A stretch of DNA of 64,000 bases, taken from an uncultured Clostridia bacterium. Lineage in GTDB: Bacteria; Bacillota; Clostridia; Oscillospirales; Oscillospiraceae. Under the pieces are notes generated by a model. It had not been told where the DNA came from. It searched no databases and worked only from the letters and a program-made list of their open reading frames with translations. Positions 1 through 64,000 of this stretch are shown here, piece after piece. The stretch lies in assembly GCA_945876285.1 (NCBI GenBank), contig CAMCNO010000001.1, positions 1 to 64,000 on the forward strand. Reading direction: 5' to 3'. The translations under genes were made by a program, and so were the position numbers. The first letter of the stretch is position 1. Each line of letters starts with the position of its first letter.

Positions 1-54
1 AGGCGGTGGTGGTTGAGCCGAGAATCCCCCGGCTTTAGCCGTGGGGAGTGTCAA
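1..54 (+). mobile_element. Right end of an IS200/IS605-family element
   Basis: An imperfect hairpin at 26-46 pairs CCCC (26-29) with GGGG (43-46) and CGGC (30-33) with GCCG (38-41). It has a TTTA loop and one unpaired T at 42, and is followed by TCAA at 51-54. A subterminal hairpin with a protruding T and a terminal TCAA is the right-end architecture known from IS608-like, single-strand-transposing elements. Only the end lies in the window, so the element's length and transposase type are unknown. Confidence 0.6.
3..38 (+). CDS. Last codons of a probable TnpB/OrfB (partial)
   Basis: One frame reads AVVVEPRIPRL then TAG (36-38), with the stop inside the right-end hairpin. Placement of the orfB stop within the terminal hairpin is common in IS200/IS605 elements, and a proline/arginine-rich tail ending PRL is typical. 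Only 11 codons are visible, so this rests on position and the tail motif. TnpB is the RNA-guided nuclease ancestor of Cas12, but no catalytic part is present here. Confidence 0.4.
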   Translation, partial: AVVVEPRIPRL

Positions 55-584
55 TTGTCACTGTCTTCCATCAGCAGCTTCATGATTTGGCTGTAAATGC
101 GCTCCGGCTCCTTCTGGAAGCGGTCCGCCAGCAGCTTTGCAATGTCCTGCCGTACCGCCATCAGCCTCAGGTCCATGACATTGCCCATGTCGTCGTCCAG
201 GCTCATCCGCACGGTAAAGGTCCCATTGGAGCGCTGGTCCACCGAGGTTTTTACCTGATTCTTCCGCCGGAGCTTTCGGTTCCAGGCGGATAGGTTCTTG
301 TCACACCGTAGCCGCACGGAGTAGGGGATGGAGGACTCACAGATCTGGCTGTTCCGCAGGCCTTTATCAGTGATGGCGTACAGCCCCGCGTCGGACAGCG
401 TCAGATGGCCGGTGTCCACCAGGTCCCGCAGGCACTCGGAGAAGTCAAAGTAACCGACGCCGTCGTCGCACATGGTCAGATCCAGCATCGTGTCAAAGGG
501 GATGGGCTCGATGACCCGGGCGGCGATATAGAGAATGAGGAACTTGATCTCCAGCTTGTCGTGGATGAAACCGCGGCCTTCCAT
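51..584 (-). CDS. DUF4364 family protein
   Basis: A 177-aa soluble protein matching the clostridial DUF4364 family. The N-terminal half (KLEIKFLILYIAARVIEPIP, then a GYFDF segment) looks like the winged-helix part that gives the family its suspected DNA-binding role; the C-terminal half is beta-rich (GTFTVRMSLDDD) and ends in an acidic tail. The start is ATG at 584, preceded by GGAGGTG at 6 nt. An upstream in-frame ATG (MKMKDN...) lies before this RBS and is less likely. The gene stands alone with its own promoter. Its TGA stop (53-51) lies inside the TCAA end of the flanking IS element, so the original C-terminus may have been altered. The biological role is unknown. Confidence 0.85.
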   Translation of the reverse strand: MEGRGFIHDKLEIKFLILYIAARVIEPIPFDTMLDLTMCDDGVGYFDFSECLRDLVDTGHLTLSDAGLYAITDKGLRNSQICESSIPYSVRLRCDKNLSAWNRKLRRKNQVKTSVDQRSNGTFTVRMSLDDDMGNVMDLRLMAVRQDIAKLLADRFQKEPERIYSQIMKLLMEDSDN

Positions 585-621
585 AAGAGACACCTCCAGA
601 TGTAGATTATCTTTCATTTTC

Positions 622-650
622 ATTATACCGCATGTAGTAGCGGTTTGTAC
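622..650 (-). promoter_or_regulatory. Sigma-A-type promoter for the DUF4364 gene
   Basis: On the minus strand, TATAAT (627-622) is a perfect -10 box. It is preceded by TGTACA at an 18-nt spacing, a 4/6 match to TTGACA. It lies about 40 bp upstream of the chosen ATG. Confidence 0.55.
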
Positions 651-740
651 AGAGCTAAATCGAAAAAGGGCGGTATCTGTCTTGACGGAGCCGGGCAGCG
701 CTGGTATCATATGGTTATCAAAAGGAGAGGCGGCGGCTGT

Positions 741-1838
741 ATGAAAAAGCGGGCCCTGGCGATGTTTCTGGCAACGATGATGCTCCTGTCCCTGGCAGGC
801 TGCGGAAAAAAAGAGGAGCCTGCGGTCCCGGCGGCAGAGCCGGAGCCCATAGAAGAACCCGCCCCTGAACCGGAGCCTGCCCCCGAAACGGAGCCGGAAC
901 CGGCTGGCCCGGCGGGTACGAATCCGCTGACGGGGCTGCCCATGGAGCCGGAATATGAGAATGACCGCCCGGTGGCCGTCATGTTCAACAACCTGAAGGC
1001 GGCACAGCCGCAGCTTGGTATCAGCCAGGCGGACATTATTTATGAAGTCCCGGCCGAGGGCGGTATCACCCGGATGCTGGGCGTGTTCCAGAGCCTGGAG
1101 GGTGTGGGGACCTTGGGCAGTATCCGTTCCTCCCGGCCCTACTATCTGGAGCTGGCGCTGGGGCACGATGCCCTGTATGTCCATGCCGGCGGCAGCCCGG
1201 AAGCCTATAAGGACATCCCCGCCTGGGGCGTGGACAATATGGACGGCGTCAACGGCGGCAGTGATGCCAAAATCTTCTGGCGGGACGCGGAACGAAGGAA
1301 GACCATGGACTATGAGCATACCCTGGTGACCTCCGGTGAGAAGATCCAGGAGTATGTGGACAGTCATTTCCGCACGGAGCATAAGGACGGCTATACCTAT
1401 ACCCAGGCGTTTGCTGCGGATGGTACGCCTGCCAGCGGTGCTCAGGCGAAGCGTGTGACGCTGAAATTCTCCAATTACAAGACAGGTATCTTCGATTATG
1501 ACGCGGCCTCCGGCAAGTATCTGCTCAGCCAGTACGGCAAGCCCTACACGGACGGCGCGCTGAATCAGCAGGTCAGCGCCACCAATGTGCTGGTGCTGGA
1601 GACCTCCATCAGCGAGATCGCCGGAGACACCTACGGCCGCCTGACGGTGGACCTCACAGGCAGCGGCAGCGGCACCTATTTCTGCGGCGGCAAGTGCGTG
1701 CCCATCCAGTGGAGCAAGGCGGACCGCAACAGCCAGTTCGTCTATAAGCTGCAGGACGGCACCCCGCTGACCTTGGGGCAGGGCAACAGCTATGTCTGTA
1801 TCATCAGTCCCAAACGCAGTACGCTGACGTACGAATAA
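741..1838 (+). CDS. DUF3048 domain-containing lipoprotein (YerB-like)
   Basis: A 365-aa secreted lipoprotein. Residues 1-21 are a type II signal peptide ending in the lipobox LAGC (acylated Cys21). A Glu-Pro-rich linker (about 28-58) probably spans the wall. The rest is the DUF3048 domain, recognisable by NPLTGLP, RPVAVMFNN, the Q-GISQADIIYE segment and GSIRSSRPYY. The domain is known from B. subtilis YerB; its biochemical role is not established. The start at 741 follows AAAGGAGAGG at 721-730; an upstream in-frame ATG at 645 would bury the signal peptide. The gene is monocistronic and ends in a strong terminator. Confidence 0.9.
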   Translation: MKKRALAMFLATMMLLSLAGCGKKEEPAVPAAEPEPIEEPAPEPEPAPETEPEPAGPAGTNPLTGLPMEPEYENDRPVAVMFNNLKAAQPQLGISQADIIYEVPAEGGITRMLGVFQSLEGVGTLGSIRSSRPYYLELALGHDALYVHAGGSPEAYKDIPAWGVDNMDGVNGGSDAKIFWRDAERRKTMDYEHTLVTSGEKIQEYVDSHFRTEHKDGYTYTQAFAADGTPASGAQAKRVTLKFSNYKTGIFDYDAASGKYLLSQYGKPYTDGALNQQVSATNVLVLETSISEIAGDTYGRLTVDLTGSGSGTYFCGGKCVPIQWSKADRNSQFVYKLQDGTPLTLGQGNSYVCIISPKRSTLTYE

Positions 1839-1850
1839 TGTGATTTCATC

Positions 1851-1877
1851 GGCGGGCCGTTTGGCCCGCCGTTTTTT
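1851..1877 (+). terminator. Rho-independent terminator after the DUF3048 lipoprotein gene
   Basis: GGCGGGCC (1851-1858) pairs with GGCCCGCC (1863-1870) around a GTTT loop, followed by GTTTTTT. Confidence 0.9.
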
Positions 1878-1878
1878 C

Positions 1879-1905
1879 ACCTCCCGGCCGGGCGCGCATA
1901 CACTG
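1879..1905 (+). promoter_or_regulatory. Possible mother-cell (sigma-E/sigma-K type) promoter
   Basis: CATACACT at 1897-1904 matches the sigma-E -10 pattern CATACAmT and is close to the sigma-K pattern CATAnnnTA. An AC dinucleotide (1879-1880), as in sigma-K -35 regions, lies 16 nt upstream. The sigma-E -35 match is poor. The assignment is inferred from motif similarity only. Confidence 0.3.
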
Positions 1906-1954
1906 GATTGAAAGCATCCTGCTTTCATCCAGCTACTTATTAGGAGGTATTGCA

Positions 1955-2797
1955 ATGCCCGAGAAAGTCATGCCCGGTCCCATTGAGGACCCCAGCGGCA
2001 TCCGAGAGGCGGTTTGCATCCATACCAGGAAAATCTATGATTCCTGCCGAGATAAAGACTGCATCGAAGACCTGCGCTTCTACCCGAAGATGCAGTATGT
2101 GGATGTCATCAACCGGGCGCTGTCCGTGAAGGGCGGCAGCGCAAGGCTGCTGTATGTGTATGTGGATGTGGAGCCCGTCAGCTTCAACAGGGGCTTCTAC
2201 ACCGTGGATATGCGCTTTTTCTACTCCGTGACCCTTCAGGCTTACCTGAGCTGCCCTGCACCTGTTACGGTGGAAGGCCTGTGTGTGTTCGACAAGCGGG
2301 TCATCCTGTTTGGCAGCGAGGGTAACGCCAAGATCTTCTCCTCTGAGCTGCGTGTCGGCGAGCCGGACATCCAGACGATGCGCCGGGCTAACGCCCCCGT
2401 TGCCGTGGTGGAGGCCGTCGACCCCATTGTCCTGGACGCCCGCATCATGGACTGCTGCGGCAAGCGGGACTGTGACTGCGATCTGTGTGAGGTGCCGTCC
2501 TTCGTCAACAGCTGCTTCGACGGTGAACTGTCCAGCGGTGATGATAACCGCCGGGTGTATGTCACCCTGGGCCAGTTCTCCATCGTCCGGCTGGAGCGGG
2601 ATTCTCAGCTTCTGGTGCCGGTGTACGACTACTGTATGCCTGAAAAGGAATGCTCCTGCGGGACCGGAGGTGGGGAAGACCCCTGCGGTATTTTCCGCAA
2701 CATCGGTTTCCCGGTGGGAGAGTTTTTCCCGCCCAACACCGTGAAGCTGCCGGAGAACTATGAGGACGCCAAGTTCTGCTGTGCAAGCGGCAGGTAA
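1955..2797 (+). CDS. Conserved clostridial Cys-rich protein of unknown function
   Basis: A 280-aa protein without a signal peptide or membrane segment. Its N-terminal motif (PGPIEDP, EAVCIHTRKIYDSCRDKDCI) recurs in uncharacterised proteins of spore-forming Clostridia, as far as I recall. It is rich in Cys, with a cluster CCGKRDCDCDLC near residues 168-179, CSCGTGGGEDPC near 231-242 and a CC near the C-terminus, suggesting metal binding or disulfide cross-linking. The RBS is TTAGGAGGT, 7 nt before the ATG. The upstream sequence contains a possible sigma-E/K promoter, so a spore coat or mother-cell role is conceivable, but nothing in the protein proves it. It is monocistronic and ends in a 16-bp perfect palindrome. 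Confidence 0.75.
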   Translation: MPEKVMPGPIEDPSGIREAVCIHTRKIYDSCRDKDCIEDLRFYPKMQYVDVINRALSVKGGSARLLYVYVDVEPVSFNRGFYTVDMRFFYSVTLQAYLSCPAPVTVEGLCVFDKRVILFGSEGNAKIFSSELRVGEPDIQTMRRANAPVAVVEAVDPIVLDARIMDCCGKRDCDCDLCEVPSFVNSCFDGELSSGDDNRRVYVTLGQFSIVRLERDSQLLVPVYDYCMPEKECSCGTGGGEDPCGIFRNIGFPVGEFFPPNTVKLPENYEDAKFCCASGR

Positions 2798-2804
2798 ATT
2801 AGCG

Positions 2805-2836
2805 AAAGACAGCCGGCCCGCGGGCCGGCTGTCTTT
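2805..2836. terminator. Perfect 16-bp palindromic terminator stem
   Basis: AAAGACAGCCGGCCCG (2805-2820) is directly followed by its reverse complement (2821-2836), ending in TTT. The A and T tracts on both sides would let it act in both directions, for the Cys-rich protein gene and originally for the convergent LysR gene. The group II intron begins 6 nt after it. Confidence 0.75.
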
Positions 2837-2841
2837 GCGTT

Positions 2842-3506
2842 GTGCGCCCGGCATGGGCGATAACTAGGTGGTGAAAGTCCACTGCGGACTCGGTAGCAGG
2901 AACCGCTAGCCGAAGGCAAGGGTGCCCATCGCGAGGTGGGATCTGAAGGAAGCCGGATGTGAAGGCTGAGAAGTGCCAACACGGGCAAAGTTTCGGGCCG
3001 ACGAACAGAAACCTCATATAAGGCTGACTTGGGGCGGACGACTCTACAGCGTAAGAAGAAGTCCAATGCTACCCGAACCCCATACAGTAGATGAGGCGGC
3101 TGCGAGATGAAGGTTATCGCTCTTACCCGGGGAGGTCTGCAGGATATGCTCCCGACAAGAGGGTACGAAGGATACCCACAGGAGTAACCCACGTCGCAAG
3201 GCGGTGGCTGAACCTGCAGAAGTCAGCTCTACCCATAGTACCAAAGAAATGGTTAATCACCAGGAAGGGAAGGGGTAGACGGTTGGAAACGGCTGACGAA
3301 ACAAGTTGATATCTGTGTTGACATCAGTTGCTCTACGGAGATTTAACGATTGAGGGTAGGCTGGAAGCCGAGAGTAAAGGTCGGAAATGACGAGCAGATA
3401 TCAAGGGAAAGCGTCTTAGGTCGGAACCAGCCGAAACGCCGTATGCCGAAAACGGCACGTACGGTGTTGTGGGAGGACGGGGGTTAGTCACCCCCTCCTA
3501 CCCGAT
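2842..3506 (+). mobile_element. ORF-less group II intron, class C
   Basis: The 5' end is GTGCGCCCGGCATGGGCG, the conserved group IIC start. Domain I landmarks such as GGTGGTGAAAGTCC and GGATCTGAAGGAAGCCGG follow, then TCTTACCCGGGGAGGTCTG as in the Oceanobacillus IIC intron. Domain V lies at about 3436-3466 (CGCCGTATGCC, GAAAA tetraloop region, GGCACGTACGG) and has the CGC catalytic triad that marks class C. Domain VI (3470-3503) forms a GGGAGG/CCTCC-type stem with an A in CCTACCC, and the intron ends GAT (AY rule). Insertion just downstream of a terminator hairpin is also a class C habit. Domain IV is about 150 nt with no reverse transcriptase, so mobility or splicing would need a protein in trans. 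Confidence 0.88.
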
Positions 3507-4396
3507 TAGAGCGCTTCATCAATGAACCGCCGCAGGGCGGGACTGGGGTTATCTTTCCGCCAGACCGCTAAGATCTCCTCTGTCTCCTCGTCTCCCAGCA
3601 GAGGGAGGAAGGTCAGGTTGTCGGCGTTGGTCAGCTTGTCTGTGCAGTAGGCGGGCAGAATGGAGATGCCTTCCTCTGCTGCCACCATCATCAAAATGCT
3701 CTCCACGTCGTTGGAGCGCAGCAGGATGTTGGGCTGATACCCGGCTTTCTGGTAGAGGGACATGAAGTGGGCGTCACCAAAAGAGGAACCTGTGGCGGAA
3801 GGTGTCATGTATAAAATCGTCTCATTTTTCAGTTCCTCCCGCCGCAGGGCCGTCCTCTGAGCCAGGGGATGGCTATTGTACAGCGCCACCGCCAGCCGGG
3901 CGTGCTCCACAAGGCGGTATTCCGCTTGCTCCTCCTGACGGATATTCGTGCTGTCCCAGGTAAAGATGATGTCGTACTCCTTATTCAGCAGTCCCGCCGC
4001 CAGCTCGTCGGTGTCGCAGCGGTAGCAGGTGAGGAGAATATTGGGGTGGTGCCGGTGAAAGAGGCGGAGTTTGTCCGAAAGCGTACTGCGCTCATACCCT
4101 TTTGTATAGCCGATGCGCAGGGTGCCCACCACGCCGGTGGAGGCGTCCTTGGCCCGGCTGACAGCGGTGTCCATCCGTACCAGGATGGCTTTGGCCTCTT
4201 TTAGGAATACGCTGCCTGCTGGGGTGAGGGACACCGGGCGGCTGTTGCGGTCCAGAAGCTGGACGCCCAGGCTTTCCTCCAGGGCACGCACCTGCTGGGT
4301 AACGGCGGTCTGGGAGAGGTAATATTGGATGGCGGCCTTGGTGAAGCTCCGCTGCTCCGCCACCGCCACAAAGTATTTCAACTGGTTGATATTCAT
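3506..4396 (-). CDS. LysR-family transcriptional regulator
   Basis: A 296-aa LTTR of normal length. The N-terminal winged helix-turn-helix covers residues 1-60 (MNINQLKYFVAVAEQRSFTK, then LSQTAVTQQVRALEESLGVQ), followed by the linker helix and a periplasmic-binding-like effector domain from about residue 90. ATG 4396 follows GGAGATAC; the in-frame ATG 57 nt upstream has no RBS. It is divergent from a D-2-hydroxyacid dehydrogenase, the usual arrangement for an LTTR and its target, so it probably senses a substrate or product of that enzyme and also represses itself. The last base of its TAA stop coincides with the last base of the group II intron. Confidence 0.9.
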   Translation of the reverse strand: MNINQLKYFVAVAEQRSFTKAAIQYYLSQTAVTQQVRALEESLGVQLLDRNSRPVSLTPAGSVFLKEAKAILVRMDTAVSRAKDASTGVVGTLRIGYTKGYERSTLSDKLRLFHRHHPNILLTCYRCDTDELAAGLLNKEYDIIFTWDSTNIRQEEQAEYRLVEHARLAVALYNSHPLAQRTALRREELKNETILYMTPSATGSSFGDAHFMSLYQKAGYQPNILLRSNDVESILMMVAAEEGISILPAYCTDKLTNADNLTFLPLLGDEETEEILAVWRKDNPSPALRRFIDEAL

Positions 4397-4424
4397 ATGT
4401 ATCTCCAACATATAAGATAAACTT

Positions 4425-4476
4425 ATTTTAATATAGAAAATTGGAGGTTGCAAGCTCTTTTTCTCTATATTAGAAT
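4425..4476. promoter_or_regulatory. Divergent promoters sharing one -35 hexamer, inside a large dyad
   Basis: The palindromic hexamer TTGCAA (4448-4453) is exactly 17 bp from TAAAAT (4430-4425, minus, driving lysR) and exactly 17 bp from TAGAAT (4471-4476, plus, driving the dehydrogenase). The outer parts form an inverted repeat, ATTTTAATATAGA (4425-4437) and TCTATATTAGAAT (4464-4476), matching at 12 of 13 positions. That suits a LysR-type dimer or tetramer site. Confidence 0.65.
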
Positions 4477-4503
4477 AACGAACAATGATTTAACGGGAGA
4501 ACG

Positions 4504-5496
4504 ATGCACATGAACATCATGGTGTATGAGGTCAGAGGGGACGAGCAGGCGGAGCTGACGCGCCAGGCACAGAAGCTGGGGATTTCCCTGGAGATGAGCC
4601 GCGAGGTGCCCACGGTAGAAAACGCGGCGCTGGCGGAGGGCTGTGAGGGTGTTTCCATCCTGGGCCAGGGAAAAATTGACGGGCCGCTGCTGGATGTCTG
4701 GCACAGCCTGGGGGTGTGCTATCTCTCCACCCGGACGGTGGGCTATGACCATATCGACCTGGCCTGCGCGAAAAAGCTGGGTATCCGGGTGTGCAGCGCC
4801 AGCTACGCCCCCAACGGCGTGGCGGATTTCGCCGTCATGCTAATCCTGATGTGCCTGCGGCACTATAAACAGGCCATGTGGCGGGGACAGGTCAACGATT
4901 TTTCCCTGAATGGGCTTCAGGGGCGGGAAATGAAAGATTTGACCATCGGCGTCATCGGCACCGGGAAGATCGGCGCCCAGGTCATCCGTAATTTGTCGGG
5001 CTTCGGCTGCCGTATCCTCGCCTATGATTTGCGGCGAAACCCGGCGGTGGAGAAATTGGTGACTTATGTTGATTTTGACGCTCTGCTGGCTCAGGCGGAC
5101 GTCATCACCCTCCATATGCCGCTGCTGGACAGCAACCGCCATATCATTGACCGGGAGAGCATCGCCAAAATGAAGGACGGCGTGGTCATTGTCAACTGCT
5201 CCCGGGGAGAGCTGGCGGACATTGAAGCGTTGGTGGAGGGCATCGAGAGCCAGAAAATCGGCGCGCTGGGCATGGACACCTGCGAGGGAGACGAGGGCAT
5301 CGTCCACGCTGACCACCGGGTGGACATCCTCTCCAACCGGAACTGGTTCTACCTCCATCAGTTCCGCAATGTCGTCATGACCCAGCATATGGCGTTCTAC
5401 ACCGATGCGGCGGTGGCAAGTATGGTGGAATGCGGTATCCGGGGTATTTGGGAGATGGCAAACGGGATCCCCTGTGAAACGGAATTGAACAGATAA
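4504..5496 (+). CDS. D-2-hydroxyacid dehydrogenase (D-lactate/hydroxyisocaproate dehydrogenase family)
   Basis: A 330-aa NAD-dependent D-specific 2-hydroxyacid dehydrogenase that should interconvert a 2-oxoacid (pyruvate, 2-oxoisocaproate or similar) and its D-2-hydroxyacid. The Rossmann fold is clear: GVIGTGKIGAQVIR near residues 149-162. The substrate-side motifs STRTVGYDHIDL (near 78) and NCSRGELAD (near 232, catalytic Arg) are present, and TQHMAFYTDAA near 299 carries the catalytic His. ATG 4504 lies 3 nt from GGGAGA; the in-frame ATG at 4510 is an alternative. It is monocistronic, with a strong terminator. The divergent LysR gene suggests induction by a metabolite. Substrate specificity cannot be read from the sequence; a VanH-like role is unlikely because no ligase or dipeptidase accompanies it. 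Confidence 0.85.
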   Translation: MHMNIMVYEVRGDEQAELTRQAQKLGISLEMSREVPTVENAALAEGCEGVSILGQGKIDGPLLDVWHSLGVCYLSTRTVGYDHIDLACAKKLGIRVCSASYAPNGVADFAVMLILMCLRHYKQAMWRGQVNDFSLNGLQGREMKDLTIGVIGTGKIGAQVIRNLSGFGCRILAYDLRRNPAVEKLVTYVDFDALLAQADVITLHMPLLDSNRHIIDRESIAKMKDGVVIVNCSRGELADIEALVEGIESQKIGALGMDTCEGDEGIVHADHRVDILSNRNWFYLHQFRNVVMTQHMAFYTDAAVASMVECGIRGIWEMANGIPCETELNR

Positions 5497-5498
5497 CA

Positions 5499-5533
5499 GG
5501 ACGGGGCTGGAAACGGCCCCGTCCAAATTTTTT
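5499..5533 (+). terminator. Rho-independent terminator
   Basis: GGACGGGGC (5499-5507) pairs with GCCCCGTCC (5516-5524), followed by AAATTTTTT. Confidence 0.9.
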
Positions 5534-5544
5534 GGACAAACCCG

Positions 5545-5573
5545 GCATAGCGGAGGACGAGCCGTCATAGAGT
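5545..5573 (+). promoter_or_regulatory. Candidate sigma-E promoter for the spoIIIA operon
   Basis: GCATAGC (5545-5551) fits 5/7 of the sigma-E -35 pattern KMATATT. After 14 nt comes CATAGAGT (5566-5573), 7/8 of CATACAmT. spoIIIA is sigma-E dependent in B. subtilis, so position and function agree. Confidence 0.5.
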
Positions 5574-5603
5574 GTGGTGAATCAGGAAAGGGGGAGAGTA
5601 CCC

Positions 5604-6518
5604 TTGGGAAAGAATCGGAATGTGATCGGCTATGAGGCTGCCGCGGCCATTTTGCCGAACCGCCTGCGGAAGCTGGCACTGGCCCTGCCGGAGGAACAAA
5701 AAGCAGTTGCGGAGGAGCTTCGCCTTCGAGCGGGGCGGCCCATGACCGTACTGCTGCCGGAGGGGGAAGTATCGCTGGACGCCGTGGTGGACCCGGCGGA
5801 GCTGGAAACGCTGTGTGACCTTGCAACGGAGTTCTCCCGCTATGCGGCGGCGGAGACCTTGCGGGAGGGCTTTGTACCTGTACGGGGTGGATTCCGCCTG
5901 GGGCTGTGCGGGACAGCGGTGATGAAAAACGGCATGAACACGAATCTGAAAAACTTGTCATCGGCAGTCATCCGCATTGCCCGGGAGCGGAAGGGCGTAG
6001 GGGAGGCGGTGGTATCCCGGCTGTTCCGGGACGGTGTGTTCCAAAGCACGTTGATTTTGTCCCCGCCCGGAGGCGGCAAGACCACCCTCCTGCGGGATTT
6101 GGTGCGCTGCCTTTCCGATGGGACAGCGGACACACCGCCCTTACGGGTGTCCCTCATCGACGAGCGGGGCGAGGTGGCGGTGATGTACCGGGGCGAGCCC
6201 CAGATGGACGTGGGCAGCCGCACTGATGTGCTGGATGCCTGCCCGAAAGCGCTGGGCATTCCCATCGTTCTGCGGGCCATGAATCCACAGGTCATCGCCG
6301 TGGATGAGATCACCGCCCGGGCGGACCTGCGTGCCGCCGTTATGGCGGCAGGCTGCGGTGTGGGGCTGCTTGCCACCATCCATGCCGCCGACACGGCGGA
6401 GCTGCTCCAGCGGCCGCTGTACCGGGAACTGCTGGCGGAAGGTGTGTTCCGGCAGGCGGTGTGCATCACCTCGGCAAATGGGAAGCGGACCTACCGGGTG
6501 GAGGAGCTGCTATGCTGA
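5604..6518 (+). CDS. spoIIIAA: Stage III sporulation protein AA, secretion-type ATPase
   Basis: The AAA+/type II-IV secretion-like ATPase of the SpoIIIA-SpoIIQ channel that joins mother cell and forespore. The Walker A motif PPGGGKTTLLRDL lies near residues 153-165, a Walker B-like VIAVDEI near 231, and HAAD near 258. TTG 5604, 8 nt after GGGGGAG, is chosen (304 aa). GTG 5574 is an in-frame alternative without an RBS at proper distance, and the protein's alignable part (ILPNRLRKLALALP) begins after 5604. It is first in an eight-gene operon with overlapping or tightly spaced genes, behind a candidate sigma-E promoter. Confidence 0.93.
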   Translation: MGKNRNVIGYEAAAAILPNRLRKLALALPEEQKAVAEELRLRAGRPMTVLLPEGEVSLDAVVDPAELETLCDLATEFSRYAAAETLREGFVPVRGGFRLGLCGTAVMKNGMNTNLKNLSSAVIRIARERKGVGEAVVSRLFRDGVFQSTLILSPPGGGKTTLLRDLVRCLSDGTADTPPLRVSLIDERGEVAVMYRGEPQMDVGSRTDVLDACPKALGIPIVLRAMNPQVIAVDEITARADLRAAVMAAGCGVGLLATIHAADTAELLQRPLYRELLAEGVFRQAVCITSANGKRTYRVEELLC

Positions 6519-7009
6519 AGCTGCTGGGGAGCGCATGTATCCTGGCGGGGAGCGTTCTGGCCCAGGCAGTGCGGCTGTCGGACCGCCGCCGCCAGTGGGA
6601 CACGCTGTCGGATATGCTTTCCGCTCTGCGGCAGATGGGAGAGGAGATCCGCCTGGCCCGGACGCCCATGCCGCTGCTGCTGGAGTATCTGGCAAAGGAC
6701 CGCCGCCCGGATGCCGCCGCTTTTCTCAATCAAACGTCGGAAGACTTGCGGCGGGGTGAGGGCCTGGCGGCAGCCTGGCAGCGGGGAATATCCGGCTTAC
6801 CTCTGCCGCCGGAGGACATGCGGGTGTTGGAGCCGTTGGGCGCTGCTCTGGGCGGCGACGAGGAGCAGGCCTGTAAGGCAATTTCTCTTGCTATCTATGA
6901 GCTGGCAAAGCATGCCGAGGAGCGGACGGCAGTGCGGAAAACGGAGGACCGGCAGGCGGCGGCCCTGTGCTTTTCCGCCGCGGCGCTGCTGGTGATCTTG
7001 CTGATATGA
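6512..7009 (+). CDS. spoIIIAB: Stage III sporulation protein AB
   Basis: A 165-aa protein with an N-terminal hydrophobic anchor (residues 1-20), a helical middle (SDMLSALRQMGEEIRLART) similar to type II secretion GspF cytoplasmic domains, and a C-terminal membrane segment (CFSAAALLVILLI). ATG 6512 overlaps the end of spoIIIAA by 7 nt and sits after GGTGGAGGAG. It is a component of the forespore-mother cell channel, likely a membrane platform for the AA ATPase. Confidence 0.9.
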   Translation: MLKLLGSACILAGSVLAQAVRLSDRRRQWDTLSDMLSALRQMGEEIRLARTPMPLLLEYLAKDRRPDAAAFLNQTSEDLRRGEGLAAAWQRGISGLPLPPEDMRVLEPLGAALGGDEEQACKAISLAIYELAKHAEERTAVRKTEDRQAAALCFSAAALLVILLI

Positions 7010-7018
7010 GGAAATGCC

Positions 7019-7213
7019 ATGAATGTGGATTTGATTTTCAAAATTGCCGCCATTGGCATCCTGGTGGCGGTGCTGAACCAGCTTCTTGTGCGCTCCGGCC
7101 GGGAGGAACAGGCCATGATGACGACGCTGGCGGGGCTGGTGGTGGTCCTGATGATGATGGTGCGGCAGATCAGCGAGCTGTTTGACCTCATCAAGACCCT
7201 GTTCAACTTTTAG
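7019..7213 (+). CDS. spoIIIAC: Stage III sporulation protein AC
   Basis: A 64-aa, almost wholly membrane-embedded protein with two transmembrane helices (about 4-22 and 33-51), the normal length for the family. Sequence landmarks are IFKIAAIGILVAVLNQLL and MTTLAGLVVVLMMMV. It starts 9 nt after spoIIIAB, and spoIIIAD follows after 2 nt. Together with SpoIIIAD it forms part of the membrane complex of the feeding-tube channel. Confidence 0.92.
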   Translation: MNVDLIFKIAAIGILVAVLNQLLVRSGREEQAMMTTLAGLVVVLMMMVRQISELFDLIKTLFNF

Positions 7214-7215
7214 CC

Positions 7216-7605
7216 ATGGAGTTGACATCACGGGTGACGGCGCTGTGCGTCGTGGGGGCCATTTTGGCTCTGGTGCTGAAAAAGACGAGCCCGGAGCAGG
7301 CTTTGCTGCTGGTGCTGTGTTCCGTTGTCGCGGGGCTGGCCCTGCTGGCGGATGGGCTGGGAGAGCTGGTGAGTTTTCTGCGGGAGCTGGGGGAACGGAG
7401 CGGCATCTCGGAGACGCTGTTTGTTCCCTTGTACAAAACGGTTGGCATCAGTCTGGTGGTAAAGGTAGGCGGCGACCTGTGCCGGGACGCGGGAGGCGCT
7501 GCTCTGGCGTCTGTGGTGGAGACAGCGGGAGCGGTATGCGCCCTTCTTGCCGCCATGCCCTTGCTGCGGAGGGTGCTGGAGCTGCTGATGGAGCTGATGG
7601 GATGA
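7216..7605 (+). CDS. spoIIIAD: Stage III sporulation protein AD
   Basis: A 129-aa polytopic membrane protein with about three or four helices (residues 7-22, 31-46, 75-95 and 98-118), matching SpoIIIAD in size and place. Its start lies 2 nt after the spoIIIAC stop, and its stop overlaps the spoIIIAE start in ATGA, implying translational coupling. It is homologous to AC, and both resemble secretion-system membrane parts. Confidence 0.92.
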   Translation: MELTSRVTALCVVGAILALVLKKTSPEQALLLVLCSVVAGLALLADGLGELVSFLRELGERSGISETLFVPLYKTVGISLVVKVGGDLCRDAGGAALASVVETAGAVCALLAAMPLLRRVLELLMELMG

Positions 7606-8681
7606 AACGACTGCTTTGTTTTCTGGTGGCGGTGCTGGCGCTGACGGTAGGCGCCTGGGCTTCTGACCTGCCGAAAGACCTGACTCGGGCGATGCCGAAA
7701 CAGGCGGAGGAGCTGCTGCGGGACGAGGACTTCTCCGGCACGGAGGGATTTAGCGGTGGTATCTCGTCCCTGCTGGAAAAGGTGAGCGGTCAGATCGGGA
7801 CCATTCTGCACCAGCGGGTGCGGGGGACGGCGTCCATTCTGCTGGTGGTCATTCTCTGCGGTGTGGTGGAGGGTTTTCGTGCAGGGGCGGAGGGGGGAAA
7901 GACAGCACTGTTCCTGCCCATGGCGGGGGCGCTGTCCGTGACGCTTCTGACCGCTGGGAGCCTGGATAGTCTCATCGGGTTGGGTGCGGAGACAATCGGC
8001 GAGCTGGACACTTTCTCCAAGGCCCTGCTGCCTACTCTGGCGGCAGCCATGGCGGCCTCGGGACAGGTGAGCACCGCCGCGTTCCAGCAGGTGACCACCG
8101 TGTTTCTGGTGGACCTGCTGATCAACCTGATTGACGGCCTGCTGATGCCCATGGTATACCTCTATATCGGCGTCCTCACTGCGTCATCCTGCCTGCCGGA
8201 GGGGCGCCTGACAGCGCTGGCGGATGGACTGAAAAAAGTGGTAACATGGCTGCTGACCACGGCTTTGCTGGCCTTTACCGTGTATCTGTCCGTCGCCCGG
8301 ATAATCTCCGGCTCCGTCGACGGCGCCACGGTAAAAGTGGCCAAAGCTACCGTGTCCAGCGTGGTGCCGGTGGTGGGAAGTATCATCGCCGAGGTGTCGG
8401 AAACGGTGTTGGCGGGAGCGGGGATGCTGAAAAACACCATCGGCGTGTTTGGGATGCTGGCGATCCTGGCAGCCTGTGCTTACCCCTTTTTGCAGCTTGG
8501 CATCCAGTATCTTCTCTACAAGCTGACGGCTTTTCTGGCTGGGGCAGTGGGAGCGCCTGGACTGTGTAAGCTGATCGATGGTTTGGGCGGTGCTTTCGGC
8601 CTAGTATTGGGTATGACGGGGAGCTGCGCGGTGCTGCTTTTGGTCTCCATACTATCCTCCGTAGCGGCGGTGGTGCCATGA
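7602..8681 (+). CDS. spoIIIAE: Stage III sporulation protein AE
   Basis: A 359-aa integral membrane protein with a cleavable-looking signal (MKRLLCFLVAVLALTVGAWA), an extracytoplasmic helix-rich part (about 20-75), and then six or more membrane helices to the C-terminus. It is the largest membrane part of the SpoIIIA channel, with some likeness to permease folds. ATG 7602 is in an ATGA overlap with spoIIIAD. A longer open frame from 7182 exists but would run through spoIIIAD and has no RBS. Confidence 0.93.
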   Translation: MKRLLCFLVAVLALTVGAWASDLPKDLTRAMPKQAEELLRDEDFSGTEGFSGGISSLLEKVSGQIGTILHQRVRGTASILLVVILCGVVEGFRAGAEGGKTALFLPMAGALSVTLLTAGSLDSLIGLGAETIGELDTFSKALLPTLAAAMAASGQVSTAAFQQVTTVFLVDLLINLIDGLLMPMVYLYIGVLTASSCLPEGRLTALADGLKKVVTWLLTTALLAFTVYLSVARIISGSVDGATVKVAKATVSSVVPVVGSIIAEVSETVLAGAGMLKNTIGVFGMLAILAACAYPFLQLGIQYLLYKLTAFLAGAVGAPGLCKLIDGLGGAFGLVLGMTGSCAVLLLVSILSSVAAVVP

Positions 8682-9157
8682 TCGGGGCGCTGCGGGAATG
8701 GCTCACCTCCATCGTGGTGGTGACGCTGCTGCTGTCTTTGGCCCAAACCTTAGTTCCGGAGGGAAGCATCCGCCGGGTGGCCTCCTTTGTCGGAGGGCTT
8801 ATTCTGTTGGCCGTGCTGCTGCGTCCGGTGCTGGGTACGGACCTGGAGTGTCTGCGGCTGGACCTGGATGGCTATGAGCGGGCGCTTCAGGAGGCCCGGC
8901 AGGAGCTGGCGTCCTCCAGTGAAACAGAGCTGACGGAACGTATAGAGGAGCGGACAGCCGCATATATATCGGACAAAGCGGATGCCCTGGGGCTGGAAGT
9001 AACGGTCCGGGTGGAGGCGGCAGCAGGGCCGAACGGCGTCACCCTGCCGGAGAAAGCGGAGCTCACGGGGGCCTACTCCCAGGAACTGGCGGACTTCATG
9101 GCCCGGGAACTGGGCATCCCGGCGGAGAGGCAGGTTTGGCATGACAGGAAAAACTGA
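8678..9157 (+). CDS. spoIIIAF: Stage III sporulation protein AF
   Basis: A 159-aa protein with two N-terminal membrane helices (about 10-27 and 34-51) and an extracytoplasmic C-terminal domain. That domain begins with a helix rich in Glu (ERALQEARQELASSSETELT) and ends in the ring-building-like fold reported for AF, AG and AH. The start overlaps spoIIIAE by 4 nt (ATGA), and the end overlaps spoIIIAG by 17 nt. Confidence 0.9.
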   Translation: MIGALREWLTSIVVVTLLLSLAQTLVPEGSIRRVASFVGGLILLAVLLRPVLGTDLECLRLDLDGYERALQEARQELASSSETELTERIEERTAAYISDKADALGLEVTVRVEAAAGPNGVTLPEKAELTGAYSQELADFMARELGIPAERQVWHDRKN

Positions 9158-9650
9158 AGGAGTGCGAAAGCTATGGGACAGGTACAAGTACGCGGCGCTG
9201 GTGGTGCTGATCGGCGCAGGGCTGCTGTTATGGCCGAGTGGGAAAGGCGGTACGGAGACGACCCTGCGGCAGCAGAGCAGTACAGAGGAGACACGGGACA
9301 TCCAGGCGGAGATGGAGGATATTCTTGGCACCATGATTGGAGTGGGACAGGTGAAAGTGATGCTGACGGTGGATTCCGATGGCGAGCGGCAGCTGGCTCA
9401 GGACACGGAGCTGACATACAGCGGCAGCGTCGAGTCGCCGGAGGACTATTCCCGCAGGTCCGAGACCGTTTTGACGGATGGAGACGGAGACGGGACAGTG
9501 GTGACCCGGACCCTGTATCCGACGTACCGGGGAGCTCTGGTGGTCTGTCAGGGCGGAGACCGGGCGGACGTCCGGCTGGCGGTGACAGAGGCGGTAGCAT
9601 CTCTCACAGGGCTGAGCGCAGACCGCATCACAGTGGCAAAATGGCAGTGA
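9141..9650 (+). CDS. spoIIIAG: Stage III sporulation protein AG
   Basis: A 169-aa single-pass protein with a membrane helix at about 16-33 (YAALVVLIGAGLLLW) and an intermembrane-space domain with the ring-building motif (MIGVGQVKVMLTVDSDGE, then LYPTYRGALVVCQGGD and VTEAVASLTGL). In B. subtilis SpoIIIAG forms a 30-mer ring that makes the channel in the septal space. ATG 9141 overlaps spoIIIAF; its RBS is weak, which fits coupled translation. Confidence 0.92.
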   Translation: MTGKTEGVRKLWDRYKYAALVVLIGAGLLLWPSGKGGTETTLRQQSSTEETRDIQAEMEDILGTMIGVGQVKVMLTVDSDGERQLAQDTELTYSGSVESPEDYSRRSETVLTDGDGDGTVVTRTLYPTYRGALVVCQGGDRADVRLAVTEAVASLTGLSADRITVAKWQ

Positions 9651-9670
9651 TTGTTTGGAGGAGGAAGAAC

Positions 9671-10234
9671 ATGAACGCGAAATGGAAGCGGAATACGGTG
9701 ATAGCCACCATGGCGGTGCTGGTGTGCGCGGCGGTGGCGCTGAACTGGAAATTCTCCGGCCAGGAGGCGGTGAAGGACGCGGAGGAGACAGGCACAAAAA
9801 TCCTGGGTGAGGCCACTCTGGTCTCCGGTAAGGAGGACGGCGCGGCGGAGACCGTGGACGAGACGGCGGTCTACACCGGCTCAGACTACTTTGCCTCCGC
9901 CAGGTTGACCCGGCAGCAGGCCCGTGACAACGCCATCAACCTGCTACAGGAGGCCGCGGAGCAGGAAAACGCGGACCAGTCGGTCATCAATGAGGCCAGC
10001 CAGGGCATCCAGGTGCTGGCGTCCTACACCATGAAGGAGGCTCAGGTGGAGAACCTGGTCACCGCCAAGGGCTACAAGGAATGTGTGGCGTTCATGGGGG
10101 ACGACGGTATCAGCGTGGTGGTGTCCACCGACAGCGGCGAGCTGACGGAGGCTGATGTGGCGAAGATCACAGACATCGCCGTGTCGGAGACAGGATTGGC
10201 TGTATCCGATGTAAAAATCATGGCGGCAAATTAG
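9671..10234 (+). CDS. spoIIIAH: Stage III sporulation protein AH
   Basis: A 187-aa single-pass protein with a membrane helix at about 9-26 and an extracytoplasmic YscJ/FliF-like domain. It has the conserved family segment SDYFASARLTRQQARDNA (about 76-93) and an EIAVSETGL-type end (TDIAVSETGLAVSDVKIM). SpoIIIAH is the mother-cell partner that binds forespore SpoIIQ across the septum. ATG 9671 follows GGAGGAGGAAG. It is last in the spoIIIA operon, with no clear terminator before the next promoter. Confidence 0.93.
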   Translation: MNAKWKRNTVIATMAVLVCAAVALNWKFSGQEAVKDAEETGTKILGEATLVSGKEDGAAETVDETAVYTGSDYFASARLTRQQARDNAINLLQEAAEQENADQSVINEASQGIQVLASYTMKEAQVENLVTAKGYKECVAFMGDDGISVVVSTDSGELTEADVAKITDIAVSETGLAVSDVKIMAAN

Positions 10235-10237
10235 CTG

Positions 10238-10266
10238 TTGTAATTTTCCGCATATCATGGTAAAAT
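10238..10266 (+). promoter_or_regulatory. Sigma-A promoter before asp23-nusB
   Basis: TTGTAA (10238-10243), 17 nt, then TAAAAT (10261-10266) with an extended TGG just before the -10. It lets the housekeeping block be expressed in vegetative cells independently of spoIIIA. Confidence 0.6.
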
Positions 10267-10322
10267 ATCAATCCAGAATGATGAAAATACGGCCCAGGAT
10301 ACCAAGGATAAGGAGAATCACA

Positions 10323-10700
10323 ATGGCTGATAGCAAGGAATACATGACGCTGCCGGAGGAAAACGGAAGCATCAACATCTCGGAGGAAGTCATCGCCGCC
10401 ATCGCCGTGGGCGCTGTCCGCGAGGTGGAGGGCGTGTCCGGCATGATGACCAGCATGGGCAACAGCGTTACCGATCTGGTGAATAACCGCAAGAACGCCC
10501 AGAAGGGCGCCAAGGGCGTGAAGATCGACATGACCGGCACGGCTCTGGCCCTGGATCTGTACCTGACGGTGCAGTATGGCCACGCCATCCCCGAGGTAGC
10601 GGAAAACGCCCAGAAGGCCGTTGCCTCCGCCGTGGAAGCCATGACCGGCTGTCCGGTGGGCACTGTCAATATCCATGTGGGCGGCGTGACCCTGGCCTGA
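10323..10700 (+). CDS. Asp23/Gls24 family protein (YqhY-like)
   Basis: A 125-aa Asp23/Gls24 envelope-stress-response family protein. Landmarks are GSINISEEVIAAIAVGAVREVEG and the C-terminal IHVGGVTLA. The place between spoIIIA and nusB matches B. subtilis yqhY, which sits next to accBC and is linked to control of acetyl-CoA carboxylase; accBC are absent here. ATG 10323 has a strong AAGGAG; an upstream in-frame ATG (10257) lies before the RBS. It is probably cotranscribed with nusB, 42 nt downstream. Confidence 0.9.
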   Translation: MADSKEYMTLPEENGSINISEEVIAAIAVGAVREVEGVSGMMTSMGNSVTDLVNNRKNAQKGAKGVKIDMTGTALALDLYLTVQYGHAIPEVAENAQKAVASAVEAMTGCPVGTVNIHVGGVTLA

Positions 10701-10742
10701 TGGCCAAACGTGTGAACGAGAGAGAAAAGGAAGAATTGCTGT

Positions 10743-11192
10743 ATGGTACGGAATACCGCGCGGGAGATCGCGATCCATCTTTCCTATGAGCTGAGCTTCA
10801 CGGACAAGACTGTTGACGAGCTGCTGGACGAGCGGCTGACGGCGGATACCTTCGCCACCCTGGCGGAGGAGGATGCCATTTACGCCGAGGCGCCCAATGC
10901 CAAACAGGCGGAGTATATCCGCCGCCTGGTAAAAGGCGTGGAGGAGCACGCGGCGGAGCTGGACGGCTATATTGCCAAGTACGCCAAGGGCTGGAGCTTT
11001 GCCCGTATCCCTCTGGTGGCTTCCGCCATCATGCGGGTGGCCATGTACGAGATCTTGTATATGCCGGATATCCCCAATGGCGCCGCCATCAACGAGGCAG
11101 TGGAGATCGCCAAGAAGTATGAGACGCCGGAGACGGTGAAGTTCATCAACGGCATCCTGGGCAGCTTTGTGCGGCAGGAAGTCGGCGAATAA
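10743..11192 (+). CDS. nusB: Transcription antitermination protein NusB
   Basis: A 149-aa all-helical NusB, an RNA-binding factor that with NusE (S10) sits on boxA of rRNA leaders and promotes antitermination. The family end is clear: NEAVEIAKKYETPETVKFIN, then GILGSF. The N-terminus (ARE-IAIHLSYELSF) has the usual helix but lacks the long Arg-rich start seen in some homologues. AAGGAAG lies 11 nt upstream. A terminator follows, so xseA has at least partly separate expression. Confidence 0.93.
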   Translation: MVRNTAREIAIHLSYELSFTDKTVDELLDERLTADTFATLAEEDAIYAEAPNAKQAEYIRRLVKGVEEHAAELDGYIAKYAKGWSFARIPLVASAIMRVAMYEILYMPDIPNGAAINEAVEIAKKYETPETVKFINGILGSFVRQEVGE

Positions 11193-11198
11193 GACAAC

Positions 11199-11244
11199 GG
11201 CAGAGCGGGGCAGGGGGCAAGACCCCGTCCGGCTCTGCCTTTTT
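11199..11244 (+). terminator. Rho-independent terminator between nusB and xseA
   Basis: GGCAGAGC (11199-11206) pairs with GCTCTGCC (11232-11239), followed by TTTTT. The loop region contains a second GGGG/CCCC pairing. It may attenuate rather than fully separate xseA from nusB. Confidence 0.8.
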
Positions 11245-11282
11245 GTTCCCGAAAGGGGACGACCCCTCAAAGGAGGTATCCA

Positions 11283-12485
11283 ATGGAACAGCACATCTTC
11301 GGCGTTACCGAAGTCAACGAACTGGTCAAGCTCCTGCTGGACAATGAGCCCATGCTCCAGAATATCTGCGTCCGGGGTGAGCTGTCCAATTATAAAATGT
11401 ACCCCTCCGGGCACCACTATTTCTCATTGAAAGACCAGGAGGGCGCCATCCGCTGTGTCATGTTCAAGGGCAGCGCCATGCGCCTCCGGTTCCGCCCCGA
11501 AAACGGTATGAAGGTGGTGGTGACAGGCCGGGTCACCGTTTTCCCACGGGACGGCGCCTACCAGCTCTACTGCAATACCATGACCCCGGAGGGCGTGGGC
11601 GACCTGGCGGTGGCCTTTGAGCAGTTGAAGGCCAAGCTGTATGCCGAGGGCCTGTTTGACCCCGCCCACAAAAAGCCCCTGCCCGCCTACCCGGAGAAAA
11701 TCGCTGTCGTGACTTCTTCGGCGGGGGCGGCGGTTCACGACATGATCCGCATTCTCCGCCGCCGTTATCCCATTGCGAAAGTCATCCTGCTGCCCGTCCG
11801 GGTGCAGGGCGTGGAGGCCCCGCCTGAGATCGCCGGGGCGATCCGCTACGCGGATAAGTGGAAAATTGGAGATGTCATTATCACCGGCCGGGGCGGCGGC
11901 TCCATGGAGGACCTGTGGGCCTTCAACGACGAGCGGGTGGCCCGGGCCATTTATAACTGCGAGACCCCGGTCATTTCCGCTGTGGGCCATGAGCCGGATG
12001 TGACGATTTCGGACTTTGTTGCGGACGCCCGTGCCAGCACGCCCTCCAACGCGGCGGAAATTGCCGTCCCGGACCAGGTGGAGCTGCTGCGGTGGCTCCG
12101 GGGCGCCGGGGAGCGGATGGAACAGAGTGAGACGGCCCGGCTGGAGGCCCTGCGCCGGCGGCTGGACACGCTGGCAGCGAAGCGGGTCATGACGGACCAG
12201 ATGGCCTATGTGCAGGACAAGCGGATGGAGCTGGTCCATGTCCAGCAGCGGCTGGGAGACCTGTCCGCCGGACTGCTGGCCCGGAAGCGGCAAAGCTTTG
12301 CCGCGCTGGCGGCGTCTCTGGACGCCATGAGCCCCTTAAAGGTCCTGGGCCGGGGGTACGCCATGGCCCAGAACAGCGAGGGGGAAGTACTGAAAAGCTA
12401 TCGGGGTGTGGCGCCCGGAGACCGGGTGTCCGTGACACTGGGAGAGGGCGGCTTTACCGCCAAAGTCGAGGAGGTACGAGCATGA
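11283..12485 (+). CDS. xseA: Exodeoxyribonuclease VII large subunit
   Basis: A 400-aa catalytic subunit of ExoVII, which degrades single-stranded DNA to oligonucleotides. The N-terminal OB-fold (about 1-100) has the typical VRGELSNYKMYPSGHHYFSL. The catalytic part carries AVVTSSAGAAVHDM, ITGRGGGSMEDLWAFNDE and SAVGHEPDVTISDFVADARA, followed by a coiled-coil C-terminus. AAAGGAGGT precedes the ATG by 6 nt. The stop overlaps xseB in ATGA. Confidence 0.97.
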   Translation: MEQHIFGVTEVNELVKLLLDNEPMLQNICVRGELSNYKMYPSGHHYFSLKDQEGAIRCVMFKGSAMRLRFRPENGMKVVVTGRVTVFPRDGAYQLYCNTMTPEGVGDLAVAFEQLKAKLYAEGLFDPAHKKPLPAYPEKIAVVTSSAGAAVHDMIRILRRRYPIAKVILLPVRVQGVEAPPEIAGAIRYADKWKIGDVIITGRGGGSMEDLWAFNDERVARAIYNCETPVISAVGHEPDVTISDFVADARASTPSNAAEIAVPDQVELLRWLRGAGERMEQSETARLEALRRRLDTLAAKRVMTDQMAYVQDKRMELVHVQQRLGDLSAGLLARKRQSFAALAASLDAMSPLKVLGRGYAMAQNSEGEVLKSYRGVAPGDRVSVTLGEGGFTAKVEEVRA

Positions 12486-12718
12486 GCGAAAAAAAGGCGA
12501 CATTTGAACAGCAGCTTGCCCGGCTGGAGGAGATCGTGGCGGCGCTGGAAAAGGGCGACGCCCAGTTGGCGGACTCTCTGGCCCTGTTTGAGGAGGGAAC
12601 AAAGCTGATCGCATCTTGTTCCAAGCAGTTAGACCAGGCGGAGCAGCAGGTGGTCAAGCTGATGAAGGGCGCTGACGGCGCTCCCGTGGAGCTGCCCTTT
12701 GAGGATAAGGAGGACTGA
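12482..12718 (+). CDS. xseB: Exodeoxyribonuclease VII small subunit
   Basis: A 78-aa helical hairpin protein with the family signature FEQQLARLEEIVAALEKGD, then L-DSLALFEEG. It binds the XseA coiled coil. It is translationally coupled to xseA (ATGA) and lies 5 nt before ispA. Confidence 0.96.
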   Translation: MSEKKATFEQQLARLEEIVAALEKGDAQLADSLALFEEGTKLIASCSKQLDQAEQQVVKLMKGADGAPVELPFEDKED

Positions 12719-12723
12719 GGCGC

Positions 12724-13602
12724 ATGGAGAAGCGTGAATTTGACACCCGGTACGGTGATTACCGCCAGGCGGTGGAGGAATATTTAAACGGTTTGTTTGC
12801 AGACAAGCCTCACTGGGCGGACCTGTATGAGTCCATGCGGTACAGCCTGCTGGCAGGCGGAAAGCGCATCCGTCCTGTATTGACCCTGGAGTTTGCCCGC
12901 CTTTCCGGAATGGACTGGAAGAAGGTTGTTCCCGTGGCCTGCGCCCTGGAGCTGGTGCATACCTATTCGCTGATCCATGATGACCTGCCCTGCATGGACG
13001 ACGATGACCTGCGCCGGGGAAAGCCCACCAACCATAAGGTTTTCGGAGAGACGATGGCAGTTCTGGCAGGTGACGCCCTCCAGCCGGAGGCGTTCCGCCT
13101 CATTCTGACGGCGCCCGGGATCGCCCCGGCGGAGCGGGCAGCCTGTGCCCTGATCCTGGCACAAGCTGCCGGAGCTGACGGTATGGTAGCGGGGCAGATT
13201 CTCGATACCCTCCATGCACCGAAAACGGAAGAAGAACTGAAAGAGGTAGACCATCTCAAGACCGGCGCGATGATCGCCGGCGCCTGCAAGCTGGGTGTTG
13301 CTGCTGCAGGCGGCAGTCCGGAACTGCTGGCTGCAGCGGAAGAATACGGATACCAGCTGGGGCTGGCCTTCCAAATTCGGGATGATATGCTGGATGTGAT
13401 CGGGAACGTCGACGAGTTCGGCAAGCCCATCGGCTCCGACAAGGAGGAGGGCAAGGTGACCTACGTGGACCTGTTCGGCATCGACGGCTGCGGTAAAAAG
13501 GTGCTGGACTGCACGGAAGCTGCCAAGGCGGCAGTCGCCCCGTTTGACGGCGGCGGCTTCCTGCGGACTCTGGCGGCCAGTCTGGCGGAGCGGAACAAAT
13601 AA
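12724..13602 (+). CDS. ispA: Polyprenyl (farnesyl) diphosphate synthase
   Basis: A 292-aa class I isoprenyl diphosphate synthase that condenses IPP with DMAPP/GPP to farnesyl diphosphate for quinone and undecaprenyl lipid synthesis. The first Asp-rich motif DDLPCMDDDD starts near residue 86 and the second (DDMLD) near 220. GGKRIRP near 41 is the IPP-binding segment. It is in operon with xseAB, and with dxs downstream makes a small isoprenoid cluster, the known context of OLE RNA. Chain length is inferred from family similarity. Confidence 0.95.
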   Translation: MEKREFDTRYGDYRQAVEEYLNGLFADKPHWADLYESMRYSLLAGGKRIRPVLTLEFARLSGMDWKKVVPVACALELVHTYSLIHDDLPCMDDDDLRRGKPTNHKVFGETMAVLAGDALQPEAFRLILTAPGIAPAERAACALILAQAAGADGMVAGQILDTLHAPKTEEELKEVDHLKTGAMIAGACKLGVAAAGGSPELLAAAEEYGYQLGLAFQIRDDMLDVIGNVDEFGKPIGSDKEEGKVTYVDLFGIDGCGKKVLDCTEAAKAAVAPFDGGGFLRTLAASLAERNK

Positions 13603-13615
13603 GACTAAAATCAGA

Positions 13616-13647
13616 AGCCGGAGAGGGAAGCCCTCTCCGGCTTTTTT
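13616..13647 (+). terminator. Strong terminator after ispA
   Basis: AGCCGGAGAGGG (13616-13627) and CCCTCTCCGGCT (13631-13642) form a perfect 12-bp stem with an AAG loop, then TTTTT. It separates the ispA transcript from the OLE RNA. Confidence 0.93.
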
Positions 13648-13688
13648 GCGGTACCCGAAAAATTCACAATTTGTATATACGGAATATG

Positions 13689-13717
13689 TTGTATATTTAT
13701 GTTTCCTGTGCTATACT
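13689..13717 (+). promoter_or_regulatory. Promoter of the OLE RNA
   Basis: TTGTAT (13689-13694), 17 nt, then TATACT (13712-13717). The predicted start about 7 nt on (near 13724) coincides with the first base of the 5' arm of the terminal helix of the RNA, which supports both calls. Confidence 0.65.
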
Positions 13718-13723
13718 AATCCT

Positions 13724-14379
13724 CGCTAAGCGGCGGCGCAGTATTCTAGTCAGATCTGCCGTTTCCTAGGGAGGGCCTAAAAATCCTCTGAAGGGCACAC
13801 CGATGAAACCTCTGGTGCCTGCTTGATACGCCCAGTTTTGGGTGGGTGCTGGGGGGAAGTGCGCCATGCGCGCTTGCGGACTCAGGGCGCTTTCCAATGG
13901 CATGGTTATCCCGACCCTGTTTCCGTGGAGACCTGTTCTTGTGCACAGTCGTACTCCCATCGTGGTATTTCCGAACTGTGTACGAAGCAGATGATGAACC
14001 TGCAATGCGGTGCATCGGTCCTGCGGGGCCGTAACGCTGTGTGCAGATGTAGCCTGCCTTGAGTGGGTATGGCGAATGAGAGGCCAGGCCGAATTTGCTC
14101 CCGGCCGGAGCGAGAGGCCCCCTGCTCTCTGAAACCATGGCTGCAAAAGAGGCTAAAGAAGCGGATGGACTGTGGTGGAAATCACCTAGGCTGTTCCATC
14201 GAGACAGAAAAGGGATTGCAGTGCGGACTAAGTGGCAATCGGGTAGCGTGTTCGGGCAACGACACGCCGCTGCGCCGAAGGGGGAACCGCCTCCATCGGC
14301 AACGAGGGGTGCGCCGCGGGGAAAACCAACCCGTACCTAAGCCGTAAGATTTACCTTTTTTGTCGCCGCCGGCTTAGCA
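13724..14379 (+). ncRNA. ole: OLE RNA (ornate, large, extremophilic RNA)
   Basis: A roughly 655-nt noncoding stretch with no supported ORF, many short GC-rich helices and its own promoter. It lies between ispA and oapA-dxs, the canonical OLE locus known from Bacillus halodurans, Thermoanaerobacter and others. The ends are complementary: GCTAAGCGGCGGCG (13725-13738) pairs with CGCCGCCGGCTTAGC (14364-14378) with one bulged G. Its protein partner OapA is the next gene. Known biology: OLE RNA forms a membrane-associated ribonucleoprotein with OapA (and OapB, OapC elsewhere) and is needed for tolerance to short-chain alcohols, cold and Mg2+ stress. Identification rests on size, location, partner gene and terminal pairing, not on a covariance-model search. 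Confidence 0.92.
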
Positions 14380-14414
14380 AATTCTGTATTTACCCTCATA
14401 TTGGAGGCGTTTAT

Positions 14415-14966
14415 TTGAAAAAAAACAAGAATCCCAAAGCGAAAAAAGAGACCTCCCAATACCGTTGGGCGACCACGGTCTTTTTGCTTGCGGTGGCTCT
14501 GTCCGCTGCGCTGAGCCTGGCCTCGGAATCCATGCTGAGCGGTGCGGGGGTAGTCGCCGCCCTTTTGATTTTGGGGGCGTTTATCGCCCTTGGCATCGTG
14601 TTCGATATTCTCGGCGTGGCCGTCACGGCGGCAGACCCCAGACCCTTTCACTCCATGGCGGCTCACAAGGAAAAGGGCGCCAAGGAGGCACTGACCCTTT
14701 TGCGGAATGCCAGCCAGGTCTCCAGCGTCTGCAACGATGTGGTGGGCGATATCTGCGGCATCGTCAGCGGAACCACTGCCGCTGTCATCGTGGTACGTCT
14801 CCAGGAGGCGCTGAGCCTGCGGTCCGTGTTGGTCTCTGTGGCTGTCACAGCTTTGATTTCCGGCCTGACCATCGGCGGCAAAGCCTTGGGTAAGACCTTT
14901 GCCATGAAGCAGAGCACGAAGGTCGTCTATTGGGCTGGACGGTTCCTGCATATTTTTCACCGCTGA
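14415..14966 (+). CDS. oapA: OLE-associated protein A
   Basis: A 183-aa membrane protein with a Lys-rich N-terminus (MKKNKNPKAKKE) and about four helices (18-37, 43-71, 105-125, 137-157). The family segment GIVFDILGVAVTAADPRPFH (about 60-79) resembles the DUF21/CNNM Mg2+-transporter membrane domain. OapA binds OLE RNA as a dimer and anchors it to the membrane. It starts with TTG at 14415, after TTGGAGG, only 36 nt past the end of OLE RNA, so RNA and protein may share a transcript. dxs follows 18 nt downstream. Confidence 0.93.
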   Translation: MKKNKNPKAKKETSQYRWATTVFLLAVALSAALSLASESMLSGAGVVAALLILGAFIALGIVFDILGVAVTAADPRPFHSMAAHKEKGAKEALTLLRNASQVSSVCNDVVGDICGIVSGTTAAVIVVRLQEALSLRSVLVSVAVTALISGLTIGGKALGKTFAMKQSTKVVYWAGRFLHIFHR

Positions 14967-14984
14967 AAGAGAAAGGCGAAAGCT

Positions 14985-16844
14985 ATGATTTTGGAAAATA
15001 TTCATTCTCCTGCCGATGTGAAGGCGCTGAGTAAAGACCAGCTGCCACAGCTCTGTCAGGAGCTGCGGTCGTTTTTGATAGAAAGTGTGTCCCGGACCGG
15101 CGGCCACCTGGCCGCAAACCTGGGAGCCGTGGAGCTGACGGTGGCCATCCACCGGGTGTTTGACACCGCTTCGGACCGGCTGGTGTTTGATGTGGGGCAT
15201 CAGTGCTATGTCCATAAGGCCCTGACCGGGCGGCAGGAGCTGTTTGCCACTCTCCGCCAGTTCGGCGGACTGTCCGGCTTCCCCAAGCCCTATGAGAGCG
15301 AGCACGACGCATTTATCGCGGGCCATGCCTCCAACTCTGTCTCTGTGGCACTTGGTATGGCAAGGGCAAGAACTTTACAAAAGAAAGATTACAGTGTGTT
15401 GGCGCTCATCGGCGATGGGGCGCTGACCGGCGGACTTGCCTACGAGGGCTTGAACGACGCCGGAGATTCCCATGAACCGTTGATCGTGATTTTGAACGAC
15501 AACGGAATGTCCATCAACCCCAACGTAGGGGCCATGCCGGGGCATCTGGCCCGCCTGCGGTCCAAACCGGCATATTATCACTTCAAGAAGTGGTACCGGG
15601 GCCTTTTTGGCAAGCACCCGGAGCAGAACTGCCTTTACCGCTTCAATCACAAGCTCAAATCCTCCCTGAAAAAGACCCTTTGGCCGGGGAGCACGCTGTT
15701 TGAGGATATGGGATTCACCTATCTGGGGCCTATCGATGGCCATGACCTGCCCCGCCTGTGCGATGTTCTGCAATGGGCCAAGGAATTGAACAGCCCCGTG
15801 GTGGTCCATGTGAACACCGTAAAAGGGAAGGGCTATCCCTTTGCCGAGCAGAATCCCGGCAAATTCCATGGCGTCAGCCCCTTTGACCCGGAGACGGGCC
15901 TTGTAAAAAAGCCGTCGGGCGAGAGCTTTTCCTCCGTTTTCGGTAAGGCGTTGGCAGACTGCGCCGCCCGGGACAGCCGGGTCTGCGCCGTTACCGCCGC
16001 CATGGCGGACGGTACTGGACTCTCTAGCTTTGCAAAGAAATTCCCGGAGCGGTTCTTTGACGTGGCTATCGCGGAGGGACACGGCGTGTCCATGTCCGCG
16101 GGACTGGCCAGCCAGGGGATGATCCCGGTCTTCGCGGTCTATTCCACCTTCCTGCAGCGCGGCTATGATGAACTGATCCACGATGTGTCATTGGAGCACC
16201 TCCATGTGGTGCTGGCGGTGGACCGGGCGGGCCTTGTGGGGGCCGACGGCGAGACTCACCATGGCTGCTTCGACGTGCTGTTTCTCTCGGAGATACCGGG
16301 CTTTACTGTTCTGTGTCCCGCCAGCTTCGCGGAGCTGCGGTCCATGCTGCGGCAGGCTGTTTTTGAGCTGGACGGACCCGTGGCCGTCCGCTATCCCCGG
16401 GGCGGCGAGGGCGTTTTTCAGGCGGATACCTCGGATAAGCCCATCGTTTCCCTGCGGCAGGGCACGGATGTGACGCTGGTTTCCTACGGGATTTTGGTGA
16501 ACCACCTTTTGGAGGCTGCTGAATTGTTGGCGGCGGATGGTATCCAGGCAGAGGTGGTGAAGCTGAACCGTGTTTCTCCACTGGAGCATGATGTGGTGTG
16601 CGATGCGCTGGGAAATCGAAAGCGGCTGCTGGTGCTGGAGGATTCCTTCGGCGCCGGATGCGTGGGCCAGCGGCTGGCTGCCATTCTGGCGGAGCACGGT
16701 ATGGCCCCGGAAAAGCTGATTTTGAAGAATCTTGGAAAGACCTATGCCCCGGAGGGCAGTGTGAGCCAACTGGAGCACAGCCGGGGTCTGGATACCGCCG
16801 GCGTGGCGGCAGCGGTACGGGAGGCGATGAACGATGGCAAATAA
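14985..16844 (+). CDS. dxs: 1-deoxy-D-xylulose-5-phosphate synthase
   Basis: A 619-aa thiamine-diphosphate enzyme that condenses pyruvate and glyceraldehyde 3-phosphate to DXP, the first step of the MEP isoprenoid pathway. The N-terminal GGHLAANLGAVELTVAIH carries the catalytic His. The ThDP/Mg motif GDGALTGG lies near 143 with NDNGMSINPNVG near 171. The transketolase middle domain contains DRAGLVGADGETHHG. Length is normal. It overlaps tlyA by 11 nt. Confidence 0.97.
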   Translation: MILENIHSPADVKALSKDQLPQLCQELRSFLIESVSRTGGHLAANLGAVELTVAIHRVFDTASDRLVFDVGHQCYVHKALTGRQELFATLRQFGGLSGFPKPYESEHDAFIAGHASNSVSVALGMARARTLQKKDYSVLALIGDGALTGGLAYEGLNDAGDSHEPLIVILNDNGMSINPNVGAMPGHLARLRSKPAYYHFKKWYRGLFGKHPEQNCLYRFNHKLKSSLKKTLWPGSTLFEDMGFTYLGPIDGHDLPRLCDVLQWAKELNSPVVVHVNTVKGKGYPFAEQNPGKFHGVSPFDPETGLVKKPSGESFSSVFGKALADCAARDSRVCAVTAAMADGTGLSSFAKKFPERFFDVAIAEGHGVSMSAGLASQGMIPVFAVYSTFLQRGYDELIHDVSLEHLHVVLAVDRAGLVGADGETHHGCFDVLFLSEIPGFTVLCPASFAELRSMLRQAVFELDGPVAVRYPRGGEGVFQADTSDKPIVSLRQGTDVTLVSYGILVNHLLEAAELLAADGIQAEVVKLNRVSPLEHDVVCDALGNRKRLLVLEDSFGAGCVGQRLAAILAEHGMAPEKLILKNLGKTYAPEGSVSQLEHSRGLDTAGVAAAVREAMNDGK

Positions 16845-17655
16845 GACGCGCTTGGACGTGCTGCTGGTGGAGCGCGGTCTCCAGGAGACGCGGCAGAAGG
16901 CCCAGACGACCATAATGAGCGGCCTGGTATTTGTGAACGGCCAGCGGGTGGACAAGCCCGGCACCGCCGTTCCAAACGAGGCGGCTATTGAGGTTCGGGG
17001 CAATGCCCTGAAATACGTCAGCCGGGGCGGCTTAAAGCTGGAAAAGGCCATGGCGTCATTCCCTGTACGGCTGGACGGCGCCGTCTGCGGTGACATCGGC
17101 GCCTCTACCGGCGGCTTCACGGACTGTATGCTGCAAAACGGTGCGGCAAAGGTATATGCCGTGGATGTGGGCTACGGACAACTGGCCTGGAAGCTGCGTG
17201 AGGACCCCCGGGTGGTCTGCATGGAGCGGACCAACGCCCGGTATCTGACCCATGAGCAGATCCCGGATGAGCTGGATTTCGCCTCCATCGACGTCAGCTT
17301 TATCTCCCTGAAATTGATTTTGCCCGCCGTCTGCGGCATTTTGAAGGACGGCGGCCATGTGGCCTGCCTGGTGAAGCCCCAGTTTGAAGCAGGCAAAGAA
17401 AAGGTGGGCAAAAAAGGCGTCGTCCGGGACCCGTCGGTGCATCTGGAGGTGCTGGAGCACTTCCTTGACCATGCAAAGGAATCCGGCTTTACAGTGATTG
17501 GTTTGACGTATTCTCCCATTCGCGGACCTGAGGGAAACATCGAATATCTGGGCTATCTGGAAAAGGGAGACTGGCGGCCCATGGAATTTGATTTAAAGGC
17601 TTTGGTGGACGAATCCCATCAAACGCTGAAGGAACACGGGGAGGACAGTGTATGA
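16834..17655 (+). CDS. tlyA: TlyA-family rRNA (cytidine-2'-O)-methyltransferase
   Basis: A 273-aa protein with an N-terminal S4 RNA-binding domain (about 4-65: RLDVLLVERGLQETRQKAQT) and a FtsJ/RrmJ-like SAM methyltransferase domain (DIGASTGGFTDCMLQNGA near 87). KPQFEAGK near 184 is the conserved catalytic-lysine segment. It corresponds to B. subtilis yqxC in the same gene order. In mycobacteria TlyA methylates 16S and 23S rRNA and is also called a haemolysin; the rRNA role is the likely one. It overlaps dxs at the start and nadK at the end (ATGA). Confidence 0.92.
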   Translation: MANKTRLDVLLVERGLQETRQKAQTTIMSGLVFVNGQRVDKPGTAVPNEAAIEVRGNALKYVSRGGLKLEKAMASFPVRLDGAVCGDIGASTGGFTDCMLQNGAAKVYAVDVGYGQLAWKLREDPRVVCMERTNARYLTHEQIPDELDFASIDVSFISLKLILPAVCGILKDGGHVACLVKPQFEAGKEKVGKKGVVRDPSVHLEVLEHFLDHAKESGFTVIGLTYSPIRGPEGNIEYLGYLEKGDWRPMEFDLKALVDESHQTLKEHGEDSV

Positions 17656-18536
17656 ATCAGAAAAAGATCATCCTCTGTCCAAATCCCAACCGGGATCAGG
17701 GCATGGCCGCAACGAAAACGGCGGAGCAGATATTGCAGGAGATGGGCTTTCGCACGGTGGTTTGCTCTCCGTTCAAGGACCAGAAGGAAGGGGCCTTTGC
17801 CGATTACGACGTGCGTCCGCTGCCCCAGGAGATGAAGGGCGCCGACCTGATGGTGACCTTCGGCGGCGACGGTACCATCCTGCACCTTGCTAAGCTGGCG
17901 GCATTGAATAAACTTCCGGTGCTGGGCATCAACATGGGCGGTCTTGGCTTCATCGCGGAGCTGGAGGCCGGAGAGCTGGATACGCTGCGGAAGCTGAAAG
18001 ACTGGGATTTTGAAACAGAATCCCGCATGATGCTGGATGTCTCCGTGATTCGGGACGGTAAGCAGATCTACACGAACCTGGGCCTGAATGACGCTGTGAT
18101 CCGGGAAGGCCCCATTTCCCATGTTATTCACCTGAAAATATCCTCCGACGGCCGCCATCTGGCGGATATTGCCGGAGACGGTGTTATCATTTCCACACCC
18201 ACCGGCTCCACGGCGTATTCCCTCTCTGCCGGCGGCCCGGTAGTGGAGCCTGTGGCGCAGACCATGGTGGTCTGTCCCATCTGCACCCATAATATGCGGT
18301 TTTCCTCTTATGTCCTGTCGCCGGAGCACGTGCTGACGGTGGAATTGGAGCGGAATGGCCGCAAGCCGGTTTTCCTGTTCGTAGATGAAAGCCGCGCGTT
18401 TCCGCTGAAGGCGGACGATCAGGTCCTGGTGCGCCGCAGCAAGTATGCGATGAAGCTGGTGCGGCTGACGGAAAAGAGTTTTTGCGAAATTTTTGCCCAA
18501 AAAATGCTTCCGGGAGGTTTTAACCATGAAAAATGA
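17652..18536 (+). CDS. nadK: NAD kinase
   Basis: A 294-aa ATP-NAD kinase making NADP. The signature GGDGT (TFGGDGTILHLAK) lies near residue 75, the NE/D-type segment is LGLNDAVIREG, and the glycine-rich TPTGSTAYSLSAGGP lies near 183. It is in the conserved tlyA-nadK-argR-recN order. It is coupled to tlyA by an ATGA overlap, and its 3' end overlaps argR by 11 nt. Confidence 0.96.
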   Translation: MNQKKIILCPNPNRDQGMAATKTAEQILQEMGFRTVVCSPFKDQKEGAFADYDVRPLPQEMKGADLMVTFGGDGTILHLAKLAALNKLPVLGINMGGLGFIAELEAGELDTLRKLKDWDFETESRMMLDVSVIRDGKQIYTNLGLNDAVIREGPISHVIHLKISSDGRHLADIAGDGVIISTPTGSTAYSLSAGGPVVEPVAQTMVVCPICTHNMRFSSYVLSPEHVLTVELERNGRKPVFLFVDESRAFPLKADDQVLVRRSKYAMKLVRLTEKSFCEIFAQKMLPGGFNHEK

Positions 18537-18975
18537 CCGCCAAACTATGATCCTGGAAATCATTTCCCAGGAAAACATCGAGACCCAGGAGCAGCTTTTG
18601 GCCCGGCTCCAGGAGCGGGGTATCACCAGCACCCAGGCCACGATCTCCCGGGACATCAAACAGATGCACCTGATCAAGGAACCTGTGGGGCAGGGTGTAT
18701 ATAAGTATGCCGTTTCCGGCAACCGGACGAAGCTGAACTTCGCGGAGAAGCTACGCACGATCTTCCGCGAGAGTATCACCAGCATTGCCTACGCCCAGAA
18801 TATCGTGGTCCTCAAAACCATGCCGGGCCTGGCAAGCGCCGCCTGCTCCGCGCTGGATAACATGGACATCACGTATATGGTGGGCTCCTTGGCGGGTGAC
18901 GACACGGCGTTTCTGCTGATGCGGGATACGGAATCCGCCGCGGCTTTCTGCGAAGAAATTAAAGAGATGCTTTGA
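18526..18975 (+). CDS. argR: Arginine repressor ArgR/AhrC
   Basis: A 149-aa arginine-responsive regulator. The N-terminal winged helix (about 1-70) contains TSTQATISRDIKQMHLIK, and the C-terminal hexamerisation/Arg-binding domain contains GLASAACSALD and the GDDTAFLL motif with the two conserved Asp (about 124-125). ATG 18526 follows GGGAGG; the longer frame from 18493 lies inside nadK without an RBS. It probably represses arginine synthesis genes elsewhere. Confidence 0.96.
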   Translation: MKNDRQTMILEIISQENIETQEQLLARLQERGITSTQATISRDIKQMHLIKEPVGQGVYKYAVSGNRTKLNFAEKLRTIFRESITSIAYAQNIVVLKTMPGLASAACSALDNMDITYMVGSLAGDDTAFLLMRDTESAAAFCEEIKEML

Positions 18976-18996
18976 GCATCAAGGGGTGTGATTCCC

Positions 18997-20679
18997 ATGC
19001 TGGAACTGCTTCACATTGAAAATATTGCCGTTATCGAGGAGGCGGACATTCAGTTTCATCCCGGCTTCAATGCCCTCACCGGTGAGACCGGCGCGGGCAA
19101 ATCCATCGTCATCGACGCCATGGGTGCGGTGCTGGGTGAACGGACCTCCCGGGAACTGATCCGCACCGGGGCGGAAAAAGCCTTTGTCAGCGCGGAATTT
19201 TCCCATGTTCCGGCGGAACTGCCGGGGCTGGCGGAAACCGGCGCGGCCCCGGACGAAGACGGGAACCTCCTGCTTCAGCGGGAGATCGGCGGCGACGGTA
19301 AAAACGCCTGCCGCGCCAATGGCCGCCCCATTACAGTGGCGCAGCTTCGCAGAATTGGCGCTGAACTGCTGAATATCCACGGCCAGCACGACGGTCAGCA
19401 GCTTCTTGACGAGGAGCAGCACGGCTCCTACCTGGACCGTTTTGGAAAGACTGAGAAAACGCTGTCGGCCTATCAAAAGGAATACAGCGCCATGACGGAG
19501 CTGAAAGCGCAGATCAAGGCGCTGAAAATGGACGAGGCGGAGAAGGCCCGCCGGATGGACAGCCTGCGCTTCCAGATCGGTGAGCTGGAGCGAGCGGAGC
19601 TGATCCCCGGTGAGGAGGAGGAGCTGACAGCCCGGCGGAATATCCTGCGTAACGGAGAGAAGTATATTGGCGCCCTGTCTGGGGCGGACTACTGCCTCTC
19701 CGGCGACGATGAGTGCGGCGGCGCGGTCAGCCGGCTTCGGGAGGCGGAGGAGGCCATGAGTGCCGTCCGCAATCTGGGAGATGACTTGGCGGAGCTGTTC
19801 AAGCGCCTGGAAGAGCTGCGCTGTGAAGCCTATGACCTTGCCGAGATCATCCGGGATAAGCGGGCGGAATTTGACTTTTCCCCCGCGGAGCTGGACGCGG
19901 TGGAGAGCCGCTCCGACCAACTGTACCGCCTGAAAAAGAAGTATGGCGCCACGGTGGAGGATATGCTGTCCTACCTGGACAAGTGCCGGGCCGAACTGGA
20001 TGCCATTGAGACGGCGGACGATACCCTGATTTTACTGGAACAAAAGCTGAAGAAAGCGGAAAAAGCCACTCTGTCGGCGGGCGCTGAGCTGAGCCGCGTG
20101 CGCAGGGAGGCGGCAAAGGTTCTGGAGGGCCGTATCCAAAGCGAGCTGCGGGACCTCGATATGAACAAGGTCCGTTTTGCTATCGAATTCCAGGAGAAAG
20201 AGCCGTCTCCTGACGGCTGCGATACCATACGGTTCCTCATGTCCGCCAACTTAGGTGAGGATCTGCGGCCGATTGCCAGAATCGCTTCCGGCGGTGAGCT
20301 GGCCCGCATCATGCTGGCGCTGAAGAACGTGCTGGCGGAGCAGGAGTCCATCGGCACGCTGGTATTTGATGAAGTGGACACCGGCGTCAGCGGGCGGGCG
20401 GCCCAGAAGGTGGCAGAGAAACTGGCCCAGGTCAGCCGGCGTAAGCAGGTCCTGTGCGTCACCCATCTTCCACAGTTGGCGGCGATGGCGGACACCCATT
20501 TTTCCGTTGAGAAAGGCGAGCGGGGAGGGAGGACCTATACAGAGGTCATCCTGCTGAACCGGGAGCAGAGAAAGGCGGAACTGGCCCGAATCACCGGCGG
20601 CAGCAAGGTCACGGAGGCCCTCCTGAAGAGTGCCGGGGAGCTGCTGGACGAAGCGGAGACGTATCGAAAGTCCATTTGA
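18997..20679 (+). CDS. recN: DNA repair protein RecN
   Basis: A 560-aa SMC-like ATPase acting early at double-strand breaks. Walker A (GETGAGKSIVID) lies near residue 29. The long coiled-coil middle (about 155-365) includes a short hinge region. The C-terminal ABC signature ASGGELARIMLALK lies near 430 and Walker B (LVFDEVDTG) near 455. ATG 18997 has AAGGGGTG 8 nt upstream; GTG 18988 is an alternative. It ends the OLE-containing block. In B. subtilis spoIVB and spo0A follow recN; here they do not. Confidence 0.96.
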   Translation: MLELLHIENIAVIEEADIQFHPGFNALTGETGAGKSIVIDAMGAVLGERTSRELIRTGAEKAFVSAEFSHVPAELPGLAETGAAPDEDGNLLLQREIGGDGKNACRANGRPITVAQLRRIGAELLNIHGQHDGQQLLDEEQHGSYLDRFGKTEKTLSAYQKEYSAMTELKAQIKALKMDEAEKARRMDSLRFQIGELERAELIPGEEEELTARRNILRNGEKYIGALSGADYCLSGDDECGGAVSRLREAEEAMSAVRNLGDDLAELFKRLEELRCEAYDLAEIIRDKRAEFDFSPAELDAVESRSDQLYRLKKKYGATVEDMLSYLDKCRAELDAIETADDTLILLEQKLKKAEKATLSAGAELSRVRREAAKVLEGRIQSELRDLDMNKVRFAIEFQEKEPSPDGCDTIRFLMSANLGEDLRPIARIASGGELARIMLALKNVLAEQESIGTLVFDEVDTGVSGRAAQKVAEKLAQVSRRKQVLCVTHLPQLAAMADTHFSVEKGERGGRTYTEVILLNREQRKAELARITGGSKVTEALLKSAGELLDEAETYRKSI

Positions 20680-20700
20680 AGGCCATTTTTCATTTTTTCA

Positions 20701-20730
20701 GAAGCGGAGGCCGCGGCCTCCGCTTCTTTT
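20701..20730 (+). terminator. Terminator after recN
   Basis: GAAGCGGAGGCC (20701-20712) and GGCCTCCGCTTC (20715-20726) form a perfect 12-bp stem followed by TTTT. Confidence 0.92.
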
Positions 20731-21033
20731 GCGTTCGTAAACGTTTTTCCTGAATTTTTCCACAGACAGGAAAAAGAACGGCCAAGCACTCTCGGCCGGC
20801 TGTAGACGCTCTTTAAACGGTGATAAGGATTAATGTACAAGCGACTTTAATTATCTCAAAATGGAAGAATAATCCTGAGAAAAGCTGTTAAAAATAAAAC
20901 AAAAAATTGTCATTTTTTTAATTAGCGTATACGATTACGAAAATTATCGCACACGTTTACGTTGAATCTGCAAAAAAAATCATAAGTGACTTTGTGCAAA
21001 AGGAAGAAAGCATTAAAACTTTCCAAAATTAAC
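20731..21033 (+). other. AT-rich intergenic stretch upstream of the V-ATPase operon
   Basis: About 300 nt without a supported ORF, much more AT-rich than its surroundings (for example A and T runs at 20888-20920). The 9-mer CGTAAACGT at 20736-20744 recurs inverted as ACGTTTACG at 20953-20961. These resemble LacI/CcpA-type cre half-palindromes. No RNA gene was recognised. Confidence 0.4.
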
Positions 21034-21063
21034 TTGCAATAGAGAGGGGTGGTGCCCTATACT
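21034..21063 (+). promoter_or_regulatory. Promoter of the V-ATPase operon
   Basis: TTGCAA (21034-21039), 18 nt, then TATACT (21058-21063). It leaves a leader of about 145 nt before the first gene. Confidence 0.65.
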
Positions 21064-21215
21064 AAGGCTCACGAGAACATCGACCGACTTGTTGGGTTTT
21101 CACACAGAACAGGCCGATGACTGACGCGGGAACAGCCGATAAGCGCAGGTTGTCTGCGGCAGGAGCAGATGAATCTCTATCCAGACTGCATCACAGGAGA
21201 GAAGGTGAATACGGA

Positions 21216-21530
21216 ATGTCCCTGGAAGCAATCGAAAAGGTCATACAAATCGAACAGCAGAGCCAGGAGCGCAAGGCAGCCGCTGAAGCAGAGGCACGTC
21301 GGATCGTAGCCGAAGCAGAACGGGAGGGCCTTGCGCTCTTACAGCAGACGCGTACTGCAGCGGTCGATAAGGGCCGGAAGCTGCTGAGGGAGGCGGAAGA
21401 CAGGGCTGCTGAAAAGGCTGCCGAGATCGACCGTGCCGCCGAGATCGACCGCGCCGCACTGCAGGAAGCGGCTGGTAAGCATTTGGACGAGGCCGCGGAG
21501 TTTATTGTCGGAAGGGTTGTGAATCACTGA
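21216..21530 (+). CDS. V-type ATPase subunit G/H (peripheral stalk)
   Basis: A 104-aa, Ala/Glu-rich, almost fully helical protein (KVIQIEQQSQERKAAAEAEA...). It matches AhaH/NtpF peripheral-stalk subunits, which pair with subunit E. The repeat EIDRAAEIDRAA near 72-83 keeps the heptad register. ATG 21216 follows GGAGAGAAGGTG; the longer frame from 21117 lacks an RBS. It is the first gene of a nine-gene operon in the order G/H-I-K-E-C-F-A-B-D. Confidence 0.82.
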   Translation: MSLEAIEKVIQIEQQSQERKAAAEAEARRIVAEAEREGLALLQQTRTAAVDKGRKLLREAEDRAAEKAAEIDRAAEIDRAALQEAAGKHLDEAAEFIVGRVVNH

Positions 21531-21531
21531 A

Positions 21532-23986
<2,455 letters not shown>

Positions 23987-24020
23987 TGCGTTTACCACAT
24001 CAGAAAGGTGGTAACACGAA

Positions 24021-24605
24021 ATGAACGGAATCGAAAAGATCACCCAGCGGATCACGTCGGACGCGCAGGCTGAGGTGGATCGTATCCTGGGCGACGCCAG
24101 AGAGGAGGCCGCCCGCATCACCGCCAATTACCGTGAGCAGGCGGACGCGGAGGCTCAGGAACTGGACGCTAAGAATGAAAGAGCTGCCGCTGAGCAGGAG
24201 GAGCGTTTGATCAGCGCCGCTCAGATGAAAGCCAGCAGATTTCTGCTCGCTGCTAAGCAGGAGATGGTGGAGAAGGCTTACATCCAGGCGCTGGATAAGC
24301 TCTGTGCCATGCCAAAAGAGCAGTATGTGGACGTCCTGGCAAAGCTGCTGGTTGAGGCATCCTCCAGCGGAAAGGAAGAGGCCGTGTTCTCCAAGGAGGA
24401 CCGGGAGCAGGTCGGCAAGGCTGCTGTGGAAAAAGCCAACCAGCTCTCTGGCAAGCAGCTTCGCCTGTCTGAGGAGACCCAGCCCATCCGCGGAGGCTTC
24501 ATCCTGAAGGACAAGAACGTGGAGGTCAACTGCACCTTCGAGACTTTGGTACGCCTGCAGAAGGCGGAGACCGCGGGAGCGGTGGTGAAAACGCTGTTCG
24601 CATAA
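24021..24605 (+). CDS. ntpE: V-type ATPase subunit E (peripheral stalk)
   Basis: A 194-aa protein with a long N-terminal helix (about 5-85: ITSDAQAEVDRILGDAREEA) and a globular alpha/beta C-terminal domain ending RGGFILKDKNVEVNCTFETL, a typical NtpE/AtpE end. It forms the peripheral stalk with the G/H subunit and binds the top of A3B3. RBS GAAAGGTGG. Confidence 0.92.
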   Translation: MNGIEKITQRITSDAQAEVDRILGDAREEAARITANYREQADAEAQELDAKNERAAAEQEERLISAAQMKASRFLLAAKQEMVEKAYIQALDKLCAMPKEQYVDVLAKLLVEASSSGKEEAVFSKEDREQVGKAAVEKANQLSGKQLRLSEETQPIRGGFILKDKNVEVNCTFETLVRLQKAETAGAVVKTLFA

Positions 24606-24620
24606 CAAGGAGGAAGTGTC

Positions 24621-25625
24621 TTGGCTAAAAAAATCAAAGACACCGATTACCTGGCGATCTCCGCCCGGATACGGGCCATGGAGACCGGACTGCTGACCCG
24701 CGAGCGGATGGAGCAGGTGCTGGAGGCCCGCAGCGATGACGAAGCGGTGAAGATCCTTCAGGAGTGCGGCTATCCCGAGCTGGACGCCACCCACCCGGAG
24801 GCCATGGACGCGGCGCTCTCCGCCGCCCGGGAGGCCACGCTGGCCGACTTGGGCGACAGCGCCCCGGACCCCAGGTATATCGACATTTTCAAGCTGAAAT
24901 ATGACTACCACAACGTAAAAGCTATCCTGAAAGCCGACGCCATGGGTACTGACTCTGAGCGGATGCTGATGGATATGGGCCGCGTTCCGGCAGCGGAACT
25001 GAAAGAGGCCGTCCAGACCGGCGAGCTGGAGAATCTGCCTTCCCGGCTGGCTGACGCCATTCAGGAAGCGAAAGAGGTGCTGGATACCACCCGGGATCCC
25101 CAGCTTTCCGACATCGTGTTGGATCGCTGGTGCTACCGGGATATGGATGACGTGGCGGAAGCTACCGGCAGCGCCTTTCTGCACGGCTATGTAAAAGCCC
25201 AGATCGACTCCGCCAATCTTCGCTCTCTGGTCCGTACCCTGCGGATGGGGAAGAACGCGGATTTCCTGAATGGAGTTCTGTTCTCCGGAGGCGACATCAG
25301 CGAGGACGCCATTCTGACCGTCAGCGCCAATGGCGGCAGCGGTTTGATGGAACTGTACAGTTCCACTAGGTTCCGGGCGGCGGCTGAAGCCGGCGAGGAG
25401 GCCCTGAAGGGCGGCGCGCTGACGGACTTTGAAAAGCGCTGCGACGACGCGGTGGGCGACTATCTGGCCGGGGCGCAGTTTGTGCCCTTCGGTGAGGCGC
25501 CGCTGCTTGGGTATCTTGCAGCGCGGGAGACGGAGTACACCAATCTCCGCATCCTGCTGCTGGGCCGCAGCATGGGCCTGCCTGCGGATGTCATTCGTTC
25601 CCGGCTCCGGGCCAGCTATGTGTAA
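24621..25625 (+). CDS. ntpC: V-type ATPase subunit C (d, central-stalk adaptor)
   Basis: A 334-aa helical V-ATPase AC39-like subunit that links the central axle to the c ring. Landmarks are DTDYLAISARIRAMETGLLT at the N-terminus and REtEYTNLRILLLGR-SMGLP near the C-terminus. The start is TTG at 24621, with AAGGAGGAAG close upstream. Confidence 0.92.
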   Translation: MAKKIKDTDYLAISARIRAMETGLLTRERMEQVLEARSDDEAVKILQECGYPELDATHPEAMDAALSAAREATLADLGDSAPDPRYIDIFKLKYDYHNVKAILKADAMGTDSERMLMDMGRVPAAELKEAVQTGELENLPSRLADAIQEAKEVLDTTRDPQLSDIVLDRWCYRDMDDVAEATGSAFLHGYVKAQIDSANLRSLVRTLRMGKNADFLNGVLFSGGDISEDAILTVSANGGSGLMELYSSTRFRAAAEAGEEALKGGALTDFEKRCDDAVGDYLAGAQFVPFGEAPLLGYLAARETEYTNLRILLLGRSMGLPADVIRSRLRASYV

Positions 25626-25637
25626 GGCGGTGAAGTA

Positions 25638-25955
25638 ATGGCAGCAACATATCAAATCGCCGTCATCGGCGACTGGGAATCCGTGATGGGATTCCGTGCC
25701 CTGGGACTGGACACCTATCCTGTGACCTCCGTCGAGGAGGCAAAGGAGAAGGTCCGGGAGCTGGCTAAGACCGACTGCGCGGTGATCTACCTCACGGAGC
25801 AGTTGGCAAAGGATATGGGCGATGTGCTCTCCCGCTACAAGGATGAGCTGCGGCCCGCCATTATCCTCATTCCCGGCCGGGAAGGCTCTCTTGGCATCGG
25901 CAGAGACAATATCCAAAGCGCAATCGAAAGAGCCGTTGGTGCTGATATTCTGTAA
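25638..25955 (+). CDS. ntpG: V-type ATPase subunit F
   Basis: A 105-aa small Rossmann-like subunit (YQIAVIGDWESVMGFRALGL, then IILIPGREGSLG) of the central stalk, binding subunit D. In Enterococcus nomenclature it is NtpG. It lies 12 nt after subunit C; the following 70-nt gap to subunit A is the longest in the operon. Confidence 0.92.
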   Translation: MAATYQIAVIGDWESVMGFRALGLDTYPVTSVEEAKEKVRELAKTDCAVIYLTEQLAKDMGDVLSRYKDELRPAIILIPGREGSLGIGRDNIQSAIERAVGADIL

Positions 25956-26025
25956 AGGCACTCGGCTTCACAAGTGAGACGAATAGCCTCGGAAGAGAAT
26001 TTTCCAAGGAAGAAGGTATTCTGAT

Positions 26026-27795
26026 TTGAGCGGTAAAGTTGTAAAAGTTTCCGGACCGCTGGTTGTGGCAACGGGCTTGGCGGACGCAAATATGTCCGAC
26101 GTGGTCCGTGTCGGCCCCCAGCGTCTGATCGGCGAGATCCTGACCATGAAGGGCGACACCGCCTCCATCCAGGTCTACGAGGAGACCTCCGGCCTGGGCC
26201 CCGGCGCCGAGGTCATCACCACCGGCGCCCCCATGAGCGTGGAGCTGGGTCCCGGTATGATCGAGGGTATCTACGATGGTATCCAGCGTCCGCTGGAGAA
26301 GATCGTGGAGAAGGTGGGCGACTGCATCACCCGCGGCGTGGAGGTTCCCGCCGTTGACCATGAGAAGAAGTGGGAGTTCACCGCCACTGTCAAGGTGGGC
26401 GACAAAGTCACCGGCGGCGACATCATCGGCACCGTGCCCGAGACCCCTGTTGTGCTCCACAAGATCATGGTTCCTCCCTATATGAGCGGTACCATCACTG
26501 ACATCAAGAGTGGTTCCTTCAATGTAACGGAAACCATTGCTACCTTGAAGACCGACGATGGCAGGGAAGTGCCTCTGACAATGATCCAGAAGTGGCCTGT
26601 CCGTGTGGGCCGTCCCTACACGAAGAAGTATCCCCCCACGCGGCCCCTGTGCTCCGGCCAGCGTATCATTGATACGATGTTCCCCATCGCCAAGGGCGGC
26701 ACTGCTGCTGTTCCCGGTCCCTTCGGTTCCGGCAAGACCGTGGTGCAGCACCAGCTGGCAAAGTGGTCCGACGTGGACATCGTGGTCTACATCGGCTGCG
26801 GCGAGCGCGGCAACGAGATGACCGACGTTCTGCGTGAGTTCCCCGAACTGAAGGACCCCCGCACCGGTGAGTCCCTGATGAAACGGACGGTCCTCATCGC
26901 CAACACCTCCGATATGCCCGTGGCTGCCCGTGAGGCTTCCGTGTACACCGGCATTACCATCGCCGAGTATTTCCGCGACATGGGCTACGACGTGGCCGTC
27001 ATCGCCGACTCCACCTCCCGCTGGGCCGAGGCTCTGCGTGAGATGTCCGGCCGTCTGGAAGAGATGCCCGGCGAAGAAGGCTATCCCGCCTACCTTGCCT
27101 CCCGTCTGGCTCAGTTCTACGAGCGTGCCGGCTCCGTGGAGTGCATTGGCTCTGACGAGCGCAAGGGCAGCCTGACCGCTGTCGGCGCCGTTTCTCCTCC
27201 GGGCGGCGACCTGTCCGAACCCGTGTCCCAGGCTACCATGCGTATCGTCAAGGTGTTCTGGGCGCTGGATTCCTCTCTGGCCTACAAGCGTCACTTCCCG
27301 GCCATCAACTGGCTGAATTCCTACTCCCTGTACCTGGACTCCCTGAAGCCTTGGTTCGATGAGAACCTGGGGCCCGCGTTCATGCAGGACCGTGCCCAGG
27401 CCATGAGCATCCTTCAGAACGAGGCCAGCCTGAACGAGATCGTCCAGTTGGTCGGTAAGGATGCTCTGTCTCCCGCAGACCAGCTGACCCTGGAAGTCGC
27501 CCGTATGGTGCGTGAGGACTTCCTGCAGCAGAACGCCTTTACGGACATCGACGGCTTCTCTGCCTATGACCGTCAGAAGAAGCTGCTGTCCATCATCCTC
27601 AGCTACGACAAGCTGTGCCGCGCGGCTATCGCCCAGGGTGCGCCTGTCACCAAGCTGTTTGATATTCCGGCCCGCGAGAAGATCGGCCGTGCCAAGAGCG
27701 TGCCCGTGGAGGAGTATCCCCAAGTTTACGCCCAGATCCAGGCCGAGATGGAGCAGCAGGTCGAATCTGTTGCTGCCCAGGGAGGTGAGCTGTAA
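26026..27795 (+). CDS. ntpA: V-type ATPase catalytic subunit A
   Basis: A 589-aa catalytic subunit. The P-loop [14 protein letters not shown] lies near residue 231, the nonhomologous bulge region at about 110-190, and the catalytic [11 protein letters not shown] Glu near 262. [20 protein letters not shown] is the family signature. The start is TTG 26026 ([10 protein letters not shown]) after AAGGAAGAAGG. The stop overlaps ntpB in AATG context. Confidence 0.97.
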
Positions 27796-29183
27796 TGATT
27801 CGTGAATACAAAACTGTAGAGGAGATCAACGGCCCTCTGATGATGGTCCGTATGGTCGAAAACGTCACTTACGACGAACTGGTGGAAATCGAACTGCATG
27901 ACGGCTCCATCCGCCGGGGCAAGGTGCTGGAGGTCAACGGCGACGCTGCCGTGGTCCAGCTCTTCGAGTCCGCCGCCGGTATCAACCTGGCCGATGCCAA
28001 GGTCCGGTTCCTGGGCCATCCCCTGCAGCTGGGCGTGTCCGGCGATATGCTGGGCCGCGTGTTCAACGGCATGGGCCAGCCCATCGATGGCGGCCCCGAC
28101 ATCCTGCCTGAGGAGTACCGGGACATCAACGGCCTTCCCATGAACCCCGCCGCCCGCGACTACCCCAACGAGTTCATCCAGACCGGTGTTTCCACCATTG
28201 ACGGCCTGAACACCCTGGTCCGCGGCCAGAAGCTACCGATTTTCTCTGGCTCCGGCCTGCCTCATGCCAATCTGGCGGCACAGATCGCCCGTCAGGCCAA
28301 GGTGCTGGGCGACGAGGCCACGAACTTCGCCGTCGTGTTCGCCGCCATCGGCATCACCTTCGAGGAATCTGAGTTCTTCGTCAGCGAGTTCCGCCGTACC
28401 GGTGCTCTGGACCGTACCGTGCTGTTCTCTAACCTCGCCAACGACCCCGCTGTCGAGCGTATCAGCACGCCCCGTATGGCGCTGACTGCCGCTGAGTATC
28501 TGGCGTTTGAAAAGGGGATGCAGGTGCTGGTCATCATGACCGATATCACCAACTATGCCGAGGCTCTGCGTGAGGTCTCCGCGGCCAAGAAGGAAGTTCC
28601 CGGCCGCCGCGGCTTCCCCGGCTACCTGTACACCGACCTGGCGACTCTGTACGAGCGCGCCGGCCGCCGCTTGGGCAACCCCGGTTCCATTACCCTGATT
28701 CCCATTCTGACCATGCCCGAGGACGATAAGACCCACCCCATCCCCGACCTGACCGGTTATATCACCGAGGGCCAGATCATTCTGAGCCGTGCACTGTACC
28801 GCCAGGGCATCCATCCTCCCGTGGACGTGCTGCCCAGCCTTAGCCGTCTGAAGGATAAGGGCGTTGGCAAGGGCAAGACCCGCGAGGACCACGCGGATAC
28901 CATGAACCAGCTGTTCGCTGCGTATTCCACCGGTAAGGACAACAAAGAGCTGATGTCCATTCTGGGCGAGGCTGCTCTGACTCCTACCGACCTGCTGTAT
29001 GCCAAGTTCGCGGACGAGTTCGAACGCCGCTACGTGAACCAGGGCTACGAGGAGAACCGCTCCATCGAGGAGACGCTGGATCTGGGTTGGGAGCTGCTTT
29101 CCATTCTGCCCAAGAGTGAGCTGAAACGTATCAAACCGGAACTGATCGAAAAGTACTGGCCGAAGAAAGACGAGCAGAAGTGA
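27795..29183 (+). CDS. ntpB: V-type ATPase subunit B
   Basis: A 462-aa non-catalytic nucleotide-fold subunit. The P-loop is replaced by [19 protein letters not shown], as usual for B subunits. [20 protein letters not shown] and the [19 protein letters not shown] segment are family signatures. GGGAGGTGAG lies just before the ATG, within the end of ntpA. Confidence 0.97.
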
Positions 29184-29196
29184 GGAGGGCTGAGCC

Positions 29197-29910
29197 ATGG
29201 CGAATATCACGGTAAGCCCTACCCGTATGGAGCTCACCCGCCTGAAAGGCAAGCTGCGCACCGCTCAGCGGGGCCACAAGCTGCTCAAGGACAAGCGGGA
29301 TGAGCTGATGAAGCAGTTCCTGGATACCGTGCGGGAGGTCCGGGCCCTCCGGGCCGAAGTGGAGGAGGACCTGATGACGGTCCACAAATCTTTCACGGTT
29401 GCCTCTGCGCTGATGAGCTCCGAGGCTTTGGAGCAGGCTTTGCTGTATCCCAAGCAGAGCGTGGAACTGACCATGTCTTTTAAGAACATTATGTCCGTCA
29501 ATGTGCCGGTTTACGATTTCCAGACTAAGACGAAATCTGATTCCGACATCTATCCCTACGGCTTTGCGGCGACCTCCGGCGAGTTGGATACCGCTGTGGA
29601 CGCTCTGGGGAAAGTGTTCCAGAAGATGCTGAAGCTGGCAGAGATCGAAAAGTCCGCACAGCTCATGGCGGAGGAGATCGAAAAGACCCGTCGCCGCGTC
29701 AATGCGCTGGAGTATGTGATGATCCCCAATACCCAGGAGTCCATCCGCTATATCACGATGAAGTTAGACGAGAATGACCGCGCTACCACTACCCGTCTGA
29801 TGAAGGTGAAGGATATGATCCTCAAACAGGCGCTGGAGGAGAAGCGGGAACAAACCGCGGAGGCCATTCAGGCTTTTAGCAGCTCTGCCGAGACTTCTGA
29901 AAAGGCATAA
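29197..29910 (+). CDS. ntpD: V-type ATPase subunit D (central axle)
   Basis: A 237-aa subunit with two long antiparallel helices at the ends (about 7-75 and 140-215) that form the rotating axle. Landmarks are SPTRMELTRLKGKLRTAQRG at the start and RRRVNALEYVMIPNTQESIR. It is the last gene of the operon, followed by a strong terminator. Confidence 0.95.
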   Translation: MANITVSPTRMELTRLKGKLRTAQRGHKLLKDKRDELMKQFLDTVREVRALRAEVEEDLMTVHKSFTVASALMSSEALEQALLYPKQSVELTMSFKNIMSVNVPVYDFQTKTKSDSDIYPYGFAATSGELDTAVDALGKVFQKMLKLAEIEKSAQLMAEEIEKTRRRVNALEYVMIPNTQESIRYITMKLDENDRATTTRLMKVKDMILKQALEEKREQTAEAIQAFSSSAETSEKA

Positions 29911-29945
29911 CAGGTGGTTACCTGCCTGTTTTGGACAAAAGAAAT

Positions 29946-29986
29946 AGGCGGTTTCCCATGGAAGATGATGGGAAACCGCCTGTTTT
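29946..29986 (+). terminator. Terminator of the V-ATPase operon
   Basis: AGGCGGTTTCCCAT (29946-29959) pairs fully with ATGGGAAACCGCCT (29968-29981), followed by GTTTTG. Confidence 0.88.
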
Positions 29987-30009
29987 GCAGTAGACGGAGC
30001 GAAAACTTC

Positions 30010-30036
30010 TTGACGTACAGACTGTACTGATATAGA
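30010..30036 (+). promoter_or_regulatory. Promoter/operator of the flavodiiron protein gene
   Basis: TTGACG (30010-30015) and TATAGA (30031-30036) are only 15 nt apart. Between them is a perfect inverted repeat, GTACAG-A-CTGTAC (30015-30027). A short spacer with a palindrome inside suggests a regulated promoter; the regulator is unknown. Confidence 0.45.
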
Positions 30037-30101
30037 TTGATAGTTGGCATAATTACAGGAACAAGCCTGCTCAGTGGAGCAACAGCAAAGGAGAGATCAT
30101 T

Positions 30102-31307
30102 ATGCACTGCGTACAGAATATTACCCAGGATATTTTGTTTTTGGGCGCCTCCGACCGGAGACTGGCCCTTTTTGAAAATGTGTTTCCGATTCCCAGGGGC
30201 ATCAGTTACAATTCCTATCTGGTGAAGGATGAGAAGACGATCCTGCTTGACACTGCCGACAATGCGGTAGGAGAGCGGTTCCTGGAGAATCTGGCCTATG
30301 GACTGGAAGGACGTCCCCTGGATTATGTGGTGGTGAATCATATGGAGCCGGATCATGCCGCTACCCTGATGGAGGTCCTGAAAACCTATCCCCAGGCGCA
30401 GGTCGTGGGCAATGCCAAGACCATTGCTATGATCGGCCAGTTTTTTGACTGTGACATTTCCGGCCGTGCTGTAACGGTCAAGGAAGGCGACACGCTGAAC
30501 ACCGGACGCCATACGTTCACGTTCCTGATGGCTCCCATGGTCCACTGGCCGGAGGTCATGGTGACCTATGACGCGGCGGACAAAGTGCTGTTTTCCGCCG
30601 ACGCCTTCGGTACCTTCGGCGCGCTCAGCGGCAATATCTTTGCCGACGAAGTGAACTTTGAGCAGGACTGGCTGGATGATGCCCGCCGATATTATGCCAA
30701 CATCGTTGGCAAGTACGGCGTTCAGGTGCAGACGCTGCTGAAAAAGGCTGCCGGGCTGGACATCGCGTATCTCTGCCCGCTTCATGGCCCCATCTGGCGG
30801 GAGAATATTGGTTGGTTCGTGGAAAAATACCAGACCTGGAGCACATATGCGCCCGAAGAGAAGGCAGTTGCCATCTTCTGCGGCTCTGTTTATGGCCATA
30901 CGGAAAATGCCGCCGATATTGTGGCGAACTGCCTGGCGGAAAAGGGCGTCAAGGGTATACGGCTGTACGACGTGTCCAAGACCGATGTGTCTGAACTGGT
31001 GTCTGAGGCTTTCCGCTGCAGCCATCTGGTGCTGGCTTCCGCTACCTATAACGGTGGTATCTTTACGCCGATGGAGAATTTCCTTCTGGACCTGAAGGCG
31101 CACAATCTCCAGAATCGTACCGTGGCTGTCATCGATAATGGCACATGGGCGGCAACTGCAGGCAAGCAGATGCGGGAGATCGTGGAAGCCATGAAGAACA
31201 TGACGGTGCTGGAGAATGGCGTCAGCCTGAAGTCCTCCGTGAAAGAGGCCCAGCGGGCAGAACTGGAAGCTCTGGCGGATACGCTGGCGGCGGATATTCT
31301 GGCTTAA
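30102..31307 (+). CDS. FprA-family A-type flavodiiron protein
   Basis: A 401-aa two-domain enzyme. The N-terminal metallo-beta-lactamase-like di-iron domain has its ligands: H80, E82, D84 and H85 in NHMEPDH, H148, D167 and H228. The C-terminal flavodoxin domain (from about 255) starts AVAIFCGSVYGHTENAAD and includes the FMN loop ATYNGGIFTPM. Class A proteins of this kind reduce O2 to water (or NO to N2O) and protect anaerobes. No rubredoxin domain is fused, so an external rubredoxin or flavin donor is expected. It is a single gene with its own palindrome-containing promoter, and an AGGAGA-type RBS. Confidence 0.93.
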   Translation: MHCVQNITQDILFLGASDRRLALFENVFPIPRGISYNSYLVKDEKTILLDTADNAVGERFLENLAYGLEGRPLDYVVVNHMEPDHAATLMEVLKTYPQAQVVGNAKTIAMIGQFFDCDISGRAVTVKEGDTLNTGRHTFTFLMAPMVHWPEVMVTYDAADKVLFSADAFGTFGALSGNIFADEVNFEQDWLDDARRYYANIVGKYGVQVQTLLKKAAGLDIAYLCPLHGPIWRENIGWFVEKYQTWSTYAPEEKAVAIFCGSVYGHTENAADIVANCLAEKGVKGIRLYDVSKTDVSELVSEAFRCSHLVLASATYNGGIFTPMENFLLDLKAHNLQNRTVAVIDNGTWAATAGKQMREIVEAMKNMTVLENGVSLKSSVKEAQRAELEALADTLAADILA

Positions 31308-31319
31308 AATACATACGGG

Positions 31320-31349
31320 CAGGTGCCGGAGCTCCGGCGCCTGTTTTTT
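31320..31349 (+). terminator. Terminator after the flavodiiron protein gene
   Basis: CAGGTGCCGGAG (31320-31331) and CTCCGGCGCCTG (31332-31343) form a stem with one G-U pair, then TTTTTT. Confidence 0.9.
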
Positions 31350-31350
31350 A

Positions 31351-31410
31351 TTGACAATTTTGTTTTTCGAGTGTAGTAAAAGTATGAAAAGTATAATAAA
31401 TCATACTTTT
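31351..31410 (+). promoter_or_regulatory. Promoter and dyad operator of the abrB-like gene
   Basis: A perfect TTGACA (31351-31356) is followed 17 nt later by TAGTAA (31374-31379). A second possible -10, TATAAT, lies at 31392-31397. A 10-bp perfect inverted repeat, AAAAGTATGA (31378-31387) and TCATACTTTT (31401-31410), covers the start region and probably serves autoregulation by the AbrB-like product. Confidence 0.5.
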
Positions 31411-31428
31411 GAAAGTGAGTGACGCAAT

Positions 31429-31641
31429 ATGAAAAAGTCAGAAGGTAAATTTGCCGGAACTGTTCGGGTGGGGGAGAAGGGGCAGATCGTCATTCCCAAG
31501 GGCGCCCGGGAACTGCTTGATATCCAGCCGGGAGATACACTGCTGGTTCTGGCGGATAAGAAGCGGGGGATCGCCGTGACCAAGGACGATGTGCTGCTCC
31601 AACAGTTTGATGCTATTATGGGAACGGAGAGGGAGAAATGA
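31429..31641 (+). CDS. AbrB/SpoVT/MazE-type DNA-binding protein
   Basis: A 70-aa swapped-hairpin AbrB-fold regulator. The signature GTVRVGEKGQIVIPKGAREL (about 10-29) then DIQPGDTLLVLADK is complete. No toxin gene follows, so it is not a MazE antitoxin by context; it overlaps the glycosyltransferase gene by 4 nt (ATGA). It most likely represses this two-gene operon through the upstream dyad. Cellular target genes are unknown. Confidence 0.88.
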   Translation: MKKSEGKFAGTVRVGEKGQIVIPKGARELLDIQPGDTLLVLADKKRGIAVTKDDVLLQQFDAIMGTEREK

Positions 31642-32795
31642 GCCGTATTGCTTTTTTCTGTATTCCCGCCTGGGGCCACACCAACCCCACGGTGGAGGTA
31701 GTGCGGACTTTGGTGCGTCAGGGTCATCAGGTCCGCTATTACAGCTTTGCACCTTTTCGGGAGAAACTGGAGGATGCGGGGGCTGAGGTGGTCCTCTGCG
31801 ACGGATTTCTGCCGCCTCCGCCAAGTAATTTGGATAAAAAGGTGGGAAAAGACTTTTCCGCTCTGATGGAGATGGCGGCAGACACTACCTTGGCGCTGGA
31901 GGACAAGGTCTGCCGTGAATTGACGGAATTTCAAACAGAGGCCATCGTATCTGATTCCGTGTGCTTCTGGGGGAAGCTGTTTGCATGGAAGCTGGGGATT
32001 CCCTATGTATGTTCCACCACGACCTTTGCGTTTAACCTGCATACGGCCCGCCTGATGAAGCCAAAGCCGGGGGAGATGCTCCGTACCATTCTGGGAGGCG
32101 CTCGGGTTGAGCGAAAGCTGGCGCTGCTGCGCCAGCACGGCTACCCGGTGGAGAAGATGACTGATCTCATTCAAAATGACAATGACACAGACACGATCGT
32201 GTATACTTCAAAGGCGTTCCAGCCGAAGGCGGAGACTTTTTCGGAGCGATATGCCTTTGTGGGGCCGTCTCTGCCGGAAATCCCAAAAAGAGAAGAAAAA
32301 GAGCGGCCGCTGGTTTATGTCTCCATGGGCACGGTGGTCCGGGGAAAGCCTGCCTTTTACCACCGCTGCGTGGAAGCGTTCAGCAGCATGGATGTGGATG
32401 CGGTACTGTCTGTTGGAACGGAAGAAAACCTTGCTGCTTTGGAACCGCTGCCCGGAAACGTGCGGGCGGCGGCACGGGTGGACCAGCTGGCAGTGCTGGC
32501 CCAGGCAGATGTGTTCCTGACCCACTGCGGTATGAACAGCTCCAGTGAGGCCATCTGGTGCGGCGTGCCTACGGTACTCTATCCTCAGCAAAGCGAGGAG
32601 GGAGCTGTGGCGGACCGAATGGAGGAGCTTGGCCTGGGACTGCGGCTGAAAAACGAGGGTCATATCCGGGAGGCCATTACCACAGCGTTGACAGAACCTG
32701 CCTACCGGGAGCGGACCTGCGCCATGGGCGATACGTTTCGGACCGCAGGAGGCGCTAAACGGGCGGCGGAGAAGATATTGGATTATATCAAATAA
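31638..32795 (+). CDS. GT1 macrolide-type (MGT) glycosyltransferase
   Basis: A 385-aa GT-B fold enzyme. The N-terminal domain starts IAFFCIPAWGHTNPT (the His near residue 13 is the usual catalytic base). The C-terminal nucleotide-sugar motif is FLTHCGMNSSSEAIWCGVPT (near 294), the UGT/MGT signature. Family members glucosylate macrolides, lipids or other small hydrophobic acceptors. Coupling to an AbrB-like regulator suggests inducible detoxification or natural-product modification, which is inference. It is terminated by a hairpin shared with the convergent asnA operon. Confidence 0.88.
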   Translation: MSRIAFFCIPAWGHTNPTVEVVRTLVRQGHQVRYYSFAPFREKLEDAGAEVVLCDGFLPPPPSNLDKKVGKDFSALMEMAADTTLALEDKVCRELTEFQTEAIVSDSVCFWGKLFAWKLGIPYVCSTTTFAFNLHTARLMKPKPGEMLRTILGGARVERKLALLRQHGYPVEKMTDLIQNDNDTDTIVYTSKAFQPKAETFSERYAFVGPSLPEIPKREEKERPLVYVSMGTVVRGKPAFYHRCVEAFSSMDVDAVLSVGTEENLAALEPLPGNVRAAARVDQLAVLAQADVFLTHCGMNSSSEAIWCGVPTVLYPQQSEEGAVADRMEELGLGLRLKNEGHIREAITTALTEPAYRERTCAMGDTFRTAGGAKRAAEKILDYIK

Positions 32796-32798
32796 ACA

Positions 32799-32834
32799 AA
32801 CACCCCTGGTTTTCCGAGAAAAACCAGGGGTGTT
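32799..32834. terminator. Bidirectional terminator between the glycosyltransferase gene and asnA
   Basis: AACACCCCTGGTTTT (32799-32813) is the exact reverse complement of AAAACCAGGGGTGTT (32820-32834). The A and T parts on each side serve transcripts from both directions. Confidence 0.85.
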
Positions 32835-32852
32835 ATGTTCAGCAAAATTCCT

Positions 32853-33860
32853 TTACAGCAACGTGATACCAGCCTTTTCGCAGGCTTCAATAGTTTCTTT
32901 ATCCCACAGGCTGGCCTGGACCTCGCCGATGTGGCAGGTGCCCAGCATCAGCATGCACAGCCGGGACTGGCCGATGCCGCCGCCCATGGTCAGGGGCAGC
33001 TCGCCGTTCAGCAGCATCTTGTGGAAGGGCAGCTCACGGCGCTGGTTGCAACCTGCCAGCGTAAGCTGACGGTCCAGGGATTCCTCGTCTACCCGGATGC
33101 CCATGGAGGAGATCTCAAAGCTGCGCTCCAGAACGGGGTTCCACATGAGGATATCGCCGTTCAGCTCCCAGTCATCGTAGTCAGGGGCGCGGCCGTCGTG
33201 CTTGATGCCGGACTTCAGGGTCTTGCCGATCTGCATCAGGAAGACTGTGTGGTGCTCCCGGCAGATGGCAGTCTCCCGCTCGCTGGGGGTCAGGTCGGGG
33301 TACATATCCTCCAGCTCCTGGGTGGTGATAAAGTACACCTCGCGCTCCAGCTTGCCACGCAGGCTGGGGAAAGCCACGTTCAGGGCTTCCGCGGTCTCGC
33401 AGACGGCCCCCACGATGGCGCGGACGCTGGCTTTCAGGTAGTTGACATTCCGGTCCTCCCGGGAGATGATCTTCTCCCAGTCCCACTGATCCACATAGAT
33501 GGAGTGGATGTTGTCCACTTCCTCGTCCCGGCGGATGGCGTTCATATCGGTGTATAGGCCCTTGCCCTCATGGAAGCCGTAGCGCTTCAGCGCCAGACGC
33601 TTCCACTTGGCCAGGGAGTGGACCACCTGGCCGTTGAGCCCCACATCGGGAATGTCGAAGGCCACGGGGCGCTCCACACCGTTCAGGTCATCGTTGAGGC
33701 CGGAGCCGCCGTCCACGAACAGGGGGGCGGAGACCCGGCGCAGGTTCAGCGCGTTGCTGAGGTTCGTCTGGAAGGAATCCTTGATAAAGGCGATGGCCCG
33801 CTGCAGCTCATAGTTGGGCAGGGGCATTTTGTAGCCGGAGGGGATGAACAGCTTGCTCAT
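32853..33860 (-). CDS. asnA: Aspartate-ammonia ligase (asparagine synthetase A)
   Basis: A 335-aa AsnA making asparagine from aspartate and ammonia with ATP to AMP. It belongs to the class II aminoacyl-tRNA-synthetase-like fold. Landmarks are RRVSAPLFVDGGSGLNDDLN, KWKRLALKRYGF, VDQWDWEK and the C-terminal GGGIGQSRLCMLML (class II motif 3-like). It lies 26 nt downstream of the SpoIIM-family gene on the minus strand, so it is probably the last gene of a gltX-spoIIM-asnA operon. Confidence 0.97.
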   Translation of the reverse strand: MSKLFIPSGYKMPLPNYELQRAIAFIKDSFQTNLSNALNLRRVSAPLFVDGGSGLNDDLNGVERPVAFDIPDVGLNGQVVHSLAKWKRLALKRYGFHEGKGLYTDMNAIRRDEEVDNIHSIYVDQWDWEKIISREDRNVNYLKASVRAIVGAVCETAEALNVAFPSLRGKLEREVYFITTQELEDMYPDLTPSERETAICREHHTVFLMQIGKTLKSGIKHDGRAPDYDDWELNGDILMWNPVLERSFEISSMGIRVDEESLDRQLTLAGCNQRRELPFHKMLLNGELPLTMGGGIGQSRLCMLMLGTCHIGEVQASLWDKETIEACEKAGITLL

Positions 33861-33886
33861 GAGAAAATCAATCCTTTGTCATAAAT

Positions 33887-34516
33887 TCAGAAAAACAGGG
33901 AGGCCACAAGGGGAGTGACGTATGCCTCCAGCACTGCCGCGGCGGCCAGCAGGGGCAACAGCACCAGAAGAAGCGTCCGGGACATCAGCACCAGGCAGTC
34001 CCAGACATGGAGGGAGCTTTCGTCCCGGCGGAAGATGCGGCGGGTCACATGCCCGCAGACATACAGACCTACGGAAAAGGCAATTACCAGTGCGGGCAGC
34101 TCCAGCAGGCCGTGGGGCAGGAGCGCGGCCAGAAAGGCGGCGATGGAATACCCCTGGGTGACATACCAGGCGGCCAGTACACCGATGACCATGGCGTTGA
34201 CGCCCAGGGCCATGGCCGGGAGCTGGATGAACGGAATGAGACCGTAGGCCATGATGAACACGGTGGCCCGGAGGTTGTTGGAGAAGATCGCCATGGCGGA
34301 CAGCGTACCATCGTCGTTCAGGGCGCCTGTGCCATCCATGGCGGCAAACACGTAGGACAGAAGCGTTTCCCGCAGAGAAGGGAATACCATGCACAGGATA
34401 AAGGCGAGGACGACCAGCACGGGAAAGGCAATAGCTGCCCGGAAAACCTCGTTGGATAATCCGTTATTCCAGGCGTCTTTCCAGCCGCCGATCTGGTACT
34501 TGAGGATGCCCCTCAT
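33887..34516 (-). CDS. SpoIIM (stage II sporulation protein M/DUF95) family membrane protein
   Basis: A 209-aa polytopic membrane protein with about five helices (25-45, 73-97, 104-125, 130-150, 175-200). The motif IFSNNLRATVFIMAYGLIPF with Asn-Asn-Leu-Arg and the segment LLPHGLLELPALVIA are typical of SpoIIM/DUF95. In B. subtilis SpoIIM is part of the DMP peptidoglycan hydrolase machine of engulfment, but the broader family has non-sporulation members, and here it is embedded between gltX and asnA. ATG 34516 overlaps the gltX stop (ATGA). A longer frame from 34642 lies inside gltX and is rejected. Confidence 0.85.
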   Translation of the reverse strand: MRGILKYQIGGWKDAWNNGLSNEVFRAAIAFPVLVVLAFILCMVFPSLRETLLSYVFAAMDGTGALNDDGTLSAMAIFSNNLRATVFIMAYGLIPFIQLPAMALGVNAMVIGVLAAWYVTQGYSIAAFLAALLPHGLLELPALVIAFSVGLYVCGHVTRRIFRRDESSLHVWDCLVLMSRTLLLVLLPLLAAAAVLEAYVTPLVASLFF

Positions 34517-36003
34517 GCCCGCAGCTTCTCCATACCGAGCTTCAGGCGGCGGAGGGTCTCCTCCTTGCCCAGGATGTGGCACAGCTCCACGGCACCGCCG
34601 GGGGTCACCAGCTTGCCGGCCACGGCGATGCGGACGGGCCACATCAGCGTGGCGTTTTTGACCTCCAGAGAGGCGGCCAGGTCGATAAGGGTGTCATGGA
34701 CGGAGTCCTGGGTCCAGTCGGAGATGGCCTCCAAGGCAGGGATGGCCTTTTCCAGCATGGCGAGAGACACCTCGGCATTGGTCTTGGACTTCTTGTTGGT
34801 GAAGAACTCCACGTCATAGTCGGGCAGGGCGTCGAAGAAGTCCACCTTCTCGGGGATGTCCGTCAGCCTTTCGCAGCGGGCCTGGAGCAGGGCAGCAATG
34901 GCGGCAGCGTCGATGACCGGATTCTTCACGCTCTGGCGGATATAGGGCTCAGCGACCTTGGCGAATTCCTCGGGTGCCAGGGCCCGTAGATAGGTGGCGT
35001 TGAAATAGGTCAGCTTCTCAATGTCAAAGATGGCGGGGGACTTGGAGATGCCCGCAATGTCGAAGGCCTCCACCAGTTCGTCGAGAGAGAAGATCTCCTG
35101 CTCACTTCGCTCGCCCTTGGGGGCCCAGCCCAGCAACGCCACGTAGTTCAAAATGGCGTCCGTCAGATAGCCCTGGGCTTTCAGGTCCTCGTAGGAGGGG
35201 TCGCCGTGGCGCTTGCTCATCTTGTTGTGCTGGTCCCGCATGACGGGGGAGCAGTGGACGTAGGTGGGAATCTCCCAGCCGAAGGCCTCGTACAGCAGGT
35301 TGTACTTGGGGGCGGAACTGAGGTATTCGCTGCCCCGGACCACATGGGTAATGCCCATCAGGTGGTCGTCCACCACGTTGGCGAAGTTGTAGGTGGGCAG
35401 GCCGTCCCGCTTCAGCAGCACCTGGTCGTCCAGCGTTTTGTTCTCCACGGTGATGTCGCCGAAGGAGACGTCGTGGAAAGTGGTGGTGCCCTCGTGGGGG
35501 ATGCGCTGGCGGATGACGTAGGGCTTGCCGGCGGCCAGATTGGCAGCCACCTCTTCGGCGCTCAGGTTGCGGCAGGGGTCGTCAGCCCGGTCAAAGTCGC
35601 CGGAGTCCTCCTCAGACTCGGCCTTTTCGCAGAAGCAGTAGTACGCAGCGCCTTTTTCCACCAGGAGCTGGGCGTAGGGCAGATACAGGTCCCGGCGCTG
35701 GGACTGGATATAGGGGCCGGTGGGGCCGCCCACATCGGGGCCCTCGTCGTGGGTCAGGCCGCACTCCGCCATGGTACGGTAGATGACGTCGGTGGCGCCT
35801 TCCACTAGACGGCCCTGGTCGGTGTCCTCGATGCGCAGGATAAAGGTGCCGTTATGGTGCCGCGCGATGAGCCAGGTGTACAGGGCGGTGCGCAGGTTGC
35901 CCACATGCATATAGCCGGTGGGGGAGGGAGCGAACCGGGTGCGGACCTTTCCCTTGGGAATGCGCTCTTCCATCTCTTCAAAGAATTTCATATCAAGTGC
36001 CAT
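34513..36003 (-). CDS. gltX: Glutamyl-tRNA synthetase
   Basis: A 496-aa class I synthetase. The HIGH-like motif is in APSPTGYMHVGNLRTA (about 25-40) and KMSKR follows in the second half of the Rossmann fold (NKMSKRHGD). A zinc-like Cys cluster (YCFCEK) lies near 130. Whether it also charges tRNA-Gln cannot be told. ATG 36003 follows GGAGGT by 6 nt. A consensus sigma-A promoter lies upstream, and no T-box was seen in the short leader. Confidence 0.96.
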   Translation of the reverse strand: MALDMKFFEEMEERIPKGKVRTRFAPSPTGYMHVGNLRTALYTWLIARHHNGTFILRIEDTDQGRLVEGATDVIYRTMAECGLTHDEGPDVGGPTGPYIQSQRRDLYLPYAQLLVEKGAAYYCFCEKAESEEDSGDFDRADDPCRNLSAEEVAANLAAGKPYVIRQRIPHEGTTTFHDVSFGDITVENKTLDDQVLLKRDGLPTYNFANVVDDHLMGITHVVRGSEYLSSAPKYNLLYEAFGWEIPTYVHCSPVMRDQHNKMSKRHGDPSYEDLKAQGYLTDAILNYVALLGWAPKGERSEQEIFSLDELVEAFDIAGISKSPAIFDIEKLTYFNATYLRALAPEEFAKVAEPYIRQSVKNPVIDAAAIAALLQARCERLTDIPEKVDFFDALPDYDVEFFTNKKSKTNAEVSLAMLEKAIPALEAISDWTQDSVHDTLIDLAASLEVKNATLMWPVRIAVAGKLVTPGGAVELCHILGKEETLRRLKLGMEKLRA

Positions 36004-36047
36004 GAAAGTACCTCCATGCCAAAATTTTACGCAATACAACAGGTTAC

Positions 36048-36076
36048 ATTATCATCATTTTGAGTGAAATTGTCAA
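36048..36076 (-). promoter_or_regulatory. Sigma-A promoter of the gltX operon
   Basis: Minus strand: TTGACA (36076-36071), 17 nt, GATAAT (36053-36048). Confidence 0.8.
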
Positions 36077-36133
36077 GGTATCCGGCGGCTTTTTCCGTGA
36101 AAGTACCTTGAATGGAAAAACGGTAAGAGGGAA

Positions 36134-36162
36134 TTGCACTTTCAAATGCTTCATGCTATAAT
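36134..36162 (+). promoter_or_regulatory. Sigma-A promoter of trpS
   Basis: TTGCAC (36134-36139), 17 nt, then the perfect -10 TATAAT (36157-36162), with an upstream TG. The leader is about 47 nt, too short for a T-box. Confidence 0.8.
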
Positions 36163-36215
36163 ACCCTAGTTAGATTACCGCCTTTTCGACGGTACTGAAC
36201 AGCGAGGTGCGATTT

Positions 36216-37217
36216 ATGGAAAACGAGACTCGGAAAAAAAGAATTTTCAGCGGTATTCAGCCCAGCGGCGAATTGACCTTAGGTTCTTACATGGGCGCCA
36301 TCAAGAACTGGGTGGCCCTCCAGGACGAATATGACTGCATTTACTGCATCGTGGATATGCACGCCATCACTGTCCGCCAGAATCCGGCGGAGCTGCGCCG
36401 CCGTTCCGTGGCACAGCTGGCCCAATATATTGCCTGCGGCCTGGACCCGGAGAAGAACATCATGTTCATCCAGAGCCATGTACCCCAGCACGCGGAGCTG
36501 AGCTGGATTTTGGGCTGCTATACCCAGTTTGGCGAGCTGAGCCGCATGACCCAGTTCAAGCAGAAGTCCCAGCAGCACGCGGACAACATCACCGCCGGCC
36601 TGTTTACTTATCCCGTTCTGATGGCGGCGGATATCCTGCTGTACCAGGCGGACCTGGTGCCGGTGGGTGAGGACCAGCGGCAGCATGTGGAGCTGACCCG
36701 TGACATCGCCCAGCGCTTCAACGGCGTGTACAGCGACACCTTTACCCTGCCGGAGGCCTTCATTCCCAAGATGGGTGCCCGTATCATGAGTTTGGGCAAT
36801 CCCGACAACAAGATGAGCAAGTCCGATCCCGACGGCTGCGTCTACCTGCTGGATAAGCCGGAGGAGATCCAGCGGAAGTTCAAGCGGGCTGTCACAGACA
36901 GCGAGACGGCTGTCCGTTATGATAAGGAAAACAAGCCCGGTGTCAGCAATCTGCTGACCATTTACTGCGCCGCCACCGGCAAGAGCATGGAAGAGGCTGA
37001 GGCGGAATTTGCCGGTCAGGGTTACGGTGTCTTTAAGCCCGCCGTGGCGGATGCTGTGGTGGAGCTGCTGCGCCCCATCCGGGAGGAATCCGAGCGGCTG
37101 ATGGCCGACAAGGCTTATCTGGAGAGCGTTTACCGGGAGGGCGCCCAGCGGGCCCAGCGGCTGGCTGACAGGACCCTCGCTAAGGTACAGAGAAAAGTCG
37201 GCTTTGCCGCCCGTTGA
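36216..37217 (+). CDS. trpS: Tryptophanyl-tRNA synthetase
   Basis: A 333-aa class I synthetase. The HIGH-equivalent is [17 protein letters not shown] (about 12-28), and [10 protein letters not shown] near 199 is the KMSKS loop. VDMHAIT and [20 protein letters not shown] bind Trp. ATG 36216 has GAGGTG at 7 nt; GTG 36207 is a less likely start. wecA follows after 12 nt, so they may be cotranscribed. Confidence 0.97.
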
Positions 37218-37229
37218 TGGAGGAATGAG

Positions 37230-38351
37230 ATGTTACTGGACAATCAACTGATCGCCTATGTGATGCTGGCGCTGCTGGTAGCGCTGGTGGTCAGCTTCCT
37301 GATGACGCCGGTAGTAAAGACCTTCGCCTATAAGGTCGGTGCCATCGATGTGCCGAAGGATGCCCGCCGGATGCATAAGACCCCCATTCCCCGGCTGGGA
37401 GGATTGGCTATTTTCATTGGCTTTATCGTCAGCATTCTGCTGTTCGTGAAGATCACGCCGGAGATGAAAAGCATCTTGCTGGGTGCGGTCATCATCGTGG
37501 TGCTGGGCGTGGTGGATGATATCATGGCCCTGCCGGCTCTGCTGAAATTTGTGGTGCAGATCGTGGCGGCCCTGATCCCCGCCCTCAGCGGCGTGCAGAT
37601 CATCGCGTTCTCCAACCCCAATATCTTTTCGGACAACCTCTACTGGGTGCTGGGGAACCTGTCCATTCCGTTTACGGTGCTGTGGATCGTGGCGATCACC
37701 AACTCCGTGAACCTGATCGACGGCCTGGACGGTCTGGCCAACGGCGTTTCTGCCATCTCGGCTACGACCATGCTGGTCATCGCCCTGGTGGGCGGCCAGA
37801 GCCAGGTGGCCATTGTTCTGGCTGCGCTGGTGGGAGGCTGTGTGGGGTTCATGCCCTATAACATGAACCCCGCCAAGATGTTCATGGGAGACACGGGAGC
37901 CACGTTCCTGGGCTACATTCTGGCGACCATGTCCATTCAGGGCCTGTTCAAGTATTACGCGGTCATCTCCTTCGTGGTGCCGTTCCTGATTTTGGGCCTG
38001 CCTATTTTTGATACCTCTTTTGCGTTTATCCGGCGTATTGCACACGGGCAGAGCCCCATGCACGCCGACCGGAGCCATATCCATCATCGGCTTATCGACA
38101 TGGGCCTGAATCAGAAACAGGCGGTGGCGACGCTGTATGTCATTTCCGCTATTCTGGGCCTTTCCGCCGTGGTGCTGACCACCGGCGGCGAGCAGAAGGC
38201 CATGCTGCTGTTTTTGACGCTGTGCATCGTTGCGGTGGTAGCCGCTCAGGTGGTATTCCCCAAGGAGGTCCGTGAGGAGCTGCATGAGGAACTGGAGGAG
38301 CTGAAAGAGCACGGCCATCACACGGAAGAGAAGAAGGACGGAGAAGCGTAA
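37230..38351 (+). CDS. wecA: Undecaprenyl-phosphate N-acetylhexosamine-1-phosphate transferase (WecA/TagO family)
   Basis: A 373-aa membrane enzyme with about ten or eleven helices that loads GlcNAc-1-P (or a related sugar) onto undecaprenyl phosphate. It has the family motifs VDDIMALPALLKF (DD of the Mg site), SVNLIDGLDGLANG, FMGDTGATFLG, and the WecA/TagO-type HADRSHIHHRL rather than the MraY ending. The C-terminus is a charged His/Glu-rich tail. It overlaps wecB by 1 nt, so both work in one pathway for a wall polymer or teichoic acid linkage unit. Confidence 0.93.
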   Translation: MLLDNQLIAYVMLALLVALVVSFLMTPVVKTFAYKVGAIDVPKDARRMHKTPIPRLGGLAIFIGFIVSILLFVKITPEMKSILLGAVIIVVLGVVDDIMALPALLKFVVQIVAALIPALSGVQIIAFSNPNIFSDNLYWVLGNLSIPFTVLWIVAITNSVNLIDGLDGLANGVSAISATTMLVIALVGGQSQVAIVLAALVGGCVGFMPYNMNPAKMFMGDTGATFLGYILATMSIQGLFKYYAVISFVVPFLILGLPIFDTSFAFIRRIAHGQSPMHADRSHIHHRLIDMGLNQKQAVATLYVISAILGLSAVVLTTGGEQKAMLLFLTLCIVAVVAAQVVFPKEVREELHEELEELKEHGHHTEEKKDGEA

Positions 38352-39496
38352 TGGACAAGCTACGTATTATGAGCGTCTTCGGCACCCGGCCGGAGGCTAT
38401 CAAGATGTGCCCGCTGGTGAAGGAGCTTGCTTCCCGCCCGGAGATCGAAAGCCTCTGCTGCGTCACCGCCCAGCACCGTCAGATGCTGGACAGCGTGCTG
38501 GAGGTCTTTGACCTGAAGCCGGACTGGGACCTGGACATCATGACCCCCCGGCAGACCCTGTCCACCATTACCAGCAAGTGCCTGCTGGGCATGGACGAGG
38601 CCATTGATGCCTTGAAGCCGGATATGATTTTGGTTCATGGCGATACATCCACGACCTTCGCGGGCGCTCTGTCCGCTTTTTACCATCAGGTGCCGGTGGG
38701 CCATGTGGAAGCCGGGCTGCGGACCTACGACAAGTATTCTCCCTTCCCGGAGGAAATGAACCGGAAAATGGTATCTGCCATTGCGGACCTGTATTTCTGC
38801 CCCACTGTGAACAACCGGGAGAATCTGGTGAAGGAGGGCATCACCAAGGGCCTGTTCGTTACCGGAAATACGGTCATCGACGCCCTGAAAACCACTGTGC
38901 GCAAAGACTATACTTTTGCCACGGAGGAACTGAATCACCTGCCCTACGGGGAGAAGAAGGTCATCCTGGTGACCTGCCACCGAAGGGAGAACTACGGGGA
39001 ACCCATGAAGCATATTATGCTGGCTCTGCGGCAAATTGCGGAGCAGCATGAGGATGTGGAGCTGGTGTATCCCGTTCATCTCAGCCCCGTGGTTCGGGAG
39101 GCTGTGGACAAGTACCTGCGGGGCGCGCCCCGGGTCCACCTGATCGACCCGCTGCCCGCCGACGAGATGCATAATCTCATGGCCCGGTGCTATATGGTGA
39201 TGACGGACTCCGGCGGTCTGCAGGAGGAGGCGCCCGCCCTGGGCAAGCCTGTCCTAGTGCTGCGCCGGGAGACGGAGCGGCCCGAGGCTGTGGCCGCGGG
39301 GACTGTGAAGCTGGCCGGCGTGGTGCAGGATGACATTGTCACCATGGCAGAGCGGCTGATCTGCGACAAGGCTGCTTATGCCAAGATGGCCCATGCGGTC
39401 AATCCCTACGGCGATGGCAATGCCTGCCGCCGTATCGCAGATGCGATCCTATGGCACTTTGGCCGGGGTGAGAAGCCGGAGGACTATCTGGCTTAA
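38351..39496 (+). CDS. wecB: UDP-N-acetylglucosamine 2-epimerase (non-hydrolysing)
   Basis: A 381-aa GT-B-like epimerase (WecB/MnaA) making UDP-ManNAc from UDP-GlcNAc. Landmarks are FGTRPEAIKMCPLVKEL at the N-terminus, VHGDTSTTFAGALSAFY, GHVEAGLRT, and DSGGLQEEAPALGKPVLVLR near 284. With WecA next to it, the pair supplies the first lipid-linked sugar and ManNAc, as for a teichoic acid linkage disaccharide. Confidence 0.95.
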   Translation: MDKLRIMSVFGTRPEAIKMCPLVKELASRPEIESLCCVTAQHRQMLDSVLEVFDLKPDWDLDIMTPRQTLSTITSKCLLGMDEAIDALKPDMILVHGDTSTTFAGALSAFYHQVPVGHVEAGLRTYDKYSPFPEEMNRKMVSAIADLYFCPTVNNRENLVKEGITKGLFVTGNTVIDALKTTVRKDYTFATEELNHLPYGEKKVILVTCHRRENYGEPMKHIMLALRQIAEQHEDVELVYPVHLSPVVREAVDKYLRGAPRVHLIDPLPADEMHNLMARCYMVMTDSGGLQEEAPALGKPVLVLRRETERPEAVAAGTVKLAGVVQDDIVTMAERLICDKAAYAKMAHAVNPYGDGNACRRIADAILWHFGRGEKPEDYLA

Positions 39497-39526
39497 CTGG
39501 CAGACCCAAAAGGAAGGAGGGCAGGC

Positions 39527-40273
39527 GTGGAGAAACGGAAACTGAAATGGCTCACCTGGGGCATCGTGATTTTTATGGTACTTGCGGTGGGATTGATGCT
39601 CAGTGGGACCCTGCGCCGAACTGCCCATATCACACTGCCGGAGCCGCAGTCCTCTGCAGAGCAGAGCGGCGAAACTCCCGGGACGGCGGATGGCGCACTG
39701 ACAGTGATCGAAGTCACGCCGTCCACTGTCCAGGCTGCCATTGAGACCTTGGCCCGGCCCGAGACCTACCGGCGCACAGTCACTGTGGAGCAGCTCTGGA
39801 GCGGTGGCGCTGGCTCTTATGAGGTAATGGTGACTGTGAACGGCCCCTGGACGCGAACAGACAGGACCATGCCGGATGGCCGGGTGCGGCATACCATGAC
39901 CGGCCCGGAACAGGTCTATATCTGGTATAACAGCGAGAAGAACGTCTACTCCAGCCATGTGGGAGTGGTCTCCGCTGATGCGGAACAGTCTATCCCCACC
40001 TATGAGGATATTTTGGAACTGCCTCCGGGGCAAATTAGTACCGCGGATTATCGGACGATCTCCGGCGTGGACTGCATCTATGTGGAAACGGCGGAAGACG
40101 ATGGGGGATATGTGCTGCGCTATTGGGTCAGTGTGGATACCGGCCTTTTGACAATGGCGGAGAAGCTGGAAAGAGGCTCCACGGTGTACCGTATGGCCGC
40201 TTTATCGGTGGAGCAGACCAGCGTCACAGAGGATAGCTTCCGCCTGCCAGACGGAACATCCGTTTTGAATTAA
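39527..40273 (+). CDS. Single-pass membrane protein of unknown function
   Basis: A 248-aa protein not assigned to a family. It has a positively charged N-terminus, one membrane helix (about 9-27), a Ser/Glu/Pro-rich linker (36-58), and then an extracytoplasmic beta-rich domain (YEVMVTVNGPWTRTDRTM, VYIWYNSEKNVYSS, VLRYWVSVDTGLL). The repeated beta hairpins and the dependence on a threaded substrate-like shape recall LolA/RseB-type folds, but this is only an impression. The start is GTG 39527 after AAGGAAGGAGG. It lies 30 nt after wecB and may be cotranscribed; it ends at a bidirectional terminator. Confidence 0.7.
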   Translation: MEKRKLKWLTWGIVIFMVLAVGLMLSGTLRRTAHITLPEPQSSAEQSGETPGTADGALTVIEVTPSTVQAAIETLARPETYRRTVTVEQLWSGGAGSYEVMVTVNGPWTRTDRTMPDGRVRHTMTGPEQVYIWYNSEKNVYSSHVGVVSADAEQSIPTYEDILELPPGQISTADYRTISGVDCIYVETAEDDGGYVLRYWVSVDTGLLTMAEKLERGSTVYRMAALSVEQTSVTEDSFRLPDGTSVLN

Positions 40274-40281
40274 AAATCAGG

Positions 40282-40313
40282 AAACGCACGCTGATCACAT
40301 ACAGCGTGCGTTT
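40282..40313. terminator. Bidirectional terminator
   Basis: AAACGCACGCTG (40282-40293) pairs with CAGCGTGCGTTT (40302-40313). Convergent genes end on both sides. Confidence 0.85.
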
Positions 40314-40317
40314 CATT

Positions 40318-40644
40318 TTACAAAATGAGCAGCAGCCCCAGCGCGACCAGAAGCTCCTCGTCGGCGTCCTCCTTGAACAGGAAGAACAGGATCACCAACA
40401 GCAGCAGGTCTCCTGTATCCACGCGGTCCAGGTGAAGCTGGTCCAGCAGGTGCCGGAGAAAGCCAGTCAGTCCGTCGATGGTCCGGCCGCCCGGCGGGGG
40501 AGGTGGAGGCGGTTCCCGGTGAGGAGGCTTCTGCTGGGGCTGTTGTTTCGGCTCCGGCGGCGGGGGAGGTGCCCCGTGGCTTTTCTCCTCCTGGGGGACA
40601 CGGGTGTATGCTCCGTTGTCATTGCGGATGTAGCGGTTATACAT
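40318..40644 (-). CDS. Proline-rich small protein with hydrophobic acidic C-terminus
   Basis: A 108-aa protein of no recognised family. It has a Tyr/Asn/Arg-rich start (MYNRYIRNDNGAY), a proline- and glutamine-rich middle with two polyproline runs (about 25-52), and a C-terminal segment DTGDLLLLVILFFLFKEDAD then ELLVALGLLLIL. That end resembles a short motif (DxDDLLLLALIxLLxxE...) I recall in small clostridial proteins, often spore-linked. The hydrophobic part may insert in or lie on a membrane. It is the last of three consecutive minus-strand small genes (spacing 3 nt and 24 nt), which suggests one operon and one shared process. Confidence 0.65.
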   Translation of the reverse strand: MYNRYIRNDNGAYTRVPQEEKSHGAPPPPPEPKQQPQQKPPHREPPPPPPPGGRTIDGLTGFLRHLLDQLHLDRVDTGDLLLLVILFFLFKEDADEELLVALGLLLIL

Positions 40645-40647
40645 CCA

Positions 40648-41076
40648 TCATCCCTCCCATCCCGACAGGAATTTCTTTCCCAGGTGGAACAGGCGGGCCA
40701 GCTGCAGCGCCCGCTCGATCTTCTCCTGGCGGTCCGGCTTCAGGTAGGGCCGCAGGGCGTAGAGAAGCTGCCGGGCATTGGAGTCGTTCTGACTGCCGAG
40801 CTCCTGGATAAGCGGAAGGAGCTTCGTCAGCATCGCCGGGTCCATGCCGCCGGTCAGGCCGGAAAGGGCTGCGAGTGGATTGCTGCCTTGGGACGCTGCC
40901 TGCTGGACCGGCGGTGGGGGAGGCGGGGGGAAAGGCTGTTGTGGTGGAGCCTGCGGAACCTGCTGTGAAGGCTGCTGTGCCTGCCCGCCGGAAAGGGATT
41001 GGGCCATCTGCATGATTTGAGCCATGGCTTCCGGGTTGGACAGCAGGCTGTTCAGTTTATCATCAAATTCCGCCAT
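40648..41076 (-). CDS. Gln/Pro-rich helical protein of unknown function
   Basis: A 142-aa protein. The N-terminal helix AEFDDKLNSLLSNPEAMAQI recalls the STI1/Sec-like short repeats (SNPEAMAQIMQMAQ) also present in the upstream neighbour. A low-complexity Q/P stretch (about 38-62, with seven Pro in a row) follows, then a helical C-terminus ending in basic residues (DRQEKIERALQLARLFHLGK). ATG 41076 is chosen with AAGGGG upstream. Part of the three-gene cluster; function unknown. Confidence 0.68.
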   Translation of the reverse strand: MAEFDDKLNSLLSNPEAMAQIMQMAQSLSGGQAQQPSQQVPQAPPQQPFPPPPPPPVQQAASQGSNPLAALSGLTGGMDPAMLTKLLPLIQELGSQNDSNARQLLYALRPYLKPDRQEKIERALQLARLFHLGKKFLSGWEG

Positions 41077-41100
41077 AAATGCCAACCCCTTATTTCTCAG

Positions 41101-41358
41101 TTATTTTTGGACAGCCTTGTTGATGCGCTGTACCAGCTCAGCGCCGCCGGGGCTTTGCATGACCTGGTTCACCATCCGCACCATTTCCGACGGGTCGCCC
41201 TTCGCCGCGGATTGAACGGCCCGCTGCAGTCCTGCGCCCCGGTCTCCCTGGGTCAGCATGTTCATCAGCGCCTGCCCGTCACGGGACTGCATCAGTGCCT
41301 GGAGCATGGCGGGATTTGATTTTAACTGCTCTACCATGCGAGCGGTCTTCTCATCCAT
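41101..41358 (-). CDS. Small helical protein with STI1-like repeat segments
   Basis: An 85-aa, all-helical protein: MDEKTARMVEQLKSNPAML, then QSRDGQALMNMLTQGDRGAG and a C-terminal SPGGAELVQRINKAVQK. The patterns SNPAML-ALMQSRDGQALMNML and MVRMVNQVMQSPGGAELVQ look like a duplicated motif also related to the next gene. ATG 41358 follows GGAGG by 7 nt. It is the first gene of the three-gene set. No function is known to me. Confidence 0.68.
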   Translation of the reverse strand: MDEKTARMVEQLKSNPAMLQALMQSRDGQALMNMLTQGDRGAGLQRAVQSAAKGDPSEMVRMVNQVMQSPGGAELVQRINKAVQK

Positions 41359-41410
41359 AAGTATCCTCCTCACGGTCAGAATCTTTATGCCAGTATATGA
41401 GCGTGGACAA

Positions 41411-41441
41411 AAAAACGTGCCTGTGCTTCCGCACAGGCACG
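41411..41441 (-). terminator. Terminator after nth (minus strand)
   Basis: CGTGCCTGTGC (41416-41426) pairs with GCACAGGCACG (41431-41441). On the minus strand the stem is followed by a run of seven T. Confidence 0.88.
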
Positions 41442-41445
41442 AAAA

Positions 41446-42087
41446 TCAATTCTTTTTTCCCTTGGCGGTGTCACAGTCCTTCGCCAGAGGACAGCCCTCA
41501 CATTTGGGGCTGCGGGCGGTGCAGGTGTCTCTGCCAAAGAGAACCATGCGGTGGCAGAAGTCGCTGGACTCCTTAGGCGGGATGCACTGGCGGAGCTGCC
41601 GCTCCACCTGGAGGGGGTCCTTGGAGCCATCTGTGATGCCCAGGCGCCCGGTGATGCGGATGCAGTGGGTGTCGCAGACATAGCCCTCCTGACCGAAGAT
41701 GTCGCCCAGGATAAGGTTGGCGGTCTTTCGGCCTACGCCGGGCAGGGCGGTCAGTTCCTCCATAGTGCCGGGGACCTTGCCGCCGTGCTTTTCCAGAAGC
41801 TGCTGGGCGCAGGCCACCAGGTCGCGGGCTTTGCCGTTAAAGAACCCGCAGGAGTGGATGTACTCGCCGACTTCCTTGGGGTCGGCCTCCGCGAAGCTCT
41901 CCAGAGTAGGGAACCGCTCAAACAGGGCGGGAGTCACCTTGTTCACCCGTTCGTCCGTGCACTGGGCGGAAAGCCGCACGGCAAACAGCAGCTCGTAGTC
42001 CTTTTCGTATTGCAATGAGCACAGGGCGTCAGGATAGATGCCCTTCAGTGTTTCGATGATCCGCTTGACAGCGGCCTTGGATTTCAT
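41446..42087 (-). CDS. nth: Endonuclease III (DNA glycosylase/AP lyase)
   Basis: A 213-aa base-excision repair enzyme that removes oxidised pyrimidines. The helix-hairpin-helix LPGVGRKTANLILG (about 115-128) contains the catalytic Lys121, and Asp139 follows in VCDTHC. The 4Fe-4S loop is intact (C189, C196, C199, C205; spacing 6-2-5). ATG 42087 follows AGAGGTG; an upstream ATG (42129) lacks an RBS. It is divergent from rarA. Confidence 0.95.
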   Translation of the reverse strand: MKSKAAVKRIIETLKGIYPDALCSLQYEKDYELLFAVRLSAQCTDERVNKVTPALFERFPTLESFAEADPKEVGEYIHSCGFFNGKARDLVACAQQLLEKHGGKVPGTMEELTALPGVGRKTANLILGDIFGQEGYVCDTHCIRITGRLGITDGSKDPLQVERQLRQCIPPKESSDFCHRMVLFGRDTCTARSPKCEGCPLAKDCDTAKGKKN

Positions 42088-42211
42088 GGCTATCACCTCT
42101 TGCTGACAGAATATCATAAACTTCGGCAAAAGACCAGTGAAAAAACCATGGTAATTGTGCTGCGAATATGGTAAAATACAAATTCAGACATGACAGAAAG
42201 GAGGACACGCT

Positions 42212-43480
42212 ATGCAGCGTCCCCTTGCGGATGAGATACGGCCTAAAACGCTGGACGAGGTGGTGGGACAGCGGCACTTGCTGGCCCCCGGCGCGGTCCT
42301 CCGCCGTTTGATCGAGAAGGGTACCGATGCCAACATGGTCTTTTACGGTCCCTCCGGCACCGGAAAGACCACCATCGCCAATATCATTGCGGAAAAGACC
42401 AACAAGACACTGTACCGCCTCAACGCCACCACGGCATCCTTACAGGATATCAAGGACATTATCGCCGATGTGGGCACTCTCCTGGCCCCCGGTGGTGTGC
42501 TGCTGTATCTGGATGAGATTCAATACTTCAATAAAAAGCAGCAGCAAAGCCTGCTGGAATTCATGGAGAACGGGAAGCTGACACTGATCGCCTCCACCAC
42601 GGAGAATCCCTATTTTTACGTGTACAGCGCCCTGCTGTCCCGCAGTACCGTATTCGAGTTCAAGGCTGTGACTGCGGAGGAGGCGGAACCCGCCGTCCTC
42701 AGGGCACTGAACATCGAAAAGGAGCGCAGCTCCCTGCCGCTGGAGTGGGAGGAGAACGTACCGATACAGATTGCCACGGCCTGCGGCGGCGACGTGCGGA
42801 AAGCCATCAATGCTGTGGAGCTGCTTTGTCAGGCGGCAGTACCGAAGAAGGGAAAGCTATATCTGACAAGTGACGATACTTCACAGGTATCACAGCGCAG
42901 CGCCATGCGCTACGACCGGGACGGCGACGCCCACTACGATATCCTCTCCGCCCTCCAAAAGTCCATCCGGGGCAGCGACCCCGACGCGGCCGTCCACTAT
43001 CTGGGCCGCCTGCTGGAGGCGGGAGACCTGCTGTCTCCCTGCCGCCGGCTGCTGGTCATTGCCGCAGAGGATGTGGGCCTTGCTTATCCCATGGCTATCG
43101 CCATCACAAAAGCCTGCGTGGATTCCGCTTTGCAGGTTGGACTGCCGGAGGCCCGGCTGCCCTTGGCGGAGGCGGCTATTTTACTTGCCACCGCACCGAA
43201 GTCCAACACCGCCCACAACGCCATCATTGCCGCCATGGATGATCTGAAAAAGGGAAAGAGCGGCGATATTCCCCGGTGTCTGCAAAATGTTCACGCCGAT
43301 ACCACCGGTTTTGACAACCAGCAGCACTACCTGTATCCCCATAACTTCCCCAACCGCTGGGTGGAGCAGCAGTATTTGCCGGATGTTTTGAAGAATGCCA
43401 AATACTACGAATGGGGCGATAACAAGACGGAACAGGCTGCGAAAGCCTATTGGGAGAAAATTAAGGGACGGGAACTGTAA
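42212..43480 (+). CDS. rarA: Replication-associated recombination ATPase RarA (MgsA)
   Basis: A 422-aa AAA+ ATPase of the RarA/MgsA/WRNIP1 clamp-loader-like family, acting at stalled forks. Landmarks are the N-terminal RPKTLDEVVGQRHLL, Walker A GPSGTGKTTIANII (near 48), Walker B YLDEIQYFNKKQQ and sensor 1 STTENPYF. The C-terminal tetramerisation domain ends YLYPHNFPNRWVEQQYLP. AAAGGAGG precedes the ATG. Its last 20 nt overlap the convergent S1 gene. Confidence 0.95.
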   Translation: MQRPLADEIRPKTLDEVVGQRHLLAPGAVLRRLIEKGTDANMVFYGPSGTGKTTIANIIAEKTNKTLYRLNATTASLQDIKDIIADVGTLLAPGGVLLYLDEIQYFNKKQQQSLLEFMENGKLTLIASTTENPYFYVYSALLSRSTVFEFKAVTAEEAEPAVLRALNIEKERSSLPLEWEENVPIQIATACGGDVRKAINAVELLCQAAVPKKGKLYLTSDDTSQVSQRSAMRYDRDGDAHYDILSALQKSIRGSDPDAAVHYLGRLLEAGDLLSPCRRLLVIAAEDVGLAYPMAIAITKACVDSALQVGLPEARLPLAEAAILLATAPKSNTAHNAIIAAMDDLKKGKSGDIPRCLQNVHADTTGFDNQQHYLYPHNFPNRWVEQQYLPDVLKNAKYYEWGDNKTEQAAKAYWEKIKGREL

Positions 43481-44399
43481 AATCTGTTTCGATGATCGGC
43501 TTTTCACAACCAGGCGGGGAGTAGACCCAATGCGTTAAAACGCCGTCGGTGATTTGATAATGGATCGGGTCCGGCTGGTCCGGAGGCGGCAGCTTTTCGA
43601 TGATCTGGAGCTTGACTTTCATCCGGTCCGGACGGATACTTTTGATATAGACTGAGACCGCGTCCCCGGTGTTCAGTCCTTCCCGGGCGTCCGCCAGACC
43701 GGAGAGGTTAGGCGCCAGCTCGATGAAGCTGCCGTACTCCTTGACGCTGCGGACAATGCCCCGCACCGTTTCCCCGGGAGCAAAGCGGCTGGCGTTTTCC
43801 ATCCAGGTGCCCAGCAATTCTCGGTGGGTCATGGTGATGCGGTGCCGCTCCCGGTCAATAGAGTGCACCACCGCTAAGATCTTCTGGCCCTCCCGGAACC
43901 GCTCCCTGGGATGAGAGATGCGGGAGACAGAGATGTGCTCAATGGGCAGCATAGCAACGATGCCGCAGCCGATGTCCAGAAAAGCGCCGAAGGACTCCAG
44001 CCGGACGACCCGGCAGGTGAGGACAGCTCCCGGCTCCAGATGTTCCAAAAAGAAATCCATAGCCTTTTCCTGAGCTGCCCGGCGGCTCAGCAGGGCTACC
44101 GGGGCGCCTTTTGCATCGGAATAGACGCTTTTTACTGTAAAGCAAGTTGCCTTTCCAACTCTTGACAAGACAGAAATATCCCGGCTGGCACCGCTGATCC
44201 AGGGGGCCACGGCCTCGGAACGGGGCATCCGCCCTTCCGTACTGCCGAGGGAGAAGAACAGCGCGTGGTCGGTACCGCAGCGGCAGGCGACGGCCTCTAA
44301 AATGTCGCTGTTTTCCGCAGCGGCTTTCAGAGCGGAGAGGGAACAATCGGACGGGGGGCGCAGGCCCTCCGGGGGAAAGAACTTATTTTCCGGCATCAT
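43461..44399 (-). CDS. S1 RNA-binding domain protein (RpsA-like)
   Basis: A 312-aa protein. An N-terminal region (1-115) contains CGTDHALFFSLGSTEGRMPR and is followed by two S1/OB domains (about 122-193: GAVLTCRVVRLESFGAFLDI; 207-268: GETVRGIVRSVKEYGSFIEL). Similar short proteins in Clostridia are annotated as 30S ribosomal protein S1-like, but with two S1 repeats this is shorter than true S1 and is likely an accessory RNA-binding protein. It converges on rarA with a 20-nt overlap. Confidence 0.85.
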   Translation of the reverse strand: MMPENKFFPPEGLRPPSDCSLSALKAAAENSDILEAVACRCGTDHALFFSLGSTEGRMPRSEAVAPWISGASRDISVLSRVGKATCFTVKSVYSDAKGAPVALLSRRAAQEKAMDFFLEHLEPGAVLTCRVVRLESFGAFLDIGCGIVAMLPIEHISVSRISHPRERFREGQKILAVVHSIDRERHRITMTHRELLGTWMENASRFAPGETVRGIVRSVKEYGSFIELAPNLSGLADAREGLNTGDAVSVYIKSIRPDRMKVKLQIIEKLPPPDQPDPIHYQITDGVLTHWVYSPPGCEKPIIETDFTVPVP

Positions 44400-44481
44400 G
44401 ATCGCATCCTATTCTGCCGCTTAGGCGGCTTTGTTAGACCACTATATGCAAAAGAACACCACGGATTGACAGGAGGCATGT

Positions 44482-44673
44482 ATGGACCTGCATCTGCATG
44501 ATAAGGTTGAGTTAAAAAAAGCCCATCCCTGCGGCAGCACCCGGTGGGAGATCCTGCGGGTTGGTATGGACATCAAGCTGCGGTGTCTGGGCTGCGGCCA
44601 TGAGCTGATGCTGCCCCGCAGCAAGGCGGAGAAAAGCATTCGCAGGATCTTGACGGAGGAGGAATCGAAGTGA
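44482..44673 (+). CDS. DUF951 family protein
   Basis: A 63-aa small protein of the DUF951 family: DKVELKKAHPCGSTRWEILR, then CLGCGHELMLPR with a CxxC pair (zinc-finger-like with the earlier Cys). The family is widespread in Firmicutes and of unknown role; nucleic-acid binding is suspected from the fold. ACAGGAGG precedes the ATG. The stop overlaps the next tiny gene (GTGA). Confidence 0.92.
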   Translation: MDLHLHDKVELKKAHPCGSTRWEILRVGMDIKLRCLGCGHELMLPRSKAEKSIRRILTEEESK

Positions 44674-44762
44674 ACAAAAAAGCTACACGGATCATCGCCC
44701 TGGCGCTGGTCGTTATTATGATCTTTGCGCTGGTGGCGTCTATGATCGTACCCTACGTATAA
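44670..44762 (+). CDS. 30-aa single-pass membrane peptide
   Basis: A very short gene below usual length cut-offs. It starts with GTG at 44670, overlapping the DUF951 stop, and GGAGG sits 7 nt upstream. The product begins VNKKATRIIALAL and ends MIVPYV: two or three basic residues, then about 22 hydrophobic residues and no C-terminal domain. A terminator follows 18 nt later. Size and shape recall Prli42/DUF4044 (the stressosome miniprotein of Listeria and relatives), but similarity is too short to claim homology. The overlap implies coupled translation with DUF951. Confidence 0.65.
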   Translation: MNKKATRIIALALVVIMIFALVASMIVPYV

Positions 44763-44779
44763 GTGAACGCGGAAAACAG

Positions 44780-44810
44780 ATGGACGGCTTCGGCCGTCCA
44801 TTTCCTTTTT
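44780..44810 (+). terminator. Terminator with UUCG tetraloop
   Basis: ATGGACGGC (44780-44788), TTCG loop, GCCGTCCAT (44793-44801), then TTCCTTTTT. Confidence 0.9.
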
Positions 44811-44819
44811 ACGACGGTA

Positions 44820-44843
44820 TTTACAAACGGCCTGCCCTATAAT
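44820..44843 (+). promoter_or_regulatory. Probable promoter of spoIIGA-sigE
   Basis: A perfect TATAAT (44838-44843) has no -35 at 17 nt; TTTACA (44820-44825) is at 12 nt. In B. subtilis the spoIIG promoter also lacks normal spacing and needs Spo0A. ACGACGG at 44811-44817 is a weak 0A-box-like element. Confidence 0.4.
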
Positions 44844-44875
44844 GGTGTCCGGTGAAGCGAAAGGAGGGACGCAGC

Positions 44876-45901
44876 ATGACAGTGGTATACGCGGACAGTG
44901 TGTTCCTCCTGAACGGAGCGATGGACTACGTATTGTTTCTCGTGACTGCCCGGCTGGCAGGCATTCCACTGAAACGGCGGCGCTATGCCCTGGCCGCGAT
45001 GCTGGGAGCATTCTACGCGGTGGCGGTATTCTTGCCGGGGCTGAACTTTTTGAGTGCCTTTCCCGCTAAGCTGGCAGTGGGCGTGCTGCTGGCATTGGTG
45101 GCCTTTGGTGGGGAGGAAAAGCTGCTGCGGCTCGTTTTACTGCTGTTTGCCGTGGCCTGCGCCATGGCGGGCTGTGTCCTTGCCCTGGGGCTGCTGGCGG
45201 GCAGCCGTGTCCCGGTCAGCAACGGCATTTTCTATACGGATGTAGACGCGAAGGTCCTGCTGATCGCCACTGCCGCTGCCTATCTTGTGCTGACGGTGGT
45301 GTTCCGCGCGGCGGCCCGTCATGGCGTGGGCGGGGAGCTGCTTCCCATCACCGTCTGCGTTGGCGGCAGAACGGTGAGGCTGACTGCCCTGCATGACAGT
45401 GGCAATAGCCTTCGAGACCCGGCGGGAGGTGGCGCGGTGCTGGTGGCGGCCCCCGGGGTCCTGAACGGTGCGCTGCCGGGAAGCGTCGGGAAACTGCTGA
45501 CACCGGAGCTGCTGCGGTATCCGGCGGACCTGTTGGAACCGCTGCGCGAGGCAGCTCCGGCCCTGCGGCCCCGGCTGCTGCCCTACCGGGCAGTAGGGGT
45601 GCCGGGAGGATTGCTGCTGACCATCCGGACCGACTGGGTGGAAGTAAGCGGACGGAGGCACGAGGGCGCTCCGGTGGCGCTGTCGCCCACGGCATTGGGA
45701 ACAGGTTACGCGGCCCTTTGGGGCGGCGGGGTAGAAAAGGGAGGAGACCATGAGGGATTTAAAAGGAAAGCTGCGGCAGCTTCTGGTGTGGCTGGGGCTG
45801 CTGCCGGCGGAGGGCGTCCATTACATTGGCGGCAGCGACACGCTGCCGCCTCCGTTGACGAAAGAGCGGGAGGCGGAGCTGCTGGCCCAGATGGACGATG
45901 A
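44876..45901 (+). CDS. spoIIGA: Sigma-E processing peptidase SpoIIGA (extended C-terminus)
   Basis: The membrane aspartic protease that cleaves pro-sigma-E in the mother cell. Five helices fill residues 1-145, followed by the protease domain with [10 protein letters not shown] (catalytic Asp174 in a D-S/T-G-N motif). ATG 44876 follows AAAGGAGGG. The open frame runs 341 aa and overlaps sigE by 152 nt, whereas the family normally ends just before sigE. The recognisable end is [10 protein letters not shown], followed by a low-complexity Ala/Gly tail that is sigE in another frame. Loss of one G in the GGGG run 45728-45731 would give GGG-TAG, a stop directly before the sigE RBS. So the real product may be about 285 aa. 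Confidence 0.9.
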
Positions 45902-46454
45902 AGACGCCCGAAAAGAGCTGATCGAACATAACCTGCGGCTGGTGGTGTACATTGCCCGGCGGTTTGAAAACACAGGCATCAACATCGAAGATCTGATCTC
46001 CATCGGCACCATCGGTCTTATCAAAGCCATCGGGACTTACCGCACGGATAAAAACATCAAGCTGGCGACCTATGCATCCCGTTGCATCGAGAATGAGATT
46101 TTGATGTATCTGCGGAAAAATGCGTCCCGGCGGGGAGAGGTATCCTTCGACGAACCGCTGAACACCGATTGGGACGGCAACGAGCTGCTGCTTTCCGATG
46201 TGCTGGGGACCGAGGCGGATGTCGTGATGCGGCCCATTGAGGAGGATGTGGACCGCAGCCTTCTGGCAGCGGCCATCAGCGTCCTGTCACCCCGGGAGAA
46301 GCAGATCATCACGCTTCGCTTCGGACTAAACGGAGGCAGGGAGCAGACCCAAAAAGAAGTAGCCGACCAGCTGGGCATCTCCCAGTCCTATATTTCCCGG
46401 CTGGAAAAGCGTATTATTTCCCGGCTGAAAAAGGAGATTTTGCGGTTAAGCTGA
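45750..46454 (+). CDS. sigE: RNA polymerase sporulation sigma factor sigma-E
   Basis: A 234-aa sigma-70 family factor for early mother-cell genes. It has a pro-sequence (about 1-24, [20 protein letters not shown]). By alignment with B. subtilis, where the cut is between two Tyr, cleavage would fall at His24-Tyr25. Region 2 ([18 protein letters not shown], then [14 protein letters not shown]) and region 4 ([20 protein letters not shown]) are complete. AAGGGAGGAG precedes the ATG. sigG, which follows sigE in many clostridia, is not here. Confidence 0.97.
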
Positions 46455-46457
46455 CTC

Positions 46458-46486
46458 TTGACAATCCAAAACGGGTATATTATACT
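46458..46486 (+). promoter_or_regulatory. Sigma-A promoter of valS
   Basis: TTGACA (46458-46463), 17 nt, TATACT (46481-46486). It lies directly after the sigE stop and starts the T-box leader. Confidence 0.85.
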
Positions 46487-46492
46487 AAGCAA

Positions 46493-46749
46493 GAATATTG
46501 GAACTGCGAAGATGGGAAGCAGTACCCGGTACGTGAAAGCCAAGAGAGGGAACGGTTGGTGAGAGTTCCTGTGAAGCGGCCGGAGAAGTCGTCCCGGAGC
46601 ATTGGGCTGAAGGAACAGTAAGCCGCAACGGTCTCCCTCCGTTACCGGGGAAGGGTGTGTAAGCGCCCATGAGCGCGTGTTTCGACACGAATCCAGGTGG
46701 TACCACGGACAGTTTGTTCGCCCTGAGCCGAAAGGCTCGGGGCGTTTTT
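46493..46749 (+). promoter_or_regulatory. T-box riboswitch (valine tRNA-sensing) upstream of valS
   Basis: A leader of about 255 nt with the T-box sequence AGGTGGTACCACGG (46695-46708), which pairs with the uncharged tRNA end. Stem I landmarks are AGTA near 46522, AGAGAG near 46543 and GGTTGGTG near 46554. A likely valine specifier GTC lies at 46588-46590 (GAAGTCGTC, with a second GTC just after). A terminator hairpin CGCCCTGAGCC/GGCTCGGGGCG (46719-46729/46734-46744) with TTTTT ends the leader. Uncharged tRNA-Val should stabilise the antiterminator and turn valS on. Confidence 0.93.
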
Positions 46750-46803
46750 GTTTCCGTGCTGTCAAAACAGGAACGCAAGTTCAGAGAATAGGAGAGAATC
46801 AAT

Positions 46804-49440
46804 ATGAGCAAAGAACTGCCAAAGGTGTATGAGCCGCAGCAGGTGGAGTCCCGCATTTACAAGATGTGGGAGGATAACAACTGCTTCAACGGCGATCCCG
46901 ATCCCAAGAAGAAACCCTTCTCTATTTCCATGCCGCCCCCGAACGTCACGGGCCAGCTCCATATGGGCCACGCCCTGGACTGCACCCTGCAGGATATCCT
47001 GACCCGCTTCAAGCGGATGCAGGGCTACTCCACGCTGTGGCTGCCCGGCACTGACCATGCCGGCATTGCCACTCAGATCAAGGTGGAGGAGGAGCTCCGG
47101 GTCAAGGAGGGCAAGACCCGCTATGACCTGGGCCGTGAAAAGTTCCTCCAGCGGGTCTGGCAGTGGAAGGAAGAGTACGGCAACCGTATCGTGGAGCAGC
47201 AGAAGAAGATGGGCGTCTCCTGTGACTGGAGCCGCTCCCGCTTCACCATGGACGACCGTTGCGCCAAGGCCGTTCGGGAGACCTTCTGCGAGCTGTACGA
47301 CAAGGGCCTCATCTACAAGGGCAGCCGCATCATCAACTGGTGCCCCCACTGCGTCACCGCCCTGTCTGACGCTGAAGTGGAGTATGTGGATAAGCCCGGC
47401 CACCTGTGGCACATCCGCTACCCTCTGGCCGACGGCTCCGGTGACCTGGTGGTGGCTACCACCCGTCCTGAGACCATGATGGGCGATACCGGCGTGGCCG
47501 TGAACCCGGAGGACGAGCGGTTCAAGCATCTGATCGGCAAGACCTGTATCCTGCCCATCATGAACCGGGAAATTCCCATCGTGGGTGATGAATATTGCGA
47601 GATCGGCTTCGGTACCGGCGCGGTGAAGATGACCCCCGCCCATGACCCCAACGACTTCGAGGTGGGCCTGCGCCACAACCTGGAGGTCATCCGCTGCATC
47701 GGCGACGACGGCAAGATCAACGAAAACGGCGGCCCTTACAACGGTATGGACCGTTACGAGTGCCGCAAGGCAATCGTGAAAGACCTGGAGGAGCAGGGCT
47801 ATCTGGTGAAGACCGAGCCCTATAATCACAACGTGGGCACCTGCTACCGCTGCCACAACGACGTGGAGCCCCTGATTTCCGCCCAGTGGTTCGTGAAGAT
47901 GGAGCCTCTGGCCAAGGAAGCCCTCCGTGTCGTGAAGGACGGCGAGGTGAAGTTCGTCCCCGAGCGGTTCTCCAAGACCTATATCAACTGGATGGAGAAT
48001 GTCCATGATTGGTGCATCTCCCGCCAGCTGTGGTGGGGCCATCAGATCCCCGCCTGGTACTGCGACGAGTGCGGCCACATCAATGTCAGCCGGGAAGACC
48101 CCACGCAGTGCTCCAAGTGTGGCTGCACCAGCCTGACCCGGGATCCCGACGTGCTGGATACCTGGTTCTCTTCCGCCCTGTGGCCCTTCTCCACCCTGGG
48201 CTGGCCGGAAAAGACCGAGGACCTGGATTTCTATTATCCCACCAGCGTCATGGTCACTGGTTACGACATCATCTTCTTCTGGGTGGCCCGGATGATCTTC
48301 TCCGGCTGCGAGCAGATGAAGCAGATCCCCTTCCACACCGTTCTCATTCACGGCCTGGTCCGTGACGACAAGGGCCGTAAGATGTCCAAGTCTCTGGGCA
48401 ACGGCATCGACCCCCTGGAGATGGCGGAGAAGTACGGCGCCGACGCCCTGCGATTCAACCTCATTACCGGAAACAGCCCCGGCAATGACACCCGGTTCTA
48501 CACCGAGAAGTGCGAGGCCATGCGGAACTTTGCCAACAAGATATGGAACGCCAGCCGCTTCGTGATGATGAATCTCACCATCGACAAGTGCGAGCTGCCT
48601 GCCGCCGACAAGCTGGCTCCCGAGGACAAATGGGTGCTTTCCAAGCTGAACACCCTGGTGAAGGAAGTCACCGAGAATCTGGACGCCTATGAGATCGGCG
48701 TGGCCTCCGCCAAGGTCTATGACTTCATCTGGGACACCTACTGCGACTGGTATATCGAGCTGACCAAGACCCGCCTGAACGGTGAGGACGAGGAGGCAAA
48801 GCTGGTGGCCCAGAACGTGCTGTGCTACGTGCTGACCGACCTCTTGAAGCTGTTGCATCCCTTCATGCCCTTCATTACCGAGGAGATTTTCCAGGCGCTG
48901 CCTCACGAAGGCGACTTTATCATGACCTCCCAGTGGCCTGCGTATCAGGACAGCCTGAGCTTCCCTGCGGAAGAGTCTTCCATGGAGGCTGTCATGGATA
49001 CCATCAAGGCCATCCGTGCCCGCCGGGCCGAGATGAACGTGCCGCCCTCCAAGAAGGCAGAGGTGCTGCTGGTTACCGAAACTCCCGAAATATATCAGCA
49101 GGGCCTGCACTTTATCCAGCGCCTGGCCTATGCCAGCGAGGTGACCTTTGCGGGCGCCGCTCCCGCCGATGTGAGCAAGATGGTGTCCGTCATCACCCAT
49201 AACGCCACGGCCTATATGCCTATGGCAGAGCTGGTGGACGTTGCCGCCGAGCTGGACCGCATCAACAAGGAGATCGAGAAAGCCAGGAACGGCCTGCGCA
49301 TTGTGGAGCAGAAGCTGTCCAACGAAAAATTCGTCTCCAAGGCCCCCGAGGCGGTGGTCAACGCCGAGAAGGAGAAGGCCGCCAAGTATAGTGAGCTGAT
49401 CGCCAAGCTGGAGGAATCCGCCAAGGCGATGCAGGCGTGA
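46804..49440 (+). CDS. valS: Valyl-tRNA synthetase
   Basis: An 878-aa class I synthetase. The HIGH motif is in [16 protein letters not shown] (about 44-59), the editing (CP1) domain contains [20 protein letters not shown] is in [16 protein letters not shown] near 525, and a C-terminal coiled coil (about 810-878) binds tRNA. Length is normal. AGGAGAG precedes the ATG. Expression is set by the upstream T-box. Confidence 0.98.
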
Positions 49441-49460
49441 ACTTCCACATAGACAAAAAC

Positions 49461-49546
49461 AGAACCTCCGCTCAGGCGGAGGTTCTGCTATATGCGTGAG
49501 AAAAGCATGGCAACAGCCCCGGCGCAGAAGCGCCGGGGCTGTTTTG
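49461..49546 (+). terminator. Two consecutive hairpins after valS
   Basis: AGAACCTCCGC/GCGGAGGTTCT (49461-49471/49476-49486) has no T run. AACAGCCCCGGCGC/GCGCCGGGGCTGTT (49512-49525/49530-49543) is followed by TTGG. The second is the more likely terminator. Confidence 0.75.
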
Positions 49547-49613
49547 GTTACAGTTGGAGAGAAAAGCCCAGAGTAGGAGCCGGGGACAGACTCTGAAAAA
49601 ACTCCAAGAAAAA

Positions 49614-50240
49614 TCACCGGATGAAGTTGGTTCGGGCGCCGGACTCCGTCTGGGGCGGCTGGATGCCCATAGCCTTTCCGGCCTCGATGCAGCGAAGCAT
49701 CCAGGCCATGTTGGATGCCAGATTTCGCATGGTTTGCAGGCCTTCCGCGTCCTTCAAAACATCTTCCGGCTCTTTTCCGTGTACCATCGTCCAGTAAGTG
49801 GAGCTTACCACGGGCATCTGGGAGATGGTGAAATATTTTTGCAGCACATCCAAAGAGGCGGTGGTGCCGGCCCGTCGGGCTGAGGCAATCGCAGCTGCCG
49901 GTTTATGCACGAAGGCACTTTTTCCAGCGTAGAACACCCGGTCCAGTATGGAGAGGATGCGTCCGCTGGGATGGGCGTAATAGACAGGGGTGCCGAATAC
50001 AAAGCCGTCGGACTCCCGGGCTTTTTCAATGATGCGGTTTACAATGTCATCATCGAATACACATTTTCCGGGTATATTCGCGCAGGCACCGCAGGCAGTG
50101 CAGTCCCGCACAGGGTCATTTCCAAGAAACAGAATTTCGGTATGAATTCCAGCGTTTTCCAGCGCAGAGGCAACTTCACGGAGAGCGGTATCCGTGCAGC
50201 CATGAGGATGGGAGCTGCCATTGAGCAATAGAACTTTCAT
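49614..50240 (-). CDS. NAD(P)H-dependent FMN reductase/iron-sulfur flavoprotein family
   Basis: A 208-aa flavodoxin-fold oxidoreductase. The FMN phosphate loop is MKVLLLNGSSHPHGCTDTAL (1-20). A CTACGACANIPGKC Cys cluster (about 47-60) is like that in iron-sulfur flavoproteins, which carry a 4Fe-4S cluster. GTPVYYAHPSGRILSILDR near 84 is the flavin ring loop. Probable role: electron transfer or reduction of quinones, nitro compounds or peroxide-stress intermediates; the substrate is unknown. It is monocistronic, with no clear terminator between it and the valS hairpins. Confidence 0.85.
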   Translation of the reverse strand: MKVLLLNGSSHPHGCTDTALREVASALENAGIHTEILFLGNDPVRDCTACGACANIPGKCVFDDDIVNRIIEKARESDGFVFGTPVYYAHPSGRILSILDRVFYAGKSAFVHKPAAAIASARRAGTTASLDVLQKYFTISQMPVVSSTYWTMVHGKEPEDVLKDAEGLQTMRNLASNMAWMLRCIEAGKAMGIQPPQTESGARTNFIR

Positions 50241-50329
50241 GATGATTTGTCCTTTCCACGCCGGTATCCGGCGTTGCTTTCCATAACATTATATATCACA
50301 GGGGAGTGGACCGCAAGCACCCGACAAAG

Positions 50330-50385
50330 AATATCTGGATGGTCGGAAGAATCCGACAAAAAAGAAAAGGGACAACCTCTATAAT
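50330..50385 (+). promoter_or_regulatory. Probable regulatory region of the spoIIA operon
   Basis: Two CCGACAAA elements (50331-50338 and 50353-50360), 22 bp apart, resemble Spo0A boxes (TTCGNCA). The second is part of a GTCGGA-AGAA-TCCGAC palindrome (50342-50357). TATAAT lies at 50380-50385. A classical sigma-H -10 was not found. The call is inferred from similarity and from the known Spo0A control of spoIIA. Confidence 0.35.
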
Positions 50386-50436
50386 CGTGGTTAAGAAAAA
50401 TCTGAGAAAAGGCTTTTGGCAAAAGGGGAGTACGGT

Positions 50437-50742
50437 ATGGAGATTCATGCAAAAAGTGCGGACAGAAATTTACTTCTTGAGCTCAGCGGTGAGATCGACC
50501 ACCACAGCGCCAGAAACGCCATGCGGGAATTGGAAATGGCGGTGGATGCGGCATTGCCCAAAAATCTGGTGCTGGATATGTCCAGAGTAACCTTTATGGA
50601 CAGTTCCGGTATTGCTTTGATTTTGAAGGCACAGCAGCGGATGCAGCTTTTGGACGGCAGCCTGCTGGTGTGCCATGTCCCAGAACAGGCGAAACGGGTC
50701 CTGGATGCCGCCGGGATCGGACGTCTGGTGACGATACGATAA
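50437..50742 (+). CDS. spoIIAA: Anti-sigma-F factor antagonist
   Basis: A 101-aa STAS-domain protein. The phosphorylation motif is FMDSSGIALIL, with Ser57 matching the B. subtilis regulatory serine. When dephosphorylated by SpoIIE it binds SpoIIAB and frees sigma-F in the forespore. ATG 50437 follows AAAAGGGGAG; an upstream TTG (50416) is less likely. It is first in the three-gene spoIIA operon. Confidence 0.95.
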   Translation: MEIHAKSADRNLLLELSGEIDHHSARNAMRELEMAVDAALPKNLVLDMSRVTFMDSSGIALILKAQQRMQLLDGSLLVCHVPEQAKRVLDAAGIGRLVTIR

Positions 50743-50756
50743 AGGAGGTTTACATA

Positions 50757-51203
50757 ATGAAAAAGAATGCACTGAATGAGGTAACATTGACCTTTCCAAG
50801 CCGCAGCAGTAATGAGGGCTTCGCCCGTTCTGCGGCGGCCTGCTTTGCAGCGCAAATGGACCCGACATTAAACGAACTGGAGGATATCAAGACGGCGGTC
50901 AGCGAAGCGGTTACCAACGCTATTGTACACGGGTATCCGGATGCCATTGGTACAGTGACGCTGAAGCTGCGGGTATGCCCCGGAAATATATTGGAACTGA
51001 CAGTTAAGGACAAAGGCCGTGGTATCCCAGATGTGGAGAAAGCGCGGCAGCCCATGTTTACCACCGGCGGTGAGGAACGGAGCGGCATGGGCTTTACCAT
51101 CATGGAGAGCTTTATGGATCAACTGCTGGTCCGCTCTGTACCTGGACGGGGAACGACAGTGACCATGAAAAAGAAACTGGCCCCAAGGCTGAAAACGAAA
51201 TGA
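50757..51203 (+). CDS. spoIIAB: Anti-sigma-F factor / serine kinase
   Basis: A 148-aa GHKL-type kinase. The N box is EDIKTAVSEAVTNAIVHGYP (about 42-61), the G1 box KDKGRGIPD, and the G2 box ERSGMGFTIMESFMD. It binds sigma-F and phosphorylates SpoIIAA. GGAGG precedes the ATG; the stop overlaps sigF (ATGA). Confidence 0.96.
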   Translation: MKKNALNEVTLTFPSRSSNEGFARSAAACFAAQMDPTLNELEDIKTAVSEAVTNAIVHGYPDAIGTVTLKLRVCPGNILELTVKDKGRGIPDVEKARQPMFTTGGEERSGMGFTIMESFMDQLLVRSVPGRGTTVTMKKKLAPRLKTK

Positions 51204-51904
51204 GCACGGCTCTGGAACTGCTGCGGGCAGCCCAAGAGGGCGACCGGGAGGCTTGTCAGCAGGCGGTGATTGAAAATAACGGCCTGATTTGGAGCGTGGT
51301 GCGGCGATACTATGGGCGGGGCGTAGACTCCGACGATCTCTACCAGCTTGGATGCCTGGGATTTTTAAAAGCGGTGCAGGGCTTTGATTTTGATTACGGG
51401 ACCTGTTTTTCCACTTATGCCGTCCCGAAGATCGCCGGAGAGATACGGCGCTTTCTTCGGGATGATGGAGCTGTCAAAGTCGGGCGCAGCATACGGGAAC
51501 AAGCACAAACACTTTACAGCAAGAGAGAGCAGCTCAGACAGGAATTGGGCCGGGAGCCCGCTCTCTCCGAGCTGGCGGAAGCCACAGGTCTCAAACCGGA
51601 AGACATCGCGCTGATCGAGCTGGCTACCGATACGCCGGATTCTCTGCAGCAGGAAATGGCCGATGGCCTGACGTTAGAAAGCACGCTTGGGACAGAAGCG
51701 CCGGAAGACGGGCTGGTGGAGCGCATCGCCCTGCGGGAGGCCATAGACCAGCTGCCGGAGAAGGAGCGGATGACCATTCTCCTCCGATACTTTAAAAGTC
51801 TGACCCAGGAGCAGACTGCCCGTATCCTGAAGGTGTCACAGGTGCAGGTATCCCGTCTCGAGCGACGGGGGCTGGAACGGCTGCGGGCGAGTTTTGAGCT
51901 TTGA
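51200..51904 (+). CDS. sigF: RNA polymerase sporulation sigma factor sigma-F
   Basis: A 234-aa first forespore sigma factor. Region 2 contains VRRYYGRGVDSDDLYQLGCL and FSTYAVPKIAGEIRRFLRDD, and region 4 contains LTQEQTARILKVSQVQVSRL. The order spoIIAA-AB-sigF identifies it. Its last 113 nt overlap, on the opposite strand, the end of the TIGR03915 gene; no terminator was seen between them. Confidence 0.97.
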   Translation: MSTALELLRAAQEGDREACQQAVIENNGLIWSVVRRYYGRGVDSDDLYQLGCLGFLKAVQGFDFDYGTCFSTYAVPKIAGEIRRFLRDDGAVKVGRSIREQAQTLYSKREQLRQELGREPALSELAEATGLKPEDIALIELATDTPDSLQQEMADGLTLESTLGTEAPEDGLVERIALREAIDQLPEKERMTILLRYFKSLTQEQTARILKVSQVQVSRLERRGLERLRASFEL

Positions 51905-52655
51905 AGTAGGAGTCATCCTGAAACTCGGTCATGGTGTTCCAGTACCGCTTAGGCATATTCCGCATCCGGCATTTGGGGTTGTACCGTTCTTTGATGGCAA
52001 TAGTGTCATAGAACCGTTTCCACAAAATGCGGTAAGCAGCTTCCGTTTCATCCGGCGGAGCCATCCGAAAATCCTCCAAGGGGCAGATCACCGCTTTTCC
52101 GGCGGCATAGAACAGGGCTTCTTTGTGCGTACGGTCGTAGATGAAAAACGTATCATTCATATACCGGGCGCAAAAATGGCTGCGGAGAACGGGTAATACT
52201 CTGTTTTTCGGTTCAATTTCACTGCCCAGGACCCCGCCCAATTCGGAGAAACGGACAAACCCTTTTAGCAGATGGGCTTCGCTGTTGAGATGACGCACAG
52301 CAGTGATGACAGGGAACAGGATTTCATCGGAATAATTCCGCAGGAATCCAGGTCCTTCCTGCAGCAGTTTGACCACCAACCGGTAGAGATGAAGTTCCTT
52401 GTCCGGCATACAGGTAAGAAAACCCTTTTGCAGTAGATTACCTGCATAGGGAGAAACCTTTACAATCTTCTTTAACACGCGGTTTGCGTGGCTTTTGTCT
52501 GTTTCAATTAAACGGGAAGCAAAAAGCGTGGGAATAAAGTCCTCATCGCAGCAGATCGCGGTGAGGACTTCTTTGTTGGCGTAGCTGTCAAAGACGCAGC
52601 AGAGAAATCCGTCAAAGCTGCCGTCATAAATATAAATCATCTCATGGTCCATCAT
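51792..52655 (-). CDS. TIGR03915-family putative DNA metabolism protein
   Basis: A 287-aa partner of the radical SAM protein next to it; the two families nearly always occur together. The start region IYIYDGSFDGFLCCVFDSY is diagnostic, and the C-terminal half contains ALFYAAGKAVICPLEDFRMA and a YWNTMTEFQDD end. Parts of the family resemble uracil-DNA-glycosylase-linked domains, but activity is unknown. ATG 52655 is used; a longer frame (52787) lies inside the radical SAM gene. After FQDDSYF the protein has a Pro/Ala-rich tail of about 36 aa encoded opposite sigF, probably a read-through extension. It is the third gene of an SOS-box operon. Confidence 0.88.
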   Translation of the reverse strand: MMDHEMIYIYDGSFDGFLCCVFDSYANKEVLTAICCDEDFIPTLFASRLIETDKSHANRVLKKIVKVSPYAGNLLQKGFLTCMPDKELHLYRLVVKLLQEGPGFLRNYSDEILFPVITAVRHLNSEAHLLKGFVRFSELGGVLGSEIEPKNRVLPVLRSHFCARYMNDTFFIYDRTHKEALFYAAGKAVICPLEDFRMAPPDETEAAYRILWKRFYDTIAIKERYNPKCRMRNMPKRYWNTMTEFQDDSYFKAQNSPAAVPAPVARDGIPAPVTPSGYGQSAPGSDF

Positions 52656-52674
52656 ATAAAATCGGTCCCTACGG

Positions 52675-53943
52675 TCAAACCGCGGTGTCAAACAGCGAAA
52701 GCTGTACCATGTCCTGTTGGGGAAGAGCGGGTCGCTCCGCGGCAATGAGCCCTCGAAGAAGGCTATCCGGGGTGAAGCGGAGTCCATCAGGCATTTTTCC
52801 AGAGGCAGTCAGGAAATATTGAGCACGTTTCATCACTACGCCCAGCTTCGGCAAATTTTCAATGTGGAGAGGACCGGCCCGGCGGGCGGCCAGGATACGC
52901 CGGGCGGAAACGACACCAATGCCAGGCACACGAAGCAGTGCTTCATAGTCGGCGGTATTGACCTCCACGGGAAAAAAATCAAGATGGGCCAGCGCCCAAC
53001 TGCATTTTGGGTCCACGCGGGGGTCAAAGTCCTGGTGCTGGTCGTCCAAAAGCTCCTCCGCCCGAAAGCCGTAGAACCGAAGAAGCCAGTCGGCCTGATA
53101 CAGCCGGTGCTCCCGCAGCAGAGGCGGCTTTACGTCCTTAGAGGGCAGCAATGCGTGTTCCACAACTGGCACATATGCGGAGTAGAACACACGTTTCAAC
53201 TTGTAACGATCATATAGCCCCTGCGTCAGCCGCAGGATATGGAAATCGGTATCTGGCGTCGCCCCCACGATTAGCTGTGTGCTTTGACCTGCCGGAGCGA
53301 ATTTGGGAGCGTGGCGGTATTTCACCAGTTCCTCCTTGTTTTGCTGATTGCGCGTCTGGATCTGCCGCATGGGAGCAAGGATAGCGGCTTTGCTTTTGTC
53401 CGGCGCCAGGGTCTTCAGCCCCGCTTCCGATGGCAGTTCAATGTTGACACTGAGCCGGTCCGCCAGCAGGCCCAACTGTTCCACCAGCTCCGGTGACGTG
53501 CCAGGAATGGCTTTGGCATGGATGTAGCCATTAAAGCGATATCGTTCCCGCAGGAGACGCAGAGACTGGATCATCAGCTCTGTGGTGTAGTCTGGGCTGC
53601 GGAATACGCCGGAGGAGAGGAACAGCCCTTCGATATAATTACGGCGGTAAAAGTTAATGGTCAGATCTGCCAGTTCCTCAGGCGTGAAAGCCGCCCGTTT
53701 TGTGTCGTTACTGCGGCGGTTGACACAATACTTGCAGTCATAGACGCATTTATTGGTCATCAGAACTTTTAACAGCGTCACACAGCGCCCGTCGGCGGAA
53801 AATGAATGGCAGCAGCCTGCCACAGAGGACGAGGTATTCCCGATGTATCCTTTTTTAGCAGTGCGGTTCCCACCGCTGGAGGTGCAGGCGGCGTCATATT
53901 TGGCGGCGTCGGTCAGGATCGTCAGCTTCTCCAGAACATCCAT
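52675..53943 (-). CDS. TIGR03916-family radical SAM protein, putative DNA modification/repair
   Basis: A 422-aa radical SAM enzyme. The cluster motif C66-x3-C70-x2-C73 (NKCVYDCKYCVN) binds a 4Fe-4S, followed by the barrel (GLFLSSGVFRSPDYTTELMI; IPGTSPELVEQLG). A C-terminal helix-hairpin-helix (LLRVPGIGVVSARRILAARR, near 344) suggests DNA contact. The reaction is unknown; the family was named for its link to DNA repair genes. It is second in the operon, 12 nt after the 41-aa peptide gene. Confidence 0.92.
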   Translation of the reverse strand: MDVLEKLTILTDAAKYDAACTSSGGNRTAKKGYIGNTSSSVAGCCHSFSADGRCVTLLKVLMTNKCVYDCKYCVNRRSNDTKRAAFTPEELADLTINFYRRNYIEGLFLSSGVFRSPDYTTELMIQSLRLLRERYRFNGYIHAKAIPGTSPELVEQLGLLADRLSVNIELPSEAGLKTLAPDKSKAAILAPMRQIQTRNQQNKEELVKYRHAPKFAPAGQSTQLIVGATPDTDFHILRLTQGLYDRYKLKRVFYSAYVPVVEHALLPSKDVKPPLLREHRLYQADWLLRFYGFRAEELLDDQHQDFDPRVDPKCSWALAHLDFFPVEVNTADYEALLRVPGIGVVSARRILAARRAGPLHIENLPKLGVVMKRAQYFLTASGKMPDGLRFTPDSLLRGLIAAERPALPQQDMVQLSLFDTAV

Positions 53944-53955
53944 GGGAATGCGCTA

Positions 53956-54081
53956 TCACCGGGCAGCGGCCCGGTGACTGGGACGGCGGGCGGGGCGCTC
54001 GATAGCATCCACAATACGGAATAACTGGGCGGTTAAAGCACTCACACCAATCAGAATAAAGAAAAAGCTCCATCCAGTCAT
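53956..54081 (-). CDS. 41-aa single-pass membrane peptide, SOS-operon leader gene
   Basis: A short gene with a strong RBS (GAGGAGGAAC) 8 nt before its ATG at 54081 and a TGA at 53958-53956. The product has one hydrophobic helix (about residues 4-23, starting GWSFFFILIGV) and a very basic C-terminal tail (ERPARRPSHRAAAR). It is first behind the LexA-box promoter. Small SOS-induced membrane peptides are known as cell-division inhibitors (YneA-like or Caulobacter SidA types), but no sequence similarity to these is claimed. It might also help anchor the radical SAM partner. Confidence 0.72.
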   Translation of the reverse strand: MTGWSFFFILIGVSALTAQLFRIVDAIERPARRPSHRAAAR

Positions 54082-54100
54082 TTTTAAGTTCCTCCTCTTA

Positions 54101-54170
54101 GAACTTTTGTTCTATATGCATTGTACATCGAACAAAAGTTCTTGTCAAGAATAAATCGAACAAAAATTCG
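54101..54170 (-). promoter_or_regulatory. SOS promoter with three LexA boxes
   Basis: The minus-strand promoter is TTGACA (54148-54143), 17 nt, TACAAT (54125-54120). Three palindromes match the Firmicutes SOS box CGAACN4GTTCG: GAACTTTTGTTC at 54101-54112 (over the start site), CGAACAAAAGTTC at 54129-54141 (in the spacer), and CGAACAAAAATTCG at 54157-54170 (upstream, one arm imperfect). Their centres are 28-29 bp apart, so they lie on one helix face to about 0.3 turn. Tight LexA repression of the downstream operon is predicted. Confidence 0.85.
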
Positions 54171-54200
54171 AAAAAATCCCCGCCTTTTGAAAAGGCGGGG
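54171..54200 (-). terminator. Terminator of the ECF sigma/membrane protein operon
   Basis: CCCCGCCTTTT (54178-54188) pairs with AAAAGGCGGGG (54190-54200). On the minus strand it is followed by ATTTTTT, which merges with the outermost LexA box. Confidence 0.85.
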
Positions 54201-54207
54201 AAATGGA

Positions 54208-55587
54208 TCAGGATTCCGTGAGAAAAACAAACGTAGAATAGCTTTGGGCATACCAGTCTGTCTGGAAGGTGTCTGTGGTCAGTTTTCTGTAGGGATAGAA
54301 ATTCCGGTAGGTGGTGAGATAGGCCCGGAGGACACTGCACGTCAAATTTTTGTCGTCATCTTCATAACTGGTATAGGCCATATACCCGGCCCGTTCTTTG
54401 GAGAAGAAGGGGTAACTGAAGATCGCGGAGGGAAGGGTGGAACTGCCGAAAAACATACTTTCGTGGGTCTGACGGGAGATGGGAAGCTGGCTCCGGTAAG
54501 CCGTGCCATCCATGCTCCAGGTGAGGCCTCCGGTGATGTCGGAGACCTGGGCGGAGCGGGTGGGTTCCAGCATGGTCATCGTTCTGAAATTGGAGCGCAG
54601 GATGTCCTCCTGGAAGTTGAAAAATTCATAGACCCGGATGGTGTGCGGGGCAGTCTGGACATAGACGGTATCAAACCGGATGGCTTTGATCCCCTTTTTG
54701 CTGCCCGCGTCTGCCTTGTCGCCGTTTCGGTGGACAGAGCAGAAATAGGCGTCCTCCAGACGGAGCAGTTCCTCATCCGGCAGCCGTTCCAGCAGGTCTT
54801 CCGGGAAGCCTAAGTCTTGTAAATTGGCTTCGATAGATGCTGTTTCAGGAGAATTGAGCACCTGTTCATAAGACGGCACGGCAATATGGTTGGAGGCCGC
54901 GGCAGTCAGCAGGACTGCCAGCAGGAGAGAACTGAGATACAGGATGGAGAACCTTCCGCATCCAATTTTCACAGGAGCGGCCCGAACGGCATAGCCCCAG
55001 TTTTCCAGATCCTCTTTGATGTGCAGCATGGAACGAATGATGCAGACGAAGGCGATGAGTGCAGGAATGACGCCCAGCCATCCGATGTCCGGTACAAACA
55101 GCGCCATCAGTACCAGCATCGCATACCACGCCACAGCCCACAGGGCGGGACGGCGCTGGGGCGCTTGGCCCACCTCCCGGGCGGCCTGGGTCAGGCCGAG
55201 ATGAAAGAACGAAAACAGTGCAAAGGTCATAGCCATGAAGAGGACCGCCCAGCCAATCGGGATGTCGTCCGCGAAAGGCGTCGCGTCAAAAATCATGGCA
55301 ATATATAGCACAATTACTTTACAGATACTGATATACCAGGCATAGAGAAACCAGCGGTTGCCATGCCGAAGGGTTCGAAATCCAAAGTATATCAAAAGGG
55401 AGCCCACAGCGGGGAGAAGGCATTGCAGATACCAGACATTCAGCGTAAAGCAGGTGAGGCACAGGCCTAGAATGATTCGGTCCATGGCTGTCCGCCAGGG
55501 GGTCACGTCCCGGACAGTCTCCTCGGAAGGCGGCAGCTCACTGAGGGCAGTGGCTAAGGTACAGTCAAAATTATCCCACTGGGTCAT
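54208..55587 (-). CDS. Polytopic membrane protein, likely partner of the ECF sigma factor
   Basis: A 459-aa protein of no recognised family. A soluble N-terminus (1-33) contains TQWDNFDCTLATALSELPPS, like short anti-sigma segments. Six or seven helices follow (about 35-55, 58-75, 85-100, 110-130, 150-170, 173-190, 218-235). An extracytoplasmic C-terminal domain (about 236-459) is beta-rich. It overlaps the sigma gene by 4 nt, so a regulatory pair is likely, with the outer domain sensing a signal. A role as anti-sigma factor is inferred from context only. Confidence 0.7.
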   Translation of the reverse strand: MTQWDNFDCTLATALSELPPSEETVRDVTPWRTAMDRIILGLCLTCFTLNVWYLQCLLPAVGSLLIYFGFRTLRHGNRWFLYAWYISICKVIVLYIAMIFDATPFADDIPIGWAVLFMAMTFALFSFFHLGLTQAAREVGQAPQRRPALWAVAWYAMLVLMALFVPDIGWLGVIPALIAFVCIIRSMLHIKEDLENWGYAVRAAPVKIGCGRFSILYLSSLLLAVLLTAAASNHIAVPSYEQVLNSPETASIEANLQDLGFPEDLLERLPDEELLRLEDAYFCSVHRNGDKADAGSKKGIKAIRFDTVYVQTAPHTIRVYEFFNFQEDILRSNFRTMTMLEPTRSAQVSDITGGLTWSMDGTAYRSQLPISRQTHESMFFGSSTLPSAIFSYPFFSKERAGYMAYTSYEDDDKNLTCSVLRAYLTTYRNFYPYRKLTTDTFQTDWYAQSYSTFVFLTES

Positions 55588-56114
55588 GCGTCGTCACCTC
55601 CCAACTCCTGACGCAGCCGCTGGCGGAGACGGTACAACCGTCCCTCCACGGCCCGCTGGGACAAGCCCAGCTCCGCGGCGATCTGGCCGATGGGCTGTAA
55701 GTAATAGTAGCGTCGGTAGAAAATTTTCCGGTCCAGGTCCGAAAGGTTTGCTACGGTGTCCCGAAGCTGTTCCGCCCGCTCCCGGCGCAGTACTTCCTGT
55801 TCTGGAGTCAAAACCCCCGGCGGTTCCTCCGGTTGGTGTTTTTCCCGCCGGAGACGGGCTTTTAAGTGGTTCATGGCGGCGTTCCGGGCGATGGCGGTGA
55901 GCCAGGCGGAGAGGCTCCCTTTTTCCGGGTCGAAGCCGTCCAGCTTCTGCCACAGGGCCAGGGATACCTCGGAGAAGCAGTCCTCCGCGTCCTGTGTGTC
56001 CCGGAGAACGCCGCTGATGACGTACCGCAGGAGGGGGGTGAACTGCCGCAGCAGGAGTTCCATGCCCTGGTCCCGGTTTTGGACAAACTGGCGGAGCAGT
56101 TCCGCGTCAGTCAT
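55584..56114 (-). CDS. ECF-type RNA polymerase sigma factor
   Basis: A 176-aa sigma-70 family member with only regions 2 and 4. Region 2: QFTPLLRYVISGVLRDTQDA, then WLTAIARNAAMNHLKARLRR. Region 4: NLSDLDRKIFYRRYYYLQPI, then IAAELGLSQRAVEGRLYRLR. ATG 56114 follows AAAGGAGGG; an upstream ATG (56150) is unlikely. It is followed, with a 4-nt overlap, by the membrane protein that probably controls it. Confidence 0.9.
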   Translation of the reverse strand: MTDAELLRQFVQNRDQGMELLLRQFTPLLRYVISGVLRDTQDAEDCFSEVSLALWQKLDGFDPEKGSLSAWLTAIARNAAMNHLKARLRREKHQPEEPPGVLTPEQEVLRRERAEQLRDTVANLSDLDRKIFYRRYYYLQPIGQIAAELGLSQRAVEGRLYRLRQRLRQELGGDDA

Positions 56115-56176
56115 AGGGATCCCTCCTTTCGTTGTTCTGTACTGTATCATACAACAGCCAGTGCCAAAATCCCACG

Positions 56177-56207
56177 AAAAAACCCGGCGGCAAAAGCCGC
56201 CGGGTTT
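56177..56207 (-). terminator. Terminator after the threonine aldolase gene
   Basis: AAACCCGGCGGC (56180-56191) pairs with GCCGCCGGGTTT (56196-56207); on the minus strand the stem merges into TTTTTT. Confidence 0.85.
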
Positions 56208-56210
56208 GGG

Positions 56211-57236
56211 TCAATGACAAAGTGCCAGGTCTGCCAGGAAATCCTCCACTGCCGATTCCGGCGTGGCCCAGCTGGTTACCAGGCGGATGCGGGTATGAGC
56301 GTCGTCCACAGGGGCGTCGATCTCAAATTCATAGCCCATCTCCTGAAGCTGCTTCATCACGGTGTTGGGCAGCACAGGAAACTGCTGGTTGGAGGGAGAG
56401 GGCACGGGGAAGAGATACCCCAGGGCAGTGATGCCGTCCCGCAGGCGAAAGGCCATATCGTTGGCGTGGCGGGCCATGTCGAAGTACAGGCTATCCTCCA
56501 GCAGGGCCTGGAATTGGATGCCCAGCAGCCGCCCCTTGGCCAGCATACCGCCCCGCTGCTTCATGTGCCAGCGGAAGTGATCGTTGGGGACGTTCATCAC
56601 CAGAGCCTCGCCGAACAGGGCACCGTTCTTGGTGCCGCCGATGTAGAAAGCGTCGGTCAGAGCCGCCAGATCCGGCAAAGTCAGGTCGTTTTCTGGGGAA
56701 GTAAGAGCGGAGCCCAGTCGCGCGCCGTCCAGGAACAGGAACAGTCCATGACGGTCACAGCACGCCCGCAGGGCCTGTAATTCGGCTTTACAGTATATGG
56801 TGCCGACTTCCGTAGTGTCAGAGACATATACCAGCCGGGGAGCCACCATATGCTCCGTGCCGTTGTGCTCCGCCAGAACAGTCTCAATCAGCGCGGGCGT
56901 CAGCTTGCCGTCGGGGGAATAGATGGAGCAGACCTTGTGGCCGGTGGCCTCGATAGCGCCGGTTTCATGAGTGTTGACGTGGGCGGTGTGGGCGGCGATG
57001 ACCGCCTCATAAGGCTGCAGGAGGGATTCGATGACGAGAAGGTTCGTCTGCGTTCCACCCACCAGAAAATGGACATCCGCATCAGGCGCAGCGCAGACCC
57101 GGCGGATGGTCTCCCGGGCCGTCTCGCAGCGGGGGTCCAGGCCGTAGCCGACAGTCTGCTCAAGGTTGGTGTCCATCAGGGCCTGGAGGACCTTGGGATG
57201 GGCGCCTTCGCTGTAATCGTTACGGAAACTGTACAT
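56211..57236 (-). CDS. ltaE: Low-specificity L-threonine aldolase
   Basis: A 341-aa PLP enzyme of the beta-eliminating lyase/threonine aldolase family, cleaving L-threonine or allo-threonine to glycine and acetaldehyde. The start is FRNDYSEGAHPKVLQALM, with GGTQTNLLV near 60. Asp170 (FLDGARLG) contacts the cofactor, and Lys203 in IGGTKNGALFGEA is the PLP lysine. It has its own promoter and terminator. Confidence 0.92.
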   Translation of the reverse strand: MYSFRNDYSEGAHPKVLQALMDTNLEQTVGYGLDPRCETARETIRRVCAAPDADVHFLVGGTQTNLLVIESLLQPYEAVIAAHTAHVNTHETGAIEATGHKVCSIYSPDGKLTPALIETVLAEHNGTEHMVAPRLVYVSDTTEVGTIYCKAELQALRACCDRHGLFLFLDGARLGSALTSPENDLTLPDLAALTDAFYIGGTKNGALFGEALVMNVPNDHFRWHMKQRGGMLAKGRLLGIQFQALLEDSLYFDMARHANDMAFRLRDGITALGYLFPVPSPSNQQFPVLPNTVMKQLQEMGYEFEIDAPVDDAHTRIRLVTSWATPESAVEDFLADLALCH

Positions 57237-57277
57237 GATTGCACCTACTTTCTGAAAAGTAACAATTTGTTGTTGAA

Positions 57278-57306
57278 ATCATACCGCGAATCCTGTATAA
57301 ATGCAA
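57278..57306 (-). promoter_or_regulatory. Sigma-A promoter of the threonine aldolase gene
   Basis: Minus strand: TTGCAT (57306-57301), 17 nt, TATGAT (57283-57278). Confidence 0.7.
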
Positions 57307-57437
57307 GCAGAGGGAAGTGCTTTCCTCAATAAAAACGGAAAAACAGTCCATACTGTAAACAGAGCGGGAACTTTTTCAGCGGATGCTCCGTCTGTTATGG
57401 AGGAAACCAGAAAACACGAAAACACGAGGAGAACAGT

Positions 57438-57920
57438 ATGAAAAGAATTGTGACGATTTTAATGACCTGCGTATTGATGGTGGGCCTGCTGGCCGGGTGC
57501 GGTGGAAAAAAAGAGACGGTGCCCGATGTGGACCTGACAGCCTGCTTTGACCAGATGGTGAAGGATGCAGGTTTTGATGAGTTTTATATGACGGACTTGG
57601 AGGGTGAGATGCTGGACAGCTATTATCCCGGGCTCAGCGAGATCTCCACAAAGCAGTTCCTCGCCAAGGCCCCCATGATGTCCGGCGTAGTGAATGAAGT
57701 GGTCCTGATGCAGTGCGAGAACGAGGATGACGCCGCCAAGGCCGTCTCGATCCTCCAGCAGCGCATCACCGACCAGGCCGAGGGCGGTGCGTGGTATCCC
57801 GAGTCCATGGAAGCGTGGAGCCGGGGCCAGGTCATTCAGAACGGCACCTATGTGGCAATGATCGCTTCCGCCCAGTTCCAGAGCGACTGGGCTGACGCTT
57901 TCAACGCCTTGTTTGCCTGA
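57438..57920 (+). CDS. DUF4358 family lipoprotein
   Basis: A 160-aa lipoprotein. The signal peptide ends in LLAGC (Cys21), followed by a domain of the DUF4358 kind (TDLEGEMLDSYYPGL, then a C-terminal YVAMIASAQFQSDWADAFNAL). DUF4358 proteins often sit next to MBOAT O-acyltransferase and DHHW proteins, as here, and may belong to the same surface machinery. RBS CGAGGAGA. A terminator separates it from the next gene. Confidence 0.85.
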   Translation: MKRIVTILMTCVLMVGLLAGCGGKKETVPDVDLTACFDQMVKDAGFDEFYMTDLEGEMLDSYYPGLSEISTKQFLAKAPMMSGVVNEVVLMQCENEDDAAKAVSILQQRITDQAEGGAWYPESMEAWSRGQVIQNGTYVAMIASAQFQSDWADAFNALFA

Positions 57921-57933
57921 TTATAAAAGTGGA

Positions 57934-57963
57934 AACAGCCGCAGCGATGCTGCGGCTGTTTTT
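57934..57963 (+). terminator. Terminator after the DUF4358 gene
   Basis: AACAGCCGCAGC (57934-57945), GAT loop, GCTGCGGCTGTT (57949-57960), then TTT. Confidence 0.9.
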
Positions 57964-57983
57964 CTGAGAGGGAGGAAAACTGC

Positions 57984-59378
57984 TTGATTTTCAGCAGCCT
58001 GACATTTTTATTTGCCTATCTGCCGCTGACGCTGGCGGTGTATTTTCTGGCGCCTCTGCGGTGGCGGAACCTGGTGCTGCTGCTGGTCAGCCTGTTTTTC
58101 TACGGCTGGGGCGAGCCGGTGTATATCGTTATCATGTTCGCCTCTATCCTCATTGACTATATCCATGGCCTGCTGGTGGAAAAGTACCGGGAGAACGACA
58201 AAAAAGCCCGGTGGTTCGTAGCGCAGTCGGTCATCTTCAACCTGCTGCTCCTGGGCTTTTTTAAATACTGGGACTTCCTGGCCGCCAATCTTTCCCTGCT
58301 TCCCGGCGTCCAGATACCGCAGTTTGGGATTCCCCTGCCCATCGGTATTTCTTTCTTTACTTTCCAGACCATGAGCTACACCATTGACGTCTACCGCCGG
58401 GACGCACCGGTCCAGCGGAACATCGTGGACTTTGGCGCATTTGTCACCATGTTCCCCCAGCTCATTGCGGGGCCTATTGTCAAGTACAAGACCGTGGCGG
58501 AGGATTTGAACCACCGGGTCAACACCACGGAGGATTTTGCCCTGGGCGCCCGCCGTTTTTGCGTGGGTCTTGCCAAGAAGGTCCTGCTGGCAAACTCCAT
58601 CGGCGCCCTGTGGGACGCCCAGTTGGCGTCCCAGAGCGTGGGTGAGTTGACGGTCATCGGCGGCTGGTTGGGCCTGTTTGCTTTTGGCTTTCAAATTTAT
58701 TTTGATTTTTCCGGCTATTCCGATATGGCCATCGGCCTGGGACAGATTTTTGGATTCCGCTTTAATGAGAACTTTGACTATCCCTATCTCTCCGCCTCTG
58801 TGACGGAATTCTGGCGGCGCTGGCATATGTCCCTGACCAGCTGGTTCCGGGAGTATCTGTATATCCCCCTGGGCGGCAACCGGGGTGGCACGGTCAAGAC
58901 GCTGCGGAACATCCTGATCGTCTGGTTCTGCACCGGCTTCTGGCACGGTGCAAGTTGGAACTTCATCCTCTGGGGTCTGTACTTCGCGGGTTGGCTGATT
59001 CTGGAAAAGTATGTGCTGCGGGGCGTTTTGGAGAAGACACCTGCCTGGGTTAAGCATTTTTATACGATTATTGTGGTGTTTGTGGGCTGGGGCATCTTCG
59101 CCATGGAAGACTTGTCCGTCTGCGGCGCGTATCTGGCAAACTGCTTTGGCGGCGCCCCGCTGTGGAGCGCACTGGACGGCTACCGCCTGCGGAGCTACGC
59201 CGTGACATTCCTGGCTCTGATCCTGGCCTCTACTACGCTGGGCAAGACGGTGTGGTACCGTCTGCCGGAGAAACTGCGAAACGTTCTGACGCCGGTCCTG
59301 ATGGCGCTGTCCCTGGTGGTCTGCACCGCCTATCTGGTGGATGGCAGTTATAATCCCTTCCTGTATTTCCGGTTCTGA
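57984..59378 (+). CDS. MBOAT-family O-acyltransferase (AlgI/DltB-like)
   Basis: A 464-aa membrane-bound O-acyltransferase with about eleven helices. Landmarks are FISFFTFQTMSYTIDVYR-type text (GISFFTFQTMSYTIDVYR), SVTEFWRRWHMSLTSWFREY and the catalytic His in CTGFWHGASWNFILWG near 324. It moves an acyl (usually acetyl) group across the membrane to a cell-surface polysaccharide together with an outer SGNH/DHHW partner, the next gene. The start is TTG 57984 after GGGAGG. Confidence 0.93.
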   Translation: MIFSSLTFLFAYLPLTLAVYFLAPLRWRNLVLLLVSLFFYGWGEPVYIVIMFASILIDYIHGLLVEKYRENDKKARWFVAQSVIFNLLLLGFFKYWDFLAANLSLLPGVQIPQFGIPLPIGISFFTFQTMSYTIDVYRRDAPVQRNIVDFGAFVTMFPQLIAGPIVKYKTVAEDLNHRVNTTEDFALGARRFCVGLAKKVLLANSIGALWDAQLASQSVGELTVIGGWLGLFAFGFQIYFDFSGYSDMAIGLGQIFGFRFNENFDYPYLSASVTEFWRRWHMSLTSWFREYLYIPLGGNRGGTVKTLRNILIVWFCTGFWHGASWNFILWGLYFAGWLILEKYVLRGVLEKTPAWVKHFYTIIVVFVGWGIFAMEDLSVCGAYLANCFGGAPLWSALDGYRLRSYAVTFLALILASTTLGKTVWYRLPEKLRNVLTPVLMALSLVVCTAYLVDGSYNPFLYFRF

Positions 59379-59392
59379 GAGGAGGCGGCACA

Positions 59393-60490
59393 ATGACAAA
59401 AGCATACAGCCGCTTTCTGACGGCCTTTTTCTGCGTCTTTCTGGGAGGCCTGCTGGTGTGGCACGTTCTGCTGCCGGACCGTGAGAAGTCCGAGACGGAG
59501 AACCGCACCCTGGCCCAGGCGCCGGAGTTTTCCTGGACGGCGTTGGTGGACGGCAGCTACACCAAGAAAGTGGAGACGTACTTTGCCGACCAGTTCCCCC
59601 TGCGGGATAGCTGGACAGGCCTGAAAGCCAGGGCGGAACAACTCATCGGCAAGAGCGAGTTCAACGGCGTTTACCTCTGCGGCGATACACTGATCTCCAA
59701 GGTTGAGACGCCTGCGGAAGGGATGGTGAATAAAAACCTCAGCTATGTGGACCGCCTTGCGGGGAAGACCGATGCCAACGTGGTCCTGGGGCTGATCCCC
59801 TCGGCGGCGGAGGTCTGGAAAGAAAAACTCCCCGCCGGGGCGGAGAGTTGGGACCAGACAGAACTGCTGGCCCAAAGCAGCGTGGATTTCCAGAGTACCC
59901 TTTCGGCCCACGCTGATGAGCCCATCTTCTATCGCACGGACCACCACTGGACGACTCTGGGCGCTTTTTACGGGGCCAATGCTCTGCTGGAAGTCCTTGG
60001 GAAAGAGACTTTAAAGGAGAATAACTTTGCACCAGAAGCTGCCTCTGACAACTTTAATGGAACGCTCTACTCCCAGTCTGGCATTCACTGGCTGGAGCCG
60101 GACACCATGGAATTCTGGGTGGCAGAGCAGGGCCTGACCGTCACCTCCTGGCGGACAGGAATGGAGGAGCCTGCCAGCCTGTATGACCGAACGTATCTGG
60201 AGAAGAAGGATAAGTATTCCTCGTTCTTGGGCGGCAATCAGCCCCTATGCGTCATCAAAAACGAGAATGTGACGGACGGCAGCAAGCTGCTGCTGGTGCG
60301 GGATAGCTATTCCGACGCTCTGGCGCCCTTCCTGGCTCAGCGGTTTTCCGAGGTCCACCTGCTGGATCTGCGGTATTACCGAGCACCGGTCTCTGCCTAC
60401 GCGGCGGAAAACGGCATCGGCGATATTGCCGTGGTGTACAGTGTGCAGAATTTCATTTCAGATGTGAATTTGGTGCTCCTGACCCAGTAA
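59393..60490 (+). CDS. DHHW family protein (AlgJ/AlgX-like)
   Basis: A 365-aa protein with an N-terminal membrane anchor (about 8-27) and an extracytoplasmic SGNH-like domain. The DHHW motif is in FYRTDHHWTTLGAFYGA near 182, and LLVRDSYSDALAPFLAQ near 303 is the serine/aspartate block. It is the expected outer acyl-transfer partner of the MBOAT protein 14 nt upstream. The acceptor polymer is unknown. Confidence 0.92.
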   Translation: MTKAYSRFLTAFFCVFLGGLLVWHVLLPDREKSETENRTLAQAPEFSWTALVDGSYTKKVETYFADQFPLRDSWTGLKARAEQLIGKSEFNGVYLCGDTLISKVETPAEGMVNKNLSYVDRLAGKTDANVVLGLIPSAAEVWKEKLPAGAESWDQTELLAQSSVDFQSTLSAHADEPIFYRTDHHWTTLGAFYGANALLEVLGKETLKENNFAPEAASDNFNGTLYSQSGIHWLEPDTMEFWVAEQGLTVTSWRTGMEEPASLYDRTYLEKKDKYSSFLGGNQPLCVIKNENVTDGSKLLLVRDSYSDALAPFLAQRFSEVHLLDLRYYRAPVSAYAAENGIGDIAVVYSVQNFISDVNLVLLTQ

Positions 60491-60519
60491 AAAAGAACGC
60501 CCTGACGGGCGTTCTTTTT
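60489..60519. terminator. Bidirectional terminator
   Basis: AAAAGAACGCCC (60491-60502), TGAC loop, GGGCGTTCTTTT (60507-60518). It lies between the convergent DHHW and rhodanese genes. Confidence 0.9.
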
Positions 60520-60527
60520 ACTTCCTG

Positions 60528-60953
60528 TCAGTCAGTGGTCGTCTCATAGGGCCAGTCGATGATGCCACCGAAGTCGTAGACATTGGAAAAGCCCATATCC
60601 CGCAGCTTTTTGGCCGCCTCAGCGCTGCGGCGGCCGGAACGGCAGTAGAGCAGAAGCTCCGTGTCCTTTCCGAAGGGGAAGGGCATATCCGCCGCAATGA
60701 AATCGTTGGGCAGGCACACGGCACCGGGGATGTGGCCCTGGTCAAATTCCTCCTGAGTGCGGACATCCAGCACAACGGCCTCACTGTTCTCGTCCATTCG
60801 CTGCTTGGCTTCCTCTGCGGTGAGAATGCCAGTGTTCTCGCTGGAGGGCTGAGGAGTGACCTGTGCAGAGTTGGGCTTCATCCGGGCGGTGCAGAATTTG
60901 ATGGCTGCCATGCCAAAGCAGATGATGGCTGCCAGTAAAAAGAATTGTTTCAT
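60528..60953 (-). CDS. Membrane-anchored rhodanese-like protein
   Basis: A 141-aa protein with one N-terminal helix (about 4-20) and a single rhodanese domain (41-138). The active-site loop is LYCRSGRRSAEA with Cys104 and the usual CRSGxR pattern. AVVLDVRTQEEFDQGHIPGA is the family start. It may handle sulfane sulfur or act in redox signalling near the membrane. It is coupled (ATGA) to the small gene upstream. Confidence 0.9.
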   Translation of the reverse strand: MKQFFLLAAIICFGMAAIKFCTARMKPNSAQVTPQPSSENTGILTAEEAKQRMDENSEAVVLDVRTQEEFDQGHIPGAVCLPNDFIAADMPFPFGKDTELLLYCRSGRRSAEAAKKLRDMGFSNVYDFGGIIDWPYETTTD

Positions 60954-61132
60954 GAGTTGATCTCCTTTTCTGATTGATCGTGTATATGCAGAATGCTTCG
61001 GATATTAGGGGCGAATTCCCTGGACAGGCACTGGATGGCCAGTTCTTCTCCGGCAGAGAGCGCCGCCAGCAGGCACAGGGCCAGGGGGATACGGGCCAGC
61101 GACAGCAGGTTCGCCGGAGTGAAAAAAGCCAT
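60950..61132 (-). CDS. 60-aa small membrane protein of unknown function
   Basis: The product starts FFTPANLLSLARIPLALCLL after Met-Ala, has one helix (about 8-27), and then a polar tail (CLSREFAPNIRSILHIHDQS). The helix resembles the first segment of CDP-alcohol phosphatidyltransferases (PgsA-type NxLTxxR-P-L), but the catalytic DGxxAR motif is absent, so it is either a remnant or an unrelated small protein. ATG 61132 has GGGAG at 6 nt and a promoter upstream. It overlaps the rhodanese gene by 4 nt. Confidence 0.6.
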   Translation of the reverse strand: MAFFTPANLLSLARIPLALCLLAALSAGEELAIQCLSREFAPNIRSILHIHDQSEKEINS

Positions 61133-61159
61133 AGATGTCTCCCAAAGCTAGTTTTTTCT

Positions 61160-61188
61160 AGGGTAGCACAGTCTATGGCATCCGTCAA
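61160..61188 (-). promoter_or_regulatory. Promoter of the small protein-rhodanese operon
   Basis: Minus strand: TTGACG (61188-61183), 17 nt, TACCCT (61165-61160) with an extended TGC before the -10. Confidence 0.45.
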
Positions 61189-61201
61189 ATGAAACCTGCG
61201 G

Positions 61202-61230
61202 TTGACCCCGCCGGGATTTTGTCCTAAAAT
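61202..61230 (+). promoter_or_regulatory. Sigma-A promoter of pcrA
   Basis: TTGACC (61202-61207), 17 nt, TAAAAT (61225-61230). No LexA box was seen here. Confidence 0.7.
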
Positions 61231-61262
61231 AGTCACCGAGATTATAGAAAACTGGTGAACAT

Positions 61263-63773
61263 ATGACTGACTTCAACACACGTTATATTGCTGCACGGAA
61301 AGCCGTCATCGCGGCGGATCTGCGGCGGCTGAATCCCATGCAGCGCCAGGCCGCCATGACCACGGAGGGGCCGCTGCTGCTGCTGGCGGGCGCCGGCTCC
61401 GGCAAAACCACTGTCCTCATTCAGCGGGTGTACAACCTGCTGACCTACGGACGGGGCAGCGACTCCGATGTTGTGCCTGATTGGGCCACGGAGGAGGACC
61501 TGGCGTTTCTGGAGAACTTCCTTGAGCATCCTGATACGATGGAGGTGGACCGTGCCCGCCGGCTCTGCGCCGTGGATGTGCCCCGGCCTTGGGAAATCAT
61601 TGCCATTACCTTCACCAACAAGGCGGCGGGGGAGTTAAAGAACCGTCTGGCCGCCCGGCTGGGGCCTGTTGCCAACGACATCTGGGCCTCTACTTTCCAC
61701 TCCGCCTGCGTGCGTATCCTACGGCGGGACATCGACCGCATCGGCTTTGATAAGGACTTTACCATCTATGACACCGATGACTCCAAACGGGTCATCAAGG
61801 ATATTCTGAAAGAGCTGAACCTGGACGAAAAGGCTTTTCAGCCCAAGAGCATCCTCAGCATCATCAGCAGCTCCAAGGACAAATATGAAAGCCCGGATCA
61901 GTTTGCGGCGAAGCACAACAACGAGATGGACTGGAAGATGGCCCGCATCGCCAAGGTCTACGCCCGGTACACGCAAAAACTCCGGGCGGCTAACGCTCTG
62001 GACTTCGACGACATCATCTATCATACGGTGACTCTTTTGCAGCAGGAGCCGGAGGTGTTGGCTTACTACCAGAACAAGTTCCGCTATGTGTTGGTGGACG
62101 AGTACCAGGACACCAACCACATGCAGTACTTGCTGACAAGCCTCCTGGCGGGCGGGCGGAAGAACCTATGCGTGGTGGGCGACGACGACCAGTCCATCTA
62201 CCGCTTCCGGGGCGCCAACATCGAAAACATCCTGAATTTTGAGCAGCAGTATCCCGACACCCGGACGATCCGCCTGGAGCAGAACTACCGCTCCACGCAG
62301 AACATTTTAGACGCAGCCAACGCTGTCATCAAAAACAACCAGGGCCGGAAGGGAAAGACCCTCTGGACGGACAACGGCAGCGGAGACGTGGTGACGGTGA
62401 AGACCACCTTCAACGAAAGTGACGAGGCAAACTACGTGGTGGGCGACATCCTCATGGGGGTAAACCGGGGGCGGTCATTCCGGGACACGGCGGTGCTGTA
62501 CCGCATGAACGCCCAGTCCAACGCTCTGGAATATGCCATGAAGCGCAACGGCATCCCCTACAAGGTGGTAGGCGGCATGAAGTTCTTCGACCGTGCCGAG
62601 GTCAAGGATATGCTGGCCTATTTGTGCGTCCTGAACAACCCGCTGGACGACCTGCGGCTGCGGCGCGTCATCAACAACCCGTCCCGGGGCATCGGCGCCA
62701 CCACGCTGGACAAGGTGGCGCTGCTGGCGGAAGGGCAGGGTGCGTCCCTCTATGAAATTATCCGCAATGCGGATCTGTTCCCGGAGCTGAAAAGCGCATC
62801 TGCCAAGCTGCTGAAATTCGCGGACCTTATTGACGGCCTCCGCCGCCAGGGGGCGGAATTGGCCCTGCCGGAGTTTTACGACGCCGTCTGCGACCAGACC
62901 GGCTATGTGAAAGCCCTGGAGGACAAGAACGACATGGAGAGCCGGGGCCGCATTGAGAACGTGCAGGAATTGAAGTCCAACATCCTGGGTTTCCTGGAGC
63001 AGGATCCGGAGGACGCCACTTTGTCCGGCTTTCTGAACGAGATCGCCCTGTACACGGACCTGGACAGCGTGGAGGCGGACGACAACTGCGTCACCATGAT
63101 GACCATTCACTCCGCCAAGGGCCTGGAATTCCCGGCAGTGTATGTGGTGGGCATGGAGGAAGGAATCTTCCCCGGCTCCTCCGCACAGTATGACCCGGAG
63201 GAACTTGAAGAAGAACGTCGGCTTTGCTATGTGGCCATGACCCGGGCCAAGGAGAAGCTGACCCTCACCAACTGCCGCCAGAGAATGTTGTATGGCCGTA
63301 CCAGCGCCAATAAGGCGTCCCGGTTCCTGGACGAGATTCCGGAGAACAATATGTGCTGGCAGAGCAAGCCGGAGCCGAGATATGGCGGCATGGGCGGCGA
63401 CGATACTTTCGGCGGCGACCGTTACGAGGGAGGCTTCGGCGGCACGTCCTACGGCGGATACGGCCAGCGCGCCTCCCGCCCGGCTTCCAGCGGAACAACC
63501 TGGAGCAGCGGCGGTGTCCACAGCTACCGGGATACCGCTGCCAAGACGCCGCCACAGCGGACGCTGCAGTCTGTGCGGAAAAACACTGCCTCTGCCGCAC
63601 CGCTGATGCAGCTCCAGCAGGGAGATATGGTGGAGCATACGGCGTTTGGAAAAGGTATGGTGCTGTCTGTCCGGCCCATGGGCGGAGACGCCCTGGTGGA
63701 AGTCGCCTTCGACCAGGTAGGTGCCAAGAGGCTGATGCTGAAATCCGCTGGGAACCATATGAAAAAGCTGTAA
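61263..63773 (+). CDS. pcrA: ATP-dependent DNA helicase PcrA/UvrD
   Basis: An 836-aa SF1A helicase. The Q motif LNPMQRQAAM and Walker A LLLAGAGSGKTTVL lie near 24 and 40, motif II DEYQDTNHMQ near 279, QNYRSTQNILDAANAVI near 340, and motif V/VI HSAKGLEFPAVYVVG...VAMTRAKE near 617-664. The C-terminal Tudor-like domain GDMVEHTAFGKGMVLSV binds RNA polymerase in homologues. It is about 100 aa longer than B. subtilis PcrA because of an insertion of roughly 45 aa between motifs I and Ia (about 62-107) and a Gly/Tyr-rich linker (about 700-770). The RBS is weak. Confidence 0.95.
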   Translation: MTDFNTRYIAARKAVIAADLRRLNPMQRQAAMTTEGPLLLLAGAGSGKTTVLIQRVYNLLTYGRGSDSDVVPDWATEEDLAFLENFLEHPDTMEVDRARRLCAVDVPRPWEIIAITFTNKAAGELKNRLAARLGPVANDIWASTFHSACVRILRRDIDRIGFDKDFTIYDTDDSKRVIKDILKELNLDEKAFQPKSILSIISSSKDKYESPDQFAAKHNNEMDWKMARIAKVYARYTQKLRAANALDFDDIIYHTVTLLQQEPEVLAYYQNKFRYVLVDEYQDTNHMQYLLTSLLAGGRKNLCVVGDDDQSIYRFRGANIENILNFEQQYPDTRTIRLEQNYRSTQNILDAANAVIKNNQGRKGKTLWTDNGSGDVVTVKTTFNESDEANYVVGDILMGVNRGRSFRDTAVLYRMNAQSNALEYAMKRNGIPYKVVGGMKFFDRAEVKDMLAYLCVLNNPLDDLRLRRVINNPSRGIGATTLDKVALLAEGQGASLYEIIRNADLFPELKSASAKLLKFADLIDGLRRQGAELALPEFYDAVCDQTGYVKALEDKNDMESRGRIENVQELKSNILGFLEQDPEDATLSGFLNEIALYTDLDSVEADDNCVTMMTIHSAKGLEFPAVYVVGMEEGIFPGSSAQYDPEELEEERRLCYVAMTRAKEKLTLTNCRQRMLYGRTSANKASRFLDEIPENNMCWQSKPEPRYGGMGGDDTFGGDRYEGGFGGTSYGGYGQRASRPASSGTTWSSGGVHSYRDTAAKTPPQRTLQSVRKNTASAAPLMQLQQGDMVEHTAFGKGMVLSVRPMGGDALVEVAFDQVGAKRLMLKSAGNHMKKL

Positions 63774-63781
63774 AAAAAGAA

Positions 63782-63820
63782 CCGTCCGAAGCGCAAAATT
63801 GCGTTTCGGACGGGCTTTTT
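63782..63820. terminator. Terminator after pcrA
   Basis: CCGTCCGAAGCGC (63782-63794) pairs with GCGTTTCGGACGG (63801-63813) with one G-U pair, followed by GCTTTTT. An A run before it allows use from the other side too. Confidence 0.88.
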
Positions 63821-64000
63821 ATTCCTCTGTGTAAAGTTCGCCCTCGTTGGCTTCTTCCTCAGTGGCCTCTCCGGGCAGTTCTGTTGGGAAGTATATCTGA
63901 AGGACCGCCTGCGGGCGATTGAAGGACACCGCGGCGTGGCGGTTCCGCTTTTGGGCAGCTTCCTCCAGGGCCTGTACCAGTTGGACGAGCACCTCCCGGG
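63819..64000 (-). CDS. C-terminal part of an unknown protein (truncated by the window edge)
   Basis: An open minus-strand frame enters at 64000 and stops with TAA at 63821-63819. About 60 residues are visible: a helical piece (VLVQLVQALEEAAQKRNR), a short strand-like part (HAAVSFNRPQAVLQIYF), and a strongly acidic tail (GEATEEEANEGELYTEE). The frame ends at a terminator hairpin, which supports it as real. I do not recognise the family. Confidence 0.55.
   Translation of the reverse strand, partial: REVLVQLVQALEEAAQKRNRHAAVSFNRPQAVLQIYFPTELPGEATEEEANEGELYTEE

Follow-up and report, generated by a model that had tools for sequence, protein, structure and literature searches.

Does the region between ispA and oapA-dxs encode an OLE RNA, and if so, what sets that RNA apart from those already described? 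OLE RNAs are among the largest structured bacterial RNAs without a known biochemical role, and the hallmarks of the class are an abundant RNA of about 600 nt at the membrane and stress phenotypes. The locus was analysed within its window (the whole 64,000-nt stretch of DNA under study) and compared with OLE loci from the same family (Oscillospiraceae) and class.

Identification of the OLE RNA gene

A cmscan search showed that positions 13717-14385 on the + strand match the Rfam OLE family (RF01071) from model position 1 to 616 of 616 with a score of 390.7 bits (E = 2.9e-111; the gathering score of RF01071 in Rfam is 50 bits). This was the single OLE match in the assembly (2.29 Mb, 94 contigs, 85.5% complete), and the same covariance-model search gave no match in 14 control genomes. 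A first-pass annotation had called an OLE RNA at 13724-14379 and had pointed to the Rfam covariance model as the check on that call. The outcome was a high score across the whole span, not an absent match, and the call is borne out over the full length of the model; the span fits the predicted RNA start at about 13724 and the end of the closing helix at 14378.

13717..14385, + strand, OLE RNA (Rfam match; predicted RNA start at about 13724)
14985..16844, + strand, dxs
18493..18975, + strand, argR

Upstream of ole lie xseA, xseB and ispA (12724-13602), and downstream lie oapA, dxs, tlyA, nadK, argR and recN, a gene order that agrees with the earlier placement of ole between ispA and oapA-dxs. 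Among these neighbours, xseA was identified from reading of its ORF only and nadK from its ORF and Pfam. ArgR is an unpublished candidate OLE partner according to the available text of PMC12265935 and PMC12054373.

The nearest sequences come from Oscillibacter sp. RGIG9025 from water deer rectum, with 97% identity in OapA and 99% identity in OLE over 630 columns, and from Oscillibacter valericigenes An890. An intact OLE was found in nine same-genus genomes among the matches listed, the source genome included. From its relatives only, we infer a gut habitat for the source genome. The label 'spore-former' rests on five model matches, to spoIIIAA, AB, AE, AF and AG (E = 2e-77 to 8e-13), all of them below the NCBIfam curated cut-offs, and is therefore putative.

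Elsewhere in the window, Rfam matches to group II intron parts lie in order on the + strand at 2925-3506 (D1D4-3, 2925-3121; D1D4-1, 3185-3275; Intron_gpII, 3434-3506). The three matches cover about 580 nt in all, which would not accommodate an intron-encoded reverse transcriptase between them, and the element looks like an ORF-less group II intron. A T-box leader was matched in Rfam at 46500-46728 on the + strand (106.7 bits).

A covarying closing helix

For comparison of the RNAs an alignment was built in which both anchors were found in 98 of 112 sources (14 were without them, some being cut by contig ends); one sequence, a copy of the window, was left out, giving 97 sequences.

13725..13738, + strand, 5' strand of the closing helix, taken as P1
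14364..14378, + strand, 3' strand of the closing helix

The two ends of the RNA form a helix of 14 pairs and one bulge (13725-13738 with 14364-14378). On the 97 sequences, 85.1% of the cells pair and 12 of the 14 pairs have changed on both sides. Double changes were counted in 134 cells, compared with 40.3 in shuffles (0 of 500 shuffles were as high), and when the partner strand was slid, pairing fell to 25-62%. The terminal complementarity reported in the first-pass annotation is thus a covarying helix. In the RF01071 structure line the ends are unpaired and no closing helix is drawn, despite this strong covariation in Oscillospiraceae. The published OLE model places a P1 in domain 2, according to the available text of PMC12265935, and the closing helix is taken to be this P1, the two having been equated from that text.

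Promoter and upstream elements

13615..13647, + strand, 13-bp hairpin with trailing T's, likely ispA terminator
13675..13696, no strand assigned, operator-like inverted repeat ATATAC-N10-GTATAT over the ole -35 region, found by eye
13689..13694 and 13709..13717, + strand, predicted ole promoter (TTGTAT, 17-nt spacer, extended -10 TG-C-TATACT)

The extended -10 predicts a transcription start at about 13724, which coincides with the foot of the 14-bp closing helix. Of 95 relatives, 78 carry TG at the position expected for an extended -10 (best site per relative, by a script without a shuffled control; 95 of the 97 relatives were used, 100 nt of upstream sequence being required). The ole promoter was not among the sites of a generic promoter scanner, its -35 matching 3 of 6 positions; one other site, at 13663-13690, was listed by the scanner at chance level (1 found vs 0.8 expected). 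The case for the promoter is therefore its conservation in relatives and not scanner output, and on this ground the earlier claim that ole has its own promoter holds, though the scanner was silent.

In a terminator scan the whole 13-bp stem at 13615-13647 was listed for the - strand, and 5 bp of it for the + strand. This hairpin likely terminates the ispA transcript and so parts ole from ispA. The inverted repeat at 13675-13696, which is similar in many Oscillibacter relatives, may be an operator, for ArgR or some other regulator; a search of the whole incomplete assembly with up to two mismatches gave one match, and no regulon sharing the repeat was found.

Protein partners

14415..14966, + strand, oapA, 183 aa, CNNM-like membrane protein (TTG start, GGAGG at 14403-14407)

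The oapA gene, expected at this place from the first-pass annotation, was found directly downstream of ole, starting 29 nt past the end of the OLE match. Its product scored 30 bits against Pfam CNNM (cut-off 28.4). An AlphaFold2 model built with 39 relatives was all helical (pLDDT 82.9, pTM 0.72), and its five best PDB matches in Foldseek were all CNNM/CorC structures (7m1t twice, 7m1u, 7cff and 7cfg), with a probability of 1.00 but E values of 0.005-0.26, none below 0.001. OapA is thus predicted to be a CNNM-related helical membrane protein, as belongs to the OLE class. The block CNDVVGDICGI was invariant in 39 of 39 relatives, and we take the D-x-x-x-D pattern within it to be part of the published OapA motif.

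For OapC, an ORF lies between rpoC and rpsL in the source genome, with YbxF as its best PDB match (E = 3.8e-12). Neither infA nor any KOW protein was found in the source assembly, which is 85.5% complete. In five of five congeners an OapB-like ORF occupies the map-infA slot ahead of infA, and one congener OapB compared with the PDB OapB gave E = 9.3e-7; in the survey of this slot, 5 of 27 loci had no infA motif. bS21 was present in 28 of 28 genomes, the source genome included. The 28 genomes of these partner surveys were picked for completeness from the family listing, not at random. Full-length CNNM (MpfA-like) proteins above 100 bits were detected in 5 of 16 chosen genomes with OLE vs 11 of 12 without, and none was found in the source genome; the counts repeat the published anticorrelation, on genomes selected by the analyst. 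Taken together, the full model match, the adjacent oapA, the OapC gene in its usual place and OapB in five of five congeners support the call of an OLE ribonucleoprotein, as predicted from sequence.

Occurrence of OLE in the family and class

OLE was found in 125 of 400 genomes sampled from the family, representing 32 of 106 genera, and in 151 of 391 genomes sampled from the class. In addition, 2,822 Bacillota genomes with OLE have been reported, with the gut clades TANB77 and RF39 named in the text available (PMC11332333). The first-pass annotation had placed its interest in an OLE RNA from a gut mesophile. Since OLE is common in the family, in the class and in published gut clades, that reason is outdated, and occurrence in a gut bacterium was rejected as a novelty. 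Of the earlier interpretation, the ribonucleoprotein call stands and the newness outside extreme habitats does not, and the J5/6 hairpin described below had been missed.

OapA was detected in 127 of 400 family genomes, including 125 of the 125 with OLE (two lists compared by eye and count). The two genomes with OapA and without an OLE match were G185 and G358. The former was rejected as such a case, its oapA ending 172 nt from a contig end; the latter has an OapA match of 28% identity in a 503-codon frame. 'Mini-OLE' copies in six genomes (G184, G203, G234, G303, G330 and G385) were also rejected: each of these short or split matches lies at or near a contig end, and they were therefore read as assembly breaks. 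Assemblies often break inside ole, which is a source of false 'mini-OLE' calls. In a search for viral oapA copies, 14 stretches matched the pattern and none encoded a relative. One relative (L163, G029:C28) carries a 786-codon ORF at 1594-3954 between ole and oapA that reads like a secreted solute-binding lipoprotein, and in G234, from the same genus as G029, about 2.4 kb separates ole and oapA.

An extra hairpin in J5/6

13776..13785, + strand, P4 loop CCUAAAAAUC, RNA dimer contact in published structures (available text of PMC12265935 and PMC12286853)
13857..13875, + strand, extra J5/6 hairpin, AAGUGCGC-CAU-GCGCGCUU, 8 bp, at the P5-P6 joint

The joint between P5 and P6 carries an additional hairpin in 70 of the 97 aligned OLE RNAs (the window and 69 others). 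In the window, its pairs have probabilities of 0.83-1.00 when the whole RNA is folded and of 0.87-1.00 when 146 nt are folded; a 51-nt piece that omits P5 prefers another pairing, and the hairpin is lost. Covariation was assessed on 68 of the 70 carriers, comprising 59 distinct sequences. The results showed that 97.0% of cells were paired and that 74 cells had double changes, compared with 23.2 in shuffles (0 of 500 as high), whereas only 20-52% of cells paired in slid versions. Of the five measures of covariation, one did not exceed shuffles: pairs showing any double change numbered 6 vs 5.1 (176 of 500). The base of the hairpin (AAG/CUU or AGG/CCU) and the UGCG that follows it are nearly constant, the upper stem covaries, and the loop is variable in sequence and length.

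The distance from the P4 loop to the P6 loop was measured at 165 of 173 family loci and at 87 of 90 class loci, the 90 being taken from the 151 class genomes with OLE. In the 87 OLEs, which come from 48 other families of the class, the distance was always 90-93 nt and the hairpin was found in none. In the family it was 91-92 nt at 29 of the 165 loci and at least 105 nt at 136, with 110 nt in the window; it is 92 nt in G241 and 123 nt in G354. The segment is very large in four relatives (L162 from G105, L225 from G111, L074 and L097), with P4-to-P6 distances of 199-272 nt; in these the added hairpin has become larger still.

By genus, the hairpin is present in 22 of the 32 family genera examined and absent from 10, a count that drew on 94 of the 125 family genomes with OLE; it is safer than the locus count because some family loci are probably one genome entered twice, as with L034 and G155, whose contigs are both 98,867 nt long. 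When the segment was left out of the tree building, two state changes were required to account for the 70 carriers, compared with 35.3 in shuffles. A single gain was obtained in 15% of bootstrap trees; the tree has several long branches, and its deep order is unsure. The hairpin would thus have arisen by one or two changes on the tree, and it is well supported, as a predicted structure, as a lineage-specific addition.

The main text available for PMC11332333, PMC12265935, PMC9723947, PMC12054373, PMC12286853 and PMC10898510 does not describe this hairpin; the OLE variations named there concern J6/7 to P8, P9 and P13. Among the papers covered by a literature search, none mentions both OLE RNA and Oscillibacter. 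The published authors' alignments may already contain the hairpin.

Kink turns 1a and 1b

13799..13807, + strand, J4a/5 kink-turn strand (A83, variable 84, C85, bulge 86-88, G89, A90, A91)
13925..13932, + strand, J6/7 strand of kink turn 1b, GUGGAGAC (role according to the available text of PMC12286853)

The hairpin lies in a disputed part of the RNA. Biochemistry pairs J4a/5 with J5/6 (turn 1a), whereas cryo-EM pairs J4a/5 with J6/7 (turn 1b). The text available for PMC9723947 describes the OapC kink turn of H. halodurans as formed by J4a/5 (83-96) with a strand made up of J5/6 and the left side of P6 (136-147), the C helix containing a U84-G wobble; mutant U84C binds OapC, U84A binds more weakly and C85A abolished binding at the concentrations tested. 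In the cryo-EM structure of C. acetobutylicum OLE, as given in the text of PMC12286853, the kink turn is instead formed by J4a/5 with J6/7. PMC12054373, in the part available, names the two turns 1a and 1b, gives covariation support for both and reports that bS21 favours 1a; it is the only source drawn on here for bS21-OLE data. The numbering of the window against H. halodurans and the exact 1a and 1b pairings used below were deduced from the text of these papers.

Four letters of the J4a/5 core (C85, U88, G89 and A90) and six of J6/7 (G209, G211-G214 and C216) are the same in 97 of 97 sequences, which are related and not independent. Position 84 behaves otherwise. A U stands there in all 27 family members that lack the hairpin vs 26 of the 70 that carry it, and in 81 of 84 parsed class members. 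Each of the 59 distinct hairpin sequences has a pyrimidine at the position opposite 84 in turn 1a. Positions 84 and 146 are both pyrimidines in 43 of the 70 carriers (146 was read on 68), with C84 opposite U146 in the window, so the 84-146 pair of turn 1a is impossible in these 43. Moreover, the 5' arm of the hairpin (AAG) is itself the 1a strand, and the hairpin and turn 1a are therefore mutually exclusive. Turn 1a would thus be missing from the window lineage, where the hairpin is predicted to occupy its strand. Since cryo-EM shows turn 1b instead, turn 1a is not class-defining. Of the 70 carriers, 44 have also lost the 84-A215 pair, the second in the C helix of turn 1b, and turn 1b may therefore be weak too.

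Interpretation

The first-pass call of a genuine OLE RNA gene was correct; OLE is common in this lineage, and what is unusual is the J5/6 addition. The whole explanation that we favour, with a probability of roughly 80%, is that the locus encodes a functional OLE RNA in an Oscillibacter-like bacterium and that its J5/6 hairpin most likely favours turn 1b over turn 1a. By analogy with H. halodurans and clostridia, the RNA would be transcribed from about 13724, probably together with oapA, and then trimmed at its 3' end; it would dimerise through the P4, P5/P6 and P9 loops, be held at the membrane by OapA, and help the cell to withstand cold, alcohol, Mg2+ stress and poor carbon sources. In the hairpin lineage, the most likely effect would be that P5 and P6 stay folded without turn 1a and that OapC, if it binds at all, does so on turn 1b, of which the conserved J6/7 strand is a part.

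A serious competitor, to which we give somewhat less than even odds, is that the hairpin is a neutral junction expansion that points away from the particle and leaves OapC and bS21 binding unchanged. Structured RNAs often expand at their apices and junctions, and the P4-to-P6 segment does vary widely within the family, from 105 to 272 nt, yet the same joint keeps its 90-93 nt in all 87 OLEs measured in other families. Some OLE clades lack OapB and OapC (PMC11332333, available text), so the system tolerates change, but a hairpin base and UGCG that stay nearly constant while the upper stem covaries, and a U84 that is relaxed only where the hairpin is present, speak against neutrality.

We advance only tentatively, as an idea that may well prove wrong, that a large Oscillospiraceae clade has rebuilt the OLE switch: a hairpin gained once or twice would permanently block turn 1a, and the OLE particle would work either with turn 1b only or with the help of a new hairpin-binding partner. 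If turn 1a is blocked in this manner, OapC- and bS21-driven refolding of the H. halodurans type cannot happen.

It is unlikely, in our judgement, that a lineage-specific protein, or OapC itself, has gained a new docking site in the hairpin, by which the partner network would be extended rather than cut. Strong covariation indicates that the stem is kept under selection and an OapC with YbxF-like sequence is kept in the source genome, but the loop is variable in sequence and length and the hairpin shows no kink-turn motif by eye; a kink turn inside the new hairpin was rejected on that inspection. Finally, it is very improbable that the region is nothing but an oapA-dxs mRNA leader, or the remnant of an OLE gene, and gives no stable RNA of its own, since the short gap of 29 nt before oapA and the lack of any listed terminator-like site within it are outweighed by the full-length model match, the covariation at the closing helix and J5/6 hairpin, the conserved promoter and the intact copies in nine same-genus genomes (own included) among the matches listed.

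Under the favoured reading, in which turn 1b prevails, a stable hairpin lies in the 1a strand while the 1b core is untouched, and the lineage is therefore a ready-made test of 1a against 1b for which no designed mutant is needed. As the hairpin sits where the partner protein is thought to reshape OLE, the debated switch becomes testable. The cultured-strain relatives close to the window by record name are O. valericigenes An890 and An860, so binding and growth work is conceivable.

Comparison with known OLE systems

The locus resembles that of H. halodurans in its full class-model match, the adjacent oapA, the nearby ispA, dxs, argR and recN, and the OapC and bS21 genes in the genome. It differs in that the window lineage has the extra J5/6 hairpin and has not kept U84, and, whereas one polycistronic RNA is reported for H. 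halodurans (PMC12265935, available text), a terminator-like hairpin precedes ole in the window.

A further difference from H. halodurans is that the aligned family members lack the CCUCCU mimic of the anti-Shine-Dalgarno sequence in P6. The 3' strand of P6 holds an exact copy in 0 of 97 sequences and a copy with one mismatch in 8 of 97, and 3 of 97 have CCUCCU at some place in the RNA; the flanking G-C pairs (G169-G171 and C199-C201, numbered from 13717) show no change in any of the 97. According to the text available for PMC12054373, the mimic prompted the bS21 work, and mutants M1-M3, in which the mimic was changed and the pairing kept, still bind bS21. Its absence from the aligned family members, as with M1-M3, suggests that the mimic is not the general basis of bS21 recognition.

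OapA shares the CNNM membrane domain with the MpfA/CorC/CNNM Mg2+ transporters but, at 183 aa, is without their CBS and CorC domains.

The family shares the dimer-contact loops of the C. acetobutylicum cryo-EM structure: their letters are invariant in 97 of 97 for L4 (C61-T68 of the P4 loop, counted from 13717) and for most of L5 and L6, the GGCC of L9 is kept at 90% or more in the 97 relatives, and the J6/7 strand of turn 1b is kept. The five-way junction of C. acetobutylicum OLE (available text of PMC12286853) would become a six-way junction in the window lineage by the added hairpin.

With OLE variants 1 (TANB77) and 2 (RF39), as described in the available text of PMC11332333, the window shares a putative origin in uncultured gut Bacillota and a lineage-specific architecture. 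The P7 and P8 regions, absent in variant 2, are matched in the window, and the invariance of G582, G583, A586 and C587 at the P13 end in 97 of 97 sequences speaks against variant 1. In the TANB77 and RF39 variants P7, P8, P9 and the OapB site are short or missing, whereas the window matches the model at each of its 616 positions and differs by a gain in J5/6.
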